58,244 nt of DNA from positions 1-58,244 of the forward strand of contig JAGWOC010000012.1 in the NCBI GenBank assembly GCA_028872875.1, read 5' to 3'. Source of the DNA: Chloroflexota bacterium. GTDB taxonomy: Bacteria; Chloroflexota; Dehalococcoidia; DSTF01; JACRBR01. The notes beneath the pieces are model-generated. The model made no database searches and was not told where the DNA came from. It saw only the letters and a program-made list of their open reading frames with translations. The position numbers and the translations under genes are program-made. Shown here piece by piece: positions 1 through 58,244 of this stretch; the stretch's first letter is position 1, and every line of letters begins with the position of its first letter.

Positions 1-111
1 CACGTCGCAGGCGTCCCAGTCCTTGACGACCGAGTTCCACTCGCCGCCCGTGTAGCGCGCCGGCTTCTGCACCCGCGCGAACACGCCGTCGAGGTTCCGC
101 ACCACAGCCAT
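1..111 (-). CDS. B12-binding/radical SAM protein, N-terminal fragment (partial)
   Basis: The first 37 codons of a gene that runs off the left edge. The start is the ATG at 111, preceded by GAGGAG seven bases upstream. The peptide contains KPARYTGGEWNSVVKDW, which resembles the opening of the TIGR03960-type radical SAM proteins with a cobalamin-binding domain. In that family this sequence precedes the B12-binding and radical SAM domains, which lie outside the window. The family call rests only on this N-terminal motif, so it is moderate. The gene is divergent from the DUF5678 gene that starts at 174. Confidence 0.6.
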   Translation of the reverse strand, partial: MAVVRNLDGVFARVQKPARYTGGEWNSVVKDWDACDV

Positions 112-173
112 ATCCACACTCCTCAGCACCCATCCTATCGGGCGCGTAGTGCCTTATCAATTGTGCCAGAGAG

Positions 174-530
174 ATGCCCGGTGCCATGGTGTACTCTTCC
201 GACAGCAGCGTCGGTGCCTTGACGGGAGATACGGTGACGGAGACTGTAGATGCGGCACGTGCGTCACGGGATGTCGAGTCGCTCGGCAGGCCGGAAGACG
301 CTGCCCGTGAGCTGAGCGCGTTCGCGCGCGACGCCGCTGTCCTCTCGTCGGACCGCGAACGCCTGATTGAGCTCTACGAGAAGCAGTGGGTCGCCATTTA
401 CGATGGCGAAGTGCGGGCACACGCGCGCGGCTTGCCGGCCCTGCTTGCGCGGGTCGACCGCCTCGGGCTCCCGCGCGCGCGCACCATCGTCCGGTACATC
501 GACCGCAATGAGCGCACGATGATACTCTAG
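174..530 (+). CDS. DUF5678 domain protein
   Basis: A 118-residue protein of unknown function. The C-terminal half (about residues 60-105) has the KQWVAIYDGEV-x-A core followed by an LLARVDRLGL helix, a pattern I associate with DUF5678. The N-terminal 40 residues are acidic and low in complexity. An alternative start at the ATG at 186 would remove four residues. The gene ends eight bases before the retropepsin-like gene at 538. Small proteins of this type are often paired with a retropepsin-like protein, so the two are probably co-transcribed and may work together. No catalytic residues are apparent. Confidence 0.6.
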   Translation: MPGAMVYSSDSSVGALTGDTVTETVDAARASRDVESLGRPEDAARELSAFARDAAVLSSDRERLIELYEKQWVAIYDGEVRAHARGLPALLARVDRLGLPRARTIVRYIDRNERTMIL

Positions 531-537
531 GGCCATC

Positions 538-1293
538 ATGCTTCGGGGACGGTTTGGCAACACCACGGGGCGGCCCTATATCGAGGGCCGCCTTCTGCTT
601 CCGCGGCTCGCGCTGCGATCGGAGATCTCGTTCTGCATCGACACCGGCGCTGACCGTACGATCCTGCTGCCGAGCGATAGCATGCGCATGAACCTCGACT
701 TCTCGCGTCTCGGGAACAAGGCCGTCGCCGTTGGCATTGGCGGTGCCGCCGCGATGTTCGATGAAGAGGCGGTGGTTGCCTTCGCCGACAAGCTTGCGGT
801 GTACGTCAACCGGCTGCGCATCAAGATCGCCGCCAATCAACCGAGCATCCGCGACCTTCCCTCGCTGCTCGGGCGCGACGTCCTGCATCGTTGGCACATG
901 AACTACCACCCGGGCGGGAATCGGTTGACCATGCGCGTGGTAACCGCGGATCGCATCCTTCCCCTCGGGACTCGCCGGTGGCGAGACAAGGCGACGGGCG
1001 CCGCGCCCTATCTCGTCCCCACCGCACTCCCCACCACGCCGCCCTCTTCCGCCCACGCGTACGGCATCGCCGGCGTGTTGCACGCGACGCCGGCCTCCCC
1101 CGCGCGGTCGAGCGCGATCAGCCCGCCCGACGCGCCGAGCCGCCGCGCCAGCAGCGCGACCGCCGCCTCGCACGCCGCCTGTGCGGACGCGCCGCGTGCG
1201 ATGTCGTCGCAGACGCGCTTGCTCGCGACGAGCTTCATCAGCGCCTCACCGTCGCCCGTCGCGGCGACCGCGGCCGAGGCGTTGTCGGCGTAG
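538..1293 (+). CDS. Retropepsin-like aspartyl protease domain protein with an extended C-terminus
   Basis: Residues 31-39 read SFCIDTGAD, the DTG(A) active-site loop of single-domain retroviral-type aspartyl proteases (D35). The domain runs to about residue 144 (GRDVLHRW, then a beta-rich NRLTMRVVTADRILPLG), which is typical of stand-alone bacterial retropepsins that act as dimers. The frame then continues for about 107 more residues, to the stop at 1293, antisense to the isoaspartyl peptidase gene. That tail has no family resemblance and its composition is what an antisense frame gives in high-G+C DNA. A small hairpin (971-985, CTCGCC-GGT-GGCGAG) lies where the domain ends. The true end of the protein is therefore uncertain, while the domain call itself is good. 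Confidence 0.6.
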   Translation: MLRGRFGNTTGRPYIEGRLLLPRLALRSEISFCIDTGADRTILLPSDSMRMNLDFSRLGNKAVAVGIGGAAAMFDEEAVVAFADKLAVYVNRLRIKIAANQPSIRDLPSLLGRDVLHRWHMNYHPGGNRLTMRVVTADRILPLGTRRWRDKATGAAPYLVPTALPTTPPSSAHAYGIAGVLHATPASPARSSAISPPDAPSRRASSATAASHAACADAPRAMSSQTRLLATSFISASPSPVAATAAEALSA

Positions 1294-1871
1294 CCGCCGC
1301 AGCCCGCGAGCGGGCTGTCGCCGATGCGCCCCGGCATCTTGCGCGGGATGCCGCCCGTCGAGACGGCGACCGCCAGGTTGCCCGCGCGGTCGCGGGCCAC
1401 GGCGCCGACGGTGTCGCCCGCCGCCTGCGCCGCGTCGGCCGGGTGCAGCGGCCAGCCCCGCGTGTCGCAGCGCGGGAAGCCGATCGCGTCCGCGAACCGC
1501 GACGCACCCTCGCCCGCGAGCAGCGTGTGCGGCGTGTCCGTCATCACGCGCCGCGCCAGGCTCACCGGGTTGCAGACGTCGCGCACGACGGCGACCGCGC
1601 CCAGCCCCAGCGTCGCGCCGTCCATGATCAGCGCGTCCATCTCCACGTCGCCCGCGAGGTTGCGGAAGCTGCCGCGGCCGGCGTTCAGCGACGGCTCGTC
1701 TTCGAGGAGGCGCACCGCCGCCTCGACCGCGTCGAGCGCGCTGCCGCCGCGCGCGATGATCGTCTCGCCGGCGCGCGCCGCCTCCTCGCACGCGGCAAGC
1801 GCGCGGCGCAGCCGCTCGGCCTGCCCGGCCCAGCCGCCAGCGCCGCCGTGCACGATGATGCTCGCCTTCAC
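1008..1871 (-). CDS. Isoaspartyl peptidase / plant-type L-asparaginase (Ntn hydrolase)
   Basis: A 287-residue member of the T2 family, made as a precursor that cleaves itself into alpha and beta chains. The nucleophile is Thr154 in GDTVGAVARD. The following substrate loop STGG, KMPGRIGDSP and GCGGYADN are family hallmarks. The N-terminal IVHGGAGGW and LNAGRGSFRN match the alpha chain. The enzyme hydrolyses beta-aspartyl dipeptides and often L-asparagine. The inter-chain linker is short (roughly residues 130-153). Its last third lies opposite the tail of the retropepsin-like frame. The downstream gene is convergent. Confidence 0.93.
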   Translation of the reverse strand: MKASIIVHGGAGGWAGQAERLRRALAACEEAARAGETIIARGGSALDAVEAAVRLLEDEPSLNAGRGSFRNLAGDVEMDALIMDGATLGLGAVAVVRDVCNPVSLARRVMTDTPHTLLAGEGASRFADAIGFPRCDTRGWPLHPADAAQAAGDTVGAVARDRAGNLAVAVSTGGIPRKMPGRIGDSPLAGCGGYADNASAAVAATGDGEALMKLVASKRVCDDIARGASAQAACEAAVALLARRLGASGGLIALDRAGEAGVACNTPAMPYAWAEEGGVVGSAVGTR

Positions 1872-1881
1872 GCCGCCCTGC

Positions 1882-2499
1882 TTACGCTTGTGGCCGCTGG
1901 CGGCGCTCTCCCCAGCGGTCCCAGTACGTGACCTTCTCGGGTGGCAGCCGCGCCGGCTCGCCGAAGGACCCGCGCGGATGCCCGACCGGGATCAGCGCCA
2001 TCGTGTCGACGTCCGCCGGGATCCCGAGCAGCTCCTTCACGTCCTGCTCGTGCAGCCGGTGCAGCGTTGTCAGGGTCGTGCCCAGCCCGAGCGCGCGCGC
2101 CGCCAGCATCAGGTTCTGCACCGCGGGATAGATCGACGCGCCCGCGCTCAGGTCGGCGCCGCGGTTGCCACGCTGCGTCGCGATGATCAGCACGGGCACC
2201 TCCGCCAGATGGTTCGCCAGGTAGTCCGCCGACCTGAAGGTGCGCGCCATCGCCTCGTTCGCCAGCATCGCCTCGCGGTTGCGGCCGTAGACCTTGTTCC
2301 ATCCGTCGAGATACCAGGCGCCGATCGTTCGCTTCGCCGCCTCGTCGCGGACCACGATGAAGTTCCAGCCCTGCGCGTTGCCGCCGCTCGGCGCGTGGAT
2401 CGCCGCGTCGAGGATCGTCCACAGGTCATCGTCCGAGACCGGGTCGGGCTTGAGGCGCCGCATCGCCCGCTGCGTCCGCACGACGTCGAAGAAGTCCAC
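1882..2499 (-). CDS. Nitroreductase family protein (FMN-dependent)
   Basis: I take the GTG at 2499 as start because AAAGGTGA precedes it at good spacing and the protein then opens VDFFDVVRTQRAMRRLKPDPV, the usual N-terminus of the family. The frame could be extended to 2583, but that would run into parB. The product is 205 residues. RAMRR and APSGGN are FMN-contact motifs, and the LGLGTTLTT segment is the conserved core helix and strand. Substrates of these NAD(P)H:FMN oxidoreductases cannot be told from sequence. The gene lies downstream of parB on the same strand and ends 11 bases before the isoaspartyl peptidase begins. Confidence 0.88.
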   Translation of the reverse strand: MDFFDVVRTQRAMRRLKPDPVSDDDLWTILDAAIHAPSGGNAQGWNFIVVRDEAAKRTIGAWYLDGWNKVYGRNREAMLANEAMARTFRSADYLANHLAEVPVLIIATQRGNRGADLSAGASIYPAVQNLMLAARALGLGTTLTTLHRLHEQDVKELLGIPADVDTMALIPVGHPRGSFGEPARLPPEKVTYWDRWGERRQRPQA

Positions 2500-2579
2500 G
2501 CTGTCACCTTTCGTGATCGAAGAGACACCGCCGCTTGTGGGTATGATGATCCCCTGGCTTTCGCCAGTCGCCGGCCCGC

Positions 2580-3464
2580 TCACCCGCGCGTGAGCCGCTC
2601 GACGATCCCTTCGAGCTCATCGTCGCTGTGGAAGCGGATGACGATGCGCCCGCCCGTGCGCCCCCTGGTCAGCGATACGCGCGCCCCGAGCGCGCCGCGC
2701 AGCGACGCCTCGATCTCGCGTACCTGCGGATCAGGTTTCTGTACCTGGGCGGCGGCGCGCGCGCCGTCGCGCCTGGCCGGCGCCGTCTCCTTGAGCAGCC
2801 GCGCGATCTCCTCCGTCTGGCGCACCGTCAGCGCGTCGGCGACGATCCGCCGCCAGGCGTCGAGCCGCGTCGGCGAGCCCTCGATGGCCAGCAGCGCCCG
2901 CGCGTGGCCTTCGCTGATCTGGCCGGAGGTGAGGCTGGCGCGGATGTCCTCCTCGAGCGTCAGGAGCCGGATCGTGTTCGCCACCCGCGTCCGGCTGCGG
3001 CCGACGCGCTGCGCGATGCGCTCCTGCGTCATACCGAAGTCGTCGGCGAGCCGCTTGAACGCCGCCGCCTCCTCCAGCGGGTTGAGGTCCTGCCGCTGGA
3101 GGTTCTCGACCAGCGCCATCTCGAGGAGCGCGGCGCCCGCCGCCTCGCGGACCACCACCGGCACGCGCGTGACGCCCGCCAGGCGCGCCGCCTGCAGGCG
3201 GCGCTCCCCGGCGATGAGCTGGTAGGTGCTGACACCCATCTCCGAGCGCACCTGCGTCACGACGAGCGGCTGCAAGATGCCGTGCTCGCGGATGCTCTCC
3301 GCCAGCTCGCGCAGCGACTCCGCGTCGAAGTGCGCCCGCGGCTGCTCCGGATTCGGCACGACCAGGTCGATGTCGACGGTCTCGGCCGCGGACGACCCCT
3401 CGCCCGTCTTCGGGATGAGCGACGACAGCCCGCGTCCCAGTGCCTGCCGGTGAGATGACGTCAT
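2580..3464 (-). CDS. parB: ParB/Spo0J chromosome partition protein
   Basis: A 294-residue ParB. The N-terminal RQALGRGLSSLIP is the conserved ParA-interacting peptide. It is followed by the ParB/Srx CTPase region (PNPEQPRAHFD, GILQPLVV, YQLIAGERRLQAARLAG; about residues 30-125), then the helix-turn-helix parS reader (NPLEEAAAFKRLADDFGMTQERIAQRVGRSR; about 125-165). The C-terminal dimerisation domain ends in FHSDDELEGIVERL. Its start overlaps the parA stop (ATGA). It should load at parS sites, and two good matches lie at 8105-8222 in the same gene block. Confidence 0.96.
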   Translation of the reverse strand: MTSSHRQALGRGLSSLIPKTGEGSSAAETVDIDLVVPNPEQPRAHFDAESLRELAESIREHGILQPLVVTQVRSEMGVSTYQLIAGERRLQAARLAGVTRVPVVVREAAGAALLEMALVENLQRQDLNPLEEAAAFKRLADDFGMTQERIAQRVGRSRTRVANTIRLLTLEEDIRASLTSGQISEGHARALLAIEGSPTRLDAWRRIVADALTVRQTEEIARLLKETAPARRDGARAAAQVQKPDPQVREIEASLRGALGARVSLTRGRTGGRIVIRFHSDDELEGIVERLTRG

Positions 3465-4249
3465 GCCGGTACCTCCGTCCTCGACCTGCCGTGCGGCCCG
3501 TCCGGGTTGATCAGCTCCATCGCCAGCTCGCCGTACGCCCGTGCGGCCCGCGACGACGGGTCGTACTGCGAGATCGCCAGCCCGTGGCTGGGCGCCTCGC
3601 TCAGCCGCACGCTGCGCGGGATCACCGTCGCGAACGTGTTGGCGAAGTGCGCCCGCACCTCGTCCGCTACCTGCTGCGAGAGGTTCGTGCGGCCGTCGAA
3701 CATCGTCAGGAGCAGCCCCCGCAGCCGCAGCGATGAGTTAAGATTTCTTCGCACCAGCTCCAGTGTCGCCGTGAGCTGGCTTAACCCCTCGAGGGCCAGG
3801 TACTCGCACTGCACCGGCACGATCACCTCATCCGCCGCTGACAGCGCGTTCACCGTCAGCAGCCCGAGCGACGGCGGGCAGTCGATGAGGATGTAGTCGT
3901 ACGCGTCCCGTACGGCGTCGAGGGCCCGCTTGAGCCGGAACTCGCGCGCCATCATCGGGACCAGCTCGACCTCCGCGCCGGCGAGCGCGGGCGCGGCCGG
4001 CGCGAGCGTCAGCCCTTCGATGCTCGTCGGCACGGCGATATCCGCGACGGGCAGGCCGGCGATCACCACCTCGTATGTGGTCGCCCCGTCCGGGCGGATG
4101 CCCAGCCCCGCGCTCGAGTTCGCCTGGGGGTCGAAGTCGAAGATCAGCACCTGCTTGCCGTGCATGGCCAGCGCGGCGCCGAGATTGATCGCGGTCGTCG
4201 TCTTGCCGACGCCGCCCTTCTGGTTCGCCAGCGCGATCACCGCGCTCAC
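3461..4249 (-). CDS. parA: ParA/Soj chromosome partition ATPase
   Basis: A 262-residue deviant-Walker ATPase starting at the GTG at 4249, which overlaps the upstream kinase stop (GTGA). Residues 10-18 are QKGGVGKTT (the signature lysine and P-loop). DFDPQANSSAGLG is the switch I region and YDYILIDCPPSLGLLTVNAL is Walker B. It binds DNA non-specifically in the ATP form and is stimulated by ParB to move parS regions. The much longer frame that reaches 4513 is an artefact running through the upstream gene. The gene is translationally coupled to both neighbours. Confidence 0.96.
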   Translation of the reverse strand: MSAVIALANQKGGVGKTTTAINLGAALAMHGKQVLIFDFDPQANSSAGLGIRPDGATTYEVVIAGLPVADIAVPTSIEGLTLAPAAPALAGAEVELVPMMAREFRLKRALDAVRDAYDYILIDCPPSLGLLTVNALSAADEVIVPVQCEYLALEGLSQLTATLELVRRNLNSSLRLRGLLLTMFDGRTNLSQQVADEVRAHFANTFATVIPRSVRLSEAPSHGLAISQYDPSSRAARAYGELAMELINPDGPHGRSRTEVPA

Positions 4250-5094
4250 CGCAGCGCCACCTGCGGGTACTGCCGTAGCCGCGCTTCGATCTCCTCCCGC
4301 CCGGGGATGGATGTGACGCCGATGCCACTCACGGACAGGCTCGCCGCCGCCGCGCCGAAGCGCGCCGACTCCGTGGCGTCGCCCGTCTCGCGCAGCCGCA
4401 CGAGGAGCGCCGTGGCGAAGGTGTCGCCGGCGCCCGTCGGGTCCACTTCGACCTCGGGGAAGGCGTCCATGCGCCGCCAGGCGCCCCGCACGCAGAGGCG
4501 CGCCCCCTTCCACGATTCGGTCATCGCCACCGTCGGCACCTCGCGCGTCCAGCGCTCGAGGGCGTCGCCGCCGTCACTCAGGTCCTCGTCCGAGACGAAG
4601 AGCACGTCGCAGCCATGCCAGAACGGCTCGCCGGTCCACGCCGTGTGCCGCACATGACCCGTGCCGTCTACCACGCGTAACCACCCTTGCGCCGATACGC
4701 CGCATAGCGGCGCGCGTACGAATAAGCTACCGAAGTCCGGCGCCAGCTCCCCGAGCACCGGGCCCAGCAACACAAGCGGCGCCGCACGCCACGCGTCCGG
4801 CACGATGTCGCGCGGGATCGCATCTGCCCGCGATCGTACGCTCTGGCGGCGCTGGCCGCCAACATAGACGTTCTCGAAACACGTCGTCGCCGCCGAGGTG
4901 TGCTGCACGACCTGCGCGAACGGCAGGGCCGCCTGGACGTCGAGGTCGTCGGCCGCCGCCGTGACGATGCCCACCGAGAGCCCCAGGCGGTGCGCCTGCA
5001 CCGCCGCGAACGTCACGGTGCCGCCGAGCCGCCAGCCGTCCCCGGCGAGGTCTCGCACGGCGTGGCCGACGACGACGAAGTCCGGCGCTGTCAT
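4246..5094 (-). CDS. PfkB-family carbohydrate or nucleoside kinase
   Basis: A 282-residue ribokinase-fold protein. The start is ATG 5094, 16 bases after the jag stop; upstream starts would lie inside jag. The C-terminal VDPTGAGDTFATALL is the PfkB signature 2 with the catalytic Asp (GAGD), and the N-terminal GGTVTFAAVQAHRLGL matches the substrate-binding GG motif. The sugar substrate cannot be assigned. It is coupled to parA by a GTGA overlap, so it belongs to the same transcript as the partition genes, although a functional link is not obvious. Confidence 0.85.
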   Translation of the reverse strand: MTAPDFVVVGHAVRDLAGDGWRLGGTVTFAAVQAHRLGLSVGIVTAAADDLDVQAALPFAQVVQHTSAATTCFENVYVGGQRRQSVRSRADAIPRDIVPDAWRAAPLVLLGPVLGELAPDFGSLFVRAPLCGVSAQGWLRVVDGTGHVRHTAWTGEPFWHGCDVLFVSDEDLSDGGDALERWTREVPTVAMTESWKGARLCVRGAWRRMDAFPEVEVDPTGAGDTFATALLVRLRETGDATESARFGAAAASLSVSGIGVTSIPGREEIEARLRQYPQVALR

Positions 5095-5110
5095 CGGCTG
5101 ACGGCAGCCG

Positions 5111-5827
5111 TCATCGGCGCGGCGAGATCGAGACCTTGCGGTCGTCACCCTCGCCGCTGCTCTCGGTGGTCACGTAGCGGTCCTCGGCGAGCGCGATGTG
5201 GATGATGCGGCGCTCGTTCGGCGGCATCGGCTCGAGGGTCACCGGACGCTTCGTGCGCTTGACCTGGTCGGCCATGTGTCTCGCCAGCGTGTTGAGCTGG
5301 CGCTCGCGCCGCCGGCGGTACCCTTCCACATCGACGGTGAAGAGGATGCGTTCGCCGTAGCGGCGCATCATCATCAGGTTGAGCAGGTACTGCAGCGACG
5401 CCAGCGTCTCACCCCGGCGGCCGATCAGGATCCCCAGGTCGTCGCCCTCGATGTCGAGCACGGCCTTGACCAGCCCCATGCCGTCGCCCGGCGTCTCGGC
5501 GTCGCGGATCGACACGTCCGCCGTCACGCCCATGATCGCCAGCATCGTGTCGAGCGTCTGCGCCGCGACCTCCGCCTCGTCCTCGATGTACCCACTCTCG
5601 CCGTCGGGGCCGGTGTCGCCCGCCTGCCCCGCCGGCGGTTCGGCCGCGTCGCCGTCCGCGAGCAGCCGCACGCGGACGCGCGCCTGGCCGGCGCCGACCC
5701 CGAGGATGCCGCCGCGGCCCTCGCTGAGGACCTCGATGCTGACGTCCTCACGCGCGGCGCCGAGCTCGGCGAGCGCGTGTTCCACCGCTTCTTCGATCGT
5801 CTTACCGCTTGCCTCGACGTCGGCCAT
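5111..5827 (-). CDS. jag: Jag (SpoIIIJ-associated) RNA-binding protein
   Basis: A 238-residue protein with three parts. First is an N-terminal Jag-N domain (residues 1-52, GKTIEEAVEHALAELG and GGILGVGAGQARVRV). Then comes an acidic linker and a KH domain with the GxxG-like loop LIGRRGETLASLQYLL. Last is an R3H domain with MPPNERRIIHIALAEDR near the C-terminus. The ATG at 5827 has GAAGGA at the right distance and lies inside the last 26 bases of yidC, a common arrangement. KhpB/Jag proteins bind RNA and are linked to membrane insertion and cell-wall control. Confidence 0.93.
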   Translation of the reverse strand: MADVEASGKTIEEAVEHALAELGAAREDVSIEVLSEGRGGILGVGAGQARVRVRLLADGDAAEPPAGQAGDTGPDGESGYIEDEAEVAAQTLDTMLAIMGVTADVSIRDAETPGDGMGLVKAVLDIEGDDLGILIGRRGETLASLQYLLNLMMMRRYGERILFTVDVEGYRRRRERQLNTLARHMADQVKRTKRPVTLEPMPPNERRIIHIALAEDRYVTTESSGEGDDRKVSISPRR

Positions 5828-6755
5828 GGCGTTTCCTTCGTGTGCTCTGGCCCGCGGCGGCGGCCGCCGGCCCTCCATCTTCTTCGATCTCCGCTTCCGG
5901 CGCGCCGGACGCCGCTTCGTCGCGGCCGTTGCGCCCGGCCGCCTCGTCCCGCTGGTCCGCCTCCACGCGGCTGCGCTTGGCCGCGGGGGCGGGGGCCGGA
6001 TTCACGGAGAGCAGACTCTTCCACTCGAACGTCCTGCCCATGTAGAAGTACTGGAGCACGACGCCGGAAGCGTTCGAGACCGCCCAGTAGAGCGCCAGGC
6101 CCGCGGGCACGTTGAGGCTCCAGAAGCCGAAGATGAGCGGCATCATCCACGTCATCATCTGCGCGGTCTGCGCCTGCTGCGAGTTTGCCGCTCCCGGCGC
6201 CGGTGCCGGCGTGATCATCTTCTGCTGGATGTACATCGTCGCGCCGACGATGAACGGCAGCAGGTACGACTTGTCCGGCACCGCCAGGTTCCAGAAGGCC
6301 AGAGTGCTGTTGAGGGGCACCGCCGTGTGGATGAAGGCCACCGGGTACAGGTTCTGAGACAGGGAGACGAGGCTCTCGGGCGCCGTCCCGAGCGAGGTGC
6401 GGATCACGTCGTAGAGCGCGATCCAGATCGGCATCTGCACCAGCATCGGCAGGACGCAGCCGAGGGGGTTGACGCCGTGCTCCTTGTAGAGCGCCATGGT
6501 CTCGGCCTGGAGCTTCTTGGGGTCCTTGCCCTTGTACTTCTTCTGCAGCTCCTGCAGCTTGGGCTGCATCGCCTGCATCGCCCGGCTCTGCTTGTACTGG
6601 CTCGCGGTGAGCGGCCAGGTGACCACCTTGGTGAGCAGGGTGAAGGTGATGATGGCGATGCCGTAGTTGCCGCCAAACACGCGTGCCAGCACCACGAGGA
6701 TGTTCGTGATGGGGTACACAAGCAGCAGGTCGAACAGGGTGACGATTCCGCCCAT
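5802..6755 (-). CDS. yidC: YidC/Oxa1 membrane protein insertase
   Basis: A 317-residue insertase of the short type without the large periplasmic domain. Membrane segments surround residues 8-28 and 30-50. A positively charged cytoplasmic hairpin follows (KLQELQKKYKGKDPKKLQAE), then the conserved hydrophobic core (GVNPLGCVLPMLVQMPIWIALYDVIR) and later helices with MMTWMMPLIFGFWSLNVPAGLALYW. The charged C-terminal tail, rich in Arg and Lys, would contact ribosomes. It overlaps jag downstream and follows the PQQ-propeller lipoprotein by 17 bases. Confidence 0.95.
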   Translation of the reverse strand: MGGIVTLFDLLLVYPITNILVVLARVFGGNYGIAIITFTLLTKVVTWPLTASQYKQSRAMQAMQPKLQELQKKYKGKDPKKLQAETMALYKEHGVNPLGCVLPMLVQMPIWIALYDVIRTSLGTAPESLVSLSQNLYPVAFIHTAVPLNSTLAFWNLAVPDKSYLLPFIVGATMYIQQKMITPAPAPGAANSQQAQTAQMMTWMMPLIFGFWSLNVPAGLALYWAVSNASGVVLQYFYMGRTFEWKSLLSVNPAPAPAAKRSRVEADQRDEAAGRNGRDEAASGAPEAEIEEDGGPAAAAAGQSTRRKRHGRRRGKR

Positions 6756-6772
6756 AGCCGGTTAGGTCATCT

Positions 6773-8173
6773 CTACTTCAGCGTGTAGGTCGAGCTGGCG
6801 GTCAGTGCCTTCGTCGCGTCCAGGACGATGAGCTGTGCGCTCTGCGGCGACACGTACACTTTCCCTGACGCGTCTGCCGTGAGATTCGCGTACACCGTGC
6901 TGCCGGTGAGGAACGCGCTGCCGACCGCCTGGCCGGTCGAAAGGTCGAGCTTGTACACCTGCCCCGCCTTGTTGCCGACGATCAGCCCGCCGCCGGCGAC
7001 GGCCGGTGATGACCGGACGGGCGAGCCGGTGTCGAACGGCTTCGGCCATTTCGGGGCGCCGCTCGCCGCGTCTACAGCGTACACTCTGCCATCCAGGTTC
7101 GCAGCATACACGACGCCGCCCTCGACGCGCGGCGCCCCCCAGAACCAGTTGCCGCCGGTGAACGACCACGCCTGCGTGCCGTCGGCCGCCTTCACCGCGT
7201 AGAGCTTGTTGTCGAAGGCGCCGACGTAGACGTAGGCGCCCGATACGGTCGCGGCCCCGGCGATGCCGGCGTTCGCGTTCTTGAACGTCCAGCGGGTCTT
7301 GCCGGAGGGGTCGAGCGCGTAGAGCGTGCCGTCGAGCGACGTCGCGTACACGATGCCATCGACGACGGTCGGCGTCGACCAGACCTCGCCGTTCGTCGGG
7401 ACGGTCCATTTGATCGCGCCGCTGGCCGCGTCGGCCGCGTAGACCCGCCTGCCCTTCGAGCCGTAGTAGATCGTGTCGCCCGCCACCGCCACGCCGCCGA
7501 TCATCTCGGAGCCAACGTTGGTGGCCCACACCAGATGGCCCGTCGCCGCGTCGAGCGCCAGCACGACGCCGCGGAACGCGGCCGCGTAGAGCGTCTTGCC
7601 ATCGGCAGACACGCCGAGGTCGCCGTAGAACGCCTGGAGGTTCGACAGTGCATCCCTGGTGGCTGCCGTAGCGGCGTCGACGTCGGCGCTGAACTTCGAC
7701 TTCTCTGCCGGCGATGCGGTGGTCGAGCTGAGGAACGTCTTCAGGTCGGTGATAGTTGGGCCCTGTGCGTTGAGCGCCTTCACCTTCGCGAGGAGCGTCG
7801 TCTTCTGGTCCGCCGGGATGCTGAGCGCGTCGACCTCCGCGCCGAGCCGGGCTGCGGCCGTGCTCGCGATGGGGTACGTCGTGCGGTCGACGGGGGGGAA
7901 CTGCCAGACGGGCGTCGTGACGTTGGGCGGCAGCGCGTAGAGATGGCCGGTGTGGGCGGCGATGATGAGCTGCTCGCCGGTCGCGGACTTGAGGAGGAGC
8001 GGCGGCGACCACCCCTGCGGGCTCTGCGTGGAAGTACAGGCGGCCGCGAGCAGTGCCAACAGCCCGGCGGCGGCGAGCGCCAGCGCCCTGCGCCTGGCAA
8101 CGCGGGTTTCACGTGAAACATGCGGCAGGGGCGCGACAGCGCCGGAGGCGGCTGGCGACAGGGGAGTAGGCAT
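6773..8173 (-). CDS. PQQ-type beta-propeller lipoprotein
   Basis: A 466-residue secreted lipoprotein. After a short Arg-rich stretch, a hydrophobic run ALALAAAGLLALLAAACTS forms a lipobox, so the Cys would be lipidated. The rest is a string of PQQ-like or BamB-like blades (repeated VYAADAASGAIKWTVP and LYALDPSGKTRWTF units), with a helical insertion at about residues 100-150. BamB-like scaffolding or binding roles are typical and no enzyme residues are evident. I chose the ATG at 8173; the frame is open to 8254, but that extension consists of parS and spacer DNA. Residues encoded by the parS copy at 8105-8120 read HVSRET. The position between yidD and yidC is unusual. Confidence 0.82.
   Translation of the reverse strand: MPTPLSPAASGAVAPLPHVSRETRVARRRALALAAAGLLALLAAACTSTQSPQGWSPPLLLKSATGEQLIIAAHTGHLYALPPNVTTPVWQFPPVDRTTYPIASTAAARLGAEVDALSIPADQKTTLLAKVKALNAQGPTITDLKTFLSSTTASPAEKSKFSADVDAATAATRDALSNLQAFYGDLGVSADGKTLYAAAFRGVVLALDAATGHLVWATNVGSEMIGGVAVAGDTIYYGSKGRRVYAADAASGAIKWTVPTNGEVWSTPTVVDGIVYATSLDGTLYALDPSGKTRWTFKNANAGIAGAATVSGAYVYVGAFDNKLYAVKAADGTQAWSFTGGNWFWGAPRVEGGVVYAANLDGRVYAVDAASGAPKWPKPFDTGSPVRSSPAVAGGGLIVGNKAGQVYKLDLSTGQAVGSAFLTGSTVYANLTADASGKVYVSPQSAQLIVLDATKALTASSTYTLK
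8105..8120. promoter_or_regulatory. parS partition site, copy inside the lipoprotein gene
   Basis: The sequence contains GTTTCACGTGAAAC and matches the 16-base parS consensus TGTTTCACGTGAAACA at 15 of 16 positions. The Noc site differs (ATTTCCCGGGAAAT). The site lies within the N-terminal coding region of the lipoprotein gene and about 4.6 kb from parB. It should be a ParB loading site. Confidence 0.9.
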
Positions 8174-8206
8174 CAATGCCTGTCTCTCGGCACCGGCAGA
8201 GGTTCC

Positions 8207-8222
8207 TGTTTCACGTGAAACA
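8207..8222. promoter_or_regulatory. parS partition site, perfect copy upstream of the lipoprotein gene
   Basis: A perfect 16 of 16 match to the palindromic parS consensus TGTTTCACGTGAAACA. It lies 102 bases from the other copy, in the gap between yidD and the chosen start of the lipoprotein gene. Two close sites beside parAB and the rnpA/rpmH block are a strong sign that the replication origin is near. Confidence 0.95.
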
Positions 8223-8244
8223 TGTGGTGCTACATCCTCGAACC

Positions 8245-8266
8245 GGGCGGCCACGTGGGGCCGCCC
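8245..8266. repeat. GGGCGGCC/GGCCGCCC hairpin between yidD and the lipoprotein gene
   Basis: Eight-base arms GGGCGGCC and GGCCGCCC separated by six bases (ACGTGG). A partial second copy of the left arm follows at about 8290. No run of T follows, so this is more likely a small dispersed palindrome than an intrinsic terminator. It lies in the 127-base gap that also holds a parS site. Confidence 0.5.
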
Positions 8267-8300
8267 CTACAGACGCCGCCCAGAACCGGGCGGCCCGGCA

Positions 8301-8546
8301 CTAGCCGTGGGATGCATGGCGCCGGTGGCTCCGACGCTCGGGTACCGGGTCATAGCCGCCGTCGTTCAGCGGGTTGCAGCGCAGGATGCGCCAGGCGGCC
8401 ATCGCGCCGCCTACGAGCAGGCCGCGCGTGTCGATCGCCTCGTACGCGTACTCAGAGCAGGTGGGCGCGAAGCGGCAGGCGAGCGGCCGGCCGGGCGAGA
8501 TGCGGCGCTGATAGAAGCGGATCAGGGCGAGTGCGGGGCGCTTCAA
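8301..8546 (-). CDS. yidD: Membrane protein insertion efficiency factor YidD
   Basis: An 81-residue protein with the family block [24 protein letters not shown], including the conserved CRF-PTCS motif, and [10 protein letters not shown] toward the end. YidD is a small amphipathic membrane-associated protein that helps YidC-dependent insertion. Its start overlaps the rnpA stop (ATGA), so it is coupled to rnpA. The C-terminus is a short basic tail rich in His and Arg. Confidence 0.95.
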
Positions 8547-8914
8547 TGGTGCTCCTTCCCCGGCGGACCCTCCGGCTGCAGATCGTCCGCGAGGACGCCC
8601 GCGCGCTTGAGCAGCACGGCGAGGGCGCGTTCGAGTGCTTGATACTCCGCCACCGCCGCGACCTTGCGCGCACCGACGACGATGTCCAGCCCGGGCTTCG
8701 TCGCAAGCGTCCGCGCGGCGGCCCGCAGCCGCCGCTTGACCAGGTTCCTCGTGACCGCGCCGCCGACCACCTTGCCGGCCACGAAGCCGAAGCGCGTGGC
8801 CTCGCCGCCGTTCGGCCTGACCCGGACTACCAGGAGCCGGTTGCCCTGCGTCTGCCCCTGGCGGTAGGCGGCGGCGAAGTCCTTCCGGCGGCGCAGCCGC
8901 TGCTCGCGGCGCAT
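8543..8914 (-). CDS. rnpA: Ribonuclease P protein component
   Basis: A 123-residue basic protein that binds the RNase P RNA and helps with 5' processing of tRNA precursors. The N-terminus is [20 protein letters not shown] and the RNR motif is present as [16 protein letters not shown] (about residues 53-68). It starts 22 bases after the rpmH stop and overlaps yidD by four bases. The order rpmH-rnpA-yidD is the standard bacterial one. Confidence 0.95.
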
Positions 8915-8936
8915 GCCCGGCGTCCCGCAGCCGCCC

Positions 8937-9077
8937 CTAGACCACGACGAGCCGCTTGCGGCCCTTCAGCCGCCGCGCCCGCAGCACCCTGCGGCCGGCC
9001 GCCGTCGCCATGCGATGCAGGAAGCCGTGGCGCCGCCGGCGCGGGATGCGCTTGGGCTGATACGTACGCTTGGGCAC
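8937..9077 (-). CDS. rpmH: 50S ribosomal protein L34
   Basis: A 46-codon gene. The protein opens (M)[18 protein letters not shown] and continues [23 protein letters not shown], which is L34 throughout. The start codon is GTG at 9077, with a strong AAGGAG Shine-Dalgarno five bases upstream, so the non-ATG start is well supported. It heads the rpmH-rnpA-yidD group and has a good promoter about 50 bases upstream. Confidence 0.97.
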
Positions 9078-9125
9078 GGGGGCTCCTTACCACAAAGAAT
9101 GCGCCCGACTCCGCGAGCGCTGCCC

Positions 9126-9154
9126 AGTATATGGAACCGCCGCCGCCGCGACAA
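9126..9154 (-). promoter_or_regulatory. Sigma-70-type promoter of rpmH-rnpA-yidD
   Basis: On the minus strand TTGTCG and TATACT are separated by exactly 17 bases. The predicted transcription start is about 40 bases before the rpmH start codon. Confidence 0.75.
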
Positions 9155-9249
9155 GCCGCACGGTAACGCGCGTACGCCGTACCGTAAGGTAGCTCGTAAG
9201 GGCGAAGGGCGCCAGCTCCGGACGGTGACGCCCGACGGGCCCGATCGCC

Positions 9250-9255
9250 TATCAT
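9250..9255 (+). promoter_or_regulatory. -10 element for a leaderless ABC transporter transcript
   Basis: TATCAT ends seven bases before the ATG at 9263, so transcription would begin at or next to the start codon. No Shine-Dalgarno precedes that ATG. The -35 region is poor (GTGACG at a long spacing). Confidence 0.45.
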
Positions 9256-9262
9256 GCGGCCG

Positions 9263-10213
9263 ATGGCAATGACCGGTCGCCAGCGGCCCGCGATCGAGCT
9301 GTCCTCGGTCGTGAAGGACTACGGCCGCACGCGCGCGCTCGCCGGCATCGATCTGCACGTCGAGCCGGGGCGGATCTTCGGCTTCCTCGGCCCGAACGGC
9401 GCCGGCAAGACCACGACGATCCGCATCCTCCTCGACCTGATCCGTCCGACGGCGGGCACGGCCCGGGTCCTCGGCTTCGACTGCCAGCGTCAGAGCATCG
9501 AGGTGCGGCGTCGCGTGGGCTACGTCCCCGGCGACCTGCGCATGTACGAATCGATGCGCGCCGGCGAGTTCCTCGACTTCATCGACAGCTTCCGGCCGGC
9601 GCGGCGCGACGCGGCATTTCGCGCCGCGCTGCTCGAGCGGCTGGCGCTCGACCCGGCGCGCCGCATTCGTGTCCTGTCCAAGGGCAACCGCCAGAAACTC
9701 GGCCTGATCCAGGCGCTGATGCATCGGCCCGAGCTGCTCGTGCTCGACGAGCCGACGAGCGGCCTCGACCCGCTCGTGCAGGAAGAGGTGAGCAGGCTGC
9801 TCGAAGAGGCCGTCGCCGACGGGCGCTCGGTCTTCCTCTCGTCGCATGCGCTGTCCGAGGTGGAGCGCGTGTGCCAGTCCGTCGGCATCATCCGCCAGGG
9901 CGAGATCGCCGCCGTCGAGGACGTCGCCAGGCTCAAGGCGCGCTCGATGCACGTCGTCGAAGTGACGTTCGCGGCGCCGCCGCCGTCCCGGCTGTTCGAC
10001 CTGCCCGGTGTGCGCGTGGTCCGCGTGGACGGCAGCACCGTGCACCTGCAGGCGCACGATGGCATCGATGCGCTGGTGAAGGCGATCGCCACGCAGCGCG
10101 TGCTCGATCTGCGCACGGAGCAACCGAGCCTGGAGGATATCTTTCTCGCTTACTACACGGAGACGCCGGCGGCGCCTGCGCCGCTGTACGAGGAGCGGCC
10201 TGCGCATGCCTAG
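9263..10213 (+). CDS. ABC transporter ATP-binding protein (ABC-2 exporter type)
   Basis: A 316-residue ATPase. Walker A is GPNGAGKTT, the signature is LSKGNRQKLGL and Walker B is LLVLDEPTSGLDP, with the H-loop in FLSSHALSE. The C-terminal 90 residues form the extra domain found in DrrA/CcmA-like exporters (EVTFAAPPPSRLFDLPGV and EDIFLAYY). It overlaps the permease gene by eight bases and must form a complex with it. Substrate unknown; drug or lipid export is typical for the class. The start at 9263 is preferred because of the -10 box just upstream. Confidence 0.93.
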   Translation: MAMTGRQRPAIELSSVVKDYGRTRALAGIDLHVEPGRIFGFLGPNGAGKTTTIRILLDLIRPTAGTARVLGFDCQRQSIEVRRRVGYVPGDLRMYESMRAGEFLDFIDSFRPARRDAAFRAALLERLALDPARRIRVLSKGNRQKLGLIQALMHRPELLVLDEPTSGLDPLVQEEVSRLLEEAVADGRSVFLSSHALSEVERVCQSVGIIRQGEIAAVEDVARLKARSMHVVEVTFAAPPPSRLFDLPGVRVVRVDGSTVHLQAHDGIDALVKAIATQRVLDLRTEQPSLEDIFLAYYTETPAAPAPLYEERPAHA

Positions 10214-11051
10214 CGTGTTCACGAAGTCGCTGCGCGATCAGAAGTGGCAGATCGTGGGGTTCGGCATCGCGCTCGCGGTCATCGGGGCGCTCGACGTCTT
10301 CATCTGGCCCGCGTACCGCGACGCGCTCCAGAACCTTCAGGTGCCGCCGGCGTTGCAGGCATTTCTCGGGAGCGATCTGAGCATCGCCACCGGCCCGGGA
10401 TTTCTCAGCTCGGAATTCTTCAGTTGGACACCGATTCTGCTCATCGTGTACGCGGTGATGCAGGGGACGGGTGCGATCGCCGGCGAGGAGGGGAGCGGGA
10501 CACTCGACCTGCTGTTGTCCCAGCCAGTCGCGCGCCGCGATGTCCTCGTCCAGAAAGTGGCCGCCACCTGCCTCGGAAGCGTGCTGATGGTCACGATTGG
10601 CGCGGCCGGCTTCTTCGTCTCGGTGCCATTCGTCGACATCAACGTCACCCTGCGTGCAATCACCATGGCGATGGCGAACATGCTGCCGATCACGTTGCTG
10701 TTCTTCGCGCTGTCCCTGTGGCTGGGATCGATGGCGCCGAGCCGGGGTGTCGCGGCGGGCGGTGCGATCGGCGTCGTGACGGCCGCATATTTCGTGAACA
10801 CGCTGGCGAACGGGGTGCAGGCACTCGATAGCCTGAAGTACGCGTCGCCGTTCTACTACTACGGCGCAGGCCTGCCGCTTGTGAATGGCATCTCCTGGCC
10901 GCACGTTGTGCTGCTGCTCGGGCTCGCGGCCATGTTCGTCATGCTCGCACTGCACGCCTTCGAGCGCCGCGACGTCGCGACCGGCGGCGGCGACATCGAC
11001 GTGCTGGGCGCGCTCAGGCTCCGCCGGGGCGCGCGGCTGCGTGGAGGGTAG
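10206..11051 (+). CDS. ABC-2 family transporter permease
   Basis: A 281-residue integral membrane protein with about six hydrophobic segments (around residues 16-34, 72-92, 115-140, 150-185, 190-210 and 235-260). Between the second and third is GEEGSGTLDLLLSQPVARRDVL, the hallmark of ABC-2 permeases. It pairs with the ATPase whose last eight bases it overlaps. The C-terminus is a short cytoplasmic tail rich in Arg. Substrate unknown. Confidence 0.9.
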   Translation: MPSVFTKSLRDQKWQIVGFGIALAVIGALDVFIWPAYRDALQNLQVPPALQAFLGSDLSIATGPGFLSSEFFSWTPILLIVYAVMQGTGAIAGEEGSGTLDLLLSQPVARRDVLVQKVAATCLGSVLMVTIGAAGFFVSVPFVDINVTLRAITMAMANMLPITLLFFALSLWLGSMAPSRGVAAGGAIGVVTAAYFVNTLANGVQALDSLKYASPFYYYGAGLPLVNGISWPHVVLLLGLAAMFVMLALHAFERRDVATGGGDIDVLGALRLRRGARLRGG

Positions 11052-11131
11052 CGATGACGCTCGTTGCATCGCCGGGCCGCGACTACACTGGGGCGGGTCA
11101 CGTACGGCCCGTCCGGGTTGAAGGAAACGCG

Positions 11132-12064
11132 ATGTCCGCTCTGGCCAGCGACCGCCGCCTCGGCGAAGCCCCAGCGGGCCGTCCGGCTCAGGCGCGCCCG
11201 TTCCTGAAGTGGGCGGGCGGCAAGGGTCAATTGCTCGAAGAGCTGTCCAGCCGGCTGCCAGCCAGGTTTGGACGGTACTTCGAGCCGTTCGTCGGCGGCG
11301 GCGCGCTTTATTTTGCGCTGCATGGCGCGGGCAGGCTGCGTGCGGGAGCGGGGCTGAGCGATGCGAACGGGAAGCTAATCGATACCTACCGCGCCGTGCG
11401 CGACGACGTTGAGGCGGTGATCGCGCACCTGTCCGCGTTCTCGAACGACCGCGATCTCTACTATCAGGTGCGGGCTTGGCGGCACGAGGACCTCGATCCG
11501 CCACGCGCGGCGGCCCGCATCATCTTTCTCAACAAGACGTGCTACAACGGCCTCTTCCGCGAGAATTCGCGAGGGGAGTTCAACGTGCCCTTCGGGCGAT
11601 ACGTGCGGCCGACGATCTGCGACGCACCAAATCTTCGTGCCGTGGCGACCGCGTTGCGACGGGTATCCCTGCGGCAACAGGACTTCGGGAACGTGCCCGA
11701 CCGTGTGAAGCCGGGCGACCTGGTGTACTTCGACCCGCCATACCACCCGCGGTCCGCCACGTCGTCCTTTACCCAGTACAGCGAGAATGGGTTCGGCGAA
11801 GACGAACAGCGGCGGCTGGCCCGCGTCGTCCGCGAGCTCGACGCCCGCGGCGCGTACGTGATGCTGTCGAACTCCGACACGCCCTTCATCCGGAAGCTGT
11901 ACGCCGGACTGGTGATCGATGAGGTCCTGGCGGGCCGCGCGATCAACAGCAAGGCGGCGCGGCGCGGCAAGGTCACCGAGCTCATCGTGCGCAACTACGG
12001 GGCCGCCGCCCCGCGGCGAAGCCGTACGGCCCGCCAGGGGGGCAGTCGTGCCGGGCGGAGCTGA
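11132..12064 (+). CDS. D12-class DNA adenine methylase (Dam-like)
   Basis: A 310-residue N6-adenine methyltransferase. The start is ATG 11132, preceded by GAAGGA; the longer frame from 11054 has no support. FLKWAGGKGQLLEEL and FEPFVGGGALYF form the SAM site, YNGLFRENSRGEFNVPFG is the D12 central block, and VYFDPPYHP carries the catalytic DPPY motif. Target likely a short palindrome of the GATC kind, but specificity cannot be read from the sequence. The gene overlaps the nuclease-like gene by 17 bases, which suggests a restriction-modification pair. Confidence 0.92.
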   Translation: MSALASDRRLGEAPAGRPAQARPFLKWAGGKGQLLEELSSRLPARFGRYFEPFVGGGALYFALHGAGRLRAGAGLSDANGKLIDTYRAVRDDVEAVIAHLSAFSNDRDLYYQVRAWRHEDLDPPRAAARIIFLNKTCYNGLFRENSRGEFNVPFGRYVRPTICDAPNLRAVATALRRVSLRQQDFGNVPDRVKPGDLVYFDPPYHPRSATSSFTQYSENGFGEDEQRRLARVVRELDARGAYVMLSNSDTPFIRKLYAGLVIDEVLAGRAINSKAARRGKVTELIVRNYGAAAPRRSRTARQGGSRAGRS

Positions 12065-12443
12065 AGCGCCGCGCTCAGGGCGCGAGTTGGAGGACGAAGT
12101 GGAGCGCCTCGCGAGCGGGCTGGGATTACAGGCGCGGCGCGGGGTGCGTGTCGGTCGGCGGCTCTGGGGCGCTGAGCGGAGGATCGACCTCGTCCTCACC
12201 GACCCCGTTCAGCGAAAGAGCCTCGGCGTCGAGTGCAAGTTCCAGGGGGTGTCGGGGTCGGCCGAGGAGAAGATCCCCGCCACGGTCGCCGATATCTCCG
12301 CATGGCCCATCCCCGGTCTCGTCGTATTCGAGGGCGACGGCTTCAGCGCGAACATCCGGTCGTACCTGTTCTCGACGGGTCGCGCCGTGGAACTGCGCGA
12401 CCTCGAGGCGTGGCTGCGGCTGTTCTTCGGCCTGACGGAGTGA
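12048..12443 (+). CDS. Small PD-(D/E)XK nuclease-like protein, probable partner of the D12 methylase
   Basis: A 131-residue protein starting at GTG 12048, preceded by AGGGGGG. The motif order fits a PD-(D/E)XK core: E20-type helix in RELEDEVERLA, Asp in GAERRIDLVLTD, then GVECKFQG (E-x-K), then a Lys in AEEKIPATV and a hydrophobic strand PGLVVFEG. It overlaps the methylase by 17 bases in a different frame. A restriction endonuclease is the natural reading, but the protein is small and could also be a truncated or accessory nuclease. No named restriction enzyme family was recognised. Confidence 0.6.
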   Translation: MPGGAEAPRSGRELEDEVERLASGLGLQARRGVRVGRRLWGAERRIDLVLTDPVQRKSLGVECKFQGVSGSAEEKIPATVADISAWPIPGLVVFEGDGFSANIRSYLFSTGRAVELRDLEAWLRLFFGLTE

Positions 12444-12476
12444 CGGAGCAGCGGGCGGGCGGGCGCTGAGCGGCCG

Positions 12477-15400
12477 TCAGTGCGTGCGGTTCCCGCCAAC
12501 TGGCGCCGTGGGCATCGGCTCCGCGCCACCCTGCGGCGCCAGCAGCGCGATGCCGGCCGCCCGCAGCTCGTCGCAGGCGCGCCCTTCCGGCATCGACAGC
12601 TCGATGCGGTCGCCGTCCCGGGCGTGGATGAACAGCCGGATGTGGTCCCGTCCGGGGTAGGCGCCGATCAGGGCGATCAGCGCGTCGAGCCGCCTGCGGT
12701 CCTCGTCGGCGTCATCGGACTCGTGCAGGAAGAAGCGGAGCGTGCTCGGCGCCTCGTGTGGTGCGATGTCGCCGGCGGCGTGGCCGTTCGCGCCGGAGCG
12801 TCGCTTGCCCGCGTCGTCGCCGCCCCCCTGCCCGTTCGCCATCGCGCCCGGGCCCGCGCGCCGCACGTCCACGAAGCCGACGCCGGCGGACGCCCGCACC
12901 GCGCTCGTGAGCCAGTCCGGCACCGTGAAGCGCTCGTGGCTCACGGTGCCGTCCGCCGCCTGCACGAGCGACACCTGCTGCACCGCGACGTTGAGCCGCT
13001 CGCCGCGCTCGCGCACCCGCACCAGCATGAGCAGGATGTTGCCGGCGCGCCAGTACTCCTTCGTCCCCTCGTAGACGTCGGGCCAGACCGTCACCTCGGC
13101 CGTGCCGGAGAGATCCTCGATGCCCACCGAGACGAACGGCTTTCCTGCCTTCGTCGCGAGCGAGCGCACGGCGCCGACCATGCCGGCGATCACCACCTCG
13201 CGGCCGTCCATCTCCTGCGTGATCTCGCTCACCAGCGCAGACGTGTGCTTCGCCAGCAGCGCTGCGGCGGAGGAGAACGGGTGCTCCGAGACGTACACGC
13301 CCAGCAGGTCCTTCTCCCACGCCAGGACCTCGGCGCGCGACGCGGGCGATTCTTCGAGCACGAGCGCGGGCAGCGGCGTCGCGACGCTGTCGCCGAACAT
13401 GTCGAACATCGTCGCCTGGCCCGTCTCCTTGAGCTTCGCCTCACGCTGCGCGAGCGAGACGATGCGGTCGACGTTGCGCAGCAGCGTGCCGCGTTGCTCC
13501 GGCCCCGCGGTCAGGCAGTCGAGCGCACCCGCCTTGATCAGCGATTCGATCGTGCGCTTGTTGATGGCGTGCAGGTCCACGCGCCTGACGAAGTCTTCGA
13601 CCGACGCGAACGGCCCCGCCGCATCGCGCGCGTGGACGATGCCCTCGGCGGCCGCGGAGCCGACGTTCTTCACCGTCGCCAACCCGAAGCGGATGGCCGG
13701 TCCGTCGCCACTCGTATCCAGCTCGAAGCTGACACTGCTGCGGTTGACATCCGGCGGCCGCACCGGGATCTCGATCCGCATACACTCGGCGACCGCCTGT
13801 GCGATGCGCTCGTGGGTACCCGCGCTCGCCAGCACGGCGGTCATGTACTCGTGCGGATAGTTCGCCTTCAGCCACGCCGTCTGATACGCGATCGTGCCGT
13901 AACAGGCGGAGTGCGCCTTGTTGAAGGCGTAGCCGGCGAACGGCTCGATGAGCGTGAAGATCGCCTCCGCCTCCTCGTGCGTGTAGCCGTTGTTCGTCGC
14001 CGCCTCGATGAACTTCTCGCCCTCGGTCTGCATCAGCGCGGCGACCTTCTTCGACATCGCCTTGCGGATCGCGTCGGCGTCCTTCAGCGAGTATCCGGCG
14101 ATCTTCTGCAGCACGAGCAGCACTTGGTCCTGGTAGACGATCACGCCGTACGTCTCGTCGAGGATCTCGGCGAGGTCCGGGTGCGGGTACTGGACGAGCG
14201 AGCGGTTGTGCTTCGCCCGGCAGTAGGCGCCGATGTGTTGCATCGGCCCGGGGCGGTAGAGCGCCACCAGCGCCATCAGCTCCGCCGTGCTGTCCGGCCG
14301 CAGCTCCTGGATCGAGCGCCGCATGCCCGGCGACTCGAGCTGGAAGACGCCGAAGGTATCGCCGCGCGCCAGCATCTCGAACGTCTTCGGGTCGCCGTCC
14401 GGCAGCGCCTGCAGGTCCACCGTGACGCCGCGCGTGCGCTCGATGATCTCGACCGCGTGCCGCAGGATCGTCAGGTTCGCCAGCCCCAGGAAGTCCATCT
14501 TCAGCAGGCCGATCTCGGCGACCTGCGCCATCGCGTACTGCGTCGTCGGGATCGACGACTCGTCGCCGCGCGTCGGGCGCTGCAGCGGCACGTGCTCCGC
14601 GAGCGGCTCGCGCGAGATGACGACGCCGGCGGCGTGCGTGCTCGCGTGCCGCGCCACACCCTCGAGCCGCCGTGCCGTATCGACGAGGCGTTGCACCTGC
14701 GGGTCGAGATCGTACGCCGACGCCAGTTCCGGGCTCTCGTCGAGCGCCTTGTCGAGCGTCATGTGCAGCGCGTTCGGGACGAGCCGTGCGACCCGGTCCG
14801 CGTCGCCGTAGTTCATGCCGAGCGCGCGGCCGACGTCGCGGATCGCCGCCTTGGCGCCCATCGTCCCGAAGGTGATGATCTGCGCCACGTGGTCTGCGCC
14901 GTACTTCTCCGCGACGTAGCGGATCACTTCGTCGCGCCGGTCGTCCGGGATGTCCAGGTCCACGTCCGGCGGCTCCTTGCGGTCGACGTGCAGGAAGCGC
15001 TCGAACACAAGGCGCGCCGCGAGCGGGTCGATGAACGTCACGTCGAGCGCGTAGAGGATGATGCTCGCCGCCGCCGAGCCGCGTACGCCGAGCATGATCC
15101 CCGCGCGCCGGCAGAACTGGGCGATGTCGTGGACGACGAGGAAGTAGTTTGTAAACCCCGTCTTCTCGACGACCCCCAGCTCATACTCGAGGCGCGCGCG
15201 TACTTCGTCCGACGCGGACGGGTAGCGGCGGTGCAGCCCCTCGCGCGCCAGGTGCGTCAGGTACGCGTGTGGCAGGAAGCCCGCAGGGATCTCCGGCTCG
15301 GGCAGGTGCAGGCGTCCGAACTCCAGCTCCAGGCCGCACTGTTCGGCCACGAGCTGCGTGTTCGTCACGGCCTCGGGCAGCTCCGGGAAGAGCGCGAGCA

Positions 15401-16154
15401 TCTCCTCCTCCGACTTCACGTAGTAGGAGTCGTCGTGCATCTTGAGCTGCCGCTTCGCGTCGTCGACGGTGCTGTTCGTGCCGATGCAGAGCAGCACGTC
15501 GTGGATCGGCGCGTCCGCGCGCAGCGTGTAGTGCGAGTCGTTGGTCGCGACGAGCGGGATGCCCGTCTCGCGCGAAAGCCGCACGAGGCCGCCGAGCACG
15601 CGCTCGCACTCCGCGTTGATCTCCGGTTCGTCGTGCTTCATCACTTCCAGGTAGAAGCCGTCGAAGACGTCCTGGAAGAAGCCGCAGAGCCGCTTCGCGT
15701 CGTCGTGCCGCTCCTCCGACAGCAGGCGGTGCATCTCGCCCGAGGGGCAGCCGCTGAGGGCGATCAGCCCCTTGCCGTACTGTGCCAGCAGCTCCTTGTC
15801 CATGCGCGGCTTGTAGTAGAAGCCCTCGAGGTGGGCGCGCGTCGAGAGCTGGAGCAGGTTCCTGTAGCCGGTCTCGTCCTTGGCGAGCAGGGTCAGATGG
15901 AAGTAGTTGTTCGCACGCGAGTCAGACTTCTTCAGCCGCGAGTCCGGGGCGATGTACGCCTCGATGCCGATGATCGGCTTGATGCCGCGCGCCCGTGCTT
16001 CCTTGTAGAAGTCGATCGCCCCGTAGAGCGCGCCGTGGTCCGTCATCGCGACGGCCTGCTGGCCGAGCGCCTGGACGCGCTCCATGACGTCCGGGATGCG
16101 GCTCAGGCCATCGAGCAGGCTGTACTCGGTGTGAAGGTGAAGGTGCGTAAACAT
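12477..16154 (-). CDS. dnaE: DNA polymerase III alpha subunit
   Basis: A 1225-residue replicative polymerase. It opens with the PHP domain (HLHLHTEYSLLDG, MTDHGALYGA; residues 1-210), and many PHP metal-ligand residues remain (HLH, DHG, H173 region, ND-SHY). The polymerase active site is PPDVDLDIPDDRR (D397, D399) together with the KMDFLGLANL aspartate. Helix-hairpin-helix and OB-fold regions follow (EVVIAGMVGAVRS near the C-terminus). It appears complete. No SD is obvious; an extended -10 lies about 20 bases before the ATG. Confidence 0.97.
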   Translation of the reverse strand: MFTHLHLHTEYSLLDGLSRIPDVMERVQALGQQAVAMTDHGALYGAIDFYKEARARGIKPIIGIEAYIAPDSRLKKSDSRANNYFHLTLLAKDETGYRNLLQLSTRAHLEGFYYKPRMDKELLAQYGKGLIALSGCPSGEMHRLLSEERHDDAKRLCGFFQDVFDGFYLEVMKHDEPEINAECERVLGGLVRLSRETGIPLVATNDSHYTLRADAPIHDVLLCIGTNSTVDDAKRQLKMHDDSYYVKSEEEMLALFPELPEAVTNTQLVAEQCGLELEFGRLHLPEPEIPAGFLPHAYLTHLAREGLHRRYPSASDEVRARLEYELGVVEKTGFTNYFLVVHDIAQFCRRAGIMLGVRGSAAASIILYALDVTFIDPLAARLVFERFLHVDRKEPPDVDLDIPDDRRDEVIRYVAEKYGADHVAQIITFGTMGAKAAIRDVGRALGMNYGDADRVARLVPNALHMTLDKALDESPELASAYDLDPQVQRLVDTARRLEGVARHASTHAAGVVISREPLAEHVPLQRPTRGDESSIPTTQYAMAQVAEIGLLKMDFLGLANLTILRHAVEIIERTRGVTVDLQALPDGDPKTFEMLARGDTFGVFQLESPGMRRSIQELRPDSTAELMALVALYRPGPMQHIGAYCRAKHNRSLVQYPHPDLAEILDETYGVIVYQDQVLLVLQKIAGYSLKDADAIRKAMSKKVAALMQTEGEKFIEAATNNGYTHEEAEAIFTLIEPFAGYAFNKAHSACYGTIAYQTAWLKANYPHEYMTAVLASAGTHERIAQAVAECMRIEIPVRPPDVNRSSVSFELDTSGDGPAIRFGLATVKNVGSAAAEGIVHARDAAGPFASVEDFVRRVDLHAINKRTIESLIKAGALDCLTAGPEQRGTLLRNVDRIVSLAQREAKLKETGQATMFDMFGDSVATPLPALVLEESPASRAEVLAWEKDLLGVYVSEHPFSSAAALLAKHTSALVSEITQEMDGREVVIAGMVGAVRSLATKAGKPFVSVGIEDLSGTAEVTVWPDVYEGTKEYWRAGNILLMLVRVRERGERLNVAVQQVSLVQAADGTVSHERFTVPDWLTSAVRASAGVGFVDVRRAGPGAMANGQGGGDDAGKRRSGANGHAAGDIAPHEAPSTLRFFLHESDDADEDRRRLDALIALIGAYPGRDHIRLFIHARDGDRIELSMPEGRACDELRAAGIALLAPQGGAEPMPTAPVGGNRTH

Positions 16155-16173
16155 ATGTGCGGGTTCTCTGCCG

Positions 16174-16182
16174 ATGATAGCA
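16174..16182 (-). promoter_or_regulatory. Extended -10 promoter element of dnaE
   Basis: On the minus strand the sequence reads TGCTATCAT, a TGN extended -10. It lies 19 bases before the dnaE ATG and would give a very short 5' leader. No good -35 is present. Confidence 0.45.
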
Positions 16183-16222
16183 GAGCCCGCCGCTTAGGGG
16201 GCTGGCGCCCGGCCGGCGGGCC

Positions 16223-17125
16223 CTACGCCACTGCTGCCGTGACGAAGTCGGTCAGCGGCTGGAGGTCATGTGCCCAGAAGAGCGTGATGCCCTGGCGGTC
16301 TTGCGCCTCCTGGAGATTGCCCAGCGAGTACACGCCTTCCAGCACGGCGGCCGGTATCACCTGCTCACCGAATTGGCGCCTCCAGTCGGCGGCCTTCGCT
16401 CCGCAGTCGCCGTTCAGCCGCTTGCGGCTGTTGATGGTGCTGTTCGAGACTTTGCATTCGATCGCCAGGAGCCGTCCGTCGCGCAGCCGCACCGGCCGAT
16501 CGCATCGATGCGCGCCCACCATGGACTCTGCTGCGAACACTCCCCGCGGAAGGTCATCAAGTGACTGAATCGCTCGGCGATCCACTTCGGCAAAACCGGC
16601 AGAGGCGAGCACTTCACTCGTCTTGCGTTCCTCCGCTTTCGATGACGCGTTCCGCCGCGCCGTCCGCATCGCCTCGATCGCCCAGATGCTCGCGGTCCAC
16701 GGGATCGCAGCATCTCGCTCCTGAGCCGTCGGCTCACGATTGAGAACGAGCCACGGGAAGCGCACGGGATCCCACGCCGAACGCAAGATCCTCGCTGCCT
16801 CAGACGCTCGTCGGGCGTCAGGTTGCCTCGTGCTGAGGTTGCCGCCAATCAGTGTCCTGAGGTCGTCCGCGCTTACTGGCGGCGCCGTGATGAATCGGGC
16901 AGCCTGGAGCAATGCAGGGTGTTGCGTGAACGTGTCTCCGCTGAGCTCGCGCAGATCCCCGGTAGAAGCGAATAACGCTCTGACGAATTCGGAGAACTCC
17001 GAGACCTTGGCTGCATAATCACGGGTCCCCTGTCCGCCCCATGTCGCGATAAAGTGAGCGAGCGCGCGAACCCTGTCGGACTCGATGCGATCCGCCGTCC
17101 ATCTGGGCGCCGCGAGACTAGGCAT
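16223..17125 (-). CDS. XamI-family type II restriction endonuclease
   Basis: A 300-residue endonuclease. The motif LLAIECKVSNSTINSRKRLN (about residues 219-238) contains the ExK active site and the Asn/Arg-rich signature of the XamI family, whose founding member cuts GTCGAC. RCDRPVRLRDGR before it supplies the Asp. Length matches the family. It overlaps the methylase gene by eight bases and is translated after it, as expected for a restriction-modification pair in which modification comes first. GTCGAC is inferred from the family name only. Confidence 0.85.
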   Translation of the reverse strand: MPSLAAPRWTADRIESDRVRALAHFIATWGGQGTRDYAAKVSEFSEFVRALFASTGDLRELSGDTFTQHPALLQAARFITAPPVSADDLRTLIGGNLSTRQPDARRASEAARILRSAWDPVRFPWLVLNREPTAQERDAAIPWTASIWAIEAMRTARRNASSKAEERKTSEVLASAGFAEVDRRAIQSLDDLPRGVFAAESMVGAHRCDRPVRLRDGRLLAIECKVSNSTINSRKRLNGDCGAKAADWRRQFGEQVIPAAVLEGVYSLGNLQEAQDRQGITLFWAHDLQPLTDFVTAAVA

Positions 17126-18755
17126 CGCAAAGCATCGCGAGGTTCTGTGAGTTGTCCGGCTTCAGGATGAGTCTCTCCATCTCGCGCGGCTCGAACTTTT
17201 CCAAGCCACCTTGATACACGCGACCGTGGCCACGGTACGACTCCCTCATACGGTTGAGCAGCGCCGCCAACTCGGCCAGTTGGTGCGCATCGAGAGGGAC
17301 AATGGGGTAGATGCCGTGCATGACGTTCAGGATGAGCAGGCCTTCCGGGTTGAGGGCGAACGCTGGCGCCTGGCGCGCCATGTATGTCGCGACGATCGGT
17401 GGCGCGCCCTTGGCCTGCGGCCGCCACCACGGACTTCGGTGCGATGCCACGTACGTCTGATGCACCCCTTGGGCCTCGCCGGCTTTGATGTAATCGAGCA
17501 GCGCCTCGCGATCGCGCTTGGGCAGCTCATGAAGTTCTGGCGGGCAGAGCAGCACGCGCGTCGCTGCGTCACGACGAAGTGTGCCGTTGGCGCGCAGTAC
17601 TTCTTCGGCGGATGTGACCACGGGCTGCACAGACCGTTCGAGACCCAGCGTCCGGGCTCTTGCGTTCGTCATCACGAAGTAGTCGTTCCGGCCGGTCACG
17701 ACGCCGCGATGCACACGTGCGATGCTCCCCAACTGAAGCGCGCCCGAGTCATCGGTTTCGTTGTAGCCGCGGCGGACGATGCGACCCCACGCTCGCGCGG
17801 ATTGCAGCGCCGCGCGTGACACCATCTGGCCGCCCACAGCGAGCTGCACGAATCCCGGCATGTGCTGCGCATTACGGACTCTCACCTGTTCCGTAGCTCC
17901 ACCGGCTCGCGCGCAGACGATCAGTGCCGTTGTCGAAGCGTCCGGAAACGCCGCGGCGCCGGGGCGGAGGAGGTGAAGCTCCTCTGCTCGCAGGCCATCC
18001 ATGAGCATCTGTCGGATGCCGTGCCCGTAATTGACGTCGATCCACTCGGCGCTGGTGATAAAGCAGAGGACATCGCCGGTCCGTGACAGTTCCGCCGCTT
18101 TGATCAGGAAATGCGCATGGAGCCCGGCAAGACCGGACCACGGAATATGGAGCGCGTCAGCAAGCGCGCGCGCGCGTTGCTTCTGTCGCTGCGTGAGCTG
18201 GTGGTGGCGCACGTACGGCGGATTGCCAACAAATGCTCGAATACCATCGATGGGAGGCAGCGCCTGCGTGACGAAGTCCGCGTGGCGTACCGTCAACCGC
18301 CGCAGGTCGACGGCCGCGGCGTTTGCGCGCGTGACGAGGCACGCGAGCGGGTCGCGATCGATGGCCACCACGGACCGCACGGACGGAATTCGTGCGGCGG
18401 CGAGCGAAAACCGCCCACTTCCCGCCCCGCAGTCGACGACTTCAGACGGCCGCTGCTGCGCGGTCCAGCGAGTCATCGCTTCGACGATTGAGCGGTCCGT
18501 GAAGAAGCTGCCCAGTGCTCTCCGCCGCTCCTGGCTCCGAGCGTCGCACAAGAGCTCGCCGAGTGGGTCCCCACCGTCCCGGATGGCCGCACGGAGGGCT
18601 CGAATCCGCGCCGCCGAATGCCGGGTACCGGAAGCCCGGGCGATCGCAACGAGACGCGATTCGCCGGGCGAAAGCGGGCCGCCGTAGTCCGCCGCGCCAA
18701 GGGAGAGCGCGAGGCCGGCGATGTCGAGCTCGGCAGCGCGGGCGGACGTTTCCAT
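17118..18755 (-). CDS. N6-adenine DNA methyltransferase of the XamI-type restriction-modification system
   Basis: A 545-residue gamma-type methylase. It has a SAM motif VVDCGAGSGRFSLAA (about residues 106-120), AIDRDP, and the catalytic NPPY at residues 178-181 (FVGNPPYVRHHQL). A C-terminal target-recognition half follows. It resembles M.XamI and Eco57I-like enzymes. I use the ATG at 18755 because a promoter -10 ends seven bases before it; a TTG at 18782 is in frame. It overlaps its endonuclease. Base composition is a little less G+C-rich than dnaE, fitting a mobile defence module. Confidence 0.88.
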   Translation of the reverse strand: METSARAAELDIAGLALSLGAADYGGPLSPGESRLVAIARASGTRHSAARIRALRAAIRDGGDPLGELLCDARSQERRRALGSFFTDRSIVEAMTRWTAQQRPSEVVDCGAGSGRFSLAAARIPSVRSVVAIDRDPLACLVTRANAAAVDLRRLTVRHADFVTQALPPIDGIRAFVGNPPYVRHHQLTQRQKQRARALADALHIPWSGLAGLHAHFLIKAAELSRTGDVLCFITSAEWIDVNYGHGIRQMLMDGLRAEELHLLRPGAAAFPDASTTALIVCARAGGATEQVRVRNAQHMPGFVQLAVGGQMVSRAALQSARAWGRIVRRGYNETDDSGALQLGSIARVHRGVVTGRNDYFVMTNARARTLGLERSVQPVVTSAEEVLRANGTLRRDAATRVLLCPPELHELPKRDREALLDYIKAGEAQGVHQTYVASHRSPWWRPQAKGAPPIVATYMARQAPAFALNPEGLLILNVMHGIYPIVPLDAHQLAELAALLNRMRESYRGHGRVYQGGLEKFEPREMERLILKPDNSQNLAMLCDA

Positions 18756-18762
18756 CGGAGTG

Positions 18763-18791
18763 ACGATAGCACCGGATAGCAACTAGGACAA
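18763..18791 (-). promoter_or_regulatory. Promoter of the XamI-type methylase gene (leaderless)
   Basis: On the minus strand TTGTCC and TATCGT are separated by 17 bases, with a TGC extension before the -10. The -10 ends seven bases before the ATG at 18755, implying a leaderless mRNA. Confidence 0.5.
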
Positions 18792-18827
18792 GTGTTCTTG
18801 TATGCGTCGGTGTGCTTGCTTGCGACG

Positions 18828-19130
18828 TCAGCCCCCGCCGACTTCGGGATACTCGAAGTCGTCGACCTTGATCGCTTCGACGTACTTCACCTGCGGGAAG
18901 CGGTCCTGGATGATCCGCTCGATCCCGAGCTTCATCGTCACCATGCTCATCGGGCAGCCGTGGCAGGCGCCCGCGAGCTGCAACCGCAGCCGCCCCTCGT
19001 CCGGCAGCCAGTCGATGAGGTTCAACTCGCCGCCGTGCGAGTGCACGTACGGCCGCATCTCGTCGAGGCAGGCATCGACCTCGGCCATGAAGGCATCGTG
19101 CTCGGCTGCCGGCGCGTCGGTGGCCATCAT
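18828..19130 (-). CDS. NifU C-terminal-like (Nfu) iron-sulfur scaffold protein
   Basis: A 100-residue Nfu domain. The metal site is CHGCPMS (Cys-x-x-Cys) near residue 55, preceded by the typical RPYVHSHGGELNLID opening and followed by MVTMKLGIERIIQDRFPQV. Nfu proteins carry and deliver Fe-S clusters to client proteins. The start is one of two tandem ATG codons. No isc or suf genes are adjacent. Confidence 0.92.
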   Translation of the reverse strand: MMATDAPAAEHDAFMAEVDACLDEMRPYVHSHGGELNLIDWLPDEGRLRLQLAGACHGCPMSMVTMKLGIERIIQDRFPQVKYVEAIKVDDFEYPEVGGG

Positions 19131-19196
19131 CTACAGCCTAGCACCGGCGGAAGCTGTGCGCCGACCGCCTCCGCGCCGGTCGCGGTCCACGGAGCG

Positions 19197-20471
19197 CTAC
19201 CGTCCGACTCCCACGTACATGATCCCCGCGCGCTCGACCGCGGCCGGATCGAGCGCCGCCCGCCCGTCGAGGACCGCCCGCAGGCCCGGAAACTTCGCGA
19301 AGTCGACCGCGCAGCGCCCATCAGGACGATACGCGTCGTGCCACGCCTGCACGACAAGCGCCTCGGCGGCGAGCGGGAACGCCGGCGGCGGTTCGAGGCC
19401 GCAGGCCCGCACTTCGTCCGCCGTGAAGAGCGGGTCGTGCACGTAGACGCGCGCGCCGGCGCCGCCGAGCGCCGACGCCAGCCCGAACGCGCTCGAGTGG
19501 CGCCACTCCTTGACGTTGGCCCGGTACGCCAGCCCCAGTACGACGACCGTGGCGCCGTCGAGCGAGCCCAGCGCCCGCGCGAGCCGTGCGACGGCGTAGC
19601 GCGCCATACCGTCATTGATGCGCCGCGCCGCCGGGATCAGCTCCGCCTGCGCATCCGCGAGGAAGTACGGGTACACCGGGATGCAGTGGCCGCCGACGCC
19701 CGCGCCCGGCGTGTGGATGTGCGAGTACGGCTGCGTGTTCGACGCCTCGATCGCCTGCAGCGCGTCGACGCCGAGCCGGTCGGCGATCCGCGCGAACTCG
19801 TTGGCGAGCGCGATGTTCACGTCGCGGTACGTCGTCTCCGCGAGCTTCGAGAACTCCGCCGTCTCCGCGTCGCGCAGCGCCATCACCTCCGCATCGAGCA
19901 GCGAGCGATAGAACTGCGCCGCGCGCGCCGTGCTGTGCGCGTCGATGCCGCCGACGAGCTTCGGGTAGATGCGCAGGTCGCGCAGCACCGTGCCCGACGA
20001 CACGCGCTCGGGGCTGAAGGCGAGCGAGAAGTCCGTGGTCGGCGCGAACCCCGAGGCGGCGGCGATGCGCGCGCCGACCCGGCCGCGCGTCGTCCCGACG
20101 GGCACCGTCGTCTCGACGATCACGAGCACCCCCCGCCGGAGGTGCGGTGCAATGGCGCCGACCGCCGCATCGAGCAGCGCGAAGTCGGCGCGGTGCGACG
20201 GGTCGATGTCTACCGGCACGATCAGCACCACGGCCTCGGCGCCGGCGACGGCATCGCGCGCGTCCGCCGTCGCGCGCAGACGGCCGCTGGCGACGGCGCC
20301 CGGCAGCATCTCGTCGAGCCCGGGCTCGCCGCGCAGCGGGTTGCGACGCGCGTTGATCGCGTCGACGCGCGCCGGGTCGACGTCGTAGCCGGCGACCGTC
20401 GCGCCCTTCGACGCGAATTGCACCGCCAGCGGCACGCCGATCTTCCCCAGCCCCACGACGGCAACGTTCAA
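19197..20471 (-). CDS. Nucleotide sugar dehydrogenase (UDP-GlcNAc/ManNAc 6-dehydrogenase type)
   Basis: A 424-residue UDP-sugar dehydrogenase. The N-terminal NAD site is VAVVGLGKIGVPLAVQFA. The catalytic cysteine lies in GAGVGGHCIPVYPYFL, and PVGTTRGRVG and SPERVSSGTVL are WbpA/WecC-type motifs. I start at TTG 20471, which gives the usual N-terminus; upstream codons in the frame are unsupported. The product of the reaction would be a UDP-N-acetyl-hexosaminuronate. It is followed upstream by an oxidoreductase and an aminotransferase that fit the next two steps. Confidence 0.88.
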   Translation of the reverse strand: MNVAVVGLGKIGVPLAVQFASKGATVAGYDVDPARVDAINARRNPLRGEPGLDEMLPGAVASGRLRATADARDAVAGAEAVVLIVPVDIDPSHRADFALLDAAVGAIAPHLRRGVLVIVETTVPVGTTRGRVGARIAAASGFAPTTDFSLAFSPERVSSGTVLRDLRIYPKLVGGIDAHSTARAAQFYRSLLDAEVMALRDAETAEFSKLAETTYRDVNIALANEFARIADRLGVDALQAIEASNTQPYSHIHTPGAGVGGHCIPVYPYFLADAQAELIPAARRINDGMARYAVARLARALGSLDGATVVVLGLAYRANVKEWRHSSAFGLASALGGAGARVYVHDPLFTADEVRACGLEPPPAFPLAAEALVVQAWHDAYRPDGRCAVDFAKFPGLRAVLDGRAALDPAAVERAGIMYVGVGR

Positions 20472-20483
20472 GCCGGCCCGCCC

Positions 20484-20513
20484 TTTGCTGTTTGCTGGTT
20501 GCCGTCTGCTGTC
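20484..20513. repeat. T/G/C-rich low-complexity tract in an intra-operon gap
   Basis: A TTTGCTGTTTG tract followed by GCCGTCTGCTG. The 11-base word TTTGCTGTTTG recurs at 29171-29181 in another gene gap. No coding potential is seen. Confidence 0.5.
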
Positions 20514-20523
20514 GTCGCGCGCA

Positions 20524-21561
20524 TCACGCCGAAGCCGCCGGCACCGGCAGCGTGACCGCCATGTGCGTCTCCGCCGCGCGCACGAGCGCCTCGGCGACGG
20601 CGAGCGCCGCGAGCGCATCGCCGGGCGAGACCGCGGGCGGCGTGCCGTCGCGCACCGCCCGCGCGAACGACTCCAGCTCGACGCGCAGGGGCTCACGCTT
20701 ATCCACCTTCAGCATGTGCACCGGGCCCTGGCTCACCCCCTTCAGGTGGCGCGCCGCCCAGCCACGCGCCTGGTCGCGCGGCTGGAAGTCGTTCTCGAAG
20801 AACGTCAGCTCGCGCGCCAGGTAGTCCACCACGAACATGCCGCGCTCCCCCAGCACCGAAAGCTCGCGGATCTTCGCCGGCGTCAGCCAGTTGATGTCGA
20901 GCACGCCGACGACGCCGTTCGCGAAGCGCAGCAGCCCGCTCAGCATGTCCTCGTGCTCCGTGTGGATGCGCTGCTCCGTCTCCGCCTGCACGCGCGCGAC
21001 CTCGCTGCCGACGACGAAGCGCATGACGTCGATGTCGTGCGGCGCCAGGTCCAGCACGACCCCGACATCGCGCACCCGCTCCGGAAACGGGCCTACGCGC
21101 CGCGCGTGCACCTGCAGCACGCGCCCCAGCTCGCCCGCGCGCACGCGCTCCTTGAGCGCGATCACCGCCGGGTTGAACCGCTCGATGTGGCCAGCGGTCA
21201 GCGGCACGCCGGCCGCCGCCGCGGCGTCGCGCAGCCGGACCCCCTCATCGAGCGTCGCGGCCAGCGGCTTCTCGACGAGCAGCGGCACCCGGCGCTCGAT
21301 GACCGCGAGCGCGACGTCGAGGTGCGCGCGCGTGGGCACGCACACGCTCACGAGGTCGATGCGCTCCTCGTCGAGCATCGTGCGGACGTCCGTGTAGCCG
21401 CGCAGCGTGCGGCCGCGCGTGGCCTGATCGACGCGCGCGGCGTCGCTGTCGCAGACGGCCGCCAGCTCGACATCCGGCATCTCGCCGTAGACGCGCGCGT
21501 GGTTCAGCCCCATGGCGCCGAGGCCGATCACGGCCGCCCGCAGGCGCCTGCTCTCGCTCAT
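20524..21561 (-). CDS. Gfo/Idh/MocA-family oxidoreductase (UDP-sugar 3-dehydrogenase candidate)
   Basis: A 345-residue NAD(P)-dependent sugar oxidoreductase. The dinucleotide site is AAVIGLGAMGLNHARVY and the conserved EKP triplet is in PLLVEKPLAATL. Domain two holds LAPHDIDVMRF. The flanking UDP-sugar dehydrogenase and DegT aminotransferase make a WbpB/WlbA-like enzyme plausible: oxidation of C3 of the uronic acid so that the aminotransferase can act. That substrate is inference; the family call is secure. Confidence 0.85.
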   Translation of the reverse strand: MSESRRLRAAVIGLGAMGLNHARVYGEMPDVELAAVCDSDAARVDQATRGRTLRGYTDVRTMLDEERIDLVSVCVPTRAHLDVALAVIERRVPLLVEKPLAATLDEGVRLRDAAAAAGVPLTAGHIERFNPAVIALKERVRAGELGRVLQVHARRVGPFPERVRDVGVVLDLAPHDIDVMRFVVGSEVARVQAETEQRIHTEHEDMLSGLLRFANGVVGVLDINWLTPAKIRELSVLGERGMFVVDYLARELTFFENDFQPRDQARGWAARHLKGVSQGPVHMLKVDKREPLRVELESFARAVRDGTPPAVSPGDALAALAVAEALVRAAETHMAVTLPVPAASA

Positions 21562-21628
21562 GCGCGCAGTGTATCGGGCGCCGCGCGGAGTGCGGCAGCC
21601 GCGGGTCAGGAACGCGGGTCGGCCATCA

Positions 21629-22048
21629 TCATCTGATCGCCTTCGCCCACACCATCATGAGGAGGGCCAGGTCGCCGATCAGCCAGGCGACGAGGAGCGT
21701 GTTCGCCGCGAAGCGGCGCGTGCCGACGCGGCTGCGATGGAGCGGGACGGCAATGATCGCCAGCACGAGGCCCAGGCCGGCGAGCGGGGCGCCGCCGGCC
21801 AGCAGCAGACCTCCGGTGCCAAGCCGGTCCATCACTGTCAGCAGGAGCAATTCCGTGACGAGGATGCCGGCACCGATGCCAAGTACGGCGCCCGCCGCGA
21901 GCGAGTCGACCACGGTGAAGAGGAGGTTTCGCCAGCCGTGTTCGCTCTCGGCGATGGCATCTTCCCGCAGCGCTTCGATCTCGTCGCGCTGCTCGCGGTC
22001 GTGGGCAAGCGCAGCCGCCTCGAGCTGTCGCTCGCGATCTGTGTACAT
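21629..22048 (-). CDS. Small membrane protein of unknown function
   Basis: A 139-residue protein not recognised as a named family. Residues 1-40 are acidic and helical (TDRERQLEAAALAHDREQRD), followed by three or four hydrophobic segments (about residues 43-72, 80-102 and 113-135). The start is ATG 22048 with AGGAT at the right distance; a GTG at 22063 is less likely. It lies between the aminotransferase and oxidoreductase genes on the same strand, so it is probably co-transcribed with the sugar genes. A role in surface-polymer export is possible but unsupported. Confidence 0.65.
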   Translation of the reverse strand: MYTDRERQLEAAALAHDREQRDEIEALREDAIAESEHGWRNLLFTVVDSLAAGAVLGIGAGILVTELLLLTVMDRLGTGGLLLAGGAPLAGLGLVLAIIAVPLHRSRVGTRRFAANTLLVAWLIGDLALLMMVWAKAIR

Positions 22049-22072
22049 GCACCGATCCTGCACCTGGGCTGG

Positions 22073-23164
22073 TCAGGTTGTCAATGCGTCCACCGCCGCC
22101 GCCACGGCATCGATGTCCGCGTCCGACAGCGCCGGGTGCACCGGCAGCGAGAGCACCTCGCCGGCGAGCCGCTCCGCCAGCGGCATCGAGAGCTCGCCGT
22201 ACCCCAGGCGCCGGTACAGCGGCTGCCGGTGGATCGGCGACGGATAGAAGACCGCCGACTCCACGCCGCGCTGCCGCAGCCCCGCACGCAGCGCATCGCG
22301 CGCGTCGCGCCCCTTACGTACCCGGACGGTGTACTGGTGCCAGACGTGGCGCCGCCCCGGCAGCTCGCGCGGCAGGACGAGCGTCGGGTTCGCAGCGAGG
22401 AGCCCGCTAAGCCGCGCCGCGTGCGCGCGCCGCACGCCGTTCCGCGCGTCGAGTTTCGTCAGTTGCGATGCGCCGAGCGCCGCCGCCATCTCGGTCATCC
22501 GGAAGTTGTAGCCGGGCGCCTCCGTCACGTAGCGCTCGCGCTCGCCCTGCGACCGCAGCATCCGGGCGGCGTCGGCGATGGCGTCATCGTCGGTCGTGAT
22601 CATGCCGCCCTCGCCGGTGGTCAGGTTCTTCGTCGCGTAGAACGAGAAGCACCCTGTCCCCCACGCCCCCGCGCGACGCCCGTGCATCGCCGCGCCGGCC
22701 GCCTGCGCCCCATCCTCGATCAGCGCGATGCCGCGGCGCGCGCAGAGCTCCGCGAGGGCATCGATGGCGCACGGCTGGCCGTACAGGTGCACGGCGATCA
22801 GCGCGCGCGTCTTCGGCGTGATGGCGGCCTCGACCTGCGGCGGGTCGATGCCGAAGTCGTCCTCGCGCACGTCGACGAAGACGGGCCGCGCGCCGGCGTG
22901 CAGCACCGCGTTGGCGGTCGCCGCGAACGAGAACGCGGGCACGATCACGTCGTCGCCCGGGCCGGCCCCGTGCGCGAGCAGTGCGACGTGCAGCGCCGCC
23001 GTGCCGCTGCTCACCGCCACCGCGTGCCTGACGCCGATGTAGCCGGCGAACGCGCGCTCGAACGCCGCCACGCGCGGCCCCTGCGCGAGCTGCCCCGAAT
23101 CGAGCGCCTCGAGCACCGCCCTGCGGTCGTCGTCGTCGATCAGCGGATGTGCGAGCTTGATCAT
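22073..23164 (-). CDS. DegT/DnrJ/EryC1/StrS sugar aminotransferase
   Basis: A 363-residue PLP enzyme. The PLP lysine is in FSFYATKNLTTGEGG. SSGTAALHVALLAHG and EDGAQAAGA are conserved cofactor motifs. The C-terminal AVFYPSPIHRQPLYRRLGY is typical of the WbpE/WlbC subgroup that aminates 3-keto UDP-uronates. Together with the dehydrogenase and the Gfo/Idh enzyme it would make a UDP-2-acetamido-3-amino-uronate. The acetyltransferase and epimerase of that pathway are not in the window. Confidence 0.88.
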   Translation of the reverse strand: MIKLAHPLIDDDDRRAVLEALDSGQLAQGPRVAAFERAFAGYIGVRHAVAVSSGTAALHVALLAHGAGPGDDVIVPAFSFAATANAVLHAGARPVFVDVREDDFGIDPPQVEAAITPKTRALIAVHLYGQPCAIDALAELCARRGIALIEDGAQAAGAAMHGRRAGAWGTGCFSFYATKNLTTGEGGMITTDDDAIADAARMLRSQGERERYVTEAPGYNFRMTEMAAALGASQLTKLDARNGVRRAHAARLSGLLAANPTLVLPRELPGRRHVWHQYTVRVRKGRDARDALRAGLRQRGVESAVFYPSPIHRQPLYRRLGYGELSMPLAERLAGEVLSLPVHPALSDADIDAVAAAVDALTT

Positions 23165-23287
23165 GTGCTGGTGTGAGCGCGTGGCTGACCCGTGGTGATG
23201 GACCGATCCGTATCAGGGGCGGGCGATGGATGGTACCGGCTCGTGCGGGTGCGCGCATGGACGGGGCGCTTCGCTCGCGCGCGGCGT

Positions 23288-23311
23288 CGTAGCGAAGGAG
23301 CTTCAGCTCCG
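23288..23311. repeat. CGTAGCG/TTCAG palindrome, copy 1
   Basis: CGTAGCGA followed by the palindrome GGAGCTTCAGCTCC and G. The same unit is found at 28762-28785, and its core in inverse orientation at 26343-26358. It lies in the 275-base gap (23165-23439) upstream of the aminotransferase. The rest of that gap shows no gene and only G+C-rich unstructured sequence. Confidence 0.7.
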
Positions 23312-23439
23312 CCCTCCGGCCGCGTCAGCCGCCCGTTGCGCGCGGGCCGTGGCGCCGCGTGCCACATTGGGTCGATCCGCGCCGGGCAAGGCCGAACGGG
23401 CACTGTGCCCATCCGCGACGGCTGTGGTCCCGCCGCCGC

Positions 23440-24348
23440 CTACGGCGCACCCACGAACCGCACCGTGTCCGATACGGCCGCCGCGTTGGCGAGGATCGCG
23501 AAGTGGCTGAGGAACGGGTTGACGTGGATCTCGTACGCGCGCGAGAGCGCCGCCTGGCCCGGCAGGAACTGGCTGTCCGTGTCGTCCGTCCCGCTGCCGA
23601 TACAGTACGGCAGGTTGTAGAGGCAGTCGAAGTCGCTGCCGAGCGTCGCCAGCCGGATCCCCTGCTGCGCCATCGCCGCCGCCTGCGCGGCGCGCGTCGC
23701 CGGGGTCGCCGGATCCTGCCGCACCTCCACCAGCTCGCCGCCCGCGAGGTACGTCTTCGCGCACGGCGACGAGATGTCGAGCACGAACTTCTTGTCCGCG
23801 TTGACGCCCTTCAGCGGCGCGTCGAGCGTCACTACGGCGTCGATGCCGAGCTGCTGCGCCGCCGGCCGCGCCGCCTCGCGCGCGCCCTCGAGGAATGCCA
23901 GGTAGCCGCCCAGGCTGTGCCCGATCAGGGTGAAGTGCGCCTTCGGATGCGCCGCGCGGTAGTCGCGCAGCATCTGCTCGAGTGGCGCCAGGTTCTGGCC
24001 GGACGTCCGGTCCGTGATCTCGCAGCCGTACGGCGCCGGATGCCAGACGCCGCCCGCCGAGACAGTGCCGCCGGCATAGCTGAAGTCGAGCAGCTTCGCC
24101 GGGTCGTAGCCCTTGGCGATGAACGCCTGCTTCAGCGTGTCGAAGGTGTGCGGCTCAACGCCGTCCGCCACCGGCCCGCTCGCGTCGAGGCTGCTGTACA
24201 GCCCCTGCACGAACACGACGACGCGCGTGTTCGGCGGATAGCATTTCGCCGCCCCGGCCAGCGCGCCGAGCGCGAGCAGCGGCACGAAGAGCAGCGCAAC
24301 CGCCAGGCGCCGCCACGCACGCGGCTGGGACGCCCCAGGTCTGATCAC
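23440..24348 (-). CDS. Secreted alpha/beta hydrolase (lipase/esterase-like)
   Basis: A 302-residue protein with a signal-like N-terminus (RRLAVALLFVPLLALGALAGAA) and GTG start at 24348. The nucleophile elbow is GHSLGGYLAFLEGA (Ser near residue 145). VVVFVQGLYSSLD near the N-terminus provides the oxyanion strand. HFAILANAAA near the end may hold the catalytic His. Probably secreted and possibly an esterase; the substrate is unknown. It follows the TPP enzyme by 90 bases. Confidence 0.75.
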   Translation of the reverse strand: MIRPGASQPRAWRRLAVALLFVPLLALGALAGAAKCYPPNTRVVVFVQGLYSSLDASGPVADGVEPHTFDTLKQAFIAKGYDPAKLLDFSYAGGTVSAGGVWHPAPYGCEITDRTSGQNLAPLEQMLRDYRAAHPKAHFTLIGHSLGGYLAFLEGAREAARPAAQQLGIDAVVTLDAPLKGVNADKKFVLDISSPCAKTYLAGGELVEVRQDPATPATRAAQAAAMAQQGIRLATLGSDFDCLYNLPYCIGSGTDDTDSQFLPGQAALSRAYEIHVNPFLSHFAILANAAAVSDTVRFVGAP

Positions 24349-24438
24349 GCTACCGCCCGTCCGGGACGCCTTCCAGCATCCAGGCCCTCTCCTCGGCCAT
24401 CCGGCACCCTGCCTCCGACCTCCAACCCCCGACCGCTC

Positions 24439-26088
24439 CTACCCCAGGAACTCGTACCCGCCGGAGACGCCCTCCGGCTTCTGGTCGATGATCACGTTCA
24501 CGCACGCCGGCTTGCCGGAGGCGAATGCCCGCTCGATCGCCGGGAAGATGTCGTCCGCCTCCGTGACGTACTCGCCGTGGCCGCCGAGCGCCTCGACGAC
24601 CCTGTCGTAGCGCGCGCTGTCGGCGAGCCGCGTCGCCACGACCCGCTCCTCGCCGTACATCTTCTCCTGCCCGACGATGATCTGCCCCCACTGCCGGTCG
24701 TTGCCGACGACCGACACCACCGGCATGCCGAAGCGCACCAGCGTGTCGAAGTCGAAGCCGTTGAGGCCGAAGGCGCCGTCGCCGTTCACCATCAGCACCT
24801 TCTTCTCCGGGTGCACGGCCTTCGCCGCGATGCAGAAGCCGGTGCCGACGCCGAGCGTGCCCAGCGGCCCCGGCCCCATGAACTGCCCGGGGTTGTTCAC
24901 CGGCAGCACCTGCGACGACAGCCCGACGATGTCGCCGCCATCGCCGACGACGATCGTCCCGTCGTCGACGAACTTCGCGATCTCGTTGCACAGCCGCAGC
25001 GGGTGGATCGGCGACGCATCGGAGTGGAGCCAGCGCTGGCGCAGCTCGACCACCTTCGTCTCGCCGTCGCGCAGCTTCGCGAGCCATGCGTCGTGCCGGA
25101 TCGCGCGCCCGCCGATCTCGGCCGTGAGCTGCCGCAGCGCGTTGTTCGGGTCGCCCTCGATGCCGATGTCGACCCCGCGGTTCCGCCCCAGCTCGTTCGG
25201 GTCGATGTCGATCGAGATCACCTTCGCCTGCGGGTTGATGCCGCGGCCGTAGCGCAGGCGGAAGTCCAGCATCGTGCCGGCGAAGAGCACCACGTCGGCC
25301 TCGCCGAACGCCGTGCGCCGCGTGCGGCTCATGAACTGAGGGTGCTCCTGGCTGACCGTGCCGCGCCCCATGTCGTTGAGGTAGATCGGCGCCTGGACCT
25401 TCTCGGCCAGCTCGCGCAGCGCGTCTCCTGCGTCCGACCAGTACACACCGGTGCCGCCCATCACGACCGGGCGCTCGGCGCCGGCCAGCAGCTTCGCCGC
25501 CTCCCTGATCAGCGCGAAGTCGCCCTGCGTGCGCCCCTCCGTCCGGTACCCCGTTGGCAGCTCGACCTCGCCCTCCTCGACGCGCCCGAAGAGGATGTCC
25601 GACGGGATCTCCAGGAACACCGGCCCGTAGCGTCCCGTCAGGGCGATGCGGAACGCCTGCGCCAGGTAGTCGGGGATGCGCTTCGTGAACGGCACCGTCG
25701 CCGACCACTTGGTGATCGGGCGCATCATCTCCACCGTGCCCGGGATCTCCTGCAGCGCGCCCATCAGCGACGTATTGAGCGGCGCCGCGCCGCCGATCAC
25801 CAGCATGGGGCTCGCGTTCTGGTACGCCGTCGCCACCGCCGTGACCGTGTCGGTGACGCCGGGACCCGCCGTCACGAGCGCCACGCCGCAACGGCGCGTC
25901 AGCCGGCTGTAGCCCTCGGCCGCGTGCCCGGCGACCTGCTCGTGCCGCGTGTCGATGACGCGGATCCCCTCGTCGATGCAGCCGTCGTAGATGTTCTGGA
26001 TGTGCCCGCCCGAGAGGGTGAAGACGGTGTCGATGCCTTCCCGCTTGAGCATGCGTGCGACGAGGTCGCCGCCGTCGATCTGCGCCAT
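24439..26088 (-). CDS. Thiamine pyrophosphate-dependent enzyme (acetolactate-synthase-like)
   Basis: A 549-residue three-domain TPP enzyme. The catalytic Glu is in DTRHEQVAGHAAEGYSR (about residue 50). ALVTAGPGVTDTVTAVA is the conserved N-domain segment. The TPP/metal motif is NGDGAFGLNGFDFDTLVRF...VVGNDRQWG. No regulatory subunit (ilvN) is nearby, and the protein resembles the broad group of acetolactate-synthase-like or oxo-acid decarboxylase proteins. Exact reaction unknown. ATG 26088 has GGAGAG upstream. Confidence 0.88.
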   Translation of the reverse strand: MAQIDGGDLVARMLKREGIDTVFTLSGGHIQNIYDGCIDEGIRVIDTRHEQVAGHAAEGYSRLTRRCGVALVTAGPGVTDTVTAVATAYQNASPMLVIGGAAPLNTSLMGALQEIPGTVEMMRPITKWSATVPFTKRIPDYLAQAFRIALTGRYGPVFLEIPSDILFGRVEEGEVELPTGYRTEGRTQGDFALIREAAKLLAGAERPVVMGGTGVYWSDAGDALRELAEKVQAPIYLNDMGRGTVSQEHPQFMSRTRRTAFGEADVVLFAGTMLDFRLRYGRGINPQAKVISIDIDPNELGRNRGVDIGIEGDPNNALRQLTAEIGGRAIRHDAWLAKLRDGETKVVELRQRWLHSDASPIHPLRLCNEIAKFVDDGTIVVGDGGDIVGLSSQVLPVNNPGQFMGPGPLGTLGVGTGFCIAAKAVHPEKKVLMVNGDGAFGLNGFDFDTLVRFGMPVVSVVGNDRQWGQIIVGQEKMYGEERVVATRLADSARYDRVVEALGGHGEYVTEADDIFPAIERAFASGKPACVNVIIDQKPEGVSGGYEFLG

Positions 26089-26268
26089 GCCGGACTCTCC
26101 TCGCCAGCCCCAGCGTCAGGCTGCGCCCGATGCGCTCGCCGCCCGCTGCCGCGTGTATCGGTGAGTGTACGCCCTGCGGCGGGCCAGCGGGAGTTGGTAG
26201 GCGGAAGGCAGAGCGGCAGCGTAACGCGCTGGCCGGTGTCTACCGCAGCCCGCAGCTCGTTTGCGGCC

Positions 26269-26291
26269 CGTAGCGGCGGGGGTTAGCTCCG
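26269..26291. repeat. CGTAGCG/AGCTCCG palindrome, degenerate copy
   Basis: Begins CGTAGCGG and ends TTAGCTCCG. It keeps both ends of the repeat unit at 23288 and 28762 but the centre has diverged. It lies in the 273-base gap (26089-26361) between copA and the TPP-enzyme gene, which otherwise holds no gene that I can support. Confidence 0.45.
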
Positions 26292-26342
26292 CAACAGCGG
26301 GAGCCCGAAGTACCACGTCGTCGGCGGTGCGGGATGGGGATG

Positions 26343-26358
26343 CGGAGCTGAAGCTCCG
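26343..26358. repeat. Palindrome CGGAGCTGAAGCTCCG, inverse copy
   Basis: The exact reverse complement of the core found at 23296-23311 and 28770-28785. It ends four bases before the copA stop codon, so it could also end copper operon transcription, although no T run follows. Confidence 0.65.
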
Positions 26359-26361
26359 CCG

Positions 26362-28695
26362 TCAGAGCCAGCCGTGCTGGATGCCCGTGAAGATCACCAG
26401 GGGCACGATCAGCACCACGGCCGCGAACGCCATCGCCAGGGCCGGTCCTGCGTTCGCCGCCAGGAAGTTCGTCGCCGGCGCGGCGTACTCGTTGCCGCTC
26501 CGCTGCGCGATCTCCCGCGCCTTCGACTGGAGCCGCAGGCTGTTCGTCATCACCGACACCGAGCTGAACGCCATCGCCCCGCCCGCGATGATCGGGTTGA
26601 GGAATCCCAGCGCAGCGATCGGGATCGCGACCACGTTATAGCCGAACGCCCACAGCAGGTTCTGCTTGATCGTCGTCAGCGTCTGGCGGCTGAGCGCGAT
26701 CGCCTCCGCGACCTTCGAGATGTCGCCGTGCAGCAGCGTGATGTCGCCCGCCTCGATCGCCACGTCTGTGCCCGTACTCATGGCGATGCCGATGTCGGCC
26801 TGCGCCAGCGCCGGCGCGTCGTTGACGCCGTCGCCCGCCATCGCCACGGACAGTCCTTCGCCCTGGAGCTGGCGCACGAGCGAAAGCTTGTCCTCCGGCC
26901 GCGCGCCTGCCCGCCACTCGCGCACGCCCGCCGCCTCGGCGACGCGGGCCGCCGCGCGCTCGTTGTCGCCCGTCATCATCACCACGCGCAGGCCCAGGCC
27001 GTGCAGCGCGGCGACGGCGCGCGCCGCGTTCTTCTTCACCTCGTCGGCGATGCCGATGATGCCCTCGACCCTGCCGTCGACCGCGGCGAAGATCACCGTG
27101 CGCCCGGCCTCTTCGAGCCGGGCCAGCTCCTCGCCGGTTGCCGCGTCCACCGTGATGCCCTGCTCGTCGAGCAGCCGCCGGTTGCCGGCGATCACCCGCC
27201 GGCCGTCCACGGTGGCGACGACGCCGCGTCCTGTCAGCGACTCAAACTCCGTCGCGGCGGGCAGGTCGTATCCGGAGTCCACCGCCGCATCGACGACGGC
27301 GCGGCTCAGCGGGTGGTCGCTGCCTTGCTCGGCCGCCGCGACCAGCGTCAACAGCATCTGCTCGGACATGACGCCGGCCGGCACGGCGTCCGTCACCTGC
27401 GGGCGCCCCTCGGTCAGCGTGCCGGTCTTGTCCAGCACGATGACGTCGAGCGTCCGCGTGCGCTCGAGCACCTCCGCGTTCTTGACCAGGATCCCGCGCT
27501 CGGCGCCGATCCCCGTGCCGACCATGATCGCGGTCGGCGTGGCGAGCCCCAGCGCGCACGGGCAGGCGATGACGAGCACGGCGACGGCCGCCGTCATCGC
27601 CCCGGTCCAGTCGCCCGCCGCCAGGCCCCACGCCAGCGCCGTCCCCAGCGCGATGACGATGACGACCGGCACGAAGACCGCCGCCACCTGGTCGACCAGC
27701 TTCTGGATCGGCGCCTTCGACCCCTGCGCCTCCTCGACCATCCTGGCCATACGCGCGAGCGTCGTCGCCTCGCCGACCGCCGTCGCCTCGACGCGCAGCA
27801 CGCCGTTCTGGTTCACCGTGCCGCCGACAACGGCGTCGCCCGCGCGCTTCTCGACCGGCAGCGACTCGCCCGTGATCATCGACTCATCGAGCGCGCTGTA
27901 GCCCTCGCGCACGACGCCGTCCACCGCGACCTTCTCGCCCGGCCGCACGACGAAGACATCGCCGATGTGTACCTGCTCGATGGGCAGCTCGACCTCCTGG
28001 CCGTCGCGCAGCACGCGCGCCGACTTGGCGGAAAGATTGAGCAGCGCGCGGATCGCCGACGACGCGACGCCCTTGGAGCGCTCCTCGAAGTACTTGCCCA
28101 TCGTGATGAAGACGAGCACGGCCGCGGACACGTCGAAGAACATGTGGTACGGCTGGTCCCAGACGACGACCCACAGGCCGAAGGCGTAGGCGACCGTCGT
28201 GCCGAGCGCGATCAGCACGTCCATGTTCGGGTTCAGGTGCCGCAGAGAGGCGTAGCTGCCGCGATAGTAGCGCCAGCCGAGCACCACCTGGATCGGCGTC
28301 GCGAGCGCGAGCACGATCCAGCCGTGCACGCGGGGGCTGACGATGTACAGCCCCGCGATGTCCATCGCCATCGTCAGGATCACGGCCGGGATCGCCAGCA
28401 CGGCGCCGAACAGGACGAGGTAGAGCGTGCGTCGGGCGTGCCCCTCGCGATCGCCGCCGCGGTCCTCGCCGGCGGCGGCCTCCTGCGCGGCGTAGCCCGC
28501 CTTCTGCACGGCGGCGATCAGCGCGGCGACGGGGAGCGCGCCGTCCGCGGTGACGAGCGCCGTCTCCGACGCGAAGTTCACGTTCGCGCTCTCGACGCCC
28601 TCCACCTTGCTCAGCGCCCGCTCGACTCGCCGCACGCACGACGCGCACGTCATGCCGGTGATGTCGAGGGTGAGTGTCTGCTGTTTCGTTGCCAT
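26362..28695 (-). CDS. copA: Copper-translocating P1B-type ATPase
   Basis: A 777-residue copper pump. One HMA domain at the N-terminus has GMTCASC (C17, C20). Two hydrophobic pairs follow, then the actuator [11 protein letters not shown], then the membrane CPC site [14 protein letters not shown] (C378, C380). The phosphorylation Asp is D422 in DKTGTLTEG, and [10 protein letters not shown] is in the ATP domain. The length fits a CopA with a single HMA. It is the last gene of the csoR-copZ-copA operon and exports Cu(I). Confidence 0.96.
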
Positions 28696-28725
28696 GTGTG
28701 GCCCGTCTATCTCTTGATCGACTGC

Positions 28726-28744
28726 CCGTAGCGTTCAGCTACGG
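28726..28744. repeat. CCGTAGC hairpin with TTCAG centre
   Basis: Perfect seven-base arms CCGTAGC and GCTACGG around GTTCA. The centre and the CGTAGCG head are shared with the neighbouring repeat at 28762-28785. It lies in the copZ-copA gap. Confidence 0.55.
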
Positions 28745-28761
28745 CTGCGTCTGTGCCGCCC

Positions 28762-28785
28762 CGTAGCGAAGGAGCTTCAGCTCCG
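28762..28785. repeat. CGTAGCG/TTCAG palindrome, copy 2
   Basis: Identical to copy 1 at 23288-23311 over 24 bases. It lies in the 203-base gap between copZ and copA. A C/A-rich tract with repeated CTCCAAC and CATCCAAC follows at 28867-28899. Confidence 0.7.
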
Positions 28786-28898
28786 TCCGCCGTCCCGCTG
28801 CGGTCGGTGCTGAGCGTGGCCGCAAGATATTCTTTTGGCATGACGGCGGCTCCCCGGCCGCCGGCCTCCAACCTCGAACATCCAACAGCCCGCGCCCC

Positions 28899-29111
28899 CT
28901 ACGCCCGCACCGCCGCCTCGTACCCCTCTTCCTTGATCGCCTCGATGATCTTCGCCACGTCGAAGCCGTCACCCTCAACCTTCGCCGAGTTGGTGGCGAG
29001 GTCCACCTGTGCGGCGGTGACGCCCGGCACGCCGAGTGCGGCCTCGGTCACAGCGTGGACGCAGTGGTCGCACGTCATCCCCCGCACATCGAACACCAGT
29101 GTCTTGCTCAT
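28899..29111 (-). CDS. copZ: Copper chaperone CopZ (heavy-metal-associated domain)
   Basis: A 70-residue single HMA domain. The Cu(I) site is GMTCDHC (C14, C17). VTEAALGVPGVTAAQVDL and ATNSAKVEGDGF follow the ferredoxin-like fold, and IIEAIKEEGYEA is the last helix. The ATG at 29111 has AGGAG eight bases upstream. It lies between csoR and copA and should pass Cu(I) to the pump. The longer frame to 29426 is an artefact. Confidence 0.93.
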   Translation of the reverse strand: MSKTLVFDVRGMTCDHCVHAVTEAALGVPGVTAAQVDLATNSAKVEGDGFDVAKIIEAIKEEGYEAAVRA

Positions 29112-29143
29112 GGTCTGCTCTCCTGCGGCGGCGACAGCCGCCC

Positions 29144-29199
29144 CTGTTGTCTGTTGTCTGCCGTCTGTTCTTTGCTGTTTGTTCGTTGCTGTTTGTCCT
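29144..29199. repeat. CTGTTGTCTG / TTTGCTGTTTG low-complexity tract between csoR and copZ
   Basis: About 56 bases of T/G/C-rich sequence with repeated CTGTTGT, CTGTT and GCTGTTTG words and almost no A. It fills much of the gap between csoR and copZ. A shorter tract with the same words lies at 20484-20513. Confidence 0.6.
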
Positions 29200-29217
29200 G
29201 CCCGCGCTGCGGGCCCC

Positions 29218-29484
29218 CTACTTCCCGGCCATCCCATACAGCTCCACGAGCTCCGAGAGCACCGCGTCGTCGCGCCCCTCGCGGATGCCGTCCACCACGC
29301 ACGTGTGGAGGTGGCCGTCGAGCAGGATCGCCTCCATCTTCTCGATGGCGCGGCGCACCGCGTACGTCTGCTTGAGCACGTCGACGCAGTACTTGTCCGC
29401 CTCGACCATCCGCCGGATGCCGGCAAGGTGGCCTTCGATGAAGCTGAGCCGCTTCAGAACGTCGTCCCTGGTCTCGTCGCGCAT
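29218..29484 (-). CDS. csoR: CsoR-type copper-sensing repressor
   Basis: An 88-residue all-helical repressor. The Cu(I) ligands C33, H57 and C61 lie in YCVDVLKQ and LDGHLHTCV and match the Cys-His-Cys set of CsoR. The start ATG 29484 has GGGAGAG upstream; a GTG five codons earlier is less likely. It heads the copper operon and its promoter carries a G-rich palindrome downstream of the -10, so it probably represses its own operon until Cu(I) binds. Confidence 0.93.
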   Translation of the reverse strand: MRDETRDDVLKRLSFIEGHLAGIRRMVEADKYCVDVLKQTYAVRRAIEKMEAILLDGHLHTCVVDGIREGRDDAVLSELVELYGMAGK

Positions 29485-29496
29485 CGCTCTCTCCCA

Positions 29497-29549
29497 CACC
29501 CCCGGGGTGGGGGTACAGTCATGGTACGTGGCTCGCCTGGGCCTGTCAA
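29497..29549 (-). promoter_or_regulatory. Copper operon promoter with CsoR-like operator
   Basis: On the minus strand a consensus TTGACA (29544-29549) and TACCAT (29521-29526) are 17 bases apart. Just downstream lies TACCCCCACCCCGGGGGTG, which contains the 13-base palindrome CACCCC-G-GGGGTG (29497-29509). G/C-run palindromes of this kind are known CsoR operators. It overlaps the predicted transcription start, as a repressor site should. Confidence 0.75.
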
Positions 29550-29593
29550 CCCGGCGGCCCGTATCGGGTGGACGGACGGCCGGGCCGCGCTCG

Positions 29594-30433
29594 TTACGCG
29601 ATCCCTTCGCGGGTCACTTCATCGAGGAAGGGGCGGACGATGCGGCCCCACGCGTCAGGCCGCTCGTAGTGGGCGGAATGCCCGGCGTCGCGAATGACGC
29701 GGACGCGGCTGTGCGGGAAGTAGCGCGCGAGCCTCCGGATCATCGGCGGCGGGAAGATGGGGTCGTCGCTGCCGACGGCGAGCAGGGCGGGGATGTCCAG
29801 CGCGCGCATCGCGGCCGGATCGTGCTCGCCGAGCAGCCGGCGGCGCGCGGACTCGGGCGGCGGCGCGTAGAGCAGGCCGAACTGGTGGCGCAGCAACGCG
29901 AGGTCGAATCGGCGTGTGGTGAAACCCGGCGAGATCATCGGGTGGTAGCCGAGCGGGAGCGTCGCCAAGTCGGTCTGGCCGGCGGTCGCGATGTACGCAT
30001 GGAACTGCTTGCGCAGCACATCGTCCACAATGCCGCCGATCGTGTCCGTCAACACGAGGCTGCGGACCCGATGGGGCCAGCGCAGCGCAAAGCCGGCGAT
30101 CGCCCATCCGCCCATCGACTGTCCTACGAGGTGCGCACGTTCGATGCCGAGATGGTCGAGGACGGCCTGGACATCGAGGGCAAGGGCCTCGGTGCCGACC
30201 TGCGGCGTGTCGATGGACCTGCCGAACCCGCGATGGTCAAGGACGATCACGCGGTAGGCGTCGAGAAACGACGGGATGTTCTGCCACCAGGTCAGGTGGC
30301 TGCCGCCAAGCCCGTGCGCGAGGAGCAGCGCGGGGCCGTCACCGTACCACTCGAAATAGATCTCCGTGCCGGCGGCCGGTGCGAAGCCCGAGCCGTGCGC
30401 GATATGCCGTGCCGTCGAGACCTCGCCCGTCAC
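29594..30433 (-). CDS. Alpha/beta hydrolase
   Basis: A protein of about 279 residues with an ordinary alpha/beta-hydrolase core: oxyanion loop AHGLGGSHLTWW, VLDHRGFGRS, nucleophile Ser in LVGQSMGGWAIAG, acid in AVGSDDPIFPP and His in RDAGHSAHYERPD. Likely cytosolic; the substrate is unknown. Start uncertain: GTG 30433 has a G-rich stretch at suitable distance, and GTG 30442 is the alternative. It is divergent from the valS leader. Confidence 0.85.
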   Translation of the reverse strand: MTGEVSTARHIAHGSGFAPAAGTEIYFEWYGDGPALLLAHGLGGSHLTWWQNIPSFLDAYRVIVLDHRGFGRSIDTPQVGTEALALDVQAVLDHLGIERAHLVGQSMGGWAIAGFALRWPHRVRSLVLTDTIGGIVDDVLRKQFHAYIATAGQTDLATLPLGYHPMISPGFTTRRFDLALLRHQFGLLYAPPPESARRRLLGEHDPAAMRALDIPALLAVGSDDPIFPPPMIRRLARYFPHSRVRVIRDAGHSAHYERPDAWGRIVRPFLDEVTREGIA

Positions 30434-30702
30434 GGCGGACACCCCCGGCGAACGGCCGCGTGGTGCGCGTCCAGTGCCGTGCGCCGGTGGCGATGCGGCT
30501 TCCTCATGATCCCCCTTCCGCCCTGTGTGGCGCGTAGACTGTAGCGCGCGGACGTGAAGCCGTCATCCGTTGCTGCGCCGGCGCCGCGGATCCGGTACGA
30601 TGCGCGTCGTGACAGCGGACGCTTTGACCCACGGCGCGCACGGAGTGGTAGCGGTACGGATGGCCCGTTGACCGGCTGCTGACGCGCGCAGACGACTCGA
30701 CG

Positions 30703-30731
30703 GGCCCCGGAAGACCTTCGGGGCCTCTTCG
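30703..30731 (+). terminator. Attenuator-like intrinsic terminator in the valS leader
   Basis: GGCCCCGGA pairs with TTCGGGGCC (nine pairs, one G-T) around the loop AGACC, followed by the modestly T-rich TCTTCG. The 5' arm can alternatively pair with 30662-30668. Confidence 0.55.
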
Positions 30732-30756
30732 TGCCCCGCTTGCGCCGGCGGGGCAC
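30731..30756 (+). other. Second hairpin in the valS leader
   Basis: Perfect nine-base arms GTGCCCCGC and GCGGGGCAC with an eight-base loop, directly after the terminator-like hairpin. No T run follows. Confidence 0.5.
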
Positions 30757-30865
30757 ACGGGGAGCCCGCGCGCAGGGGAACAATGACAACACGAAATCGC
30801 CGGCTGGATACGGGACGCGCGGCCCCGCGGAAGCCGGCTGAGCGACGCCGGCGAAAGGTGCACCC

Positions 30866-33745
<2,880 letters not shown>

Positions 33746-33896
33746 GGTTGCGGCGCCGCCGGCACGGAGCGGCGCGGACCGCGGGCGGCCAATACGGCCG
33801 CAGTCAGGCGCCACGCCTGCGCACCGGGCCTGACTTTGCTATCGTGCTGTGACCACGCGACATGAGCAGCAGGGGATCAGGAGGAAGGGACGAGGG

Positions 33897-34589
33897 ATGA
33901 AGCTTGCCATTGCCTGCGCGGCAGCGTTCGCGGCCCTGGCCTTCAGCGCCTGCGGCGGCAGCAGCACCACGACACCGACCGCGAGTCCGCAGCCTTCGGC
34001 GCAGACGCCGGCCACCGGAGGGACGCCCGCGGCCGCCAGCACGCCAGCCGCCACATCGACGCAGCCAGGAGGCACGACAACGAGTCCGAAGACCTACACC
34101 GCACCGCCGCCCATGACGATCGACGTCAACAAGAAGTACTTCGCCACCATCAAGATGGACATCGGCGACATCAAGCTCGAGTTGTTCCCGAAGGACGCGC
34201 CCGTCACCGTCAACAACTTTGTCTTCCTGGCGCGCAACCACTTCTACGACGGCGTCACGTTCCACCGCGTCATCCCCGGCTTCGTGGCGCAGGCGGGCGA
34301 CCCCACCGGCACGGGCAGCGGCGGGCCCGGCTACACGATCAAGGACGAGGTCAACGCCCGGAAGTTCCTCGACGGCACGATCGGCATGGCCAAGACATCG
34401 GCGCCGAACTCCGCGGGCAGCCAGTGGTTCATCTGCTACGCGCCGCAGCCCAACCTCGATGGCCAGTACACAGCGTTCGGGCAGATCGTGGCCGGCCGCG
34501 ACGTGCTCGACAAGATCGCGCCACGCGACCCGGCGACGGCGACCACGCCCGGCACGAAGATCAACACCATCGTCATCGAAGAGCAGTAG
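33897..34589 (+). CDS. Cyclophilin-type peptidyl-prolyl isomerase lipoprotein
   Basis: A 230-residue secreted lipoprotein. The signal ends in FSACGG, a lipobox with the lipidated Cys. A Thr/Ser/Pro-rich tether (about residues 22-68) follows and then the cyclophilin domain (FYDGVTFHRVIPGFVAQAGDPTGTGSGGPGY, SAGSQWFICYAP, YTAFGQIVAGRDVLDKI). The catalytic Arg and the aromatic pocket residues are present. ATG 33897 has AGGAGGAAGG upstream. It should assist protein folding outside the membrane. Confidence 0.93.
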   Translation: MKLAIACAAAFAALAFSACGGSSTTTPTASPQPSAQTPATGGTPAAASTPAATSTQPGGTTTSPKTYTAPPPMTIDVNKKYFATIKMDIGDIKLELFPKDAPVTVNNFVFLARNHFYDGVTFHRVIPGFVAQAGDPTGTGSGGPGYTIKDEVNARKFLDGTIGMAKTSAPNSAGSQWFICYAPQPNLDGQYTAFGQIVAGRDVLDKIAPRDPATATTPGTKINTIVIEEQ

Positions 34590-34611
34590 GGGCGGGCCCG
34601 TGTGCCCGCCC
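34590..34611. terminator. Bidirectional hairpin between convergent genes
   Basis: GGGCGGGC and GCCCGCCC arms with a six-base loop, directly after the isomerase stop and 11 bases before the end of the convergent phosphatase gene. It may stop both transcripts, although T runs are weak. Confidence 0.5.
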
Positions 34612-34621
34612 GCATCGGTTT

Positions 34622-35467
34622 CTACAGAGCGAACCGGCGGATCGCCCATGCGACGCCGTCCTCGCGGTTGCCCGGGGCGACGACCTCCACCTCCGCCCGC
34701 ACCTCCGGCGGCGCATTGCCCATCGCGACGCTCAGGCCGGCCACGCGCATCATCTCCAGGTCCGGCGCCGCGTCGCCGATCGCCATCGCGTCGCCGGGAT
34801 CGATGCCCAGGTGCTCGCAGACCATGAGCAGCGCGCGCCCCTTGTCGGCATCGCCGTGGACGATGTTGAGATACGGCGGGAAGGTCTCGCTGTAGCCGCG
34901 GGCGAGCGTCAGCGCGCCGTCGTGCCGGCCGTCGAGCCGCGCCCCGACGCCGTCCACCGCCTCCTGTCCGAAGAAGAGGAACGCCTGCACGCCGTCCGCG
35001 GCGTGCGCCGACAGCCGCTGTGTCAGCACGATGCCGGCCGGCAGCCGCGACGGATCCCCTTCGGCGCGGCTCGCCGCGAGGTACGTCACGTTGTCTACGG
35101 TGACCATGCCCTCGTATCCGGCCTCGTCGGCGACCCGCGCGATCTCCCTTGCGGTGCCCGCGGGGATCAGGAGGTCGAGCAGCGGCGCGTCGTCGTGCGG
35201 GCCGCGGATCAGCGCACCGTTGTGGCAGATCAGCGGCGCGGTGATGCCGAGGAGGTCGGCCGTGCGCTTCGCCAGCACGTACCAGCGCGAGGTCGCCAGC
35301 ACGATCCGCACGCCGGCCGCGACCGCCGCCCGGACGGCCGCCGCGTTGCCGTCGCTGATCGCGCTGCCGCGCTCCAGCAGCGTGCCGTCCATGTCGAGCG
35401 CGACGAGCCGCACCTTGCGGCCGCCGTCGAGAAACCCGCGCGCGCGGCGCGGCAGCTCACGAGCCAT
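34622..35467 (-). CDS. HAD-superfamily Cof-type phosphatase
   Basis: A 281-residue phosphatase. Motif I is VALDMDGTLLERG (nucleophile Asp), followed by a C2B cap, then the late motif GDAAPDLEMMRVAGLSVAMGNAPPEV. Lys in DKGRALLMVCEHLGI is motif III. Cof-like phosphatases act on sugar phosphates or cofactor-like phosphates; the substrate is unknown. Its start overlaps the end of radC by 11 bases, so it is probably translated from the same mRNA. Confidence 0.9.
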   Translation of the reverse strand: MARELPRRARGFLDGGRKVRLVALDMDGTLLERGSAISDGNAAAVRAAVAAGVRIVLATSRWYVLAKRTADLLGITAPLICHNGALIRGPHDDAPLLDLLIPAGTAREIARVADEAGYEGMVTVDNVTYLAASRAEGDPSRLPAGIVLTQRLSAHAADGVQAFLFFGQEAVDGVGARLDGRHDGALTLARGYSETFPPYLNIVHGDADKGRALLMVCEHLGIDPGDAMAIGDAAPDLEMMRVAGLSVAMGNAPPEVRAEVEVVAPGNREDGVAWAIRRFAL

Positions 35468-36176
35468 GGGGGAACCCCATGTTCACGGCCTTCATGCTCA
35501 CGTAACGCCCGCCCGCGATGATCATGTGGTCGAGCAGCGTGATGTCCATGACGCGCGCCGAGTCGAAGACCATCTTGGTCATCTGGATGTCCGCCGCGGA
35601 CGGTGTCGGGTCTCCGGACGGGTGGTTGTGCACCAGCACGACCTGCGTCGCGTTGACGCGCACGGCGTCGCGCAGCAGCTCGGCGATCCGCACCTGCGCC
35701 GTGTGGACGCTGCCGCGGTACACCTCCGGGAATCCGATCATGTGCATCCGCGCATCGAGCAGCAGCACGCGCACGGACTCCTGCTCCAGCAGCGACATCT
35801 CTGCCAGGGCGATGTTGGCGATGTCGTCGGGGGACTTGAAGATGCGGCGCTCGTCGGGCATCGCCGATGCGGCGCGCATGCCCAGCTCCAGCGCCGCCTG
35901 GAGCTGCGCCGTCTTCGCCTCGCCGAGCCCCTTCTCGGTGCGCAGCTCGGCGAACGACGCGCGCGCGAGGCCGGGGAGGCCGGCGAAGCGCGCGAGCAGC
36001 CGCGACGCCTGCGCCAGCGCGCTCTCTTTCGGCGTGCCGGTGCGCAGCAGGATCGCGATGAGCTCCTGCGTCGAGAGCGCCTGCGCACCGAAATCCCGCA
36101 GGCGCTCGCGCGGGCGGTCCGACGCGGGCAGGTCGCGGATCAGCGTGTACGGCGGCGCGCTCTCGTCATGCTCCAT
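35457..36176 (-). CDS. radC: RadC/JAB-domain DNA repair-associated protein
   Basis: A 239-residue RadC. The N-terminal part is helical with a helix-hairpin-helix-like segment (LLARFAGLPGLARASFAEL and KGLGEAKTAQL). The JAB/MPN metal site follows: VLVHNHPSGDPTPSAAD and the upstream E in ARMHMIGFPEVYRGSV. ATG 36176 starts the standard N-terminus. A -10 (TACACT) ends eight bases upstream, suggesting a leaderless transcript. The biochemical role of RadC is still unclear. Confidence 0.9.
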   Translation of the reverse strand: MEHDESAPPYTLIRDLPASDRPRERLRDFGAQALSTQELIAILLRTGTPKESALAQASRLLARFAGLPGLARASFAELRTEKGLGEAKTAQLQAALELGMRAASAMPDERRIFKSPDDIANIALAEMSLLEQESVRVLLLDARMHMIGFPEVYRGSVHTAQVRIAELLRDAVRVNATQVVLVHNHPSGDPTPSAADIQMTKMVFDSARVMDITLLDHMIIAGGRYVSMKAVNMGFPHGS

Positions 36177-36184
36177 GCCGGGCA

Positions 36185-36190
36185 AGTGTA
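36185..36190 (-). promoter_or_regulatory. -10 element of radC
   Basis: On the minus strand TACACT lies eight bases before the ATG. No clear -35 and no Shine-Dalgarno. Confidence 0.35.
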
Positions 36191-36282
36191 CAGTCCCTCG
36201 TGCGCGGCTCACAGATGGCCGCTGCCGCCGCGATGGCCCCCGCGTCCCGGGGCGCGCGTATCGGGCGGGCGGCGCGTGGCCG

Positions 36283-36390
36283 GCGCGGGCTGAAAGGCCC
36301 GCGCTCCGAGTGTCATCCGCAAGGGTACCGCGGCGCGGCGCCGATGTGCGTGAGCTGTGCACGAGCGGAGCGCGGGCCTTCAGCCCGCGC
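36283..36390. repeat. Pair of inverted palindromes (GCGCGGGC / TTCAG family)
   Basis: Copy A (36283-36308) has arms GCGCGGGC and GCCCGCGC around TGAAAG followed by TCCG. Copy B (36366-36390) is its reverse complement except for one inserted A in copy A. They flank 57 bases with no open frame. The pair fills much of the 280-base gap 36177-36456 upstream of radC. The centre TTCAG/CTGAA matches the shorter palindromes at 23288 and 28762. Confidence 0.65.
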
Positions 36391-36456
36391 GTGATTGTGC
36401 GCGGACCGCCGGGTGGGTGCCCAGGCGAGACAGCGTACCGCGCGGCGGTGCGCGGC

Positions 36457-36912
36457 CTACCCCGGCGGCTCCTCGGGCGTGATGCGGAACACCGGGTGCT
36501 GCGGAGCGATGCTCAGCAGCTCCTCGTCCGTCGATGTCGCTGTCTTGCCGTCGAAGAAGATGCCGGTCTCCATCTTCCAGTGCCGCAGGTAGTTGCGCAG
36601 CACCTCGACCTTCTGCGTGTCGAGGAGCTCCTGGGCCCGGAACGGCTCCGCCTTGCCGCCGAGGCGCAGCTCGCCGCCGCCCGCCGCGCGCATGTTGCGC
36701 ACCCACTGCGTGTCGCCCCGCGGCGCGACGAGGTACCGGTCGTCGTCGACGGTCAGCGGGTTGACGGGCGTCTCGCGCCAGGCGCCGGTCCTGCGTCCGC
36801 GCACCGCCAGCACCCGCGAGCCCCGCACGCTCAGGCCCAGCCGGGCGGCGCCCGCGATGACGGCGTTGAAGACGTGTTGGGTCATCCATCCCGGCTTCTG
36901 GTAGTGCGGCAT
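36457..36912 (-). CDS. Deazaflavin (F420)-dependent nitroreductase-family protein
   Basis: A 151-residue split beta-barrel protein. RGRRTGAWRETPVNPLTVDDDRYLVAPRGDTQWVRNMRAAGGGELR is the DDN/Rv-type block that binds F420. The family name comes from the mycobacterial Ddn. AAGGAG lies six bases before the second of two tandem ATG codons, so the start at 36912 is preferred. Presence of this protein suggests that the host makes F420. The exact substrate is unknown. Confidence 0.85.
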   Translation of the reverse strand: MPHYQKPGWMTQHVFNAVIAGAARLGLSVRGSRVLAVRGRRTGAWRETPVNPLTVDDDRYLVAPRGDTQWVRNMRAAGGGELRLGGKAEPFRAQELLDTQKVEVLRNYLRHWKMETGIFFDGKTATSTDEELLSIAPQHPVFRITPEEPPG

Positions 36913-36984
36913 CATGCGCTCCTTTCGCGCGGACTTCCCGTGTTGGCGTGCCTCGCAGCGACAGGGGTTGTCGCCCGCCGGGGC

Positions 36985-36990
36985 TATACT
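36985..36990 (+). promoter_or_regulatory. -10 element upstream of addB
   Basis: TATACT lies 10 bases before the ATG at 37001. No Shine-Dalgarno and no good -35 are seen, so the mRNA would have almost no leader. Confidence 0.35.
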
Positions 36991-37000
36991 TGCGCCTGAT

Positions 37001-40000
37001 ATGCCCCGGCCACGCCTGATTATGGGCGATCTTGCGGCGATAGAGGACGCGCTTGCGGCTGCGATCGGCGGCGCGCGCCCGGACGACGCGCTCGCGCCCG
37101 TCACGGTGCTGGTCGGCCATGCGCTCCTGCGGCCCTACCTGCGCCGCGCCCTGGCCCGCCGCGGCGTCGCACAGATCAACGTCCGCTATCTGCTGCCACG
37201 GGAGCTGGCGGCAGAGCTGGCCCGCACCCGCGCCCCGCGCGTCCGCCCGCGCCTGAGCAGGTGGGCGGAGCGCCTCCTGGTGCGGGAGGTGGCGGAAGAG
37301 GCCGGGGGCTATTTCGCCGGCATCCGCGGCCGCGACGGCTTCGCGCGTGCGCTCCAGACCCTGTTCGGCGAGCTGGAGCTGGGCGGTTTCACCGCGGAAG
37401 GGTTTGCGGGCGCTGCCCGGACGGCGGCGGCGACGCTCCCGGCGGCCAGCGCCAAGCTCGACGAGCTGGCGCGGCTGTACGGCTTGTACGCCGGCCGCCG
37501 CGCGTCCTTCCTCGCGCCCGCCGACGACTGCCGTGCCGCCGATCCGGGCGCGTTCGAGGGGCCGCTGTTCATCTACGGCGTGTGGTCGTTGGCGGAGCTG
37601 CACCTGCGCGTGGTCCAGCAGCTCGCCGCCCAGCACGGCGTCACGGTCTTCCTTCCGCACTCCGGCCTCGACGATGATGCCGCGCACCTGGCGTTCCGGC
37701 AGCGGCTCTTCGCGGACGGTGCGCCGGATCCGCTGCCGGCGTCCGAGCTGTCGGGCCCGCCGCGGGTGGCCCGGTCGCTGTTCCGCGACGATCTCGCCGC
37801 CTGCGACGCGAGTGGCGTGACGCTCGTCAGTGCCCCCGACACGGTGCGCGAGGTGTGGGAAGCGGCGCGCGTCTGCCTGCAGTGGGCGCGCGCCGGCATC
37901 CGCTTTCATGAGATGGCGGTCGTGTACCGGAGCGCGGAGACGTACCGCGCGCTGGTCGATGAGATCTTCCGCGAGGCTGGCATCGACACGTACCTGCACG
38001 AGGGCCGGCCGCTCGCCGAGCATCCCCTCGGGCGGCGCGTCCTGTCGCTGCTCGATCTGGGGGCCGATGGCGGACTGCGGCGGGCGCCGGTGATGGAGTT
38101 CCTCACCGAGACGGAACTGCCGCGCGGCACGCTGCCGCCCGGCACGTACGCCAGCCCCTCCGAATGGGAGACCTTCACGCGGGAAGCCGGGATCATCGAC
38201 GGCCCGGAGCAGTGGGAGGAGCGCCTCCAGCGCCTCGCGGCCGAGAAGCGCGCGCGCGCCGCCGAGCGCGGTGACGACTGGCTCATCGAGCACGCCGCGC
38301 GCGTCGACGCGTTCCGTTCGTTCGTGTCGGCATTCGCCGCGGCGCTCGCCGCGCACCCCGGCGAGGCGACGTGGGCGGAGCATCTGGCGTACCTGCGCGG
38401 GCTCGCCGCGGCGTACGCCGCCGGCGTCGAGCCGATCGTCGAGGCGCTCGGCGGGCTGGGCGCGCTCGGCGCGGTGCGCGAGCGCGTCCCGTTCGACATC
38501 TTCTGTCGCACGGTGCGCGATGACCTGGAGTCGCTCGATGCCTCGCGCGTGCTCGGTGAGCCGGTGCGGAGCTTCGGACGCGAGGGCGTTGCCGTGGTCG
38601 ATGCCACCTCGATGCGGCACCTGCGCTTCCGCGCCGTCTGCGTGCTCGGTGTGGCGGAGCGGGCGTGGCCCGCCCCCCCGCGCCCCGACCCGCTGCTGCT
38701 CGAGCGCGAGCGGCGCGAGCTGAACGCCGCCGGCGCGGGCGTGCTGCCGCTACGCACGGAGCCCGACGATGAGATGCTGACGTACTGGCTCGCCGTGCAG
38801 GCCGCCAGCGAGCGGTTGCAGGTGTCGTACGCGCGCGCCGAGGCGGGCGGAAGCGGCAAGCACCTGCCGTCGCATTTCTTCCGGGCGACCGCGGAGGCGC
38901 TCGAGGGACGCCGCCTTCGTACCGACGAGCTCGACCAGAGCAGGTTCGTCCGGCGCCTGCAGGCGGGGCGCCTCGCCGCCGATGACTGCGCGGACGCGCT
39001 GTCGGCGGCCGAGTACGACCGGACGCTGTTGCACGCGTACGTCAGCGGGCGTGCCGGCGGCGAGAACGTGCGCGCGCTGGCGCGGCTCAACGCGTCCTTC
39101 GGGCGCGCACTCGACGCGCGGGACGCGCGCTGGGGCCGCGCGCTGACCCCGTACGACGGCTGCATGTCGGCCGCCGGGGCCGTCGCCGCGGCGCGTGACC
39201 TGTCGCCGTTCGCGCGGAATGAAGCGGTATCGCCCAGCCGGCTCGAGATGTACGCGACCTGCCCGTACCGCTACTTCCTCCGCTACGTCCTGCGTATCGA
39301 ACCCCTCGATGAGCCGGAAGCGATCGAGCGCATCGACAACCTGGAGCGCGGCACGCTGATCCACGCGATCCTGGAGCGCTTCATGCGGGAGGTCTGTCCC
39401 GGCGACCCGCCGCGGCCCGGCGCCCGCGATCGGCACATCCCGCGGCTGCTCGAGCTCGCCCGGGAGGAGGGTGCACAGCGGGAGCAGCGCGGACTCACCG
39501 GCCGGGCGCTGATCTGGCAACTCGACCAGCGCCAGATCCACGAGGACCTCGTGCGCTGGTACGACGAAGAGGCGGGCGAGGCGGGCTCCGGCCTCGTCCC
39601 GCGCGCCTTCGAGGTGGGCTTCGGGCCGCAGTGGCACCCCCGCGAGGGCGCCGAAGACCCGCTGGCGAGCGCCGACCCGCTCGTGCTTCCCGCCGATGGC
39701 CGCGAGGTCCGGCTCCAGGGGCGGATCGACCGCGTCGACTGGGACGATGCGCGCACGCGCTTTCGCGTCATCGACTACAAGACCGGCAAGGCGAAGAGCA
39801 AGGTGACGCTTGAAGGCGGCACGGCGTTGCAGCTCCCGGTCTACGTGCACGCCGCGGCGCAACTGCTCGGCATCGCGCCGGAGCGCGGCGAGGCGGAATA
39901 CTTCTTCGCCAGCAGCCGCGGCGCGTTCCGGCGGCTGCGGGTGAGCGGCGCAGACCTCGCGCAGCGCGAGCAGGAGCTTACGAGGATCTTCGGGACGATC

Positions 40001-40171
40001 GCCGACGGCGTCGATGGCGGCTTCTTCGCGCCGCATCCGGACAAGGGCGCGAAGAACTGCAGGTACTGCGACTACAAGGACGTCTGCGACGCGCGCATCG
40101 AGCGCGTGATGCGGCGCAAGGAGGGCGACCCACGCGGACAGGCGTACCTGGCGCTGGGGGACATCGCATGA
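37001..40171 (+). CDS. AddB-like nuclease/inactivated helicase subunit
   Basis: A 1056-residue protein. The N-terminal three quarters resemble an inactivated UvrD-like helicase. The C-terminal nuclease domain has SPSRLEMYATCPYRYFLRYVLRIEP, VRLQGRIDRVDWDDARTRFRVIDYKTGK (GRIDR-Dx-DYKTG) and the iron-staple cysteines KNCRYCDYKDVCDAR. These are hallmarks of AddB (RexB-like) in double-strand break repair. The helicase partner overlaps by four bases (ATGA). I use ATG 37001; frames reaching further upstream are unsupported. Confidence 0.88.
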   Translation: MPRPRLIMGDLAAIEDALAAAIGGARPDDALAPVTVLVGHALLRPYLRRALARRGVAQINVRYLLPRELAAELARTRAPRVRPRLSRWAERLLVREVAEEAGGYFAGIRGRDGFARALQTLFGELELGGFTAEGFAGAARTAAATLPAASAKLDELARLYGLYAGRRASFLAPADDCRAADPGAFEGPLFIYGVWSLAELHLRVVQQLAAQHGVTVFLPHSGLDDDAAHLAFRQRLFADGAPDPLPASELSGPPRVARSLFRDDLAACDASGVTLVSAPDTVREVWEAARVCLQWARAGIRFHEMAVVYRSAETYRALVDEIFREAGIDTYLHEGRPLAEHPLGRRVLSLLDLGADGGLRRAPVMEFLTETELPRGTLPPGTYASPSEWETFTREAGIIDGPEQWEERLQRLAAEKRARAAERGDDWLIEHAARVDAFRSFVSAFAAALAAHPGEATWAEHLAYLRGLAAAYAAGVEPIVEALGGLGALGAVRERVPFDIFCRTVRDDLESLDASRVLGEPVRSFGREGVAVVDATSMRHLRFRAVCVLGVAERAWPAPPRPDPLLLERERRELNAAGAGVLPLRTEPDDEMLTYWLAVQAASERLQVSYARAEAGGSGKHLPSHFFRATAEALEGRRLRTDELDQSRFVRRLQAGRLAADDCADALSAAEYDRTLLHAYVSGRAGGENVRALARLNASFGRALDARDARWGRALTPYDGCMSAAGAVAAARDLSPFARNEAVSPSRLEMYATCPYRYFLRYVLRIEPLDEPEAIERIDNLERGTLIHAILERFMREVCPGDPPRPGARDRHIPRLLELAREEGAQREQRGLTGRALIWQLDQRQIHEDLVRWYDEEAGEAGSGLVPRAFEVGFGPQWHPREGAEDPLASADPLVLPADGREVRLQGRIDRVDWDDARTRFRVIDYKTGKAKSKVTLEGGTALQLPVYVHAAAQLLGIAPERGEAEYFFASSRGAFRRLRVSGADLAQREQELTRIFGTIADGVDGGFFAPHPDKGAKNCRYCDYKDVCDARIERVMRRKEGDPRGQAYLALGDIA

Positions 40172-43100
40172 GCGCGCCGTTCGTGGCGGCGGACGCGCAG
40201 GCGCGCGAGGAGATCCGCACACGCGTCGACGAAAATATGTGCGTCGAGGCAGGCGCCGGTACCGGCAAGACGACCGTGCTCGTCGACCGCGTCATCCAGA
40301 TCGTGCGCAGCGGCCGCGCGCGCGTGCAGGAGATCGCCGTCATCACCTTCACCGAGAAGGCGGCGGCGGAGCTGGCCGCGCGCGTGCGCGAGCAGCTCGA
40401 AGCAGCACGCGGCGAGGCCGCTGCCGGGCCGGAGGAACGCGCTCGGTTCGAGGCCGCCCTGCGTGACCTGAACCGGGCGCACATCGAGACGATCCACGCG
40501 TTTGCCGCGGCCCTGCTCCGGGAACGGCCCGTCGAGGCGGGCGTCGACCCCGGATTCGCGGTACTCACGGACCTGCCTGCCCAACTCGGCTTCGAAGCGG
40601 CGTACGCCGACTGGATCGCCGCCGAGATGGCGCAGGATCCGCCGCCGCCGGCCCTGCTCGACGCGCTCAACCTCGGCCTTGAGTACGCCTGCGTGCGCGA
40701 AGCGGCCGAGGCCTTGCACCGCCACCGCGACGTGCTGCCGCTGGGGCCGATGTCGACGCAGGATCCCGACATCGACGGCTTCCTGCGCACGCTCGCGGTG
40801 GAGTGCGAGACGCTGCGCGCGCTGGAGCCGCGCGCGATCGACGAGAGAGACGGCGCGCTGGAGCAGCTAGGCCGTGTGCTCGCGATGCAGCGCGCATTCG
40901 AGGCGCTACGCGGCCATCCCGAATCGCTGCGGCACGCCATCGCCACGGCGCAGCGCCCGAACGCCTCAGCGGGCAGCCAGGCGCACTGGCGGACGCCCGG
41001 CGACTGCCGCGAGGTCAAGGCGGCGCTCGCCCGCGTGCGCGACGCGCTCGCCCGCTGCGCCGACGCGATGAAACAGGCGGCGACCGCGCACCTGCTGGTC
41101 TGGCTCCAGGGCTTCGTCGAGCGGTACGCGGAGGCGCGGAAGAAGGCCGGGACCGCCGACTTCGACGACCTGTTGATCTGGGCGCGCGACCTCGTGCGCG
41201 ACAACGCGGAGGTGCGACGGTACTTTCAGCAGCAGTACCGCTGCGTCCTCGTCGACGAGTTCCAGGACACGGACCCCTTGCAGGCCGAGCTGATCGTCTG
41301 GCTTTGCGACGACGGTTCCGGCGCGCCCGACTGGCGACGCGCGCGCCTGCGCCCAGGCAGCCTCTTCGTCGTCGGCGACCCGAAGCAGTCGATCTACCGC
41401 TTCCGCCGAGCCGACATCGCCATGTACGACGACGTGAAGCGGCACATCTTCGGCGGCCGGGCGTACCCGATCGTGCAGAACTTCCGCTCGGCCCAGCCCA
41501 TCATCGCGTGGGTCAACGAGCGCTTCGGCACGCTGATCACAGCACGGCCCGGCGTGCAGCCGGACTACATCGGCCTGGAGGGCCATCCGGAGTACGCGGC
41601 GCCTCGCGAGCAGGCGGTGAACGTCGTGCGCTGCCTGGTGGATGGGGCGAGCGCGCGCGATCTGCGCGCCGCGGAGGCCGGCGCGCTGGCGTCGCTGGTG
41701 CGCGACAGCGTGGCGCACGGCGCGTGGACGCTGCGCGACGGCCGCCCGGCCGCGTACCGCGATATCGCCATGTTGATCCCGAGCCGCGCCGACCTGGAGG
41801 TGTACGAGGACGCGCTCGCCCGTGCGGGCGTGCCCTATCGGCACGAGGGCGGCCGGACGTTCTTCCTGCGGCAGGAGGTGCGCGAGCTGATCGGCATCCT
41901 GCGCGCCATCGACGACCCGAGCGACCAGATCGCCGCGGTGGCGGCGCTCCGCTCGCCGGCGTTCGGCCTGTCCGACGAAGATCTGCTGCTCCACCGGGCC
42001 GCGGGGGGCGGCTTCAACGGTCTGCGCCTGCGCCAAGACGCTGCTGGCCCCGTGCCCGAGGCGCTGCGGCGCCTCGCCGCGCTGCGGCGCCTGCGGCATA
42101 CGAAGGTGTTGCCCGATATCGTGCGCGCCGTCCTGGACGATACGCGGCTCGTGGAGCTGGCGATGCTTCAGCCGCAGGGTGAGCAGGCCGCCGCGAACCT
42201 GCTCAAGCTCGTCGACCAGGCGCGCGCGTTCGCGGCGGCGGGTGGTGGGTTGCGCGGCTTCGTGCGCTGGCTGAAGGAGAACACGGCGCGCACATCCGAC
42301 GAGACCGACGCCGCGGTCAGCGAGGAAACGGACGACGTGGTGCGCATCGTCACCGTCCACGCGGCGAAGGGGCTGGAGTTTCCGGTCGTTGTCTTCGCCA
42401 ACATGAACACGCAGCGCAGCGATCGGACCCGGATCATCGCCGATCGCGCGACGGGCCGGCTGCACATCAAGCTGTGGAAGGAAGAGCACCGGTTCTGGAC
42501 GCCGGGCTGGGACGCCGCGCTCGCCGCCGAGCAGGTGCACGACGACGCCGAGCAGCGCCGGGTGCTGTACGTCGCGGCGACCCGCGCGAAAGACCGGCTC
42601 GTCGTCCCCGTGTTCGTCACGTCCGATGCGCGCCCGGCGCCTGAAGCGATACGCTCCGCCAACGACCTGTTGCGCATCGCCGGCGTCGAGGACGAGCCGT
42701 CGCTCATCGATGGCGCCGCGATCGAGGCGCCGCCCAACGACGCCCCGGTCTGGCGGCGGCCGCTGCCGGGCGCGCCGGACGCGGACATCGAGCGGGTGCG
42801 CGAGGAGCGGGCAGCGTGGCAACAGTCGCACGACGCGCTTGTGAGGAGCGCGTCGATGCCTCTTGACGTGCGCACCGCCAGCTCGCTGAAGGACGCGTGG
42901 GAGCCGCCGGCCGATGGCGACGGCGCGTGGCGCGGCCGGGCGGCGGACTTCGGCATCGCTGTCCACGCGCTGCTGGAGCGCATCGACCTCGGCCGGGCCG
43001 GCGACGTCGATGCACTGGCGCGCGCCGTCGCCGAGGAGTGCGGCTTGCAGGGCCGCGAGGACGAGATCGCGCGCGTCGCCGGCACCGCGCTCGAATCCGA

Positions 43101-43467
43101 CGTCATCGCACGGGCGCTCCGCAGCCCCCGCGTGCTGCGCGAGGTGCCGTTCACCGCGCCGCTCCCGGCCGGCGCCGACGGGCTCGCCGAGGGGCGCATC
43201 GACCTGCTGTTCGTCGAGGACGGCGAGATCGTGGTCGTGGACTTCAAGACCGACGCGGTGTCTCGGGACGAGGTCGAGGAGCGGGCGGCGGCGTACCGCG
43301 CACAGGTCCTGATCTATGCATGGGCGGCCCGGCGCACGGCGGGCCTGCCGGTGCGCGAGGTCGTGCTGCTCTTCGCCCGCGCAGGCGTCGAGCACGCGAC
43401 CCGCGTCGACGCTGCGTTCCTTGCCGAAGCGGAAGCCTTGCTCAGCCGCCCCGAGCCGGCCGCCTGA
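40168..43467 (+). CDS. AddA-like UvrD-family helicase/nuclease
   Basis: A 1099-residue superfamily 1 helicase. Walker A is AGAGTGKTT (K34). Motif II is VLVDEFQDTDPLQ, motif III FVVGDPKQSIYRFRRAD, and motifs V and VI are VRIVTVHAAKGLEFPVVVFA and RRVLYVAATRAKD. The C-terminal nuclease is GRIDLLFVEDGEIVVVDFKTD. With AddB it would resect broken DNA ends and load RecA. It overlaps addB by four bases, so the two are coupled. Confidence 0.92.
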   Translation: MSAPFVAADAQAREEIRTRVDENMCVEAGAGTGKTTVLVDRVIQIVRSGRARVQEIAVITFTEKAAAELAARVREQLEAARGEAAAGPEERARFEAALRDLNRAHIETIHAFAAALLRERPVEAGVDPGFAVLTDLPAQLGFEAAYADWIAAEMAQDPPPPALLDALNLGLEYACVREAAEALHRHRDVLPLGPMSTQDPDIDGFLRTLAVECETLRALEPRAIDERDGALEQLGRVLAMQRAFEALRGHPESLRHAIATAQRPNASAGSQAHWRTPGDCREVKAALARVRDALARCADAMKQAATAHLLVWLQGFVERYAEARKKAGTADFDDLLIWARDLVRDNAEVRRYFQQQYRCVLVDEFQDTDPLQAELIVWLCDDGSGAPDWRRARLRPGSLFVVGDPKQSIYRFRRADIAMYDDVKRHIFGGRAYPIVQNFRSAQPIIAWVNERFGTLITARPGVQPDYIGLEGHPEYAAPREQAVNVVRCLVDGASARDLRAAEAGALASLVRDSVAHGAWTLRDGRPAAYRDIAMLIPSRADLEVYEDALARAGVPYRHEGGRTFFLRQEVRELIGILRAIDDPSDQIAAVAALRSPAFGLSDEDLLLHRAAGGGFNGLRLRQDAAGPVPEALRRLAALRRLRHTKVLPDIVRAVLDDTRLVELAMLQPQGEQAAANLLKLVDQARAFAAAGGGLRGFVRWLKENTARTSDETDAAVSEETDDVVRIVTVHAAKGLEFPVVVFANMNTQRSDRTRIIADRATGRLHIKLWKEEHRFWTPGWDAALAAEQVHDDAEQRRVLYVAATRAKDRLVVPVFVTSDARPAPEAIRSANDLLRIAGVEDEPSLIDGAAIEAPPNDAPVWRRPLPGAPDADIERVREERAAWQQSHDALVRSASMPLDVRTASSLKDAWEPPADGDGAWRGRAADFGIAVHALLERIDLGRAGDVDALARAVAEECGLQGREDEIARVAGTALESDVIARALRSPRVLREVPFTAPLPAGADGLAEGRIDLLFVEDGEIVVVDFKTDAVSRDEVEERAAAYRAQVLIYAWAARRTAGLPVREVVLLFARAGVEHATRVDAAFLAEAEALLSRPEPAA

Positions 43468-43567
43468 CGGCCCGTTGGACGCGGCGCGCCCAGCGACTGG
43501 CGGACAACCCCTATTGCGCCGTAGGCCCGCGGCGCGGCAAGCTGGCGGTGAGCAGGAGGAGGCCGCG

Positions 43568-43879
43568 ATGGTCATCTCGACGCTGCGCCGTACGACCACG
43601 GTCACGAAGCCCGAAGAGTGGGACGCCCGCCGCGGGCCGCTGCTGGCGCGCCTGCGCCCGTTCCTCGAGCGGCAGCCGGGCTTCGTCTCCCACGAGCTGC
43701 GCCGCGGCGACGAGCCGGGCGCGATGGTGGAAGTGACGGCCTGGCGCACAGGCGACGACTGCCGCGCCTACCTGCGGGGTGGCGCCGCCGCCATGGCTGC
43801 CACCATGCTGGACGCGGCCTTTCCGACCGCGCCGTACCCCAACGGGAACTGGTCCCGCGCGACGACGGAGCAGCCGTAG
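43568..43879 (+). CDS. Small ABM-fold-like protein (antibiotic biosynthesis monooxygenase type)
   Basis: A 103-residue protein with a ferredoxin-like pattern: a strand MVISTLRRTTTVT, a helix EEWDARRGPLLARLRPFLERQPGFVSHELRRG, strand GAMVEVTAWR and a helix. The motif PGFVSHELRRGDEP resembles ABM domain proteins. ATG 43568 has AGGAGGAGG upstream. The family is mostly of unknown role; the call is tentative. It sits 34 bases before the glutamate dehydrogenase. Confidence 0.6.
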   Translation: MVISTLRRTTTVTKPEEWDARRGPLLARLRPFLERQPGFVSHELRRGDEPGAMVEVTAWRTGDDCRAYLRGGAAAMAATMLDAAFPTAPYPNGNWSRATTEQP

Positions 43880-43913
43880 TGCGCGTGCGCGTCCGCATCG
43901 CGGGAGGAAGCCG

Positions 43914-45191
43914 ATGACCACGACCGCCACCGCCGCGCAGGCGCCCGCGGGCAACCCCTGGCACGACGCACGCGAGCAGCTCGACGCGGTCGCCGGCAAG
44001 ATGGGGCTCGACCCCGGCATGCGCGAGGTGCTGCGGCACTGCAAGCGCGAGTTCACCGTTAACTTTCCGGTCAAGATGGACGACGGCAGCGTGCGCGTCT
44101 TCACCGGCTACCGCGTCCACCACAACGAGGCGCGCGGCCCCGTGAAGGGCGGCCTGCGCTACAGCCTCAACGTCTCCCTCGATGAAGTGCGCGCGCTGGC
44201 AATGTGGATGACGTGGAAGTGCGCCGTCGCCGGCCTGCCGTTCGGCGGCGCGAAGGGGGGCGTGATCGTCGACCCGCGCGCGCTCAGCAGCGGCGAGCTC
44301 GAGCGCATGACGCGGCGGTTCGCCGCCGAAATCGGCATGCTCATCGGCCCCGATGCGGACGTGCCGGCGCCGGATATGGGGACCGATGCGCAGGTGATGG
44401 CGTGGATCATGGACACCTACAGCATGATGCACGGCCACTCGGCCCCCGCGGTGATCACCGGCAAGCCGGTGTCGATCGGCGGCAGCACCGGCCGCGTCGA
44501 GGCGACGGGGCGCGGCGTGCTGTTCGTGACGCAGGAGGCGTGCCGCGCGCGCGGGATGGCGCTCGCGGGCGCGACGGTCGCCGTGCAGGGCTTCGGCAAC
44601 GTCGGTGCCACCGCCGCGAAGCTGCTCGCCGAAGCGGGCGCGAAAGTCGTCGCGGTCAGCGACTCGGAAGGCGCGATCTACGCCGGCGATGGCCTCGGCG
44701 ACATCGCGGTGCTGGTCGAGCGGAAACGCACGCGCGGCCTCATCCCCGACAGCCACCCCGGCACGCACATCACCAACGCCGAGCTGCTCGAGCTGCCCGT
44801 CGACATCCTCGTGCCGGCGGCGCTCGAAGGGCAGATCCATGGCGGCAACGCGGCGCGCGTCCGCGCGAAGATGATCGTCGAGGGCGCGAACGGCCCGACG
44901 ACGCCGGAGGCCGACCGCATCCTGGCGCAGAAGGGCGTGTACGTCGTGCCGGACATCCTCGCCAACGCGGGCGGCGTCATCGTCTCCTACTTCGAGTGGG
45001 TGCAGGACCTGCAGTCCTTCTTCTGGGAGGAGGACGAGGTGAATCTTCGCCTCGAGCGCATCATCAAGCACGCGTTCCAGGAGGTCGCCGACATCCACGC
45101 CGGGGCCGGCGGCACGCTGCGCGAGGCCGCGTACATGCTCGCGGTGCGCCGCGTCGTCGAGGCGACCCAGTCGCGCGGCATCTTCCCGTAA
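43914..45191 (+). CDS. Glu/Leu/Phe/Val dehydrogenase (glutamate dehydrogenase type)
   Basis: A 425-residue dehydrogenase. VHHNEARGPVKGGLRYS and the following K-rich MTWKCAVAGLPFGGAKGGV carry the substrate lysines and the nucleotide-binding GFGNVGATAAKLLAEAGAKVV is the NAD(P) site. VPAALEGQIHGGNAARV and DILANAGGVIVSYFEWVQ are conserved. Length and motifs fit glutamate dehydrogenase. ATG 43914 is preceded by GGGAGGAAG. It ends 13 bases before the convergent Nudix gene. Confidence 0.93.
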   Translation: MTTTATAAQAPAGNPWHDAREQLDAVAGKMGLDPGMREVLRHCKREFTVNFPVKMDDGSVRVFTGYRVHHNEARGPVKGGLRYSLNVSLDEVRALAMWMTWKCAVAGLPFGGAKGGVIVDPRALSSGELERMTRRFAAEIGMLIGPDADVPAPDMGTDAQVMAWIMDTYSMMHGHSAPAVITGKPVSIGGSTGRVEATGRGVLFVTQEACRARGMALAGATVAVQGFGNVGATAAKLLAEAGAKVVAVSDSEGAIYAGDGLGDIAVLVERKRTRGLIPDSHPGTHITNAELLELPVDILVPAALEGQIHGGNAARVRAKMIVEGANGPTTPEADRILAQKGVYVVPDILANAGGVIVSYFEWVQDLQSFFWEEDEVNLRLERIIKHAFQEVADIHAGAGGTLREAAYMLAVRRVVEATQSRGIFP

Positions 45192-45204
45192 CGACGTCCC
45201 GGCG

Positions 45205-45678
45205 TCACCTGCCGGCTGCCGCGATGGCGGCGAGCGCGAGCACCCGCACGTCTTCCGGCGCCGGCAGGTCGACGCCGCAGGACGCGACGGGCAGCGCCTC
45301 GCCGCGCCGGAGCTGGTCCGCGGTCACCCAGACGAACGGCTCGCCGTCGCGCGGCGCGCGCGCGACGCCGTCGACGGGACGCAGGAAGTAGATCAGGTCG
45401 ATGTGCTGGTGCGGGCCCTCGGCGATGTCCTCGATCAGGATCGTGTACGGGGCCGGGATCTGCGCCGGCCGCGCGAACGCCTCCGGCGCGCGGAGCGGCA
45501 CCACCTCGGCCGTGACGCCGGTCTCTTCGAGCACCTCGCGCACGACCGCCCGCACGGGGTCCTCGCCCGGCTCGATGTGGCCGCCAGGCGGCAGCCACAT
45601 GCCGTTCTTGCGATGCCAGTGGAGCAGCGTCCGGGCTCTGTCGACAACAAACCCGGAGACCGTGAAGTGCCGCTCCAC
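45205..45678 (-). CDS. Nudix hydrolase
   Basis: A 157-residue Nudix protein. The Nudix box is GGHIEPGEDPVRAVVREVLEETGV, complete with all metal-binding Glu residues. The start is GTG 45678 and overlaps the ada stop (TAGTG), which supports translational coupling; the long frame upstream is the ada antisense frame. HRKNGMWLPPGGH and HQHIDLIYFL also fit. Substrate unknown (a nucleotide derivative is usual). Confidence 0.88.
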   Translation of the reverse strand: MERHFTVSGFVVDRARTLLHWHRKNGMWLPPGGHIEPGEDPVRAVVREVLEETGVTAEVVPLRAPEAFARPAQIPAPYTILIEDIAEGPHQHIDLIYFLRPVDGVARAPRDGEPFVWVTADQLRRGEALPVASCGVDLPAPEDVRVLALAAIAAAGR

Positions 45679-46820
45679 TATCCGCGTACCCGCGATGGCC
45701 GACCGGCCGCAGGCGGCGTGCCGGCGCCGCTGTCCGCGCGCTCGCGTTCCTGCAGCGCGCGCTTGCGCGCGATGCCGTAGCGATAGCCGGTGAGCGACCC
45801 ATTCTTGCCGTTGACGCGATGGCACGGGATGGCGATCGCCGCCGGATTCGTCGCGCAGGCACGCGCGACGGCGCGCACCGCCGCCGGCTGGCCGATGGCG
45901 GCGGCGACGTCGCTGTACGAGCGCGTGGCGCCGCGCGGGATGCGGCGGAGCTCCTCCCAGACGCGCCACTGGAACGCCGTCGCGCGGATGTCCAGCGGCA
46001 GGTCGGCCGAGGGCGCCATGCCGTCGATGCGGCGCAAGACCTCGCGCGCCCAGCCGCCGAGCGCGATGTCGTCGCGGCGCACGTCCGCCGCCGGGAACTC
46101 CGCGCGCAGCGCCGCATCGAGCTGGTCGTCGCCGGCGCCGAAGCTGACCCGGCAGATGCCGCGTTCGGTGCCTGCGATCAGCACGCGGCCCAGCGAGCTG
46201 TCCGCGACCGTGTAGGCGATGCGCGCGCCCCGGCCCCCGCGCGCGTAGGTGGCCGGCGTCATGCCCAGGCGGTGCGCCGCGTGCTCGTACACGCGGCTGC
46301 TCGACGCGTAGCCGGCGTCGTATACGGCGGCCGTCGCCGGGCGCCCGCCCGCGAGCGCGGCCTTCAGGCGCCGCACGCGCAGGGATTCGATGTAGTGGCG
46401 TGGCGTCATGCCGGCGCAGGCGGCGAACGCGCTCCGCAGCCGCGCGCCGCTGACGCCGAGCGCCTGCGCAAGCGACGCCGCCGTGGGCGTGACCTCTGTC
46501 TCTTCCGCCGCGCACTCGGCGTAGCGGCAGGCGCGCTGGACGAGCGCGGCCTGCTCGTCCGCCCGGCTCGGTCCGCGCGGGTGGCAGCGCAGACAGGCGC
46601 GGAAGCCGGCGCGCTCCGCGGCATCGGCCGTGGCGAAGAAGACGACGTTCTTGCGCATCGGCAGGCGCGCCGGGCAGCCCGGACGGCAGTAGATGCGCGT
46701 CGTGCGCACACCGAGGAAGAACGCGCGGCAGGCGACCGGCCGCCGCGCGGCGACAGCCGCCCACATCTCGTCGTCGGACAGGCCCGCCTGCGGCGGGGCG
46801 GCCATCGGTTCAGCGACCAT
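45678..46820 (-). CDS. ada: Ada: methylphosphotriester sensor, AraC regulator and O6-alkylguanine-DNA alkyltransferase
   Basis: A 380-residue fusion. The zinc-site cysteines C45, C49, C76 and C79 have the same spacing as in E. coli Ada (C45 should accept the methyl group). An AraC-type helix-turn-helix follows (TPRHYIESLRVRRLKAAL). The alkyltransferase part has the active Cys C333 in AIAIPCHRVNGKNG. A GGAGGTGAT Shine-Dalgarno precedes ATG 46820. It is coupled to a Nudix gene, which may clean up damaged nucleotides. Confidence 0.95.
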   Translation of the reverse strand: MVAEPMAAPPQAGLSDDEMWAAVAARRPVACRAFFLGVRTTRIYCRPGCPARLPMRKNVVFFATADAAERAGFRACLRCHPRGPSRADEQAALVQRACRYAECAAEETEVTPTAASLAQALGVSGARLRSAFAACAGMTPRHYIESLRVRRLKAALAGGRPATAAVYDAGYASSSRVYEHAAHRLGMTPATYARGGRGARIAYTVADSSLGRVLIAGTERGICRVSFGAGDDQLDAALRAEFPAADVRRDDIALGGWAREVLRRIDGMAPSADLPLDIRATAFQWRVWEELRRIPRGATRSYSDVAAAIGQPAAVRAVARACATNPAAIAIPCHRVNGKNGSLTGYRYGIARKRALQERERADSGAGTPPAAGRPSRVRG

Positions 46821-46958
46821 GATCCATCACCTCCGCCACGATGCTACGCGCGCGGGCGCCCGCCGGCTATCCGGATCTTCACGTCAACGTGAGCGCAACC
46901 CGGATCCGCGGGGGGCATCGTCAGGTCGCCTGGGGGACGCAAGGGACGGCATGCGCGT

Positions 46959-47208
46959 CTACGAGGGCACGGGGACGCGCACGGTCATCGTGCTGATCGC
47001 CTGGCGCCCGTGCCAGCCCTCGTCCTCGACGTGGACCTCGAGACAGGCGATGATCGCGTCACTGATGTTTGTCCATCAGTTCGTCGAGCGTCCCGCCCTG
47101 CGATGCACATCCGGGCAGCTCGATGACTTCGCCCCAGTACCCGCCTTCCTCCGCCTCGTGGACCGCGACCGTGAACGTCTCGAGGCCGTGCGACTCGGGC
47201 TGCTTCAA
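46959..47208 (-). pseudogene. HicB-family antitoxin with a one-base frameshift
   Basis: The frame from a TTG at 47208 reads FTVAVHEAEEGGYWGEVIELPGC, then ASQGGTLDELMDK, a HicB N-terminus, and stops at 47059 after HQ. If one A of the AAA run at 47068-47070 is removed, the frame continues NISDAIIACLEVHVEDEGW to a stop at 46959, as a HicB of normal length would. So it is either a real frameshift or a sequencing error. No intact hicA is adjacent. An extended -10 (TGATACAAT) lies at about 47287-47295. Confidence 0.65.
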
Positions 47209-47312
47209 GTGCAGCTCGCTGCGATCATCGGCGGCGACGCGCCGACGGCGACAGGTCGCACCCCGTGGGCCACCGGCGACCGTGCGATTGTATCATCCGG
47301 CGCCGACGACCC

Positions 47313-48590
47313 TCACGCCGCGTCCAGGATGGCGCGCAGGCGGTCGGCGTCGCCGCCGGGGCCCACCAGCGCCGCCGAGAACGCGCCCGGCCGGAAGAGC
47401 TGCCCGGCCAGCCGCTGGACGTCGGCGGGCTGCACCGCCGCCGTCGCCGCGACCACCTCATCGATGGGTTCGACCTCGCCCGTCATCAGCAGCGACTCGC
47501 CGGCGCGCTGCGCCAGTGCCATCGTCGATTCGAGGCCGAGGCGGAAGGTGCCGGTCGCGAAGTCGCGGGCGCGCGCCGTCTCGTCGTCGTCCGGAGCGGC
47601 CGCCGCGAGCTTGAGCAGCTCGTCGCGGATCACCTGCGTCGCCTCTTCGAGCTTCTCCAGCGTGACGCCGGCGCTGATGCTCATCGTGCCGATGTCGTTG
47701 TAGCGCGCGGCGCCCGAGCCGATGGAGTAGGCCAGGCCGCGCCGCTCGCGCACTTCCCTGAACAGGCGGGAGCTCATGCCGCGCCCGAGGATCGTGTTGA
47801 GCACCGTCAGCGCATAGCGCTGGGGGTCGCGGCGCGGCAGCGCGTAGAGCGCGATGCCCAGGTGGCACTGCGCGATGTCGCGCTTCTCGATGACGACGCG
47901 CTCACCGGCAAACTCGGCCTTCGCGGGCGGAGGCGCCGGCGCCGGGCGGTCGGGCAGGTCGCCGAAGGCGTCTCCGGCGAGTTGGAGCACCTCCTCGTGC
48001 GTCGTGTTCCCCGCGACGCTCAGGACGCTGTTCGAGGGCGTGTAGTACGTGGCGATGTGCTCCGTGAAATCGTCGCGTTGCAGTTCCTCGACCGTGTCCA
48101 GCGTGCCGCCGACGGGCCAGCCGATCGGCTGGTCGCCGAACGTCGCGCGGCCCAGGAGCTCGGACGCCCAGGCGCCCGGCTGGTCGAAGCTGCGCCGCAG
48201 CTCCTGTTGCACGACCGTGCGCTCGCGCGCGATCTCGGCGGCGTCGAGCAGCGAGTGGCGGCACATGTCGGCGAGCACGTCGATGGCGATCGGCAGGCGG
48301 TCGAAGGGCACCTGGTTCCAGTAGCAGGTGAGCTCCTTCGATGTGTAGGCGTTGAGCACGCCGCCGGCGCCCTCGATCGCCTCCGCGATCATCGTCGCGT
48401 CCGGCCTGCGCTCCGTGCCCTTGAAGAGCATGTGCTCGATGAAGTGCGAGATGCCGTTCGTGCGCGCCGCCTCGTTCCGCGAGCCGACGCCGAAGAAGAC
48501 GTTGACGCTGACGCTCTGGGCCGTCGGCACCGGCGTGGTGACGATGCGCATGCCGTTCCCGAGCGTCGAGATGTCCCACTGGATGGCCAA
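47313..48590 (-). CDS. M16-family zinc peptidase (processing peptidase-like)
   Basis: A 425-residue protein. The inverted zinc motif HFIEH is at residues 49-53, followed by the third ligand in ERTVVQQELRR (about residue 130). GSRNEAARTNGISH and RGMSSRLFREVRERRGLAYSI (C-terminal half) are family blocks. It is an oligopeptidase or processing enzyme likely cytosolic, with no signal peptide. It is flanked by the frameshifted hicB and the HAD phosphatase. Confidence 0.93.
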   Translation of the reverse strand: MAIQWDISTLGNGMRIVTTPVPTAQSVSVNVFFGVGSRNEAARTNGISHFIEHMLFKGTERRPDATMIAEAIEGAGGVLNAYTSKELTCYWNQVPFDRLPIAIDVLADMCRHSLLDAAEIARERTVVQQELRRSFDQPGAWASELLGRATFGDQPIGWPVGGTLDTVEELQRDDFTEHIATYYTPSNSVLSVAGNTTHEEVLQLAGDAFGDLPDRPAPAPPPAKAEFAGERVVIEKRDIAQCHLGIALYALPRRDPQRYALTVLNTILGRGMSSRLFREVRERRGLAYSIGSGAARYNDIGTMSISAGVTLEKLEEATQVIRDELLKLAAAAPDDDETARARDFATGTFRLGLESTMALAQRAGESLLMTGEVEPIDEVVAATAAVQPADVQRLAGQLFRPGAFSAALVGPGGDADRLRAILDAA

Positions 48591-48662
48591 GAATCGTGCT
48601 CCGTCCCTGCGTGATCTGAATGCATGCTCAGTGTACCGTCCGCTGCCTGTCCGCCCGTAGCG

Positions 48663-49331
48663 CTATGGAGTCCGGCCCGCCGCCACCAGCTCCAGGGGGA
48701 ACTTCGCCAGCGACGCGATGACGAGCGCCACGCCCGGCATGGGCGGCGCGGCCGTGCCGGTCGCGCGCAGTTGGACCACCCGCGCCCCCGCCGCCAGCGC
48801 TGACGTGAGGCCGGAGGCGCTGTCCTCGATGACGACGCACTGCGCGGGCGCGACGCCCAGCAGCGCCGCCGCGCGCACGTACGGCTCCGGGTCCGGCTTC
48901 GTGCGCGCGACGTCATCGCCCGCGACGATCGCGTCGAACTCCGCGTCGATCCCGGCGGACGCCAGGATCGCCGCGGCCCAGCGACGGTACGATGCGGTGC
49001 ACAGCCCCAGCGGCACGCCGCGCGCGCGCAGCGTCGCGAGCAGATCGCGCGCGCCGGGCAGCGGCGGCCGCGGCTGGCGCAGGCGGGCCATCAGCGGCGC
49101 CTCGTACGCGTCGATGATCTCGGTGACCGTCGCCGGGATGCGCTTGAGCGCGATCACCTGCTCCCACATCACGGGCGTCGCCATGCCGATGAACCGCTCG
49201 TACGCGTCGAGCGCGATGGACTCGCCATACCGGCCGAGGATGTCGTTGACCGCGGCATGGAAGGCGGGTTCACTGTCGGTGAGGACGCCGTCCATGTCGA
49301 AGATGACGGCGCGGCACGGCGGCCCGGCCAC
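48663..49331 (-). CDS. HAD-superfamily phosphatase (beta-phosphoglucomutase-like)
   Basis: A 222-residue phosphatase or mutase. Motif I is RAVIFDMDGVLTDSEPAFH, motif II LGLCTASYRRW, and the late motif TKPDPEPYVRAAALLG...VVIEDSASGLTSALAAG. It opens with GTG 49331 overlapping the dcd stop (TAGTG), so it is coupled to dcd. A pyrimidine-nucleotide role is possible from context; substrate not assignable. Confidence 0.88.
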   Translation of the reverse strand: MAGPPCRAVIFDMDGVLTDSEPAFHAAVNDILGRYGESIALDAYERFIGMATPVMWEQVIALKRIPATVTEIIDAYEAPLMARLRQPRPPLPGARDLLATLRARGVPLGLCTASYRRWAAAILASAGIDAEFDAIVAGDDVARTKPDPEPYVRAAALLGVAPAQCVVIEDSASGLTSALAAGARVVQLRATGTAAPPMPGVALVIASLAKFPLELVAAGRTP

Positions 49332-49900
49332 TATCGCGAGCCGTCGTACTCGGTGTGGGCGCGGCTCGGCGTCGGGCCCATCTGCCCCTGGTACTTGCTG
49401 CGGAGCGTGGCGCTGCCGTAGGGCCGGTCGACCGGCGTCGACATGCGCACGAAGCTGAGCTGCCCGATCTTCATGCCGCAATAGAGCGCGATCGGCATCT
49501 TCGCCACATTCGACAGCTCCAGCGTGAGCTTGCCCGTCCAGCCCGGGTCGACGAATCCCGCCGTGGCGTGGATGAGCAGGCCGATGCGCCCCAGCGAGCT
49601 CTTGCCTTCGACCTGCGCCAGGATGTCGTCCGGCAGCGTTAGCACCTCGCGCGTGCTCGCCAGCACGAACTCGCCGGGGTGGATGAAGAACGGCCGCTCC
49701 TCCGCGATCGTCACCTCTTCGGTCAGGTCGTCCTGCCGCTCGCGGACGTCGATGTAGGGCCGGCTGCTCGCCTTGAAGATGCGAAAGGTGCGGTCCAGGT
49801 GCACGTCGACGCTCGCCGGCTGGATGTCGTCGGGGTCGAGCGGCTCGATGACGATGCGGCGCTTCGCCAGCTCTTCCTTGATCGTGCGGTCGCTCAGCAT
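49331..49900 (-). CDS. dcd: dCTP deaminase
   Basis: A 189-residue enzyme from the ATG at 49900; an ATG at 49909 also opens the frame. The active site is GKSSLGRIGLLIHATAGFVDPGWTG followed by KLTLELSN with the catalytic Glu. The C-terminal YGSATLRSKYQGQMGPTPS closes the nucleotide pocket. Deamination of dCTP gives dUTP for dTMP synthesis. A -10 (TACAAT) ends seven bases before the chosen ATG and there is no SD, fitting a leaderless mRNA. Confidence 0.95.
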   Translation of the reverse strand: MLSDRTIKEELAKRRIVIEPLDPDDIQPASVDVHLDRTFRIFKASSRPYIDVRERQDDLTEEVTIAEERPFFIHPGEFVLASTREVLTLPDDILAQVEGKSSLGRIGLLIHATAGFVDPGWTGKLTLELSNVAKMPIALYCGMKIGQLSFVRMSTPVDRPYGSATLRSKYQGQMGPTPSRAHTEYDGSR

Positions 49901-49907
49901 CGCCGGC

Positions 49908-49913
49908 ATTGTA
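49908..49913 (-). promoter_or_regulatory. -10 element of dcd (leaderless arrangement)
   Basis: On the minus strand TACAAT, then seven bases, then ATG. It implies transcription starts at the start codon. Confidence 0.45.
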
Positions 49914-49954
49914 GGGGACGGCGCGGCGAGCGGCGAGACGCCGCGGGCTCGTGG

Positions 49955-50983
49955 TTACGTCGGCGACTGCGTGCCCTGGCGGCTCGCGTCGGGCGCGGGC
50001 AGCAGCCGCCGCCGCGCGAGGTCGGCGGCGCCGATGTAGAAGCCGCTGCCGTACGCGACGTGCAGGCAGGCGAACGCCAGCGGCAGCGCCGGCAGCGCGC
50101 GCGGCCGGCGGCTCGCCGCCGCGAACGAGGCGGCGGCGAGCGCGCCCGCGTACGTGCACCCGACCAGTTTCAGGGCGCGGAAGCGCGCCGGGCGCCCCAG
50201 CAGCGCTGCGAGCGCGACCGCGCCGACGAACGCCGGCGGCGCGAGCTGGCGCGCCCGCGCCTGCGTCGGGTGCCGGCGCAGCACCTCCGGCTTGGCGCGG
50301 CCGTACGCGAAGTACTGCCGCCAGAGCCCGGCGAGGTCCCCGCGCACCGTGTAGCGCGCGCGGATGCGCGGGTCGAGCAGGATGATGCCGCCCGCATCGA
50401 GCAGGCGGTAGTTGAACTCGTCGTCCTCGCCGTGGTCGATGTCCTCGGCGAAGCCGCCGATCCGGTCGAACACGTCGCGGCGGTAGGCGCCGAACGCGAC
50501 GGTATCGACGGGGCCGGGCTCGCCGCCGGTGCGGAACGCGGCGCCGCCGACGCCGAAGCGCGACGACATCGCGAGCGCCGCCGCCCGGCCGAACCAGGTG
50601 TCGCCCTCGCTCTCGATGACGCCGCCCGCGCAGTCGGCGGCGCTCGCGTCCAGCGCGGCGATGCCGCGGGTGAGGAAGTCCGGCGCGGCCGCCGCGTGCG
50701 CGTCGAGCCGCACGATCACCTCGCCGCGGGCGTGCTGGAGGCCGATGTTCATCGCGGCCGCTGGCCTGCGGCGGGGATTCTCGATCAGGCGCAGGTCGAC
50801 GGTCGACTCTGCGGCGAAGCGCGAGACGATGCGCGGCGTCTCGTCGTCGGACATGCCGTCGAGCACCAGCACTTCGAACCGTCCCCGGGGGTAATCCTGC
50901 GCCGCGAGGCTGTAGAGGCAGCGCTCGATGTACCGCTCTTCGTTGCGTGCGGGCACGATGACGGAGACGAACGGCATCAGCAT
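49955..50983 (-). CDS. Family 2 glycosyltransferase
   Basis: A 342-residue GT-A enzyme. VSVIVPARNEERYIERCLYSL is the nucleotide-sugar strand and helix. VRLDAHAAAAPDFL carries the DxD-like motif, GGFAEDIDHGEDDEFNYRLLDAG the acceptor-side acidic block, and LWRQYFAYGRAK the Q/R-x-x-YG stretch of ExoA-like enzymes. The last 110 residues contain two membrane segments (PAFVGAVALAALLG and LKLVGCTYAGALAAASFAA). It probably builds a cell-surface glycan. Confidence 0.88.
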   Translation of the reverse strand: MLMPFVSVIVPARNEERYIERCLYSLAAQDYPRGRFEVLVLDGMSDDETPRIVSRFAAESTVDLRLIENPRRRPAAAMNIGLQHARGEVIVRLDAHAAAAPDFLTRGIAALDASAADCAGGVIESEGDTWFGRAAALAMSSRFGVGGAAFRTGGEPGPVDTVAFGAYRRDVFDRIGGFAEDIDHGEDDEFNYRLLDAGGIILLDPRIRARYTVRGDLAGLWRQYFAYGRAKPEVLRRHPTQARARQLAPPAFVGAVALAALLGRPARFRALKLVGCTYAGALAAASFAAASRRPRALPALPLAFACLHVAYGSGFYIGAADLARRRLLPAPDASRQGTQSPT

Positions 50984-50990
50984 CTGTCCG

Positions 50991-50996
50991 ACGGTA
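50991..50996 (-). promoter_or_regulatory. -10 element of the glycosyltransferase gene
   Basis: On the minus strand TACCGT, then seven bases, then ATG 50983; no Shine-Dalgarno. The hexamer is weak on its own. Confidence 0.3.
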
Positions 50997-51118
50997 ACAC
51001 GCGGGGGACGTGTGCCGGAAGCAGCGCGCGGGGCGCGGGCAGGGCGTGGGGTGTCGTCAGCGGCGCCCGCGGGCGCTCAGCACTGCAGCGCGCCAGCGAA
51101 GCGGCGTTTCCGCGGCGG

Positions 51119-52210
51119 TTAGCTCTTCACCGTCTCTGCCGGCCGCGTCTCGAGCGAGTCGAGCGCCGTGCGGACGTTCTGGGCGAACGCCTGCAACTGC
51201 TCGTCGAGGCGGCGCAGCATCTCGGTCGCGTAGCGGTCGGCTTCATCCATCTGCTCGTTGGCCAGCTTCTCGGCTTCGGCCATGCGTGCCCGCGCGCGCA
51301 TCTCGGTATCGGCGAGCATGCGGTCGCCGCGGGCCTCCGCCTCGCGGACGAGCATCTCGGCGCGCGCGGTGGCCTCGCGGACGAGCGCGTCGTGTTCGAG
51401 CAGGTCGTCGATCTGCTCCTGGGCGCGGCGGAGCTTGATCTGCGCCTCTTCGTCGGCGCGCAGCAGGACGTCGTCGCGGCGGCGGAGGATCTCCTCCGCT
51501 TCCCTGATCTCGTTCGGGAGCGCGGCGCGCATCTGGTCCACGAGGTCGAGCAGGCGGCGCCGGTCGACGACGACGCCGGCGCCGATGGGCATCCGCCGCC
51601 CCTCGGCGACCATCTCTTCAAGCCGGTCGATCAGGTGTAGAGAATCGATGGCTGCACCTCCCTGCGTGCCCGGCGCGGCGGGCGTCTCATCCTCGACCAT
51701 CATCGGGCGCCGCGCGGCGCGGCGGCGGCAGCCATGCTGCGCGTACTTCGCCCGGAGGGCGCGCCAGACGTGCGCCGGCACCAGATCGCTCACATCATAC
51801 CCCAGCGCCGACACTTCGCGGATGCGGGTGCCGCTGATGAACAGGTGTTCCAGGCTCGCCATCAGGTAGATCGATTCGATGTCCGGCGCCATCTTCTGGT
51901 TCATCAGCGCCATGTCGAACTCCGCCTCGAAGTCCGTGACCGCGCGCATCGACCGCACGAGCGCGTGCGCCCCCTCGCGCTTCGCGAACTCAACCGTGAG
52001 CCCGGAGTACGCCTTGACGGTGATGTTCGGGCAGTCCGCCACCGCTTCGCGGAAGAGCTCGACCCGCTCCTCGGTGGAGAAGAGGTAGTTCTGCGTCAGT
52101 TCAACCACGGCGACGAGCACGCGGTCGAAGATCTGGGCGGCCCGCCGCGCGATGTCGCGGTGGCCGTTCGTCACCGGGTCGAACCGTCCGGGGAACATCG
52201 CAAGCGTCAC
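51119..52210 (-). CDS. coaD: Phosphopantetheine adenylyltransferase fused to a DivIVA-like coiled coil
   Basis: Residues 1-156 are a full CoaD: GRFDPVTNGHRD carries the TxGH nucleotide motif, RSMRAVTDFEAEFDMALMN is the Arg-rich loop, and LFISGTRIREVS the ISxTxxR-like element. Residues 157-188 are a basic linker. Residues 190-363 are a long acidic/basic coiled coil opening DSLHLIDRLEEMVAEGRRMPIG, the kind that lies downstream of coaD as a separate gene in relatives. There is no stop between the two. Tandem ATG at 51703 has no good ribosome site. The gene overlaps rsmD (GTGA). Confidence 0.82.
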   Translation of the reverse strand: MTLAMFPGRFDPVTNGHRDIARRAAQIFDRVLVAVVELTQNYLFSTEERVELFREAVADCPNITVKAYSGLTVEFAKREGAHALVRSMRAVTDFEAEFDMALMNQKMAPDIESIYLMASLEHLFISGTRIREVSALGYDVSDLVPAHVWRALRAKYAQHGCRRRAARRPMMVEDETPAAPGTQGGAAIDSLHLIDRLEEMVAEGRRMPIGAGVVVDRRRLLDLVDQMRAALPNEIREAEEILRRRDDVLLRADEEAQIKLRRAQEQIDDLLEHDALVREATARAEMLVREAEARGDRMLADTEMRARARMAEAEKLANEQMDEADRYATEMLRRLDEQLQAFAQNVRTALDSLETRPAETVKS

Positions 52211-52779
52211 GCCGGTCCCTCCTGCTCGTAGATCGAAACGACGGTATCGCCGTGGCGCCTGCGCCGGTACAGGGCCATCGTGCCCAGCGCGTCCGGGGCG
52301 GCGGTACGGCGGTGGTGCTCGAGCACCAGGACGCTCCCTTCCGCGATGTGCGGCGGGCCCGCCATCGCCTCGACCGCGGCGATGGCGCCGGTATCGTAAT
52401 ACGGCGGGTCGGCGAGGACTAGGGTATAGGGGCCGCGAAGGCGCGGCGCCGCGCGGGCCACGGGCAGCACGTGCACATTGGCGCGCGCATCGAACCCCGT
52501 CAGCGCCAGGTTCGCACGGATGATGCGCGCGGCTTCGGCGTCCTGCTCGACGAAGTCCGCGGTGCCCTCGCCGCGGCTGAGTGCCTCGATGCCGAGGGCG
52601 CCGGTGCCCGCGTACAGGTCGAGCACGCGCGCGTAGCTGGCGCCCATGGCGTCCAGCATGTCGAAGATGACGCCGCGGACGAGGTCGGACGTTGGCCGCA
52701 CGCCCGGCCGGCCGGACGCCCGAGGCGGCGGCAGGCTCTTGAGGACGCGCCCGCGCGCCGAGCCGCCGATCACGCGCAT
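52207..52779 (-). CDS. rsmD: 16S rRNA (guanine966-N2)-methyltransferase
   Basis: A 190-residue class I methyltransferase. The N-terminus MRVIGGSARGRVL and RPTSDLVRGVIFDML are RsmD-specific. SAM binding is VLDLYAGTGALGIEALSRG and the catalytic DPPY is in LVLADPPYYDTG. The start ATG 52779 is preferred over an upstream GTG. It overlaps coaD by four bases (GTGA), a common rsmD-coaD arrangement. Confidence 0.95.
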   Translation of the reverse strand: MRVIGGSARGRVLKSLPPPRASGRPGVRPTSDLVRGVIFDMLDAMGASYARVLDLYAGTGALGIEALSRGEGTADFVEQDAEAARIIRANLALTGFDARANVHVLPVARAAPRLRGPYTLVLADPPYYDTGAIAAVEAMAGPPHIAEGSVLVLEHHRRTAAPDALGTMALYRRRRHGDTVVSIYEQEGPA

Positions 52780-52807
52780 CGCCCGCACCCTCGGCGCACC
52801 GGCAGCC

Positions 52808-54457
52808 TCAGCGGACGGTGAGGGCGATGCGCTGGGCGGCGCGCACGACGCCGTCGCTGACGATCAGGGTCAACTGGTACGAGCCGGGCGCCGTCGGCGC
52901 CGTCCATGTCACCGACTCGCCGGTCCTGGTGTCGAGCGTGCCGGCGGCGGCCTCCCAGGCCGGCGTCAGCAGCGCGCCGTTCGGCTTCGTCAGCGTGATC
53001 GAGCCGCTGTCGGCGAGCTGGGCGACCGCGGACCATACGTCACCTCCGCCGCCCGGGGTCGAAGCGTCGCTGATCACCACGCCACCGAGGCCGAAGCGCT
53101 GGGCGAGCGCCAGCCGGAAGGCGGCGCTGAACTCGTTGGCCAGCCAGACGGTGCGCTTGCCTCCCCGCCCGGCGTAGCTGAACGTCACGGCGCGCGCCGC
53201 GTCGTCCCAGTGCATGCCGCTGGCGCCGGCGGACTGCGCGAGGTTCTGGGCCGTCAGCTTCACGCGTGCACCGGGCGCGACGTCGCCGGTGGCGTCCGTT
53301 GTCACCTGGCTCGCGATCGTCAGCGCGTCGGCCAGCGACATCGCCCGCAGGCCGTCGCTGCCGCGCTCGACGCTCAGCGAGCTGATCGGCAGCAGGACCT
53401 TCGACTTGTCGACCTTGCCCGTGATGTAGGTGAGTGCCGCGTCCATGTCCTGGAAGTACAGTTCCTGGTCCAGCTCGCCGACGATCTCGATCGTGTCCGC
53501 GAGCTGCCCGAGCTTCGTCCAGTCGTACGCCCCCGGGTCCATGCTGCCGCCGTGGTTCGATGGCATCGGCAACGTCAGCGTCAGCGTACGGCGGTCGGCG
53601 TGCAGGGCCGTGGCGAGCTGCGAGACGAACTCGGTGAACTCGCTCCTCAGTTGCGGGCTGACCGCCCGGTAGTCGATGGCGATCCCCGGGTAGTTCCCCT
53701 GCTTCACCGCGTTCGCGATCGCCGTCGCGTGCTTCTGGCGCAGGGCCGATGACCGCAGGATCGCGTCGACGACGGCCGGGTCTGGCGCGACGATGCCGGG
53801 GACCACGGCGTAGCCGGCGGGCGGGACAGCGGGCGGCTGTCCGGCGAGCGCGCCATCGGCGGTGGGGATGAAGGTCAGCGGGTGCAGCGTGGTGAGCGCC
53901 GCCGCGGCGGCCGGCGTCACCGTCGTGCCCGCCGGCACGATGCCCGCCACCTGGAGCAGGGACTTCGTGCGGCGGAGCACCGCCACGTTGCCCGGCAGCG
54001 CGCTCACGTCGCCCCGCGCGGCGGAGCCGCCCGCGAGCAGGGTCGCGGGCGAGAGCCGTTGCCACGCGCCCGCGGCGTAGGTGTACAGCGCGAGGTTGTT
54101 CTGGTCGGTCTGCTTGTCCTTCAGGGGCACCGTCAGGCGCGAGGCGCCGCGCTTGTCCGGCGGCGCGGCAAGGTCGAAGAGCGCGCTCGCCGCCACCAGG
54201 CCCGCGGGCAGTTTCGGCATGCCGCTGCGCACGGTCGATGTGTACGTCGCGGCGTTCCCCGGCGCGGACGAGGACGACGCGGGCGTGCCGCTCCCGCCCC
54301 GGCTCAGCACGGAGATCGGCGGCAGCACGAGCACGAGCAGCAGGATGCCCAGCCCGATGATCGTGCCGATGACGTACACGGCCGCACGGTCCGGGGCCGG
54401 CGGGCGCGCCGCCTCGCTGAGGAGCGGATCGAACGGGCCACGCTTGTCGCTTGCCAT
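52808..54457 (-). CDS. Membrane-anchored GH18-like protein with degenerate catalytic motif
   Basis: A 549-residue protein. One N-terminal membrane segment (YVIGTIIGLGILLLVLVLPP, about residues 27-47) is followed by a Ser/Gly-rich tether and an extracellular part with several beta-rich blocks. A barrel region has GNYPGIAIDYRAVSPQLR, where the family expects DGIDIDYE, so the catalytic Glu is replaced by Arg (YR). LTLTLPMP and the WTKLGQLADTIEIVGELD block also resemble spore-germination/GH18 proteins. It ends in an Ig-like domain (TAPGSYQLTLIVSDG). Probably a binding protein rather than an active hydrolase. Confidence 0.6.
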   Translation of the reverse strand: MASDKRGPFDPLLSEAARPPAPDRAAVYVIGTIIGLGILLLVLVLPPISVLSRGGSGTPASSSSAPGNAATYTSTVRSGMPKLPAGLVAASALFDLAAPPDKRGASRLTVPLKDKQTDQNNLALYTYAAGAWQRLSPATLLAGGSAARGDVSALPGNVAVLRRTKSLLQVAGIVPAGTTVTPAAAAALTTLHPLTFIPTADGALAGQPPAVPPAGYAVVPGIVAPDPAVVDAILRSSALRQKHATAIANAVKQGNYPGIAIDYRAVSPQLRSEFTEFVSQLATALHADRRTLTLTLPMPSNHGGSMDPGAYDWTKLGQLADTIEIVGELDQELYFQDMDAALTYITGKVDKSKVLLPISSLSVERGSDGLRAMSLADALTIASQVTTDATGDVAPGARVKLTAQNLAQSAGASGMHWDDAARAVTFSYAGRGGKRTVWLANEFSAAFRLALAQRFGLGGVVISDASTPGGGGDVWSAVAQLADSGSITLTKPNGALLTPAWEAAAGTLDTRTGESVTWTAPTAPGSYQLTLIVSDGVVRAAQRIALTVR

Positions 54458-54510
54458 CAGCAGTCGCGCCCGGCGCGGGCGGCGACGCGTACCTCCAGGT
54501 CCGGATGCGG

Positions 54511-54533
54511 GCGGCTCCGTAGCGGAGAGCCGC
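54511..54533. repeat. GCGGCTC hairpin with CGTAGCG loop
   Basis: Seven-base arms GCGGCTC and GAGCCGC around CGTAGCGGA. It shares the CGTAGCG head of the repeats at 23288 and 28762. It lies upstream of the GH18-like gene, in the divergent gap to greA. Confidence 0.4.
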
Positions 54534-54729
54534 GGAAATGCGGCCGTGTGGCCCGCCCCGCCGGGTGCGTCCGCCCCCCGCCGGGCGCGCGACCCTGGGT
54601 CTCGCGGCCGCACGACACCCGATCTTTCCCGCTCCGGGCCCGTGCGTCAACCCCCGCGCGCTTGCGACGATTCTTGCCTTCACAAGTGTTGCCCGCGATG
54701 CACCCCGTGGCTGGGTGGCGTCACCGTTC

Positions 54730-54759
54730 TTTACAGCCTCGCGTGAGCGCCGGTATACT
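54730..54759 (+). promoter_or_regulatory. Promoter of greA
   Basis: TTTACA and TATACT with an 18-base spacer. The predicted start near 54766 lies about nine bases before the leader terminator. Confidence 0.75.
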
Positions 54760-54774
54760 CGGGGTAGACTGCTG

Positions 54775-54809
54775 ACTGAGGCGACGCGCGTCCCTCAGTT
54801 CTTTTTTTC
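54775..54809 (+). terminator. Intrinsic terminator in the greA leader
   Basis: ACTGAGG pairs with CCTCAGT, extended inward by GAC/GTC after a bulged C, followed by TCTTTTTTTC. This is the cleanest intrinsic terminator seen in the window and it lies between the promoter and the gene. Transcripts stopping here would be only about 40 nt long. Confidence 0.8.
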
Positions 54810-54872
54810 ACATCGAGCAGCCTGGATTCTGCCGGCGCGGCACCGGGACCGGGACCGTCACGGAGGATGCAC

Positions 54873-55346
54873 ATGGTCGAGAAGGCACAACCGCTCACCC
54901 GCGAGGGGCTCCAGAAGATCGAGGAAGAGCTGCGCCATCTGGAGACGGTCCGCCGTCCCGAGGTGGCGGACAAGATCCGTCAGGCGAAGGAGCTCGCCAG
55001 CACGCAGAACAACGCCGAGTACGAGGATGCCAAGAACGAGCAGGCGATGGTCGAGGGGCGCATCCTGCAACTCCAGGCGCTGATCCAGAACGCCGAGCTG
55101 ATCGACGAGGACGGCGCCGCCCACTCGAAGCAGGTGATCCTTGGCAGCCACGTCAAGGTCAAGAGCGACGAGGGTAAGTCCGTCGAGTACATCATCGTCG
55201 GCCCCGCCGAGGCGGACCCGCGCGAGGGCAAGATCAGCAATGAGTCGCCCGTCGGCCGCGCCCTCATTGGCAAGCGTGTGAACGACGAGGTGCAAGTCGC
55301 CGCGCCCAGGGGCATCATCACCTACAAGATCACCAAGATCAGTTAG
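54873..55346 (+). CDS. greA: Transcription elongation factor GreA
   Basis: A 157-residue cleavage factor. The N-terminal coiled coil (REGLQKIEEELRHLE) has the tip KELASTQNNAEYEDAKNEQ with the acidic residues that enter the RNA polymerase secondary channel. The C-terminal domain has VGPAEADPREGKISNESPVGRALIGK. GGAGG lies six bases before ATG 54873; an ATG two codons earlier is less likely. It releases stalled RNA polymerase. Its last three bases overlap the convergent hxlR gene. Confidence 0.97.
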   Translation: MVEKAQPLTREGLQKIEEELRHLETVRRPEVADKIRQAKELASTQNNAEYEDAKNEQAMVEGRILQLQALIQNAELIDEDGAAHSKQVILGSHVKVKSDEGKSVEYIIVGPAEADPREGKISNESPVGRALIGKRVNDEVQVAAPRGIITYKITKIS

Positions 55347-55729
55347 CGCCGGATCGCCGCTGCGCCGGTGTCCGCGGCATGCGGGGTGGCGCCGACCCCG
55401 CCGGGCGGATCGTCGTGCCAGTCGGCTGCCCAGGCGCTAATAGCCACGAACACATCGCTGAGGCTGCGCCCCTTCTCTGTCAGCACGTACTCGATGCGCA
55501 CCGGCGTCTCGGGGATGACGTGGCGCGCGACGAGGCCCTCGGCCTCCAGCTCCTTGAGCCGCTCGGACAGCATGCGGTCGCTGAGGCCCGGAATGGTGTT
55601 CGCGAGCGCGTTGAAGTGACAGACGCCGGCGTGCAGCGCGCGCAAGATTGCCCCATTCCAACGCCGGCCGATGAGTTCGACCGCATGATGGAAGTACGGG
55701 CAGAACGGTTCGGTGTGTGCTCGCTCCAT
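55343..55729 (-). CDS. HxlR-family winged-helix regulator
   Basis: A 128-residue repressor or redox/aldehyde-sensing regulator. CPYFHHAVELIGRRWNGAILRAL, HFNALANTIPGLSDRMLSERLKELEAEGLVAR and IEYVLTEKGRSL are the family blocks. Cys10 is in the position of the HypR redox Cys. It is divergent from yceI and overlaps the greA stop (TAG/TAA sharing two bases). It probably controls yceI. Confidence 0.92.
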   Translation of the reverse strand: MERAHTEPFCPYFHHAVELIGRRWNGAILRALHAGVCHFNALANTIPGLSDRMLSERLKELEAEGLVARHVIPETPVRIEYVLTEKGRSLSDVFVAISAWAADWHDDPPGGVGATPHAADTGAAAIRR

Positions 55730-55767
55730 GGCTGCTCCTGTGGCCTAGGGTACCAAGAACGCGTCGG

Positions 55768-55796
55768 TTGACACCCAAGGCTCACCGAAGTATAGT
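55768..55796 (+). promoter_or_regulatory. Strong sigma-70-type promoter of yceI
   Basis: TTGACA and TATAGT with exactly 17 bases between them, the best match to consensus in the window. Confidence 0.85.
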
Positions 55797-55818
55797 AGCT
55801 TGTGATAAGGAAGTACAG
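55787..55818. promoter_or_regulatory. Direct repeats at the yceI promoter (possible HxlR operator)
   Basis: GAAGTATAG (55787-55795) and GAAGTACAG (55810-55818) are direct repeats 23 bases apart; the first spans the -10. GTAC-type half-sites are known for HxlR-family operators, so binding here would block yceI. Confidence 0.4.
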
Positions 55819-55859
55819 GCCCGCCGGGCCAGCATGGACCACAGAAAGGACCAGCAACC

Positions 55860-56408
55860 ATGACCTCTCCCGCCACCACGACGAGCACCTGGACCATCGA
55901 TGGCGTGCACAGCGTCGTCGAGTTCGCCGCCAAGCACATGATGGTGGCCACCGTGAAGGGGCAGTTCCGGGGCGTCGAGGGCACGCTCAACGTCGACGAG
56001 GCGCACCCTGAGCGCTCGGTGGTGACCGCGACGATCGACACGGCGACCGTCGACACCGGCGTCGAGCAGCGCGACGACCACCTGCGCTCGGACGACTTTT
56101 TCAACGCCGAGAAGTACCCGAAGATCACCTTCCGCAGCACCCGCGTCGAACGGGTGGACGACGAGCGCTGGCGCGTCATCGGGAACCTGACGATCCGCGA
56201 CGTGACGAAGGAAGTCGTCCTCGACACCGAGTACGAGGGCCAGATCAAGGATGCGTTCGGGAAGCAGCGGGCGGCGTTCAATGCGACGACGCAGATCAAC
56301 CGCAAGGAGTTTGGCCTGAATTGGAACGGGGTCATCGAGGCGGGTGGCGTGGTCGTCGGCGACAAGATCAAGATCGAGCTGAACATCGCCGCCGTCCGCA
56401 ACGACTAG
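55860..56408 (+). CDS. YceI-family polyisoprenoid-binding-like protein
   Basis: A 182-residue lipocalin-like barrel. TWTIDGVHSVVEFAAKHMMVATVKGQFRG, TATIDTATVDTGVEQRDDHLRSDDFFNAEKYPKITFRS and the final VVGDKIKIELNIAAV are the full YceI pattern. No signal peptide is seen, so it should be cytoplasmic. It has a strong promoter and is divergent from hxlR, a pair often seen in bacteria. YceI proteins bind long isoprenoid lipids such as quinones. Confidence 0.93.
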   Translation: MTSPATTTSTWTIDGVHSVVEFAAKHMMVATVKGQFRGVEGTLNVDEAHPERSVVTATIDTATVDTGVEQRDDHLRSDDFFNAEKYPKITFRSTRVERVDDERWRVIGNLTIRDVTKEVVLDTEYEGQIKDAFGKQRAAFNATTQINRKEFGLNWNGVIEAGGVVVGDKIKIELNIAAVRND

Positions 56409-56529
56409 CACAGCCGGGCCGGCAGCGCGCGGCAAGGGCGCGGAGCAGCGCTCCGCGCCCTGCCCATGTCCATCGAGCAGCCCCGTCCCGGCGTTCGCCG
56501 GATGGACGCGCCCGCTTCACTGGTCGCGG

Positions 56530-56617
56530 GCCGAAGTGGCGGAATGGCAGACGCGACGGTCTCAAGAGCCGTTGGGCGGCAACGCCCGTGTGGGTTCGAC
56601 TCCCACCGTCGAGACCA
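56530..56617 (+). tRNA. tRNA-Leu (anticodon CAA) with a defective acceptor stem
   Basis: The body is a class II tRNA: D stem GCG/CGC, anticodon stem ACGGT/GCCGT with loop CTCAAGA (anticodon CAA), a long variable arm GGGC/GCCC, T stem GTGGG/CCCAC with loop TTCGACT, and an encoded CCA. The acceptor 5' strand is GCCGAAG but the 3' strand is CGTCGAG, so pairs 1-72, 2-71 and 6-67 are mismatched; the expected 3' strand is CTTCGGC. It may be a pseudogene, or its 3' end may come from an integrated element. Confidence 0.75.
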
Positions 56618-56863
56618 ATTCTGAATCTGGCATCGCCCGCAGGCGCGACATGAACTGCTGCATGGGTTAGCATTTGCTCACCCGTTTGTTCACCTGGTGG
56701 CACGCTGTGTGGCTCGAGCCGCCGCGGGGCCCGCCTTCTCTGTGCCCCAGTCTGACCATAACGCTGACTGGCTTGATCCGCTTAGCTGACTCGCGTATTG
56801 TCGATTCCAGGTACGCGAGGCGCGACTTGCGAATAGTACATCTGTTCGACTAGGCTAAGGAAC
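56618..56863. other. Gene-free stretch between tRNA-Leu and the HD gene
   Basis: 246 bases with visibly lower G+C than the window, including TTAGCATTTGCTCACC and ATAGTACATCTG. No frame or structured RNA is supported. It would hold the boundary of an island if the tRNA was an integration target. Confidence 0.4.
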
Positions 56864-58147
56864 ATGCCGAGGAACTGGAACGAAGTCCGTGACCCTGTCC
56901 ATGATTTCGTCGTCTTGGACGAGCTCGAACGCCAGGTCGTCGACTCGACGCCCTTTCAGCGGCTGAAGCGGATCAAACAACTATCAACCACTCACTACCT
57001 CTATCCAGGGGCGATGCACACCCGGTTCGAGCATTCCGTCGGAACGATGCACCTCGCCACCATCGCGTTCGACACACTCGTCGCCAAGGGCGGGAGCGGA
57101 TTCTTAGCTGCCATGGGTTGGAGCACGGAGCGCGAAGCCGAGCGAGCAAGACAAATCCTCCGCTTAGGGGCTTTGCTTCACGACGTCGGTCACTCGCCAT
57201 TTTCGCACGGACCGGAGGCACTCTTTCGAGACGGTGCCCGCCATGAGAACTACACCAAGCGTCTGATCGAAGAAGGCGAGATACAATCGGTATTAGCGGG
57301 TTCCAGACTCTTCTCCATTCCCGTTGAGGACGTCGTTTATGTTGCGGTCGGGCCCAGGCTTCAAACACCCCCAAAGGACGTGGGCATTCGGTTCTTGGGA
57401 GAGTTGGTTTTTGGAGATTTGGGCGCTGATCGTATCGACTATCTGAACCGAGACTCACTTCATCTCGGGGTGCAGTATGGGCGCTTCGACTACGCGCGCC
57501 TGCTCAACACGTTGACGGTGACAGAACACCACGGCGACCCAGTCCTCGCGATCGAGGCCGGCGGCGTGCATGCGGCAGAGAGCCTGCTTCTCGCTAGATA
57601 CTTCATGTTTACTCAGGTCTATTACCACCCTATTCGTGTCATTTACGATCGCCATCTGACGGACTTCATCAAGGCGTACTTGGAAGAACGTCACGGAGGT
57701 TACTTCCCGGCGGAGTTGCCCGCGTATATCGCTTTGACTGACGTGGAGATCGAGGAGGTAATGCAGCGCGATTCCGAACCTTGGGCGCGAATCTCGGAGC
57801 CCTTGCGCAGGCGAACCCATTATCGATTAGCGAGAGAAGTGCACCCGGACGAATTGGCAGCGAATCCCGCGCTTTTCGATAAGCTCGAGGAGAGCGTCGT
57901 TAATGAGTTTGGGAATGATGTCCGTGTTGATGCACCAACCAAGGAGACACACAGCCTCAAGACGGGTGATCTCCTTGTCGTGGATGATGGCGAGGTCGTG
58001 GACATATTAGTTCGATCGGAACTGATTCAGCGGTTACCCCCAACTATCTGGCGCGGGCGCGTGTACGCGAAGAAGGAACGAGAGGAAGAGGTGTCGAAGT
58101 TCGTGGACAGCCTAATCAAGAGTCAGGAGTCAAGTGATGCCGAGTGA
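56864..58147 (+). CDS. HD-domain phosphohydrolase (dNTPase-like)
   Basis: A 427-residue HD protein. HTRFEHSVGTMHLA, LLHDVGHSPFSHGPE and later LGADRIDYLNRDSLHLG are the metal-site blocks of the dGTPase/YwfO-like group. It opens EVRDPVHDFVVLDELERQVVDSTPFQRLKRIKQL, the usual N-terminus of that group. Its codons use A/T more than neighbouring genes, which suggests recent acquisition. It overlaps a following gene by 11 bases. A role in nucleotide depletion during defence is possible but not shown. Confidence 0.85.
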   Translation: MPRNWNEVRDPVHDFVVLDELERQVVDSTPFQRLKRIKQLSTTHYLYPGAMHTRFEHSVGTMHLATIAFDTLVAKGGSGFLAAMGWSTEREAERARQILRLGALLHDVGHSPFSHGPEALFRDGARHENYTKRLIEEGEIQSVLAGSRLFSIPVEDVVYVAVGPRLQTPPKDVGIRFLGELVFGDLGADRIDYLNRDSLHLGVQYGRFDYARLLNTLTVTEHHGDPVLAIEAGGVHAAESLLLARYFMFTQVYYHPIRVIYDRHLTDFIKAYLEERHGGYFPAELPAYIALTDVEIEEVMQRDSEPWARISEPLRRRTHYRLAREVHPDELAANPALFDKLEESVVNEFGNDVRVDAPTKETHSLKTGDLLVVDDGEVVDILVRSELIQRLPPTIWRGRVYAKKEREEEVSKFVDSLIKSQESSDAE

Positions 58148-58244
58148 ACTTGGCCTGGGCGAACGACTGTCCGTACTCGCCCGACTGGCAGAAGCGATGT
58201 TGTCCGTAAAGCCGCATGGCTGGCTGGGTCGGACACACATCCAA
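58137..58244 (+). CDS. Unidentified protein, N-terminal fragment
   Basis: The first 36 codons of a gene that leaves the window. ATG 58137 has AGGAG seven bases upstream and overlaps the HD gene by 11 bases, so it is translated with it. The peptide starts MPSELGLGERLSVLARLAEA and continues with a helical stretch. No family recognised. Confidence 0.6.
   Translation, partial: MPSELGLGERLSVLARLAEAMLSVKPHGWLGRTHIQ

Follow-up and report, generated by a model that had tools for sequence, protein, structure and literature searches.

Why would a bacterium place a strong terminator between greA and its promoter? The question is raised by a leader in a 58,244-nt stretch of DNA (the window) from the 3.4 Mb genome of a Chloroflexota bacterium of the class Dehalococcoidia. 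The preferred answer, to which we give a probability of about 0.72, is that the leader acts as an attenuator like GraL of E. coli, and that it would serve mainly to limit how much of a secondary-channel factor is made.

The greA leader of the window

The promoter lies on the forward strand where the original prediction had placed it, at 54730–54759, with the −35 hexamer TTTACA (54730–54735), a spacer of 18 and the −10 hexamer TATACT (54754–54759). It is one of two sigma-70-like sites in 5.2 kb, against 0.6 in shuffles, and among the 54 relatives with a scored promoter TTTACA recurs in 42 and TATAAT or TATACT in 49. Judging from the −10 position, transcription is predicted to start at 54766, which leaves a non-conserved 5′ segment of 8 nt (54766–54773) ahead of the hairpin GACTGAGG..CCTCAGTT (54774–54800). 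This hairpin is supported by sequence, fold and alignments; its inner stem reads GAC-GCGC-GTC, and its stem letters are conserved in the phylum. After the hairpin, TC precedes the T7 tract of the intrinsic terminator (54802–54808); the predicted leader terminator is thus present, with a run of seven Ts rather than the eight claimed. Folding of the predicted 43-nt leader RNA gives a minimum free energy of −15.5 kcal/mol (z −2.4).

Downstream, a Shine-Dalgarno sequence GGAGG (54862–54866) precedes greA (54873–55346, forward strand). The ATG at 54873 is the likely start, as the start at 54867 in the ORF list gives no Shine-Dalgarno spacing. The translated product of 157 aa scores above the cut-offs for GreA_GreB_N and GreA_GreB (PF03449 and PF01272) in a Pfam profile search.

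A custom scan of both strands found four strong terminators in the 58 kb window, the greA leader hairpin among them; the number expected is 0.005 per 160 nt. A simpler terminator scan did not pick up this hairpin, and an Rfam covariance-model search of the leader gave no hit to the element at E values up to 5. Intergenic terminators are common, and the hairpin might be thought to end the transcript of the upstream gene. However, the upstream ORF is divergent (52808–54613, reverse strand, with an uncertain start at GTG 54613 or an internal ATG), and a scored promoter intervenes, as it does in 54 of the 64 leaders with the motif. This reading, whose probability is negligible, was rejected. Since the upstream ORF lies on the opposite strand, a forward-strand terminator would act only on transcripts from greA's own promoter.

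Conservation in Dehalococcoidia and Chloroflexia

A survey of 40 relatives found a near-identical hairpin just 5′ of most true stand-alone greA genes. The original prediction had called for such a comparison and would have fallen with a hairpin missing from close relatives; instead, the hairpin is kept in both relatives of the same genus and in three of four of the same family, locus L007 being the one without it. When leaders of the window's family are aligned, conservation is confined to the promoter hexamers, the two arms of the hairpin and the T tract. The early relatives had been chosen by motif, so a motif-blind terminator finder was then run on 121 greA leaders of the class. At a score of 30 it passed 79 leaders, compared with 0.3% of dinucleotide shuffles, and the CTGRG/CTCAG stem type occurs in 58 of these 79. 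About one third of the class leaders fall below the threshold, including L007 of the window's own family, and in family f47 and others promoter and hairpin are retained with altered stems. At the sequence level, the conserved leader terminator is not due to chance.

The stem letters ACTGAG/CTCAGT recur across the class and also in Chloroflexia, where species including Chloroflexus islandicus carry the same hairpin 5′ of a greA whose product is 45–49% identical to the window GreA. A covariance model of the element (R2) matched 75 of 294 class genomes. Judged by position and by reading of the flanks, the best matches stand directly 5′ of greA in 65 genomes and 5′ of lysS in two, and the remaining eight are elsewhere and weak. 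Pairing is retained in 97% of alignment cells, and two-sided changes affect five of the nine hairpin pairs, amounting to 34 cells where shuffles give 6.3, in an alignment that was fitted to the model and has a few antisense duplicates among its rows. The alignment supports the fold, short of proof.

The same data bear on whether the palindrome is instead an operator, bound as DNA by a dimeric repressor at the transcription start. The stem letters are conserved beyond what pairing needs, and the site would lie at about +9 to +35, as such an operator might. However, the distance between the half-sites varies freely, from 6 to 21, a T tract follows, and the stem shows compensatory changes. The variable inter-arm length favours an RNA hairpin over a DNA operator, and the operator reading was rejected as very improbable.

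Association with greA and with lysS

An exact-pattern scan over all genome contigs gave a sample of matches, of which 91 were read. At least 10 of the matches listed have greA downstream, all of them in Chloroflexota records, and among the 91 no match outside Chloroflexota stands 5′ of greA. The matches listed include ‘Dehalococcoidia bacterium UBA4060’ (DFZI01000080.1) and ‘Chloroflexi bacterium SZUA-185’ (QIFC01000021.1). The pattern ACTGAGRG..CYCTCAGT plus T5 was rejected as a diagnostic mark by itself, since the matches listed show it as an ordinary terminator outside Chloroflexota.

greA adjoins lysS in 18 of 30 loci, which raises the question of which gene the leader belongs to. Where lysS is not adjacent, as in the window genus and family f4, the leader mostly remains with greA. 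Leaders of lysS were also read in 30 genomes selected because they had one GreA hit, taken as the fused form, or none, although one of these (G021) has a stand-alone greA elsewhere; three leaders have the hairpin intact, two decayed and one changed. The same hairpin stands directly 5′ of lysS, with no stand-alone greA between, at L195 (5236–5400, genome G555), L340/L349 (G034) and L338/L360 (G264). L195 is a Chloroflexota locus in a genome that gave no greA match at 1e-36. Three genomes carry an intact hairpin before lysS with no stand-alone greA adjacent, so the element can exist without greA, and these exceptions may be recent losses. Overall, the sequences suggest that the leader mostly tracks greA. 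Control of greA-lysS by a T-box or by lysine was considered and rejected, as no such Rfam match occurs at the leader and the leader stays with greA when lysS is non-adjacent.

Leader layout and read-through

The intrinsic terminator lies in the greA 5′ leader, downstream of the promoter, and leaves little sequence in which a switch could form. In 43 of the promoter-bearing leaders the spacer is 17. The distance from the predicted start to the hairpin has a median of about 14 nt (range 0–37) among motif-bearing leaders, and in six leaders the 5′ segment is shorter than 8 nt, too short for an upstream antiterminator. Where the 5′ segment was tested for pairing with each arm of the hairpin, the result did not exceed that of shuffles (median P 0.55), and no competing antiterminator fold was found in these leaders.

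Transcription from a second start would allow greA to escape the terminator. A −10-like site is present before the hairpin in 58 of 64 leaders and between the terminator and the gene in only two, which is rarer than in shuffles (19%). The scarcity of such sites implies that read-through is needed for greA expression, as had been predicted, and at the window locus the sequence has no promoter between terminator and gene.

The short RNA itself might regulate other mRNAs in trans, in the way that GraL acts on nudE. The prediction of a stable short RNA with a U tail fits this, but the 5′ segment and the loop vary even among members of one family and no seed is conserved, and we consider this role highly unlikely. 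Unlike E. coli GraL, the window leader has no conserved candidate for a trans-acting part.

GreA proteins behind the leader

The product of the window greA differs from a cleaving GreA at the coiled-coil tip, which reads ASTQNNAEY rather than the GDLKENAEY of E. coli and carries S and N at the positions equivalent to the acidic residues D41 and E44. This is the rule in the class: neither acid is found in 61 of 76 proteins, a set that includes some close relatives, while two acids occur in seven and the exact D/E pair in one. Control GreAs of other groups have D/E in 114 of 115 cases (Gammaproteobacteria 29/29, Bacteroidota 28/28, Clostridia 29/29, a mixed set 28/29). The stand-alone GreA of the window lineage has thus probably lost RNA cleavage. 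It would be a class-wide protein of the GreA family seemingly without the family's defining activity, of which no description was found in the literature searched. The class also has a second GreA, which carries an N-terminal fusion of about 120–160 extra aa. This fused paralogue has D/E in all 21 genomes read and is present in the window genome.

The original prediction had suggested autoregulation through transcript cleavage or pausing. In the cleavage version, as at E. coli GraL, GreA would increase termination within its own leader. The layout is the same as that of GraL, and the Chloroflexia GreAs behind the same hairpin have D41/E44 in 16 of 16 cases. However, in E. coli autoregulation requires D41, and the D41A protein could not repress (PMC6829880). 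With S/N in the window protein and the acids replaced in most of its class, control by cleavage through the gene's own product is unlikely.

A somewhat better case, though still a minority one, can be made for cross-control, in which the fused paralogue would act on the leader and set the amount of the competing, tip-dead GreA. The D/E pair in every fused paralogue read and the presence of one in the window genome are consistent with this. Against it, Chloroflexia with a catalytic stand-alone GreA have the same hairpin.

Comparison with known systems

The closest known system is the GraL leader of E. coli. As described (Potrykus 2010; Dylewski 2019, PMC6829880), it shares with the window leader a promoter, a short 5′ segment, a hairpin with T tract and expression of greA by read-through, and its hairpin sequence likewise appears to matter. 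In these accounts the 5′ segment is 18 nt, vs 8 nt in the window. The AUG stands at about +150 in E. coli and about +108 in the window, and the hairpin letters differ (GACCTGGG..CCCGGGTC vs GACTGAGG..CCTCAGTT), so there is no sequence homology. The proteins differ too, as the window GreA lacks the cleavage residues that its fused paralogue has. GreA control in E. coli depends on the leader terminator's own sequence and on an as yet unnamed factor (PMC6829880). The expectation of a GraL-like design in a distant phylum is borne out as architecture, the promoter-proximal terminator being arranged as in GraL.

Leader terminators of greA outside E. coli are not new. Comparative genomics predicted premature terminators before greA in Proteobacteria, Bacilli and Clostridia (Naville and Gautheret, 2010, PMC2965389), and together with GraL (PMC6829880) they make this class of leader already known. 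The greA/rnk-leader attenuators of that study share the premature terminator 5′ of greA but were reported with an antiterminator, which GraL does not require and for which the shortest Chloroflexota leaders leave no room; unlike theirs, the Chloroflexota stems keep fixed letters in two classes. What is new is that the stem is fixed throughout the phylum, that no antiterminator is present, that a few genomes retain the element before lysS and that the product appears tip-dead. A literature search for a greA leader terminator in Chloroflexi found nothing on point, and greA is not mentioned in the text of two 3′-end mapping studies, of E. coli and Pseudomonas.

For the protein, the nearest parallels are the non-cleaving Gfh1 of Thermus and Rv3788 of Mycobacterium tuberculosis, secondary-channel factors of GreA fold that, as here, occur beside a cleaving GreA (PMC4598747). 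Gfh1 and Rv3788 retain acidic tip residues, whereas the class GreA mostly has S/G/T and N in their place.

The same terminator finder detected strong terminators in 24 of 29 greA leaders of Bacteroidota, five of 29 of Clostridia and one of 29 of Gammaproteobacteria. A TAnnTTTG-like motif is close by in eight of the 24 terminator-bearing Bacteroidota leaders (5.8% in shuffles), and some of these terminators may belong to upstream genes. A subgroup of the sampled Bacteroidota leaders (L408–L436) has AAGTAAAGTCAGC..GCTGACTTTACTT in common. As to whether the design is convergent or ancient, it is ancient within Chloroflexota, where it spans two classes. Between phyla the hairpin sequences differ, which does not support common descent and makes repeated origin at least as likely.

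A leader that would limit GreA dose

Under the preferred reading, transcription from the strong sigma-70-type promoter would run into an intrinsic terminator after no more than about 45 nt. Much of it would end as a short RNA of about 54766–54808, and greA would be made only by polymerases that read through. What is conserved is the hairpin and not a switching fold, which suggests that read-through would be set by the polymerase and by the factors on it. The leader's main role is most likely to restrict the dose of a secondary-channel factor, and the state of RNA polymerase probably feeds back on expression to some degree. As both tip acids are missing from the product, any such feedback in the window lineage would run via channel occupancy or through the fused GreA that keeps the acids. 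The leader may thus be a dose limiter for a tip-dead factor of GreA type, possibly sensitive to the active paralogue. An overdose of GreA is lethal in E. coli even as the D41A E44Y protein (PMC7527559), so there would be reason to control the amount even of a tip-dead factor.

Simple dose limitation does not explain the fixed stem letters, since any strong hairpin would do. A broader and rather speculative proposal is that promoter-proximal terminators of greA arise repeatedly (in Enterobacteria, Chloroflexota, many Bacteroidota and some Clostridia) and that early termination reads a Gre-dependent state of the polymerase. In Dehalococcoidia the fused GreA would be the sensor and the tip-dead GreA the output, and the fixed stem letters would be what is sensed. 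The GraL layout with an independent sequence, in two classes and in front of cleaving and apparently tip-dead GreAs, offers a natural experiment on whether cleavage or channel occupancy is the signal.

Other loci

Two further features were noted in passing. Among the off-target matches of the covariance model, L330 and L331 have a similar hairpin, GACCGAGAG..CTCTCGGT, with a T run 5′ of thiC; this may be a thiamine leader's expression platform. In the window, a near-consensus promoter TTGACA-17-TATAGT (55768–55796) precedes an ORF at 55860–56408 and is divergent to an ORF on the reverse strand (55343–55729) that, by its translation, resembles an HxlR-like regulator.
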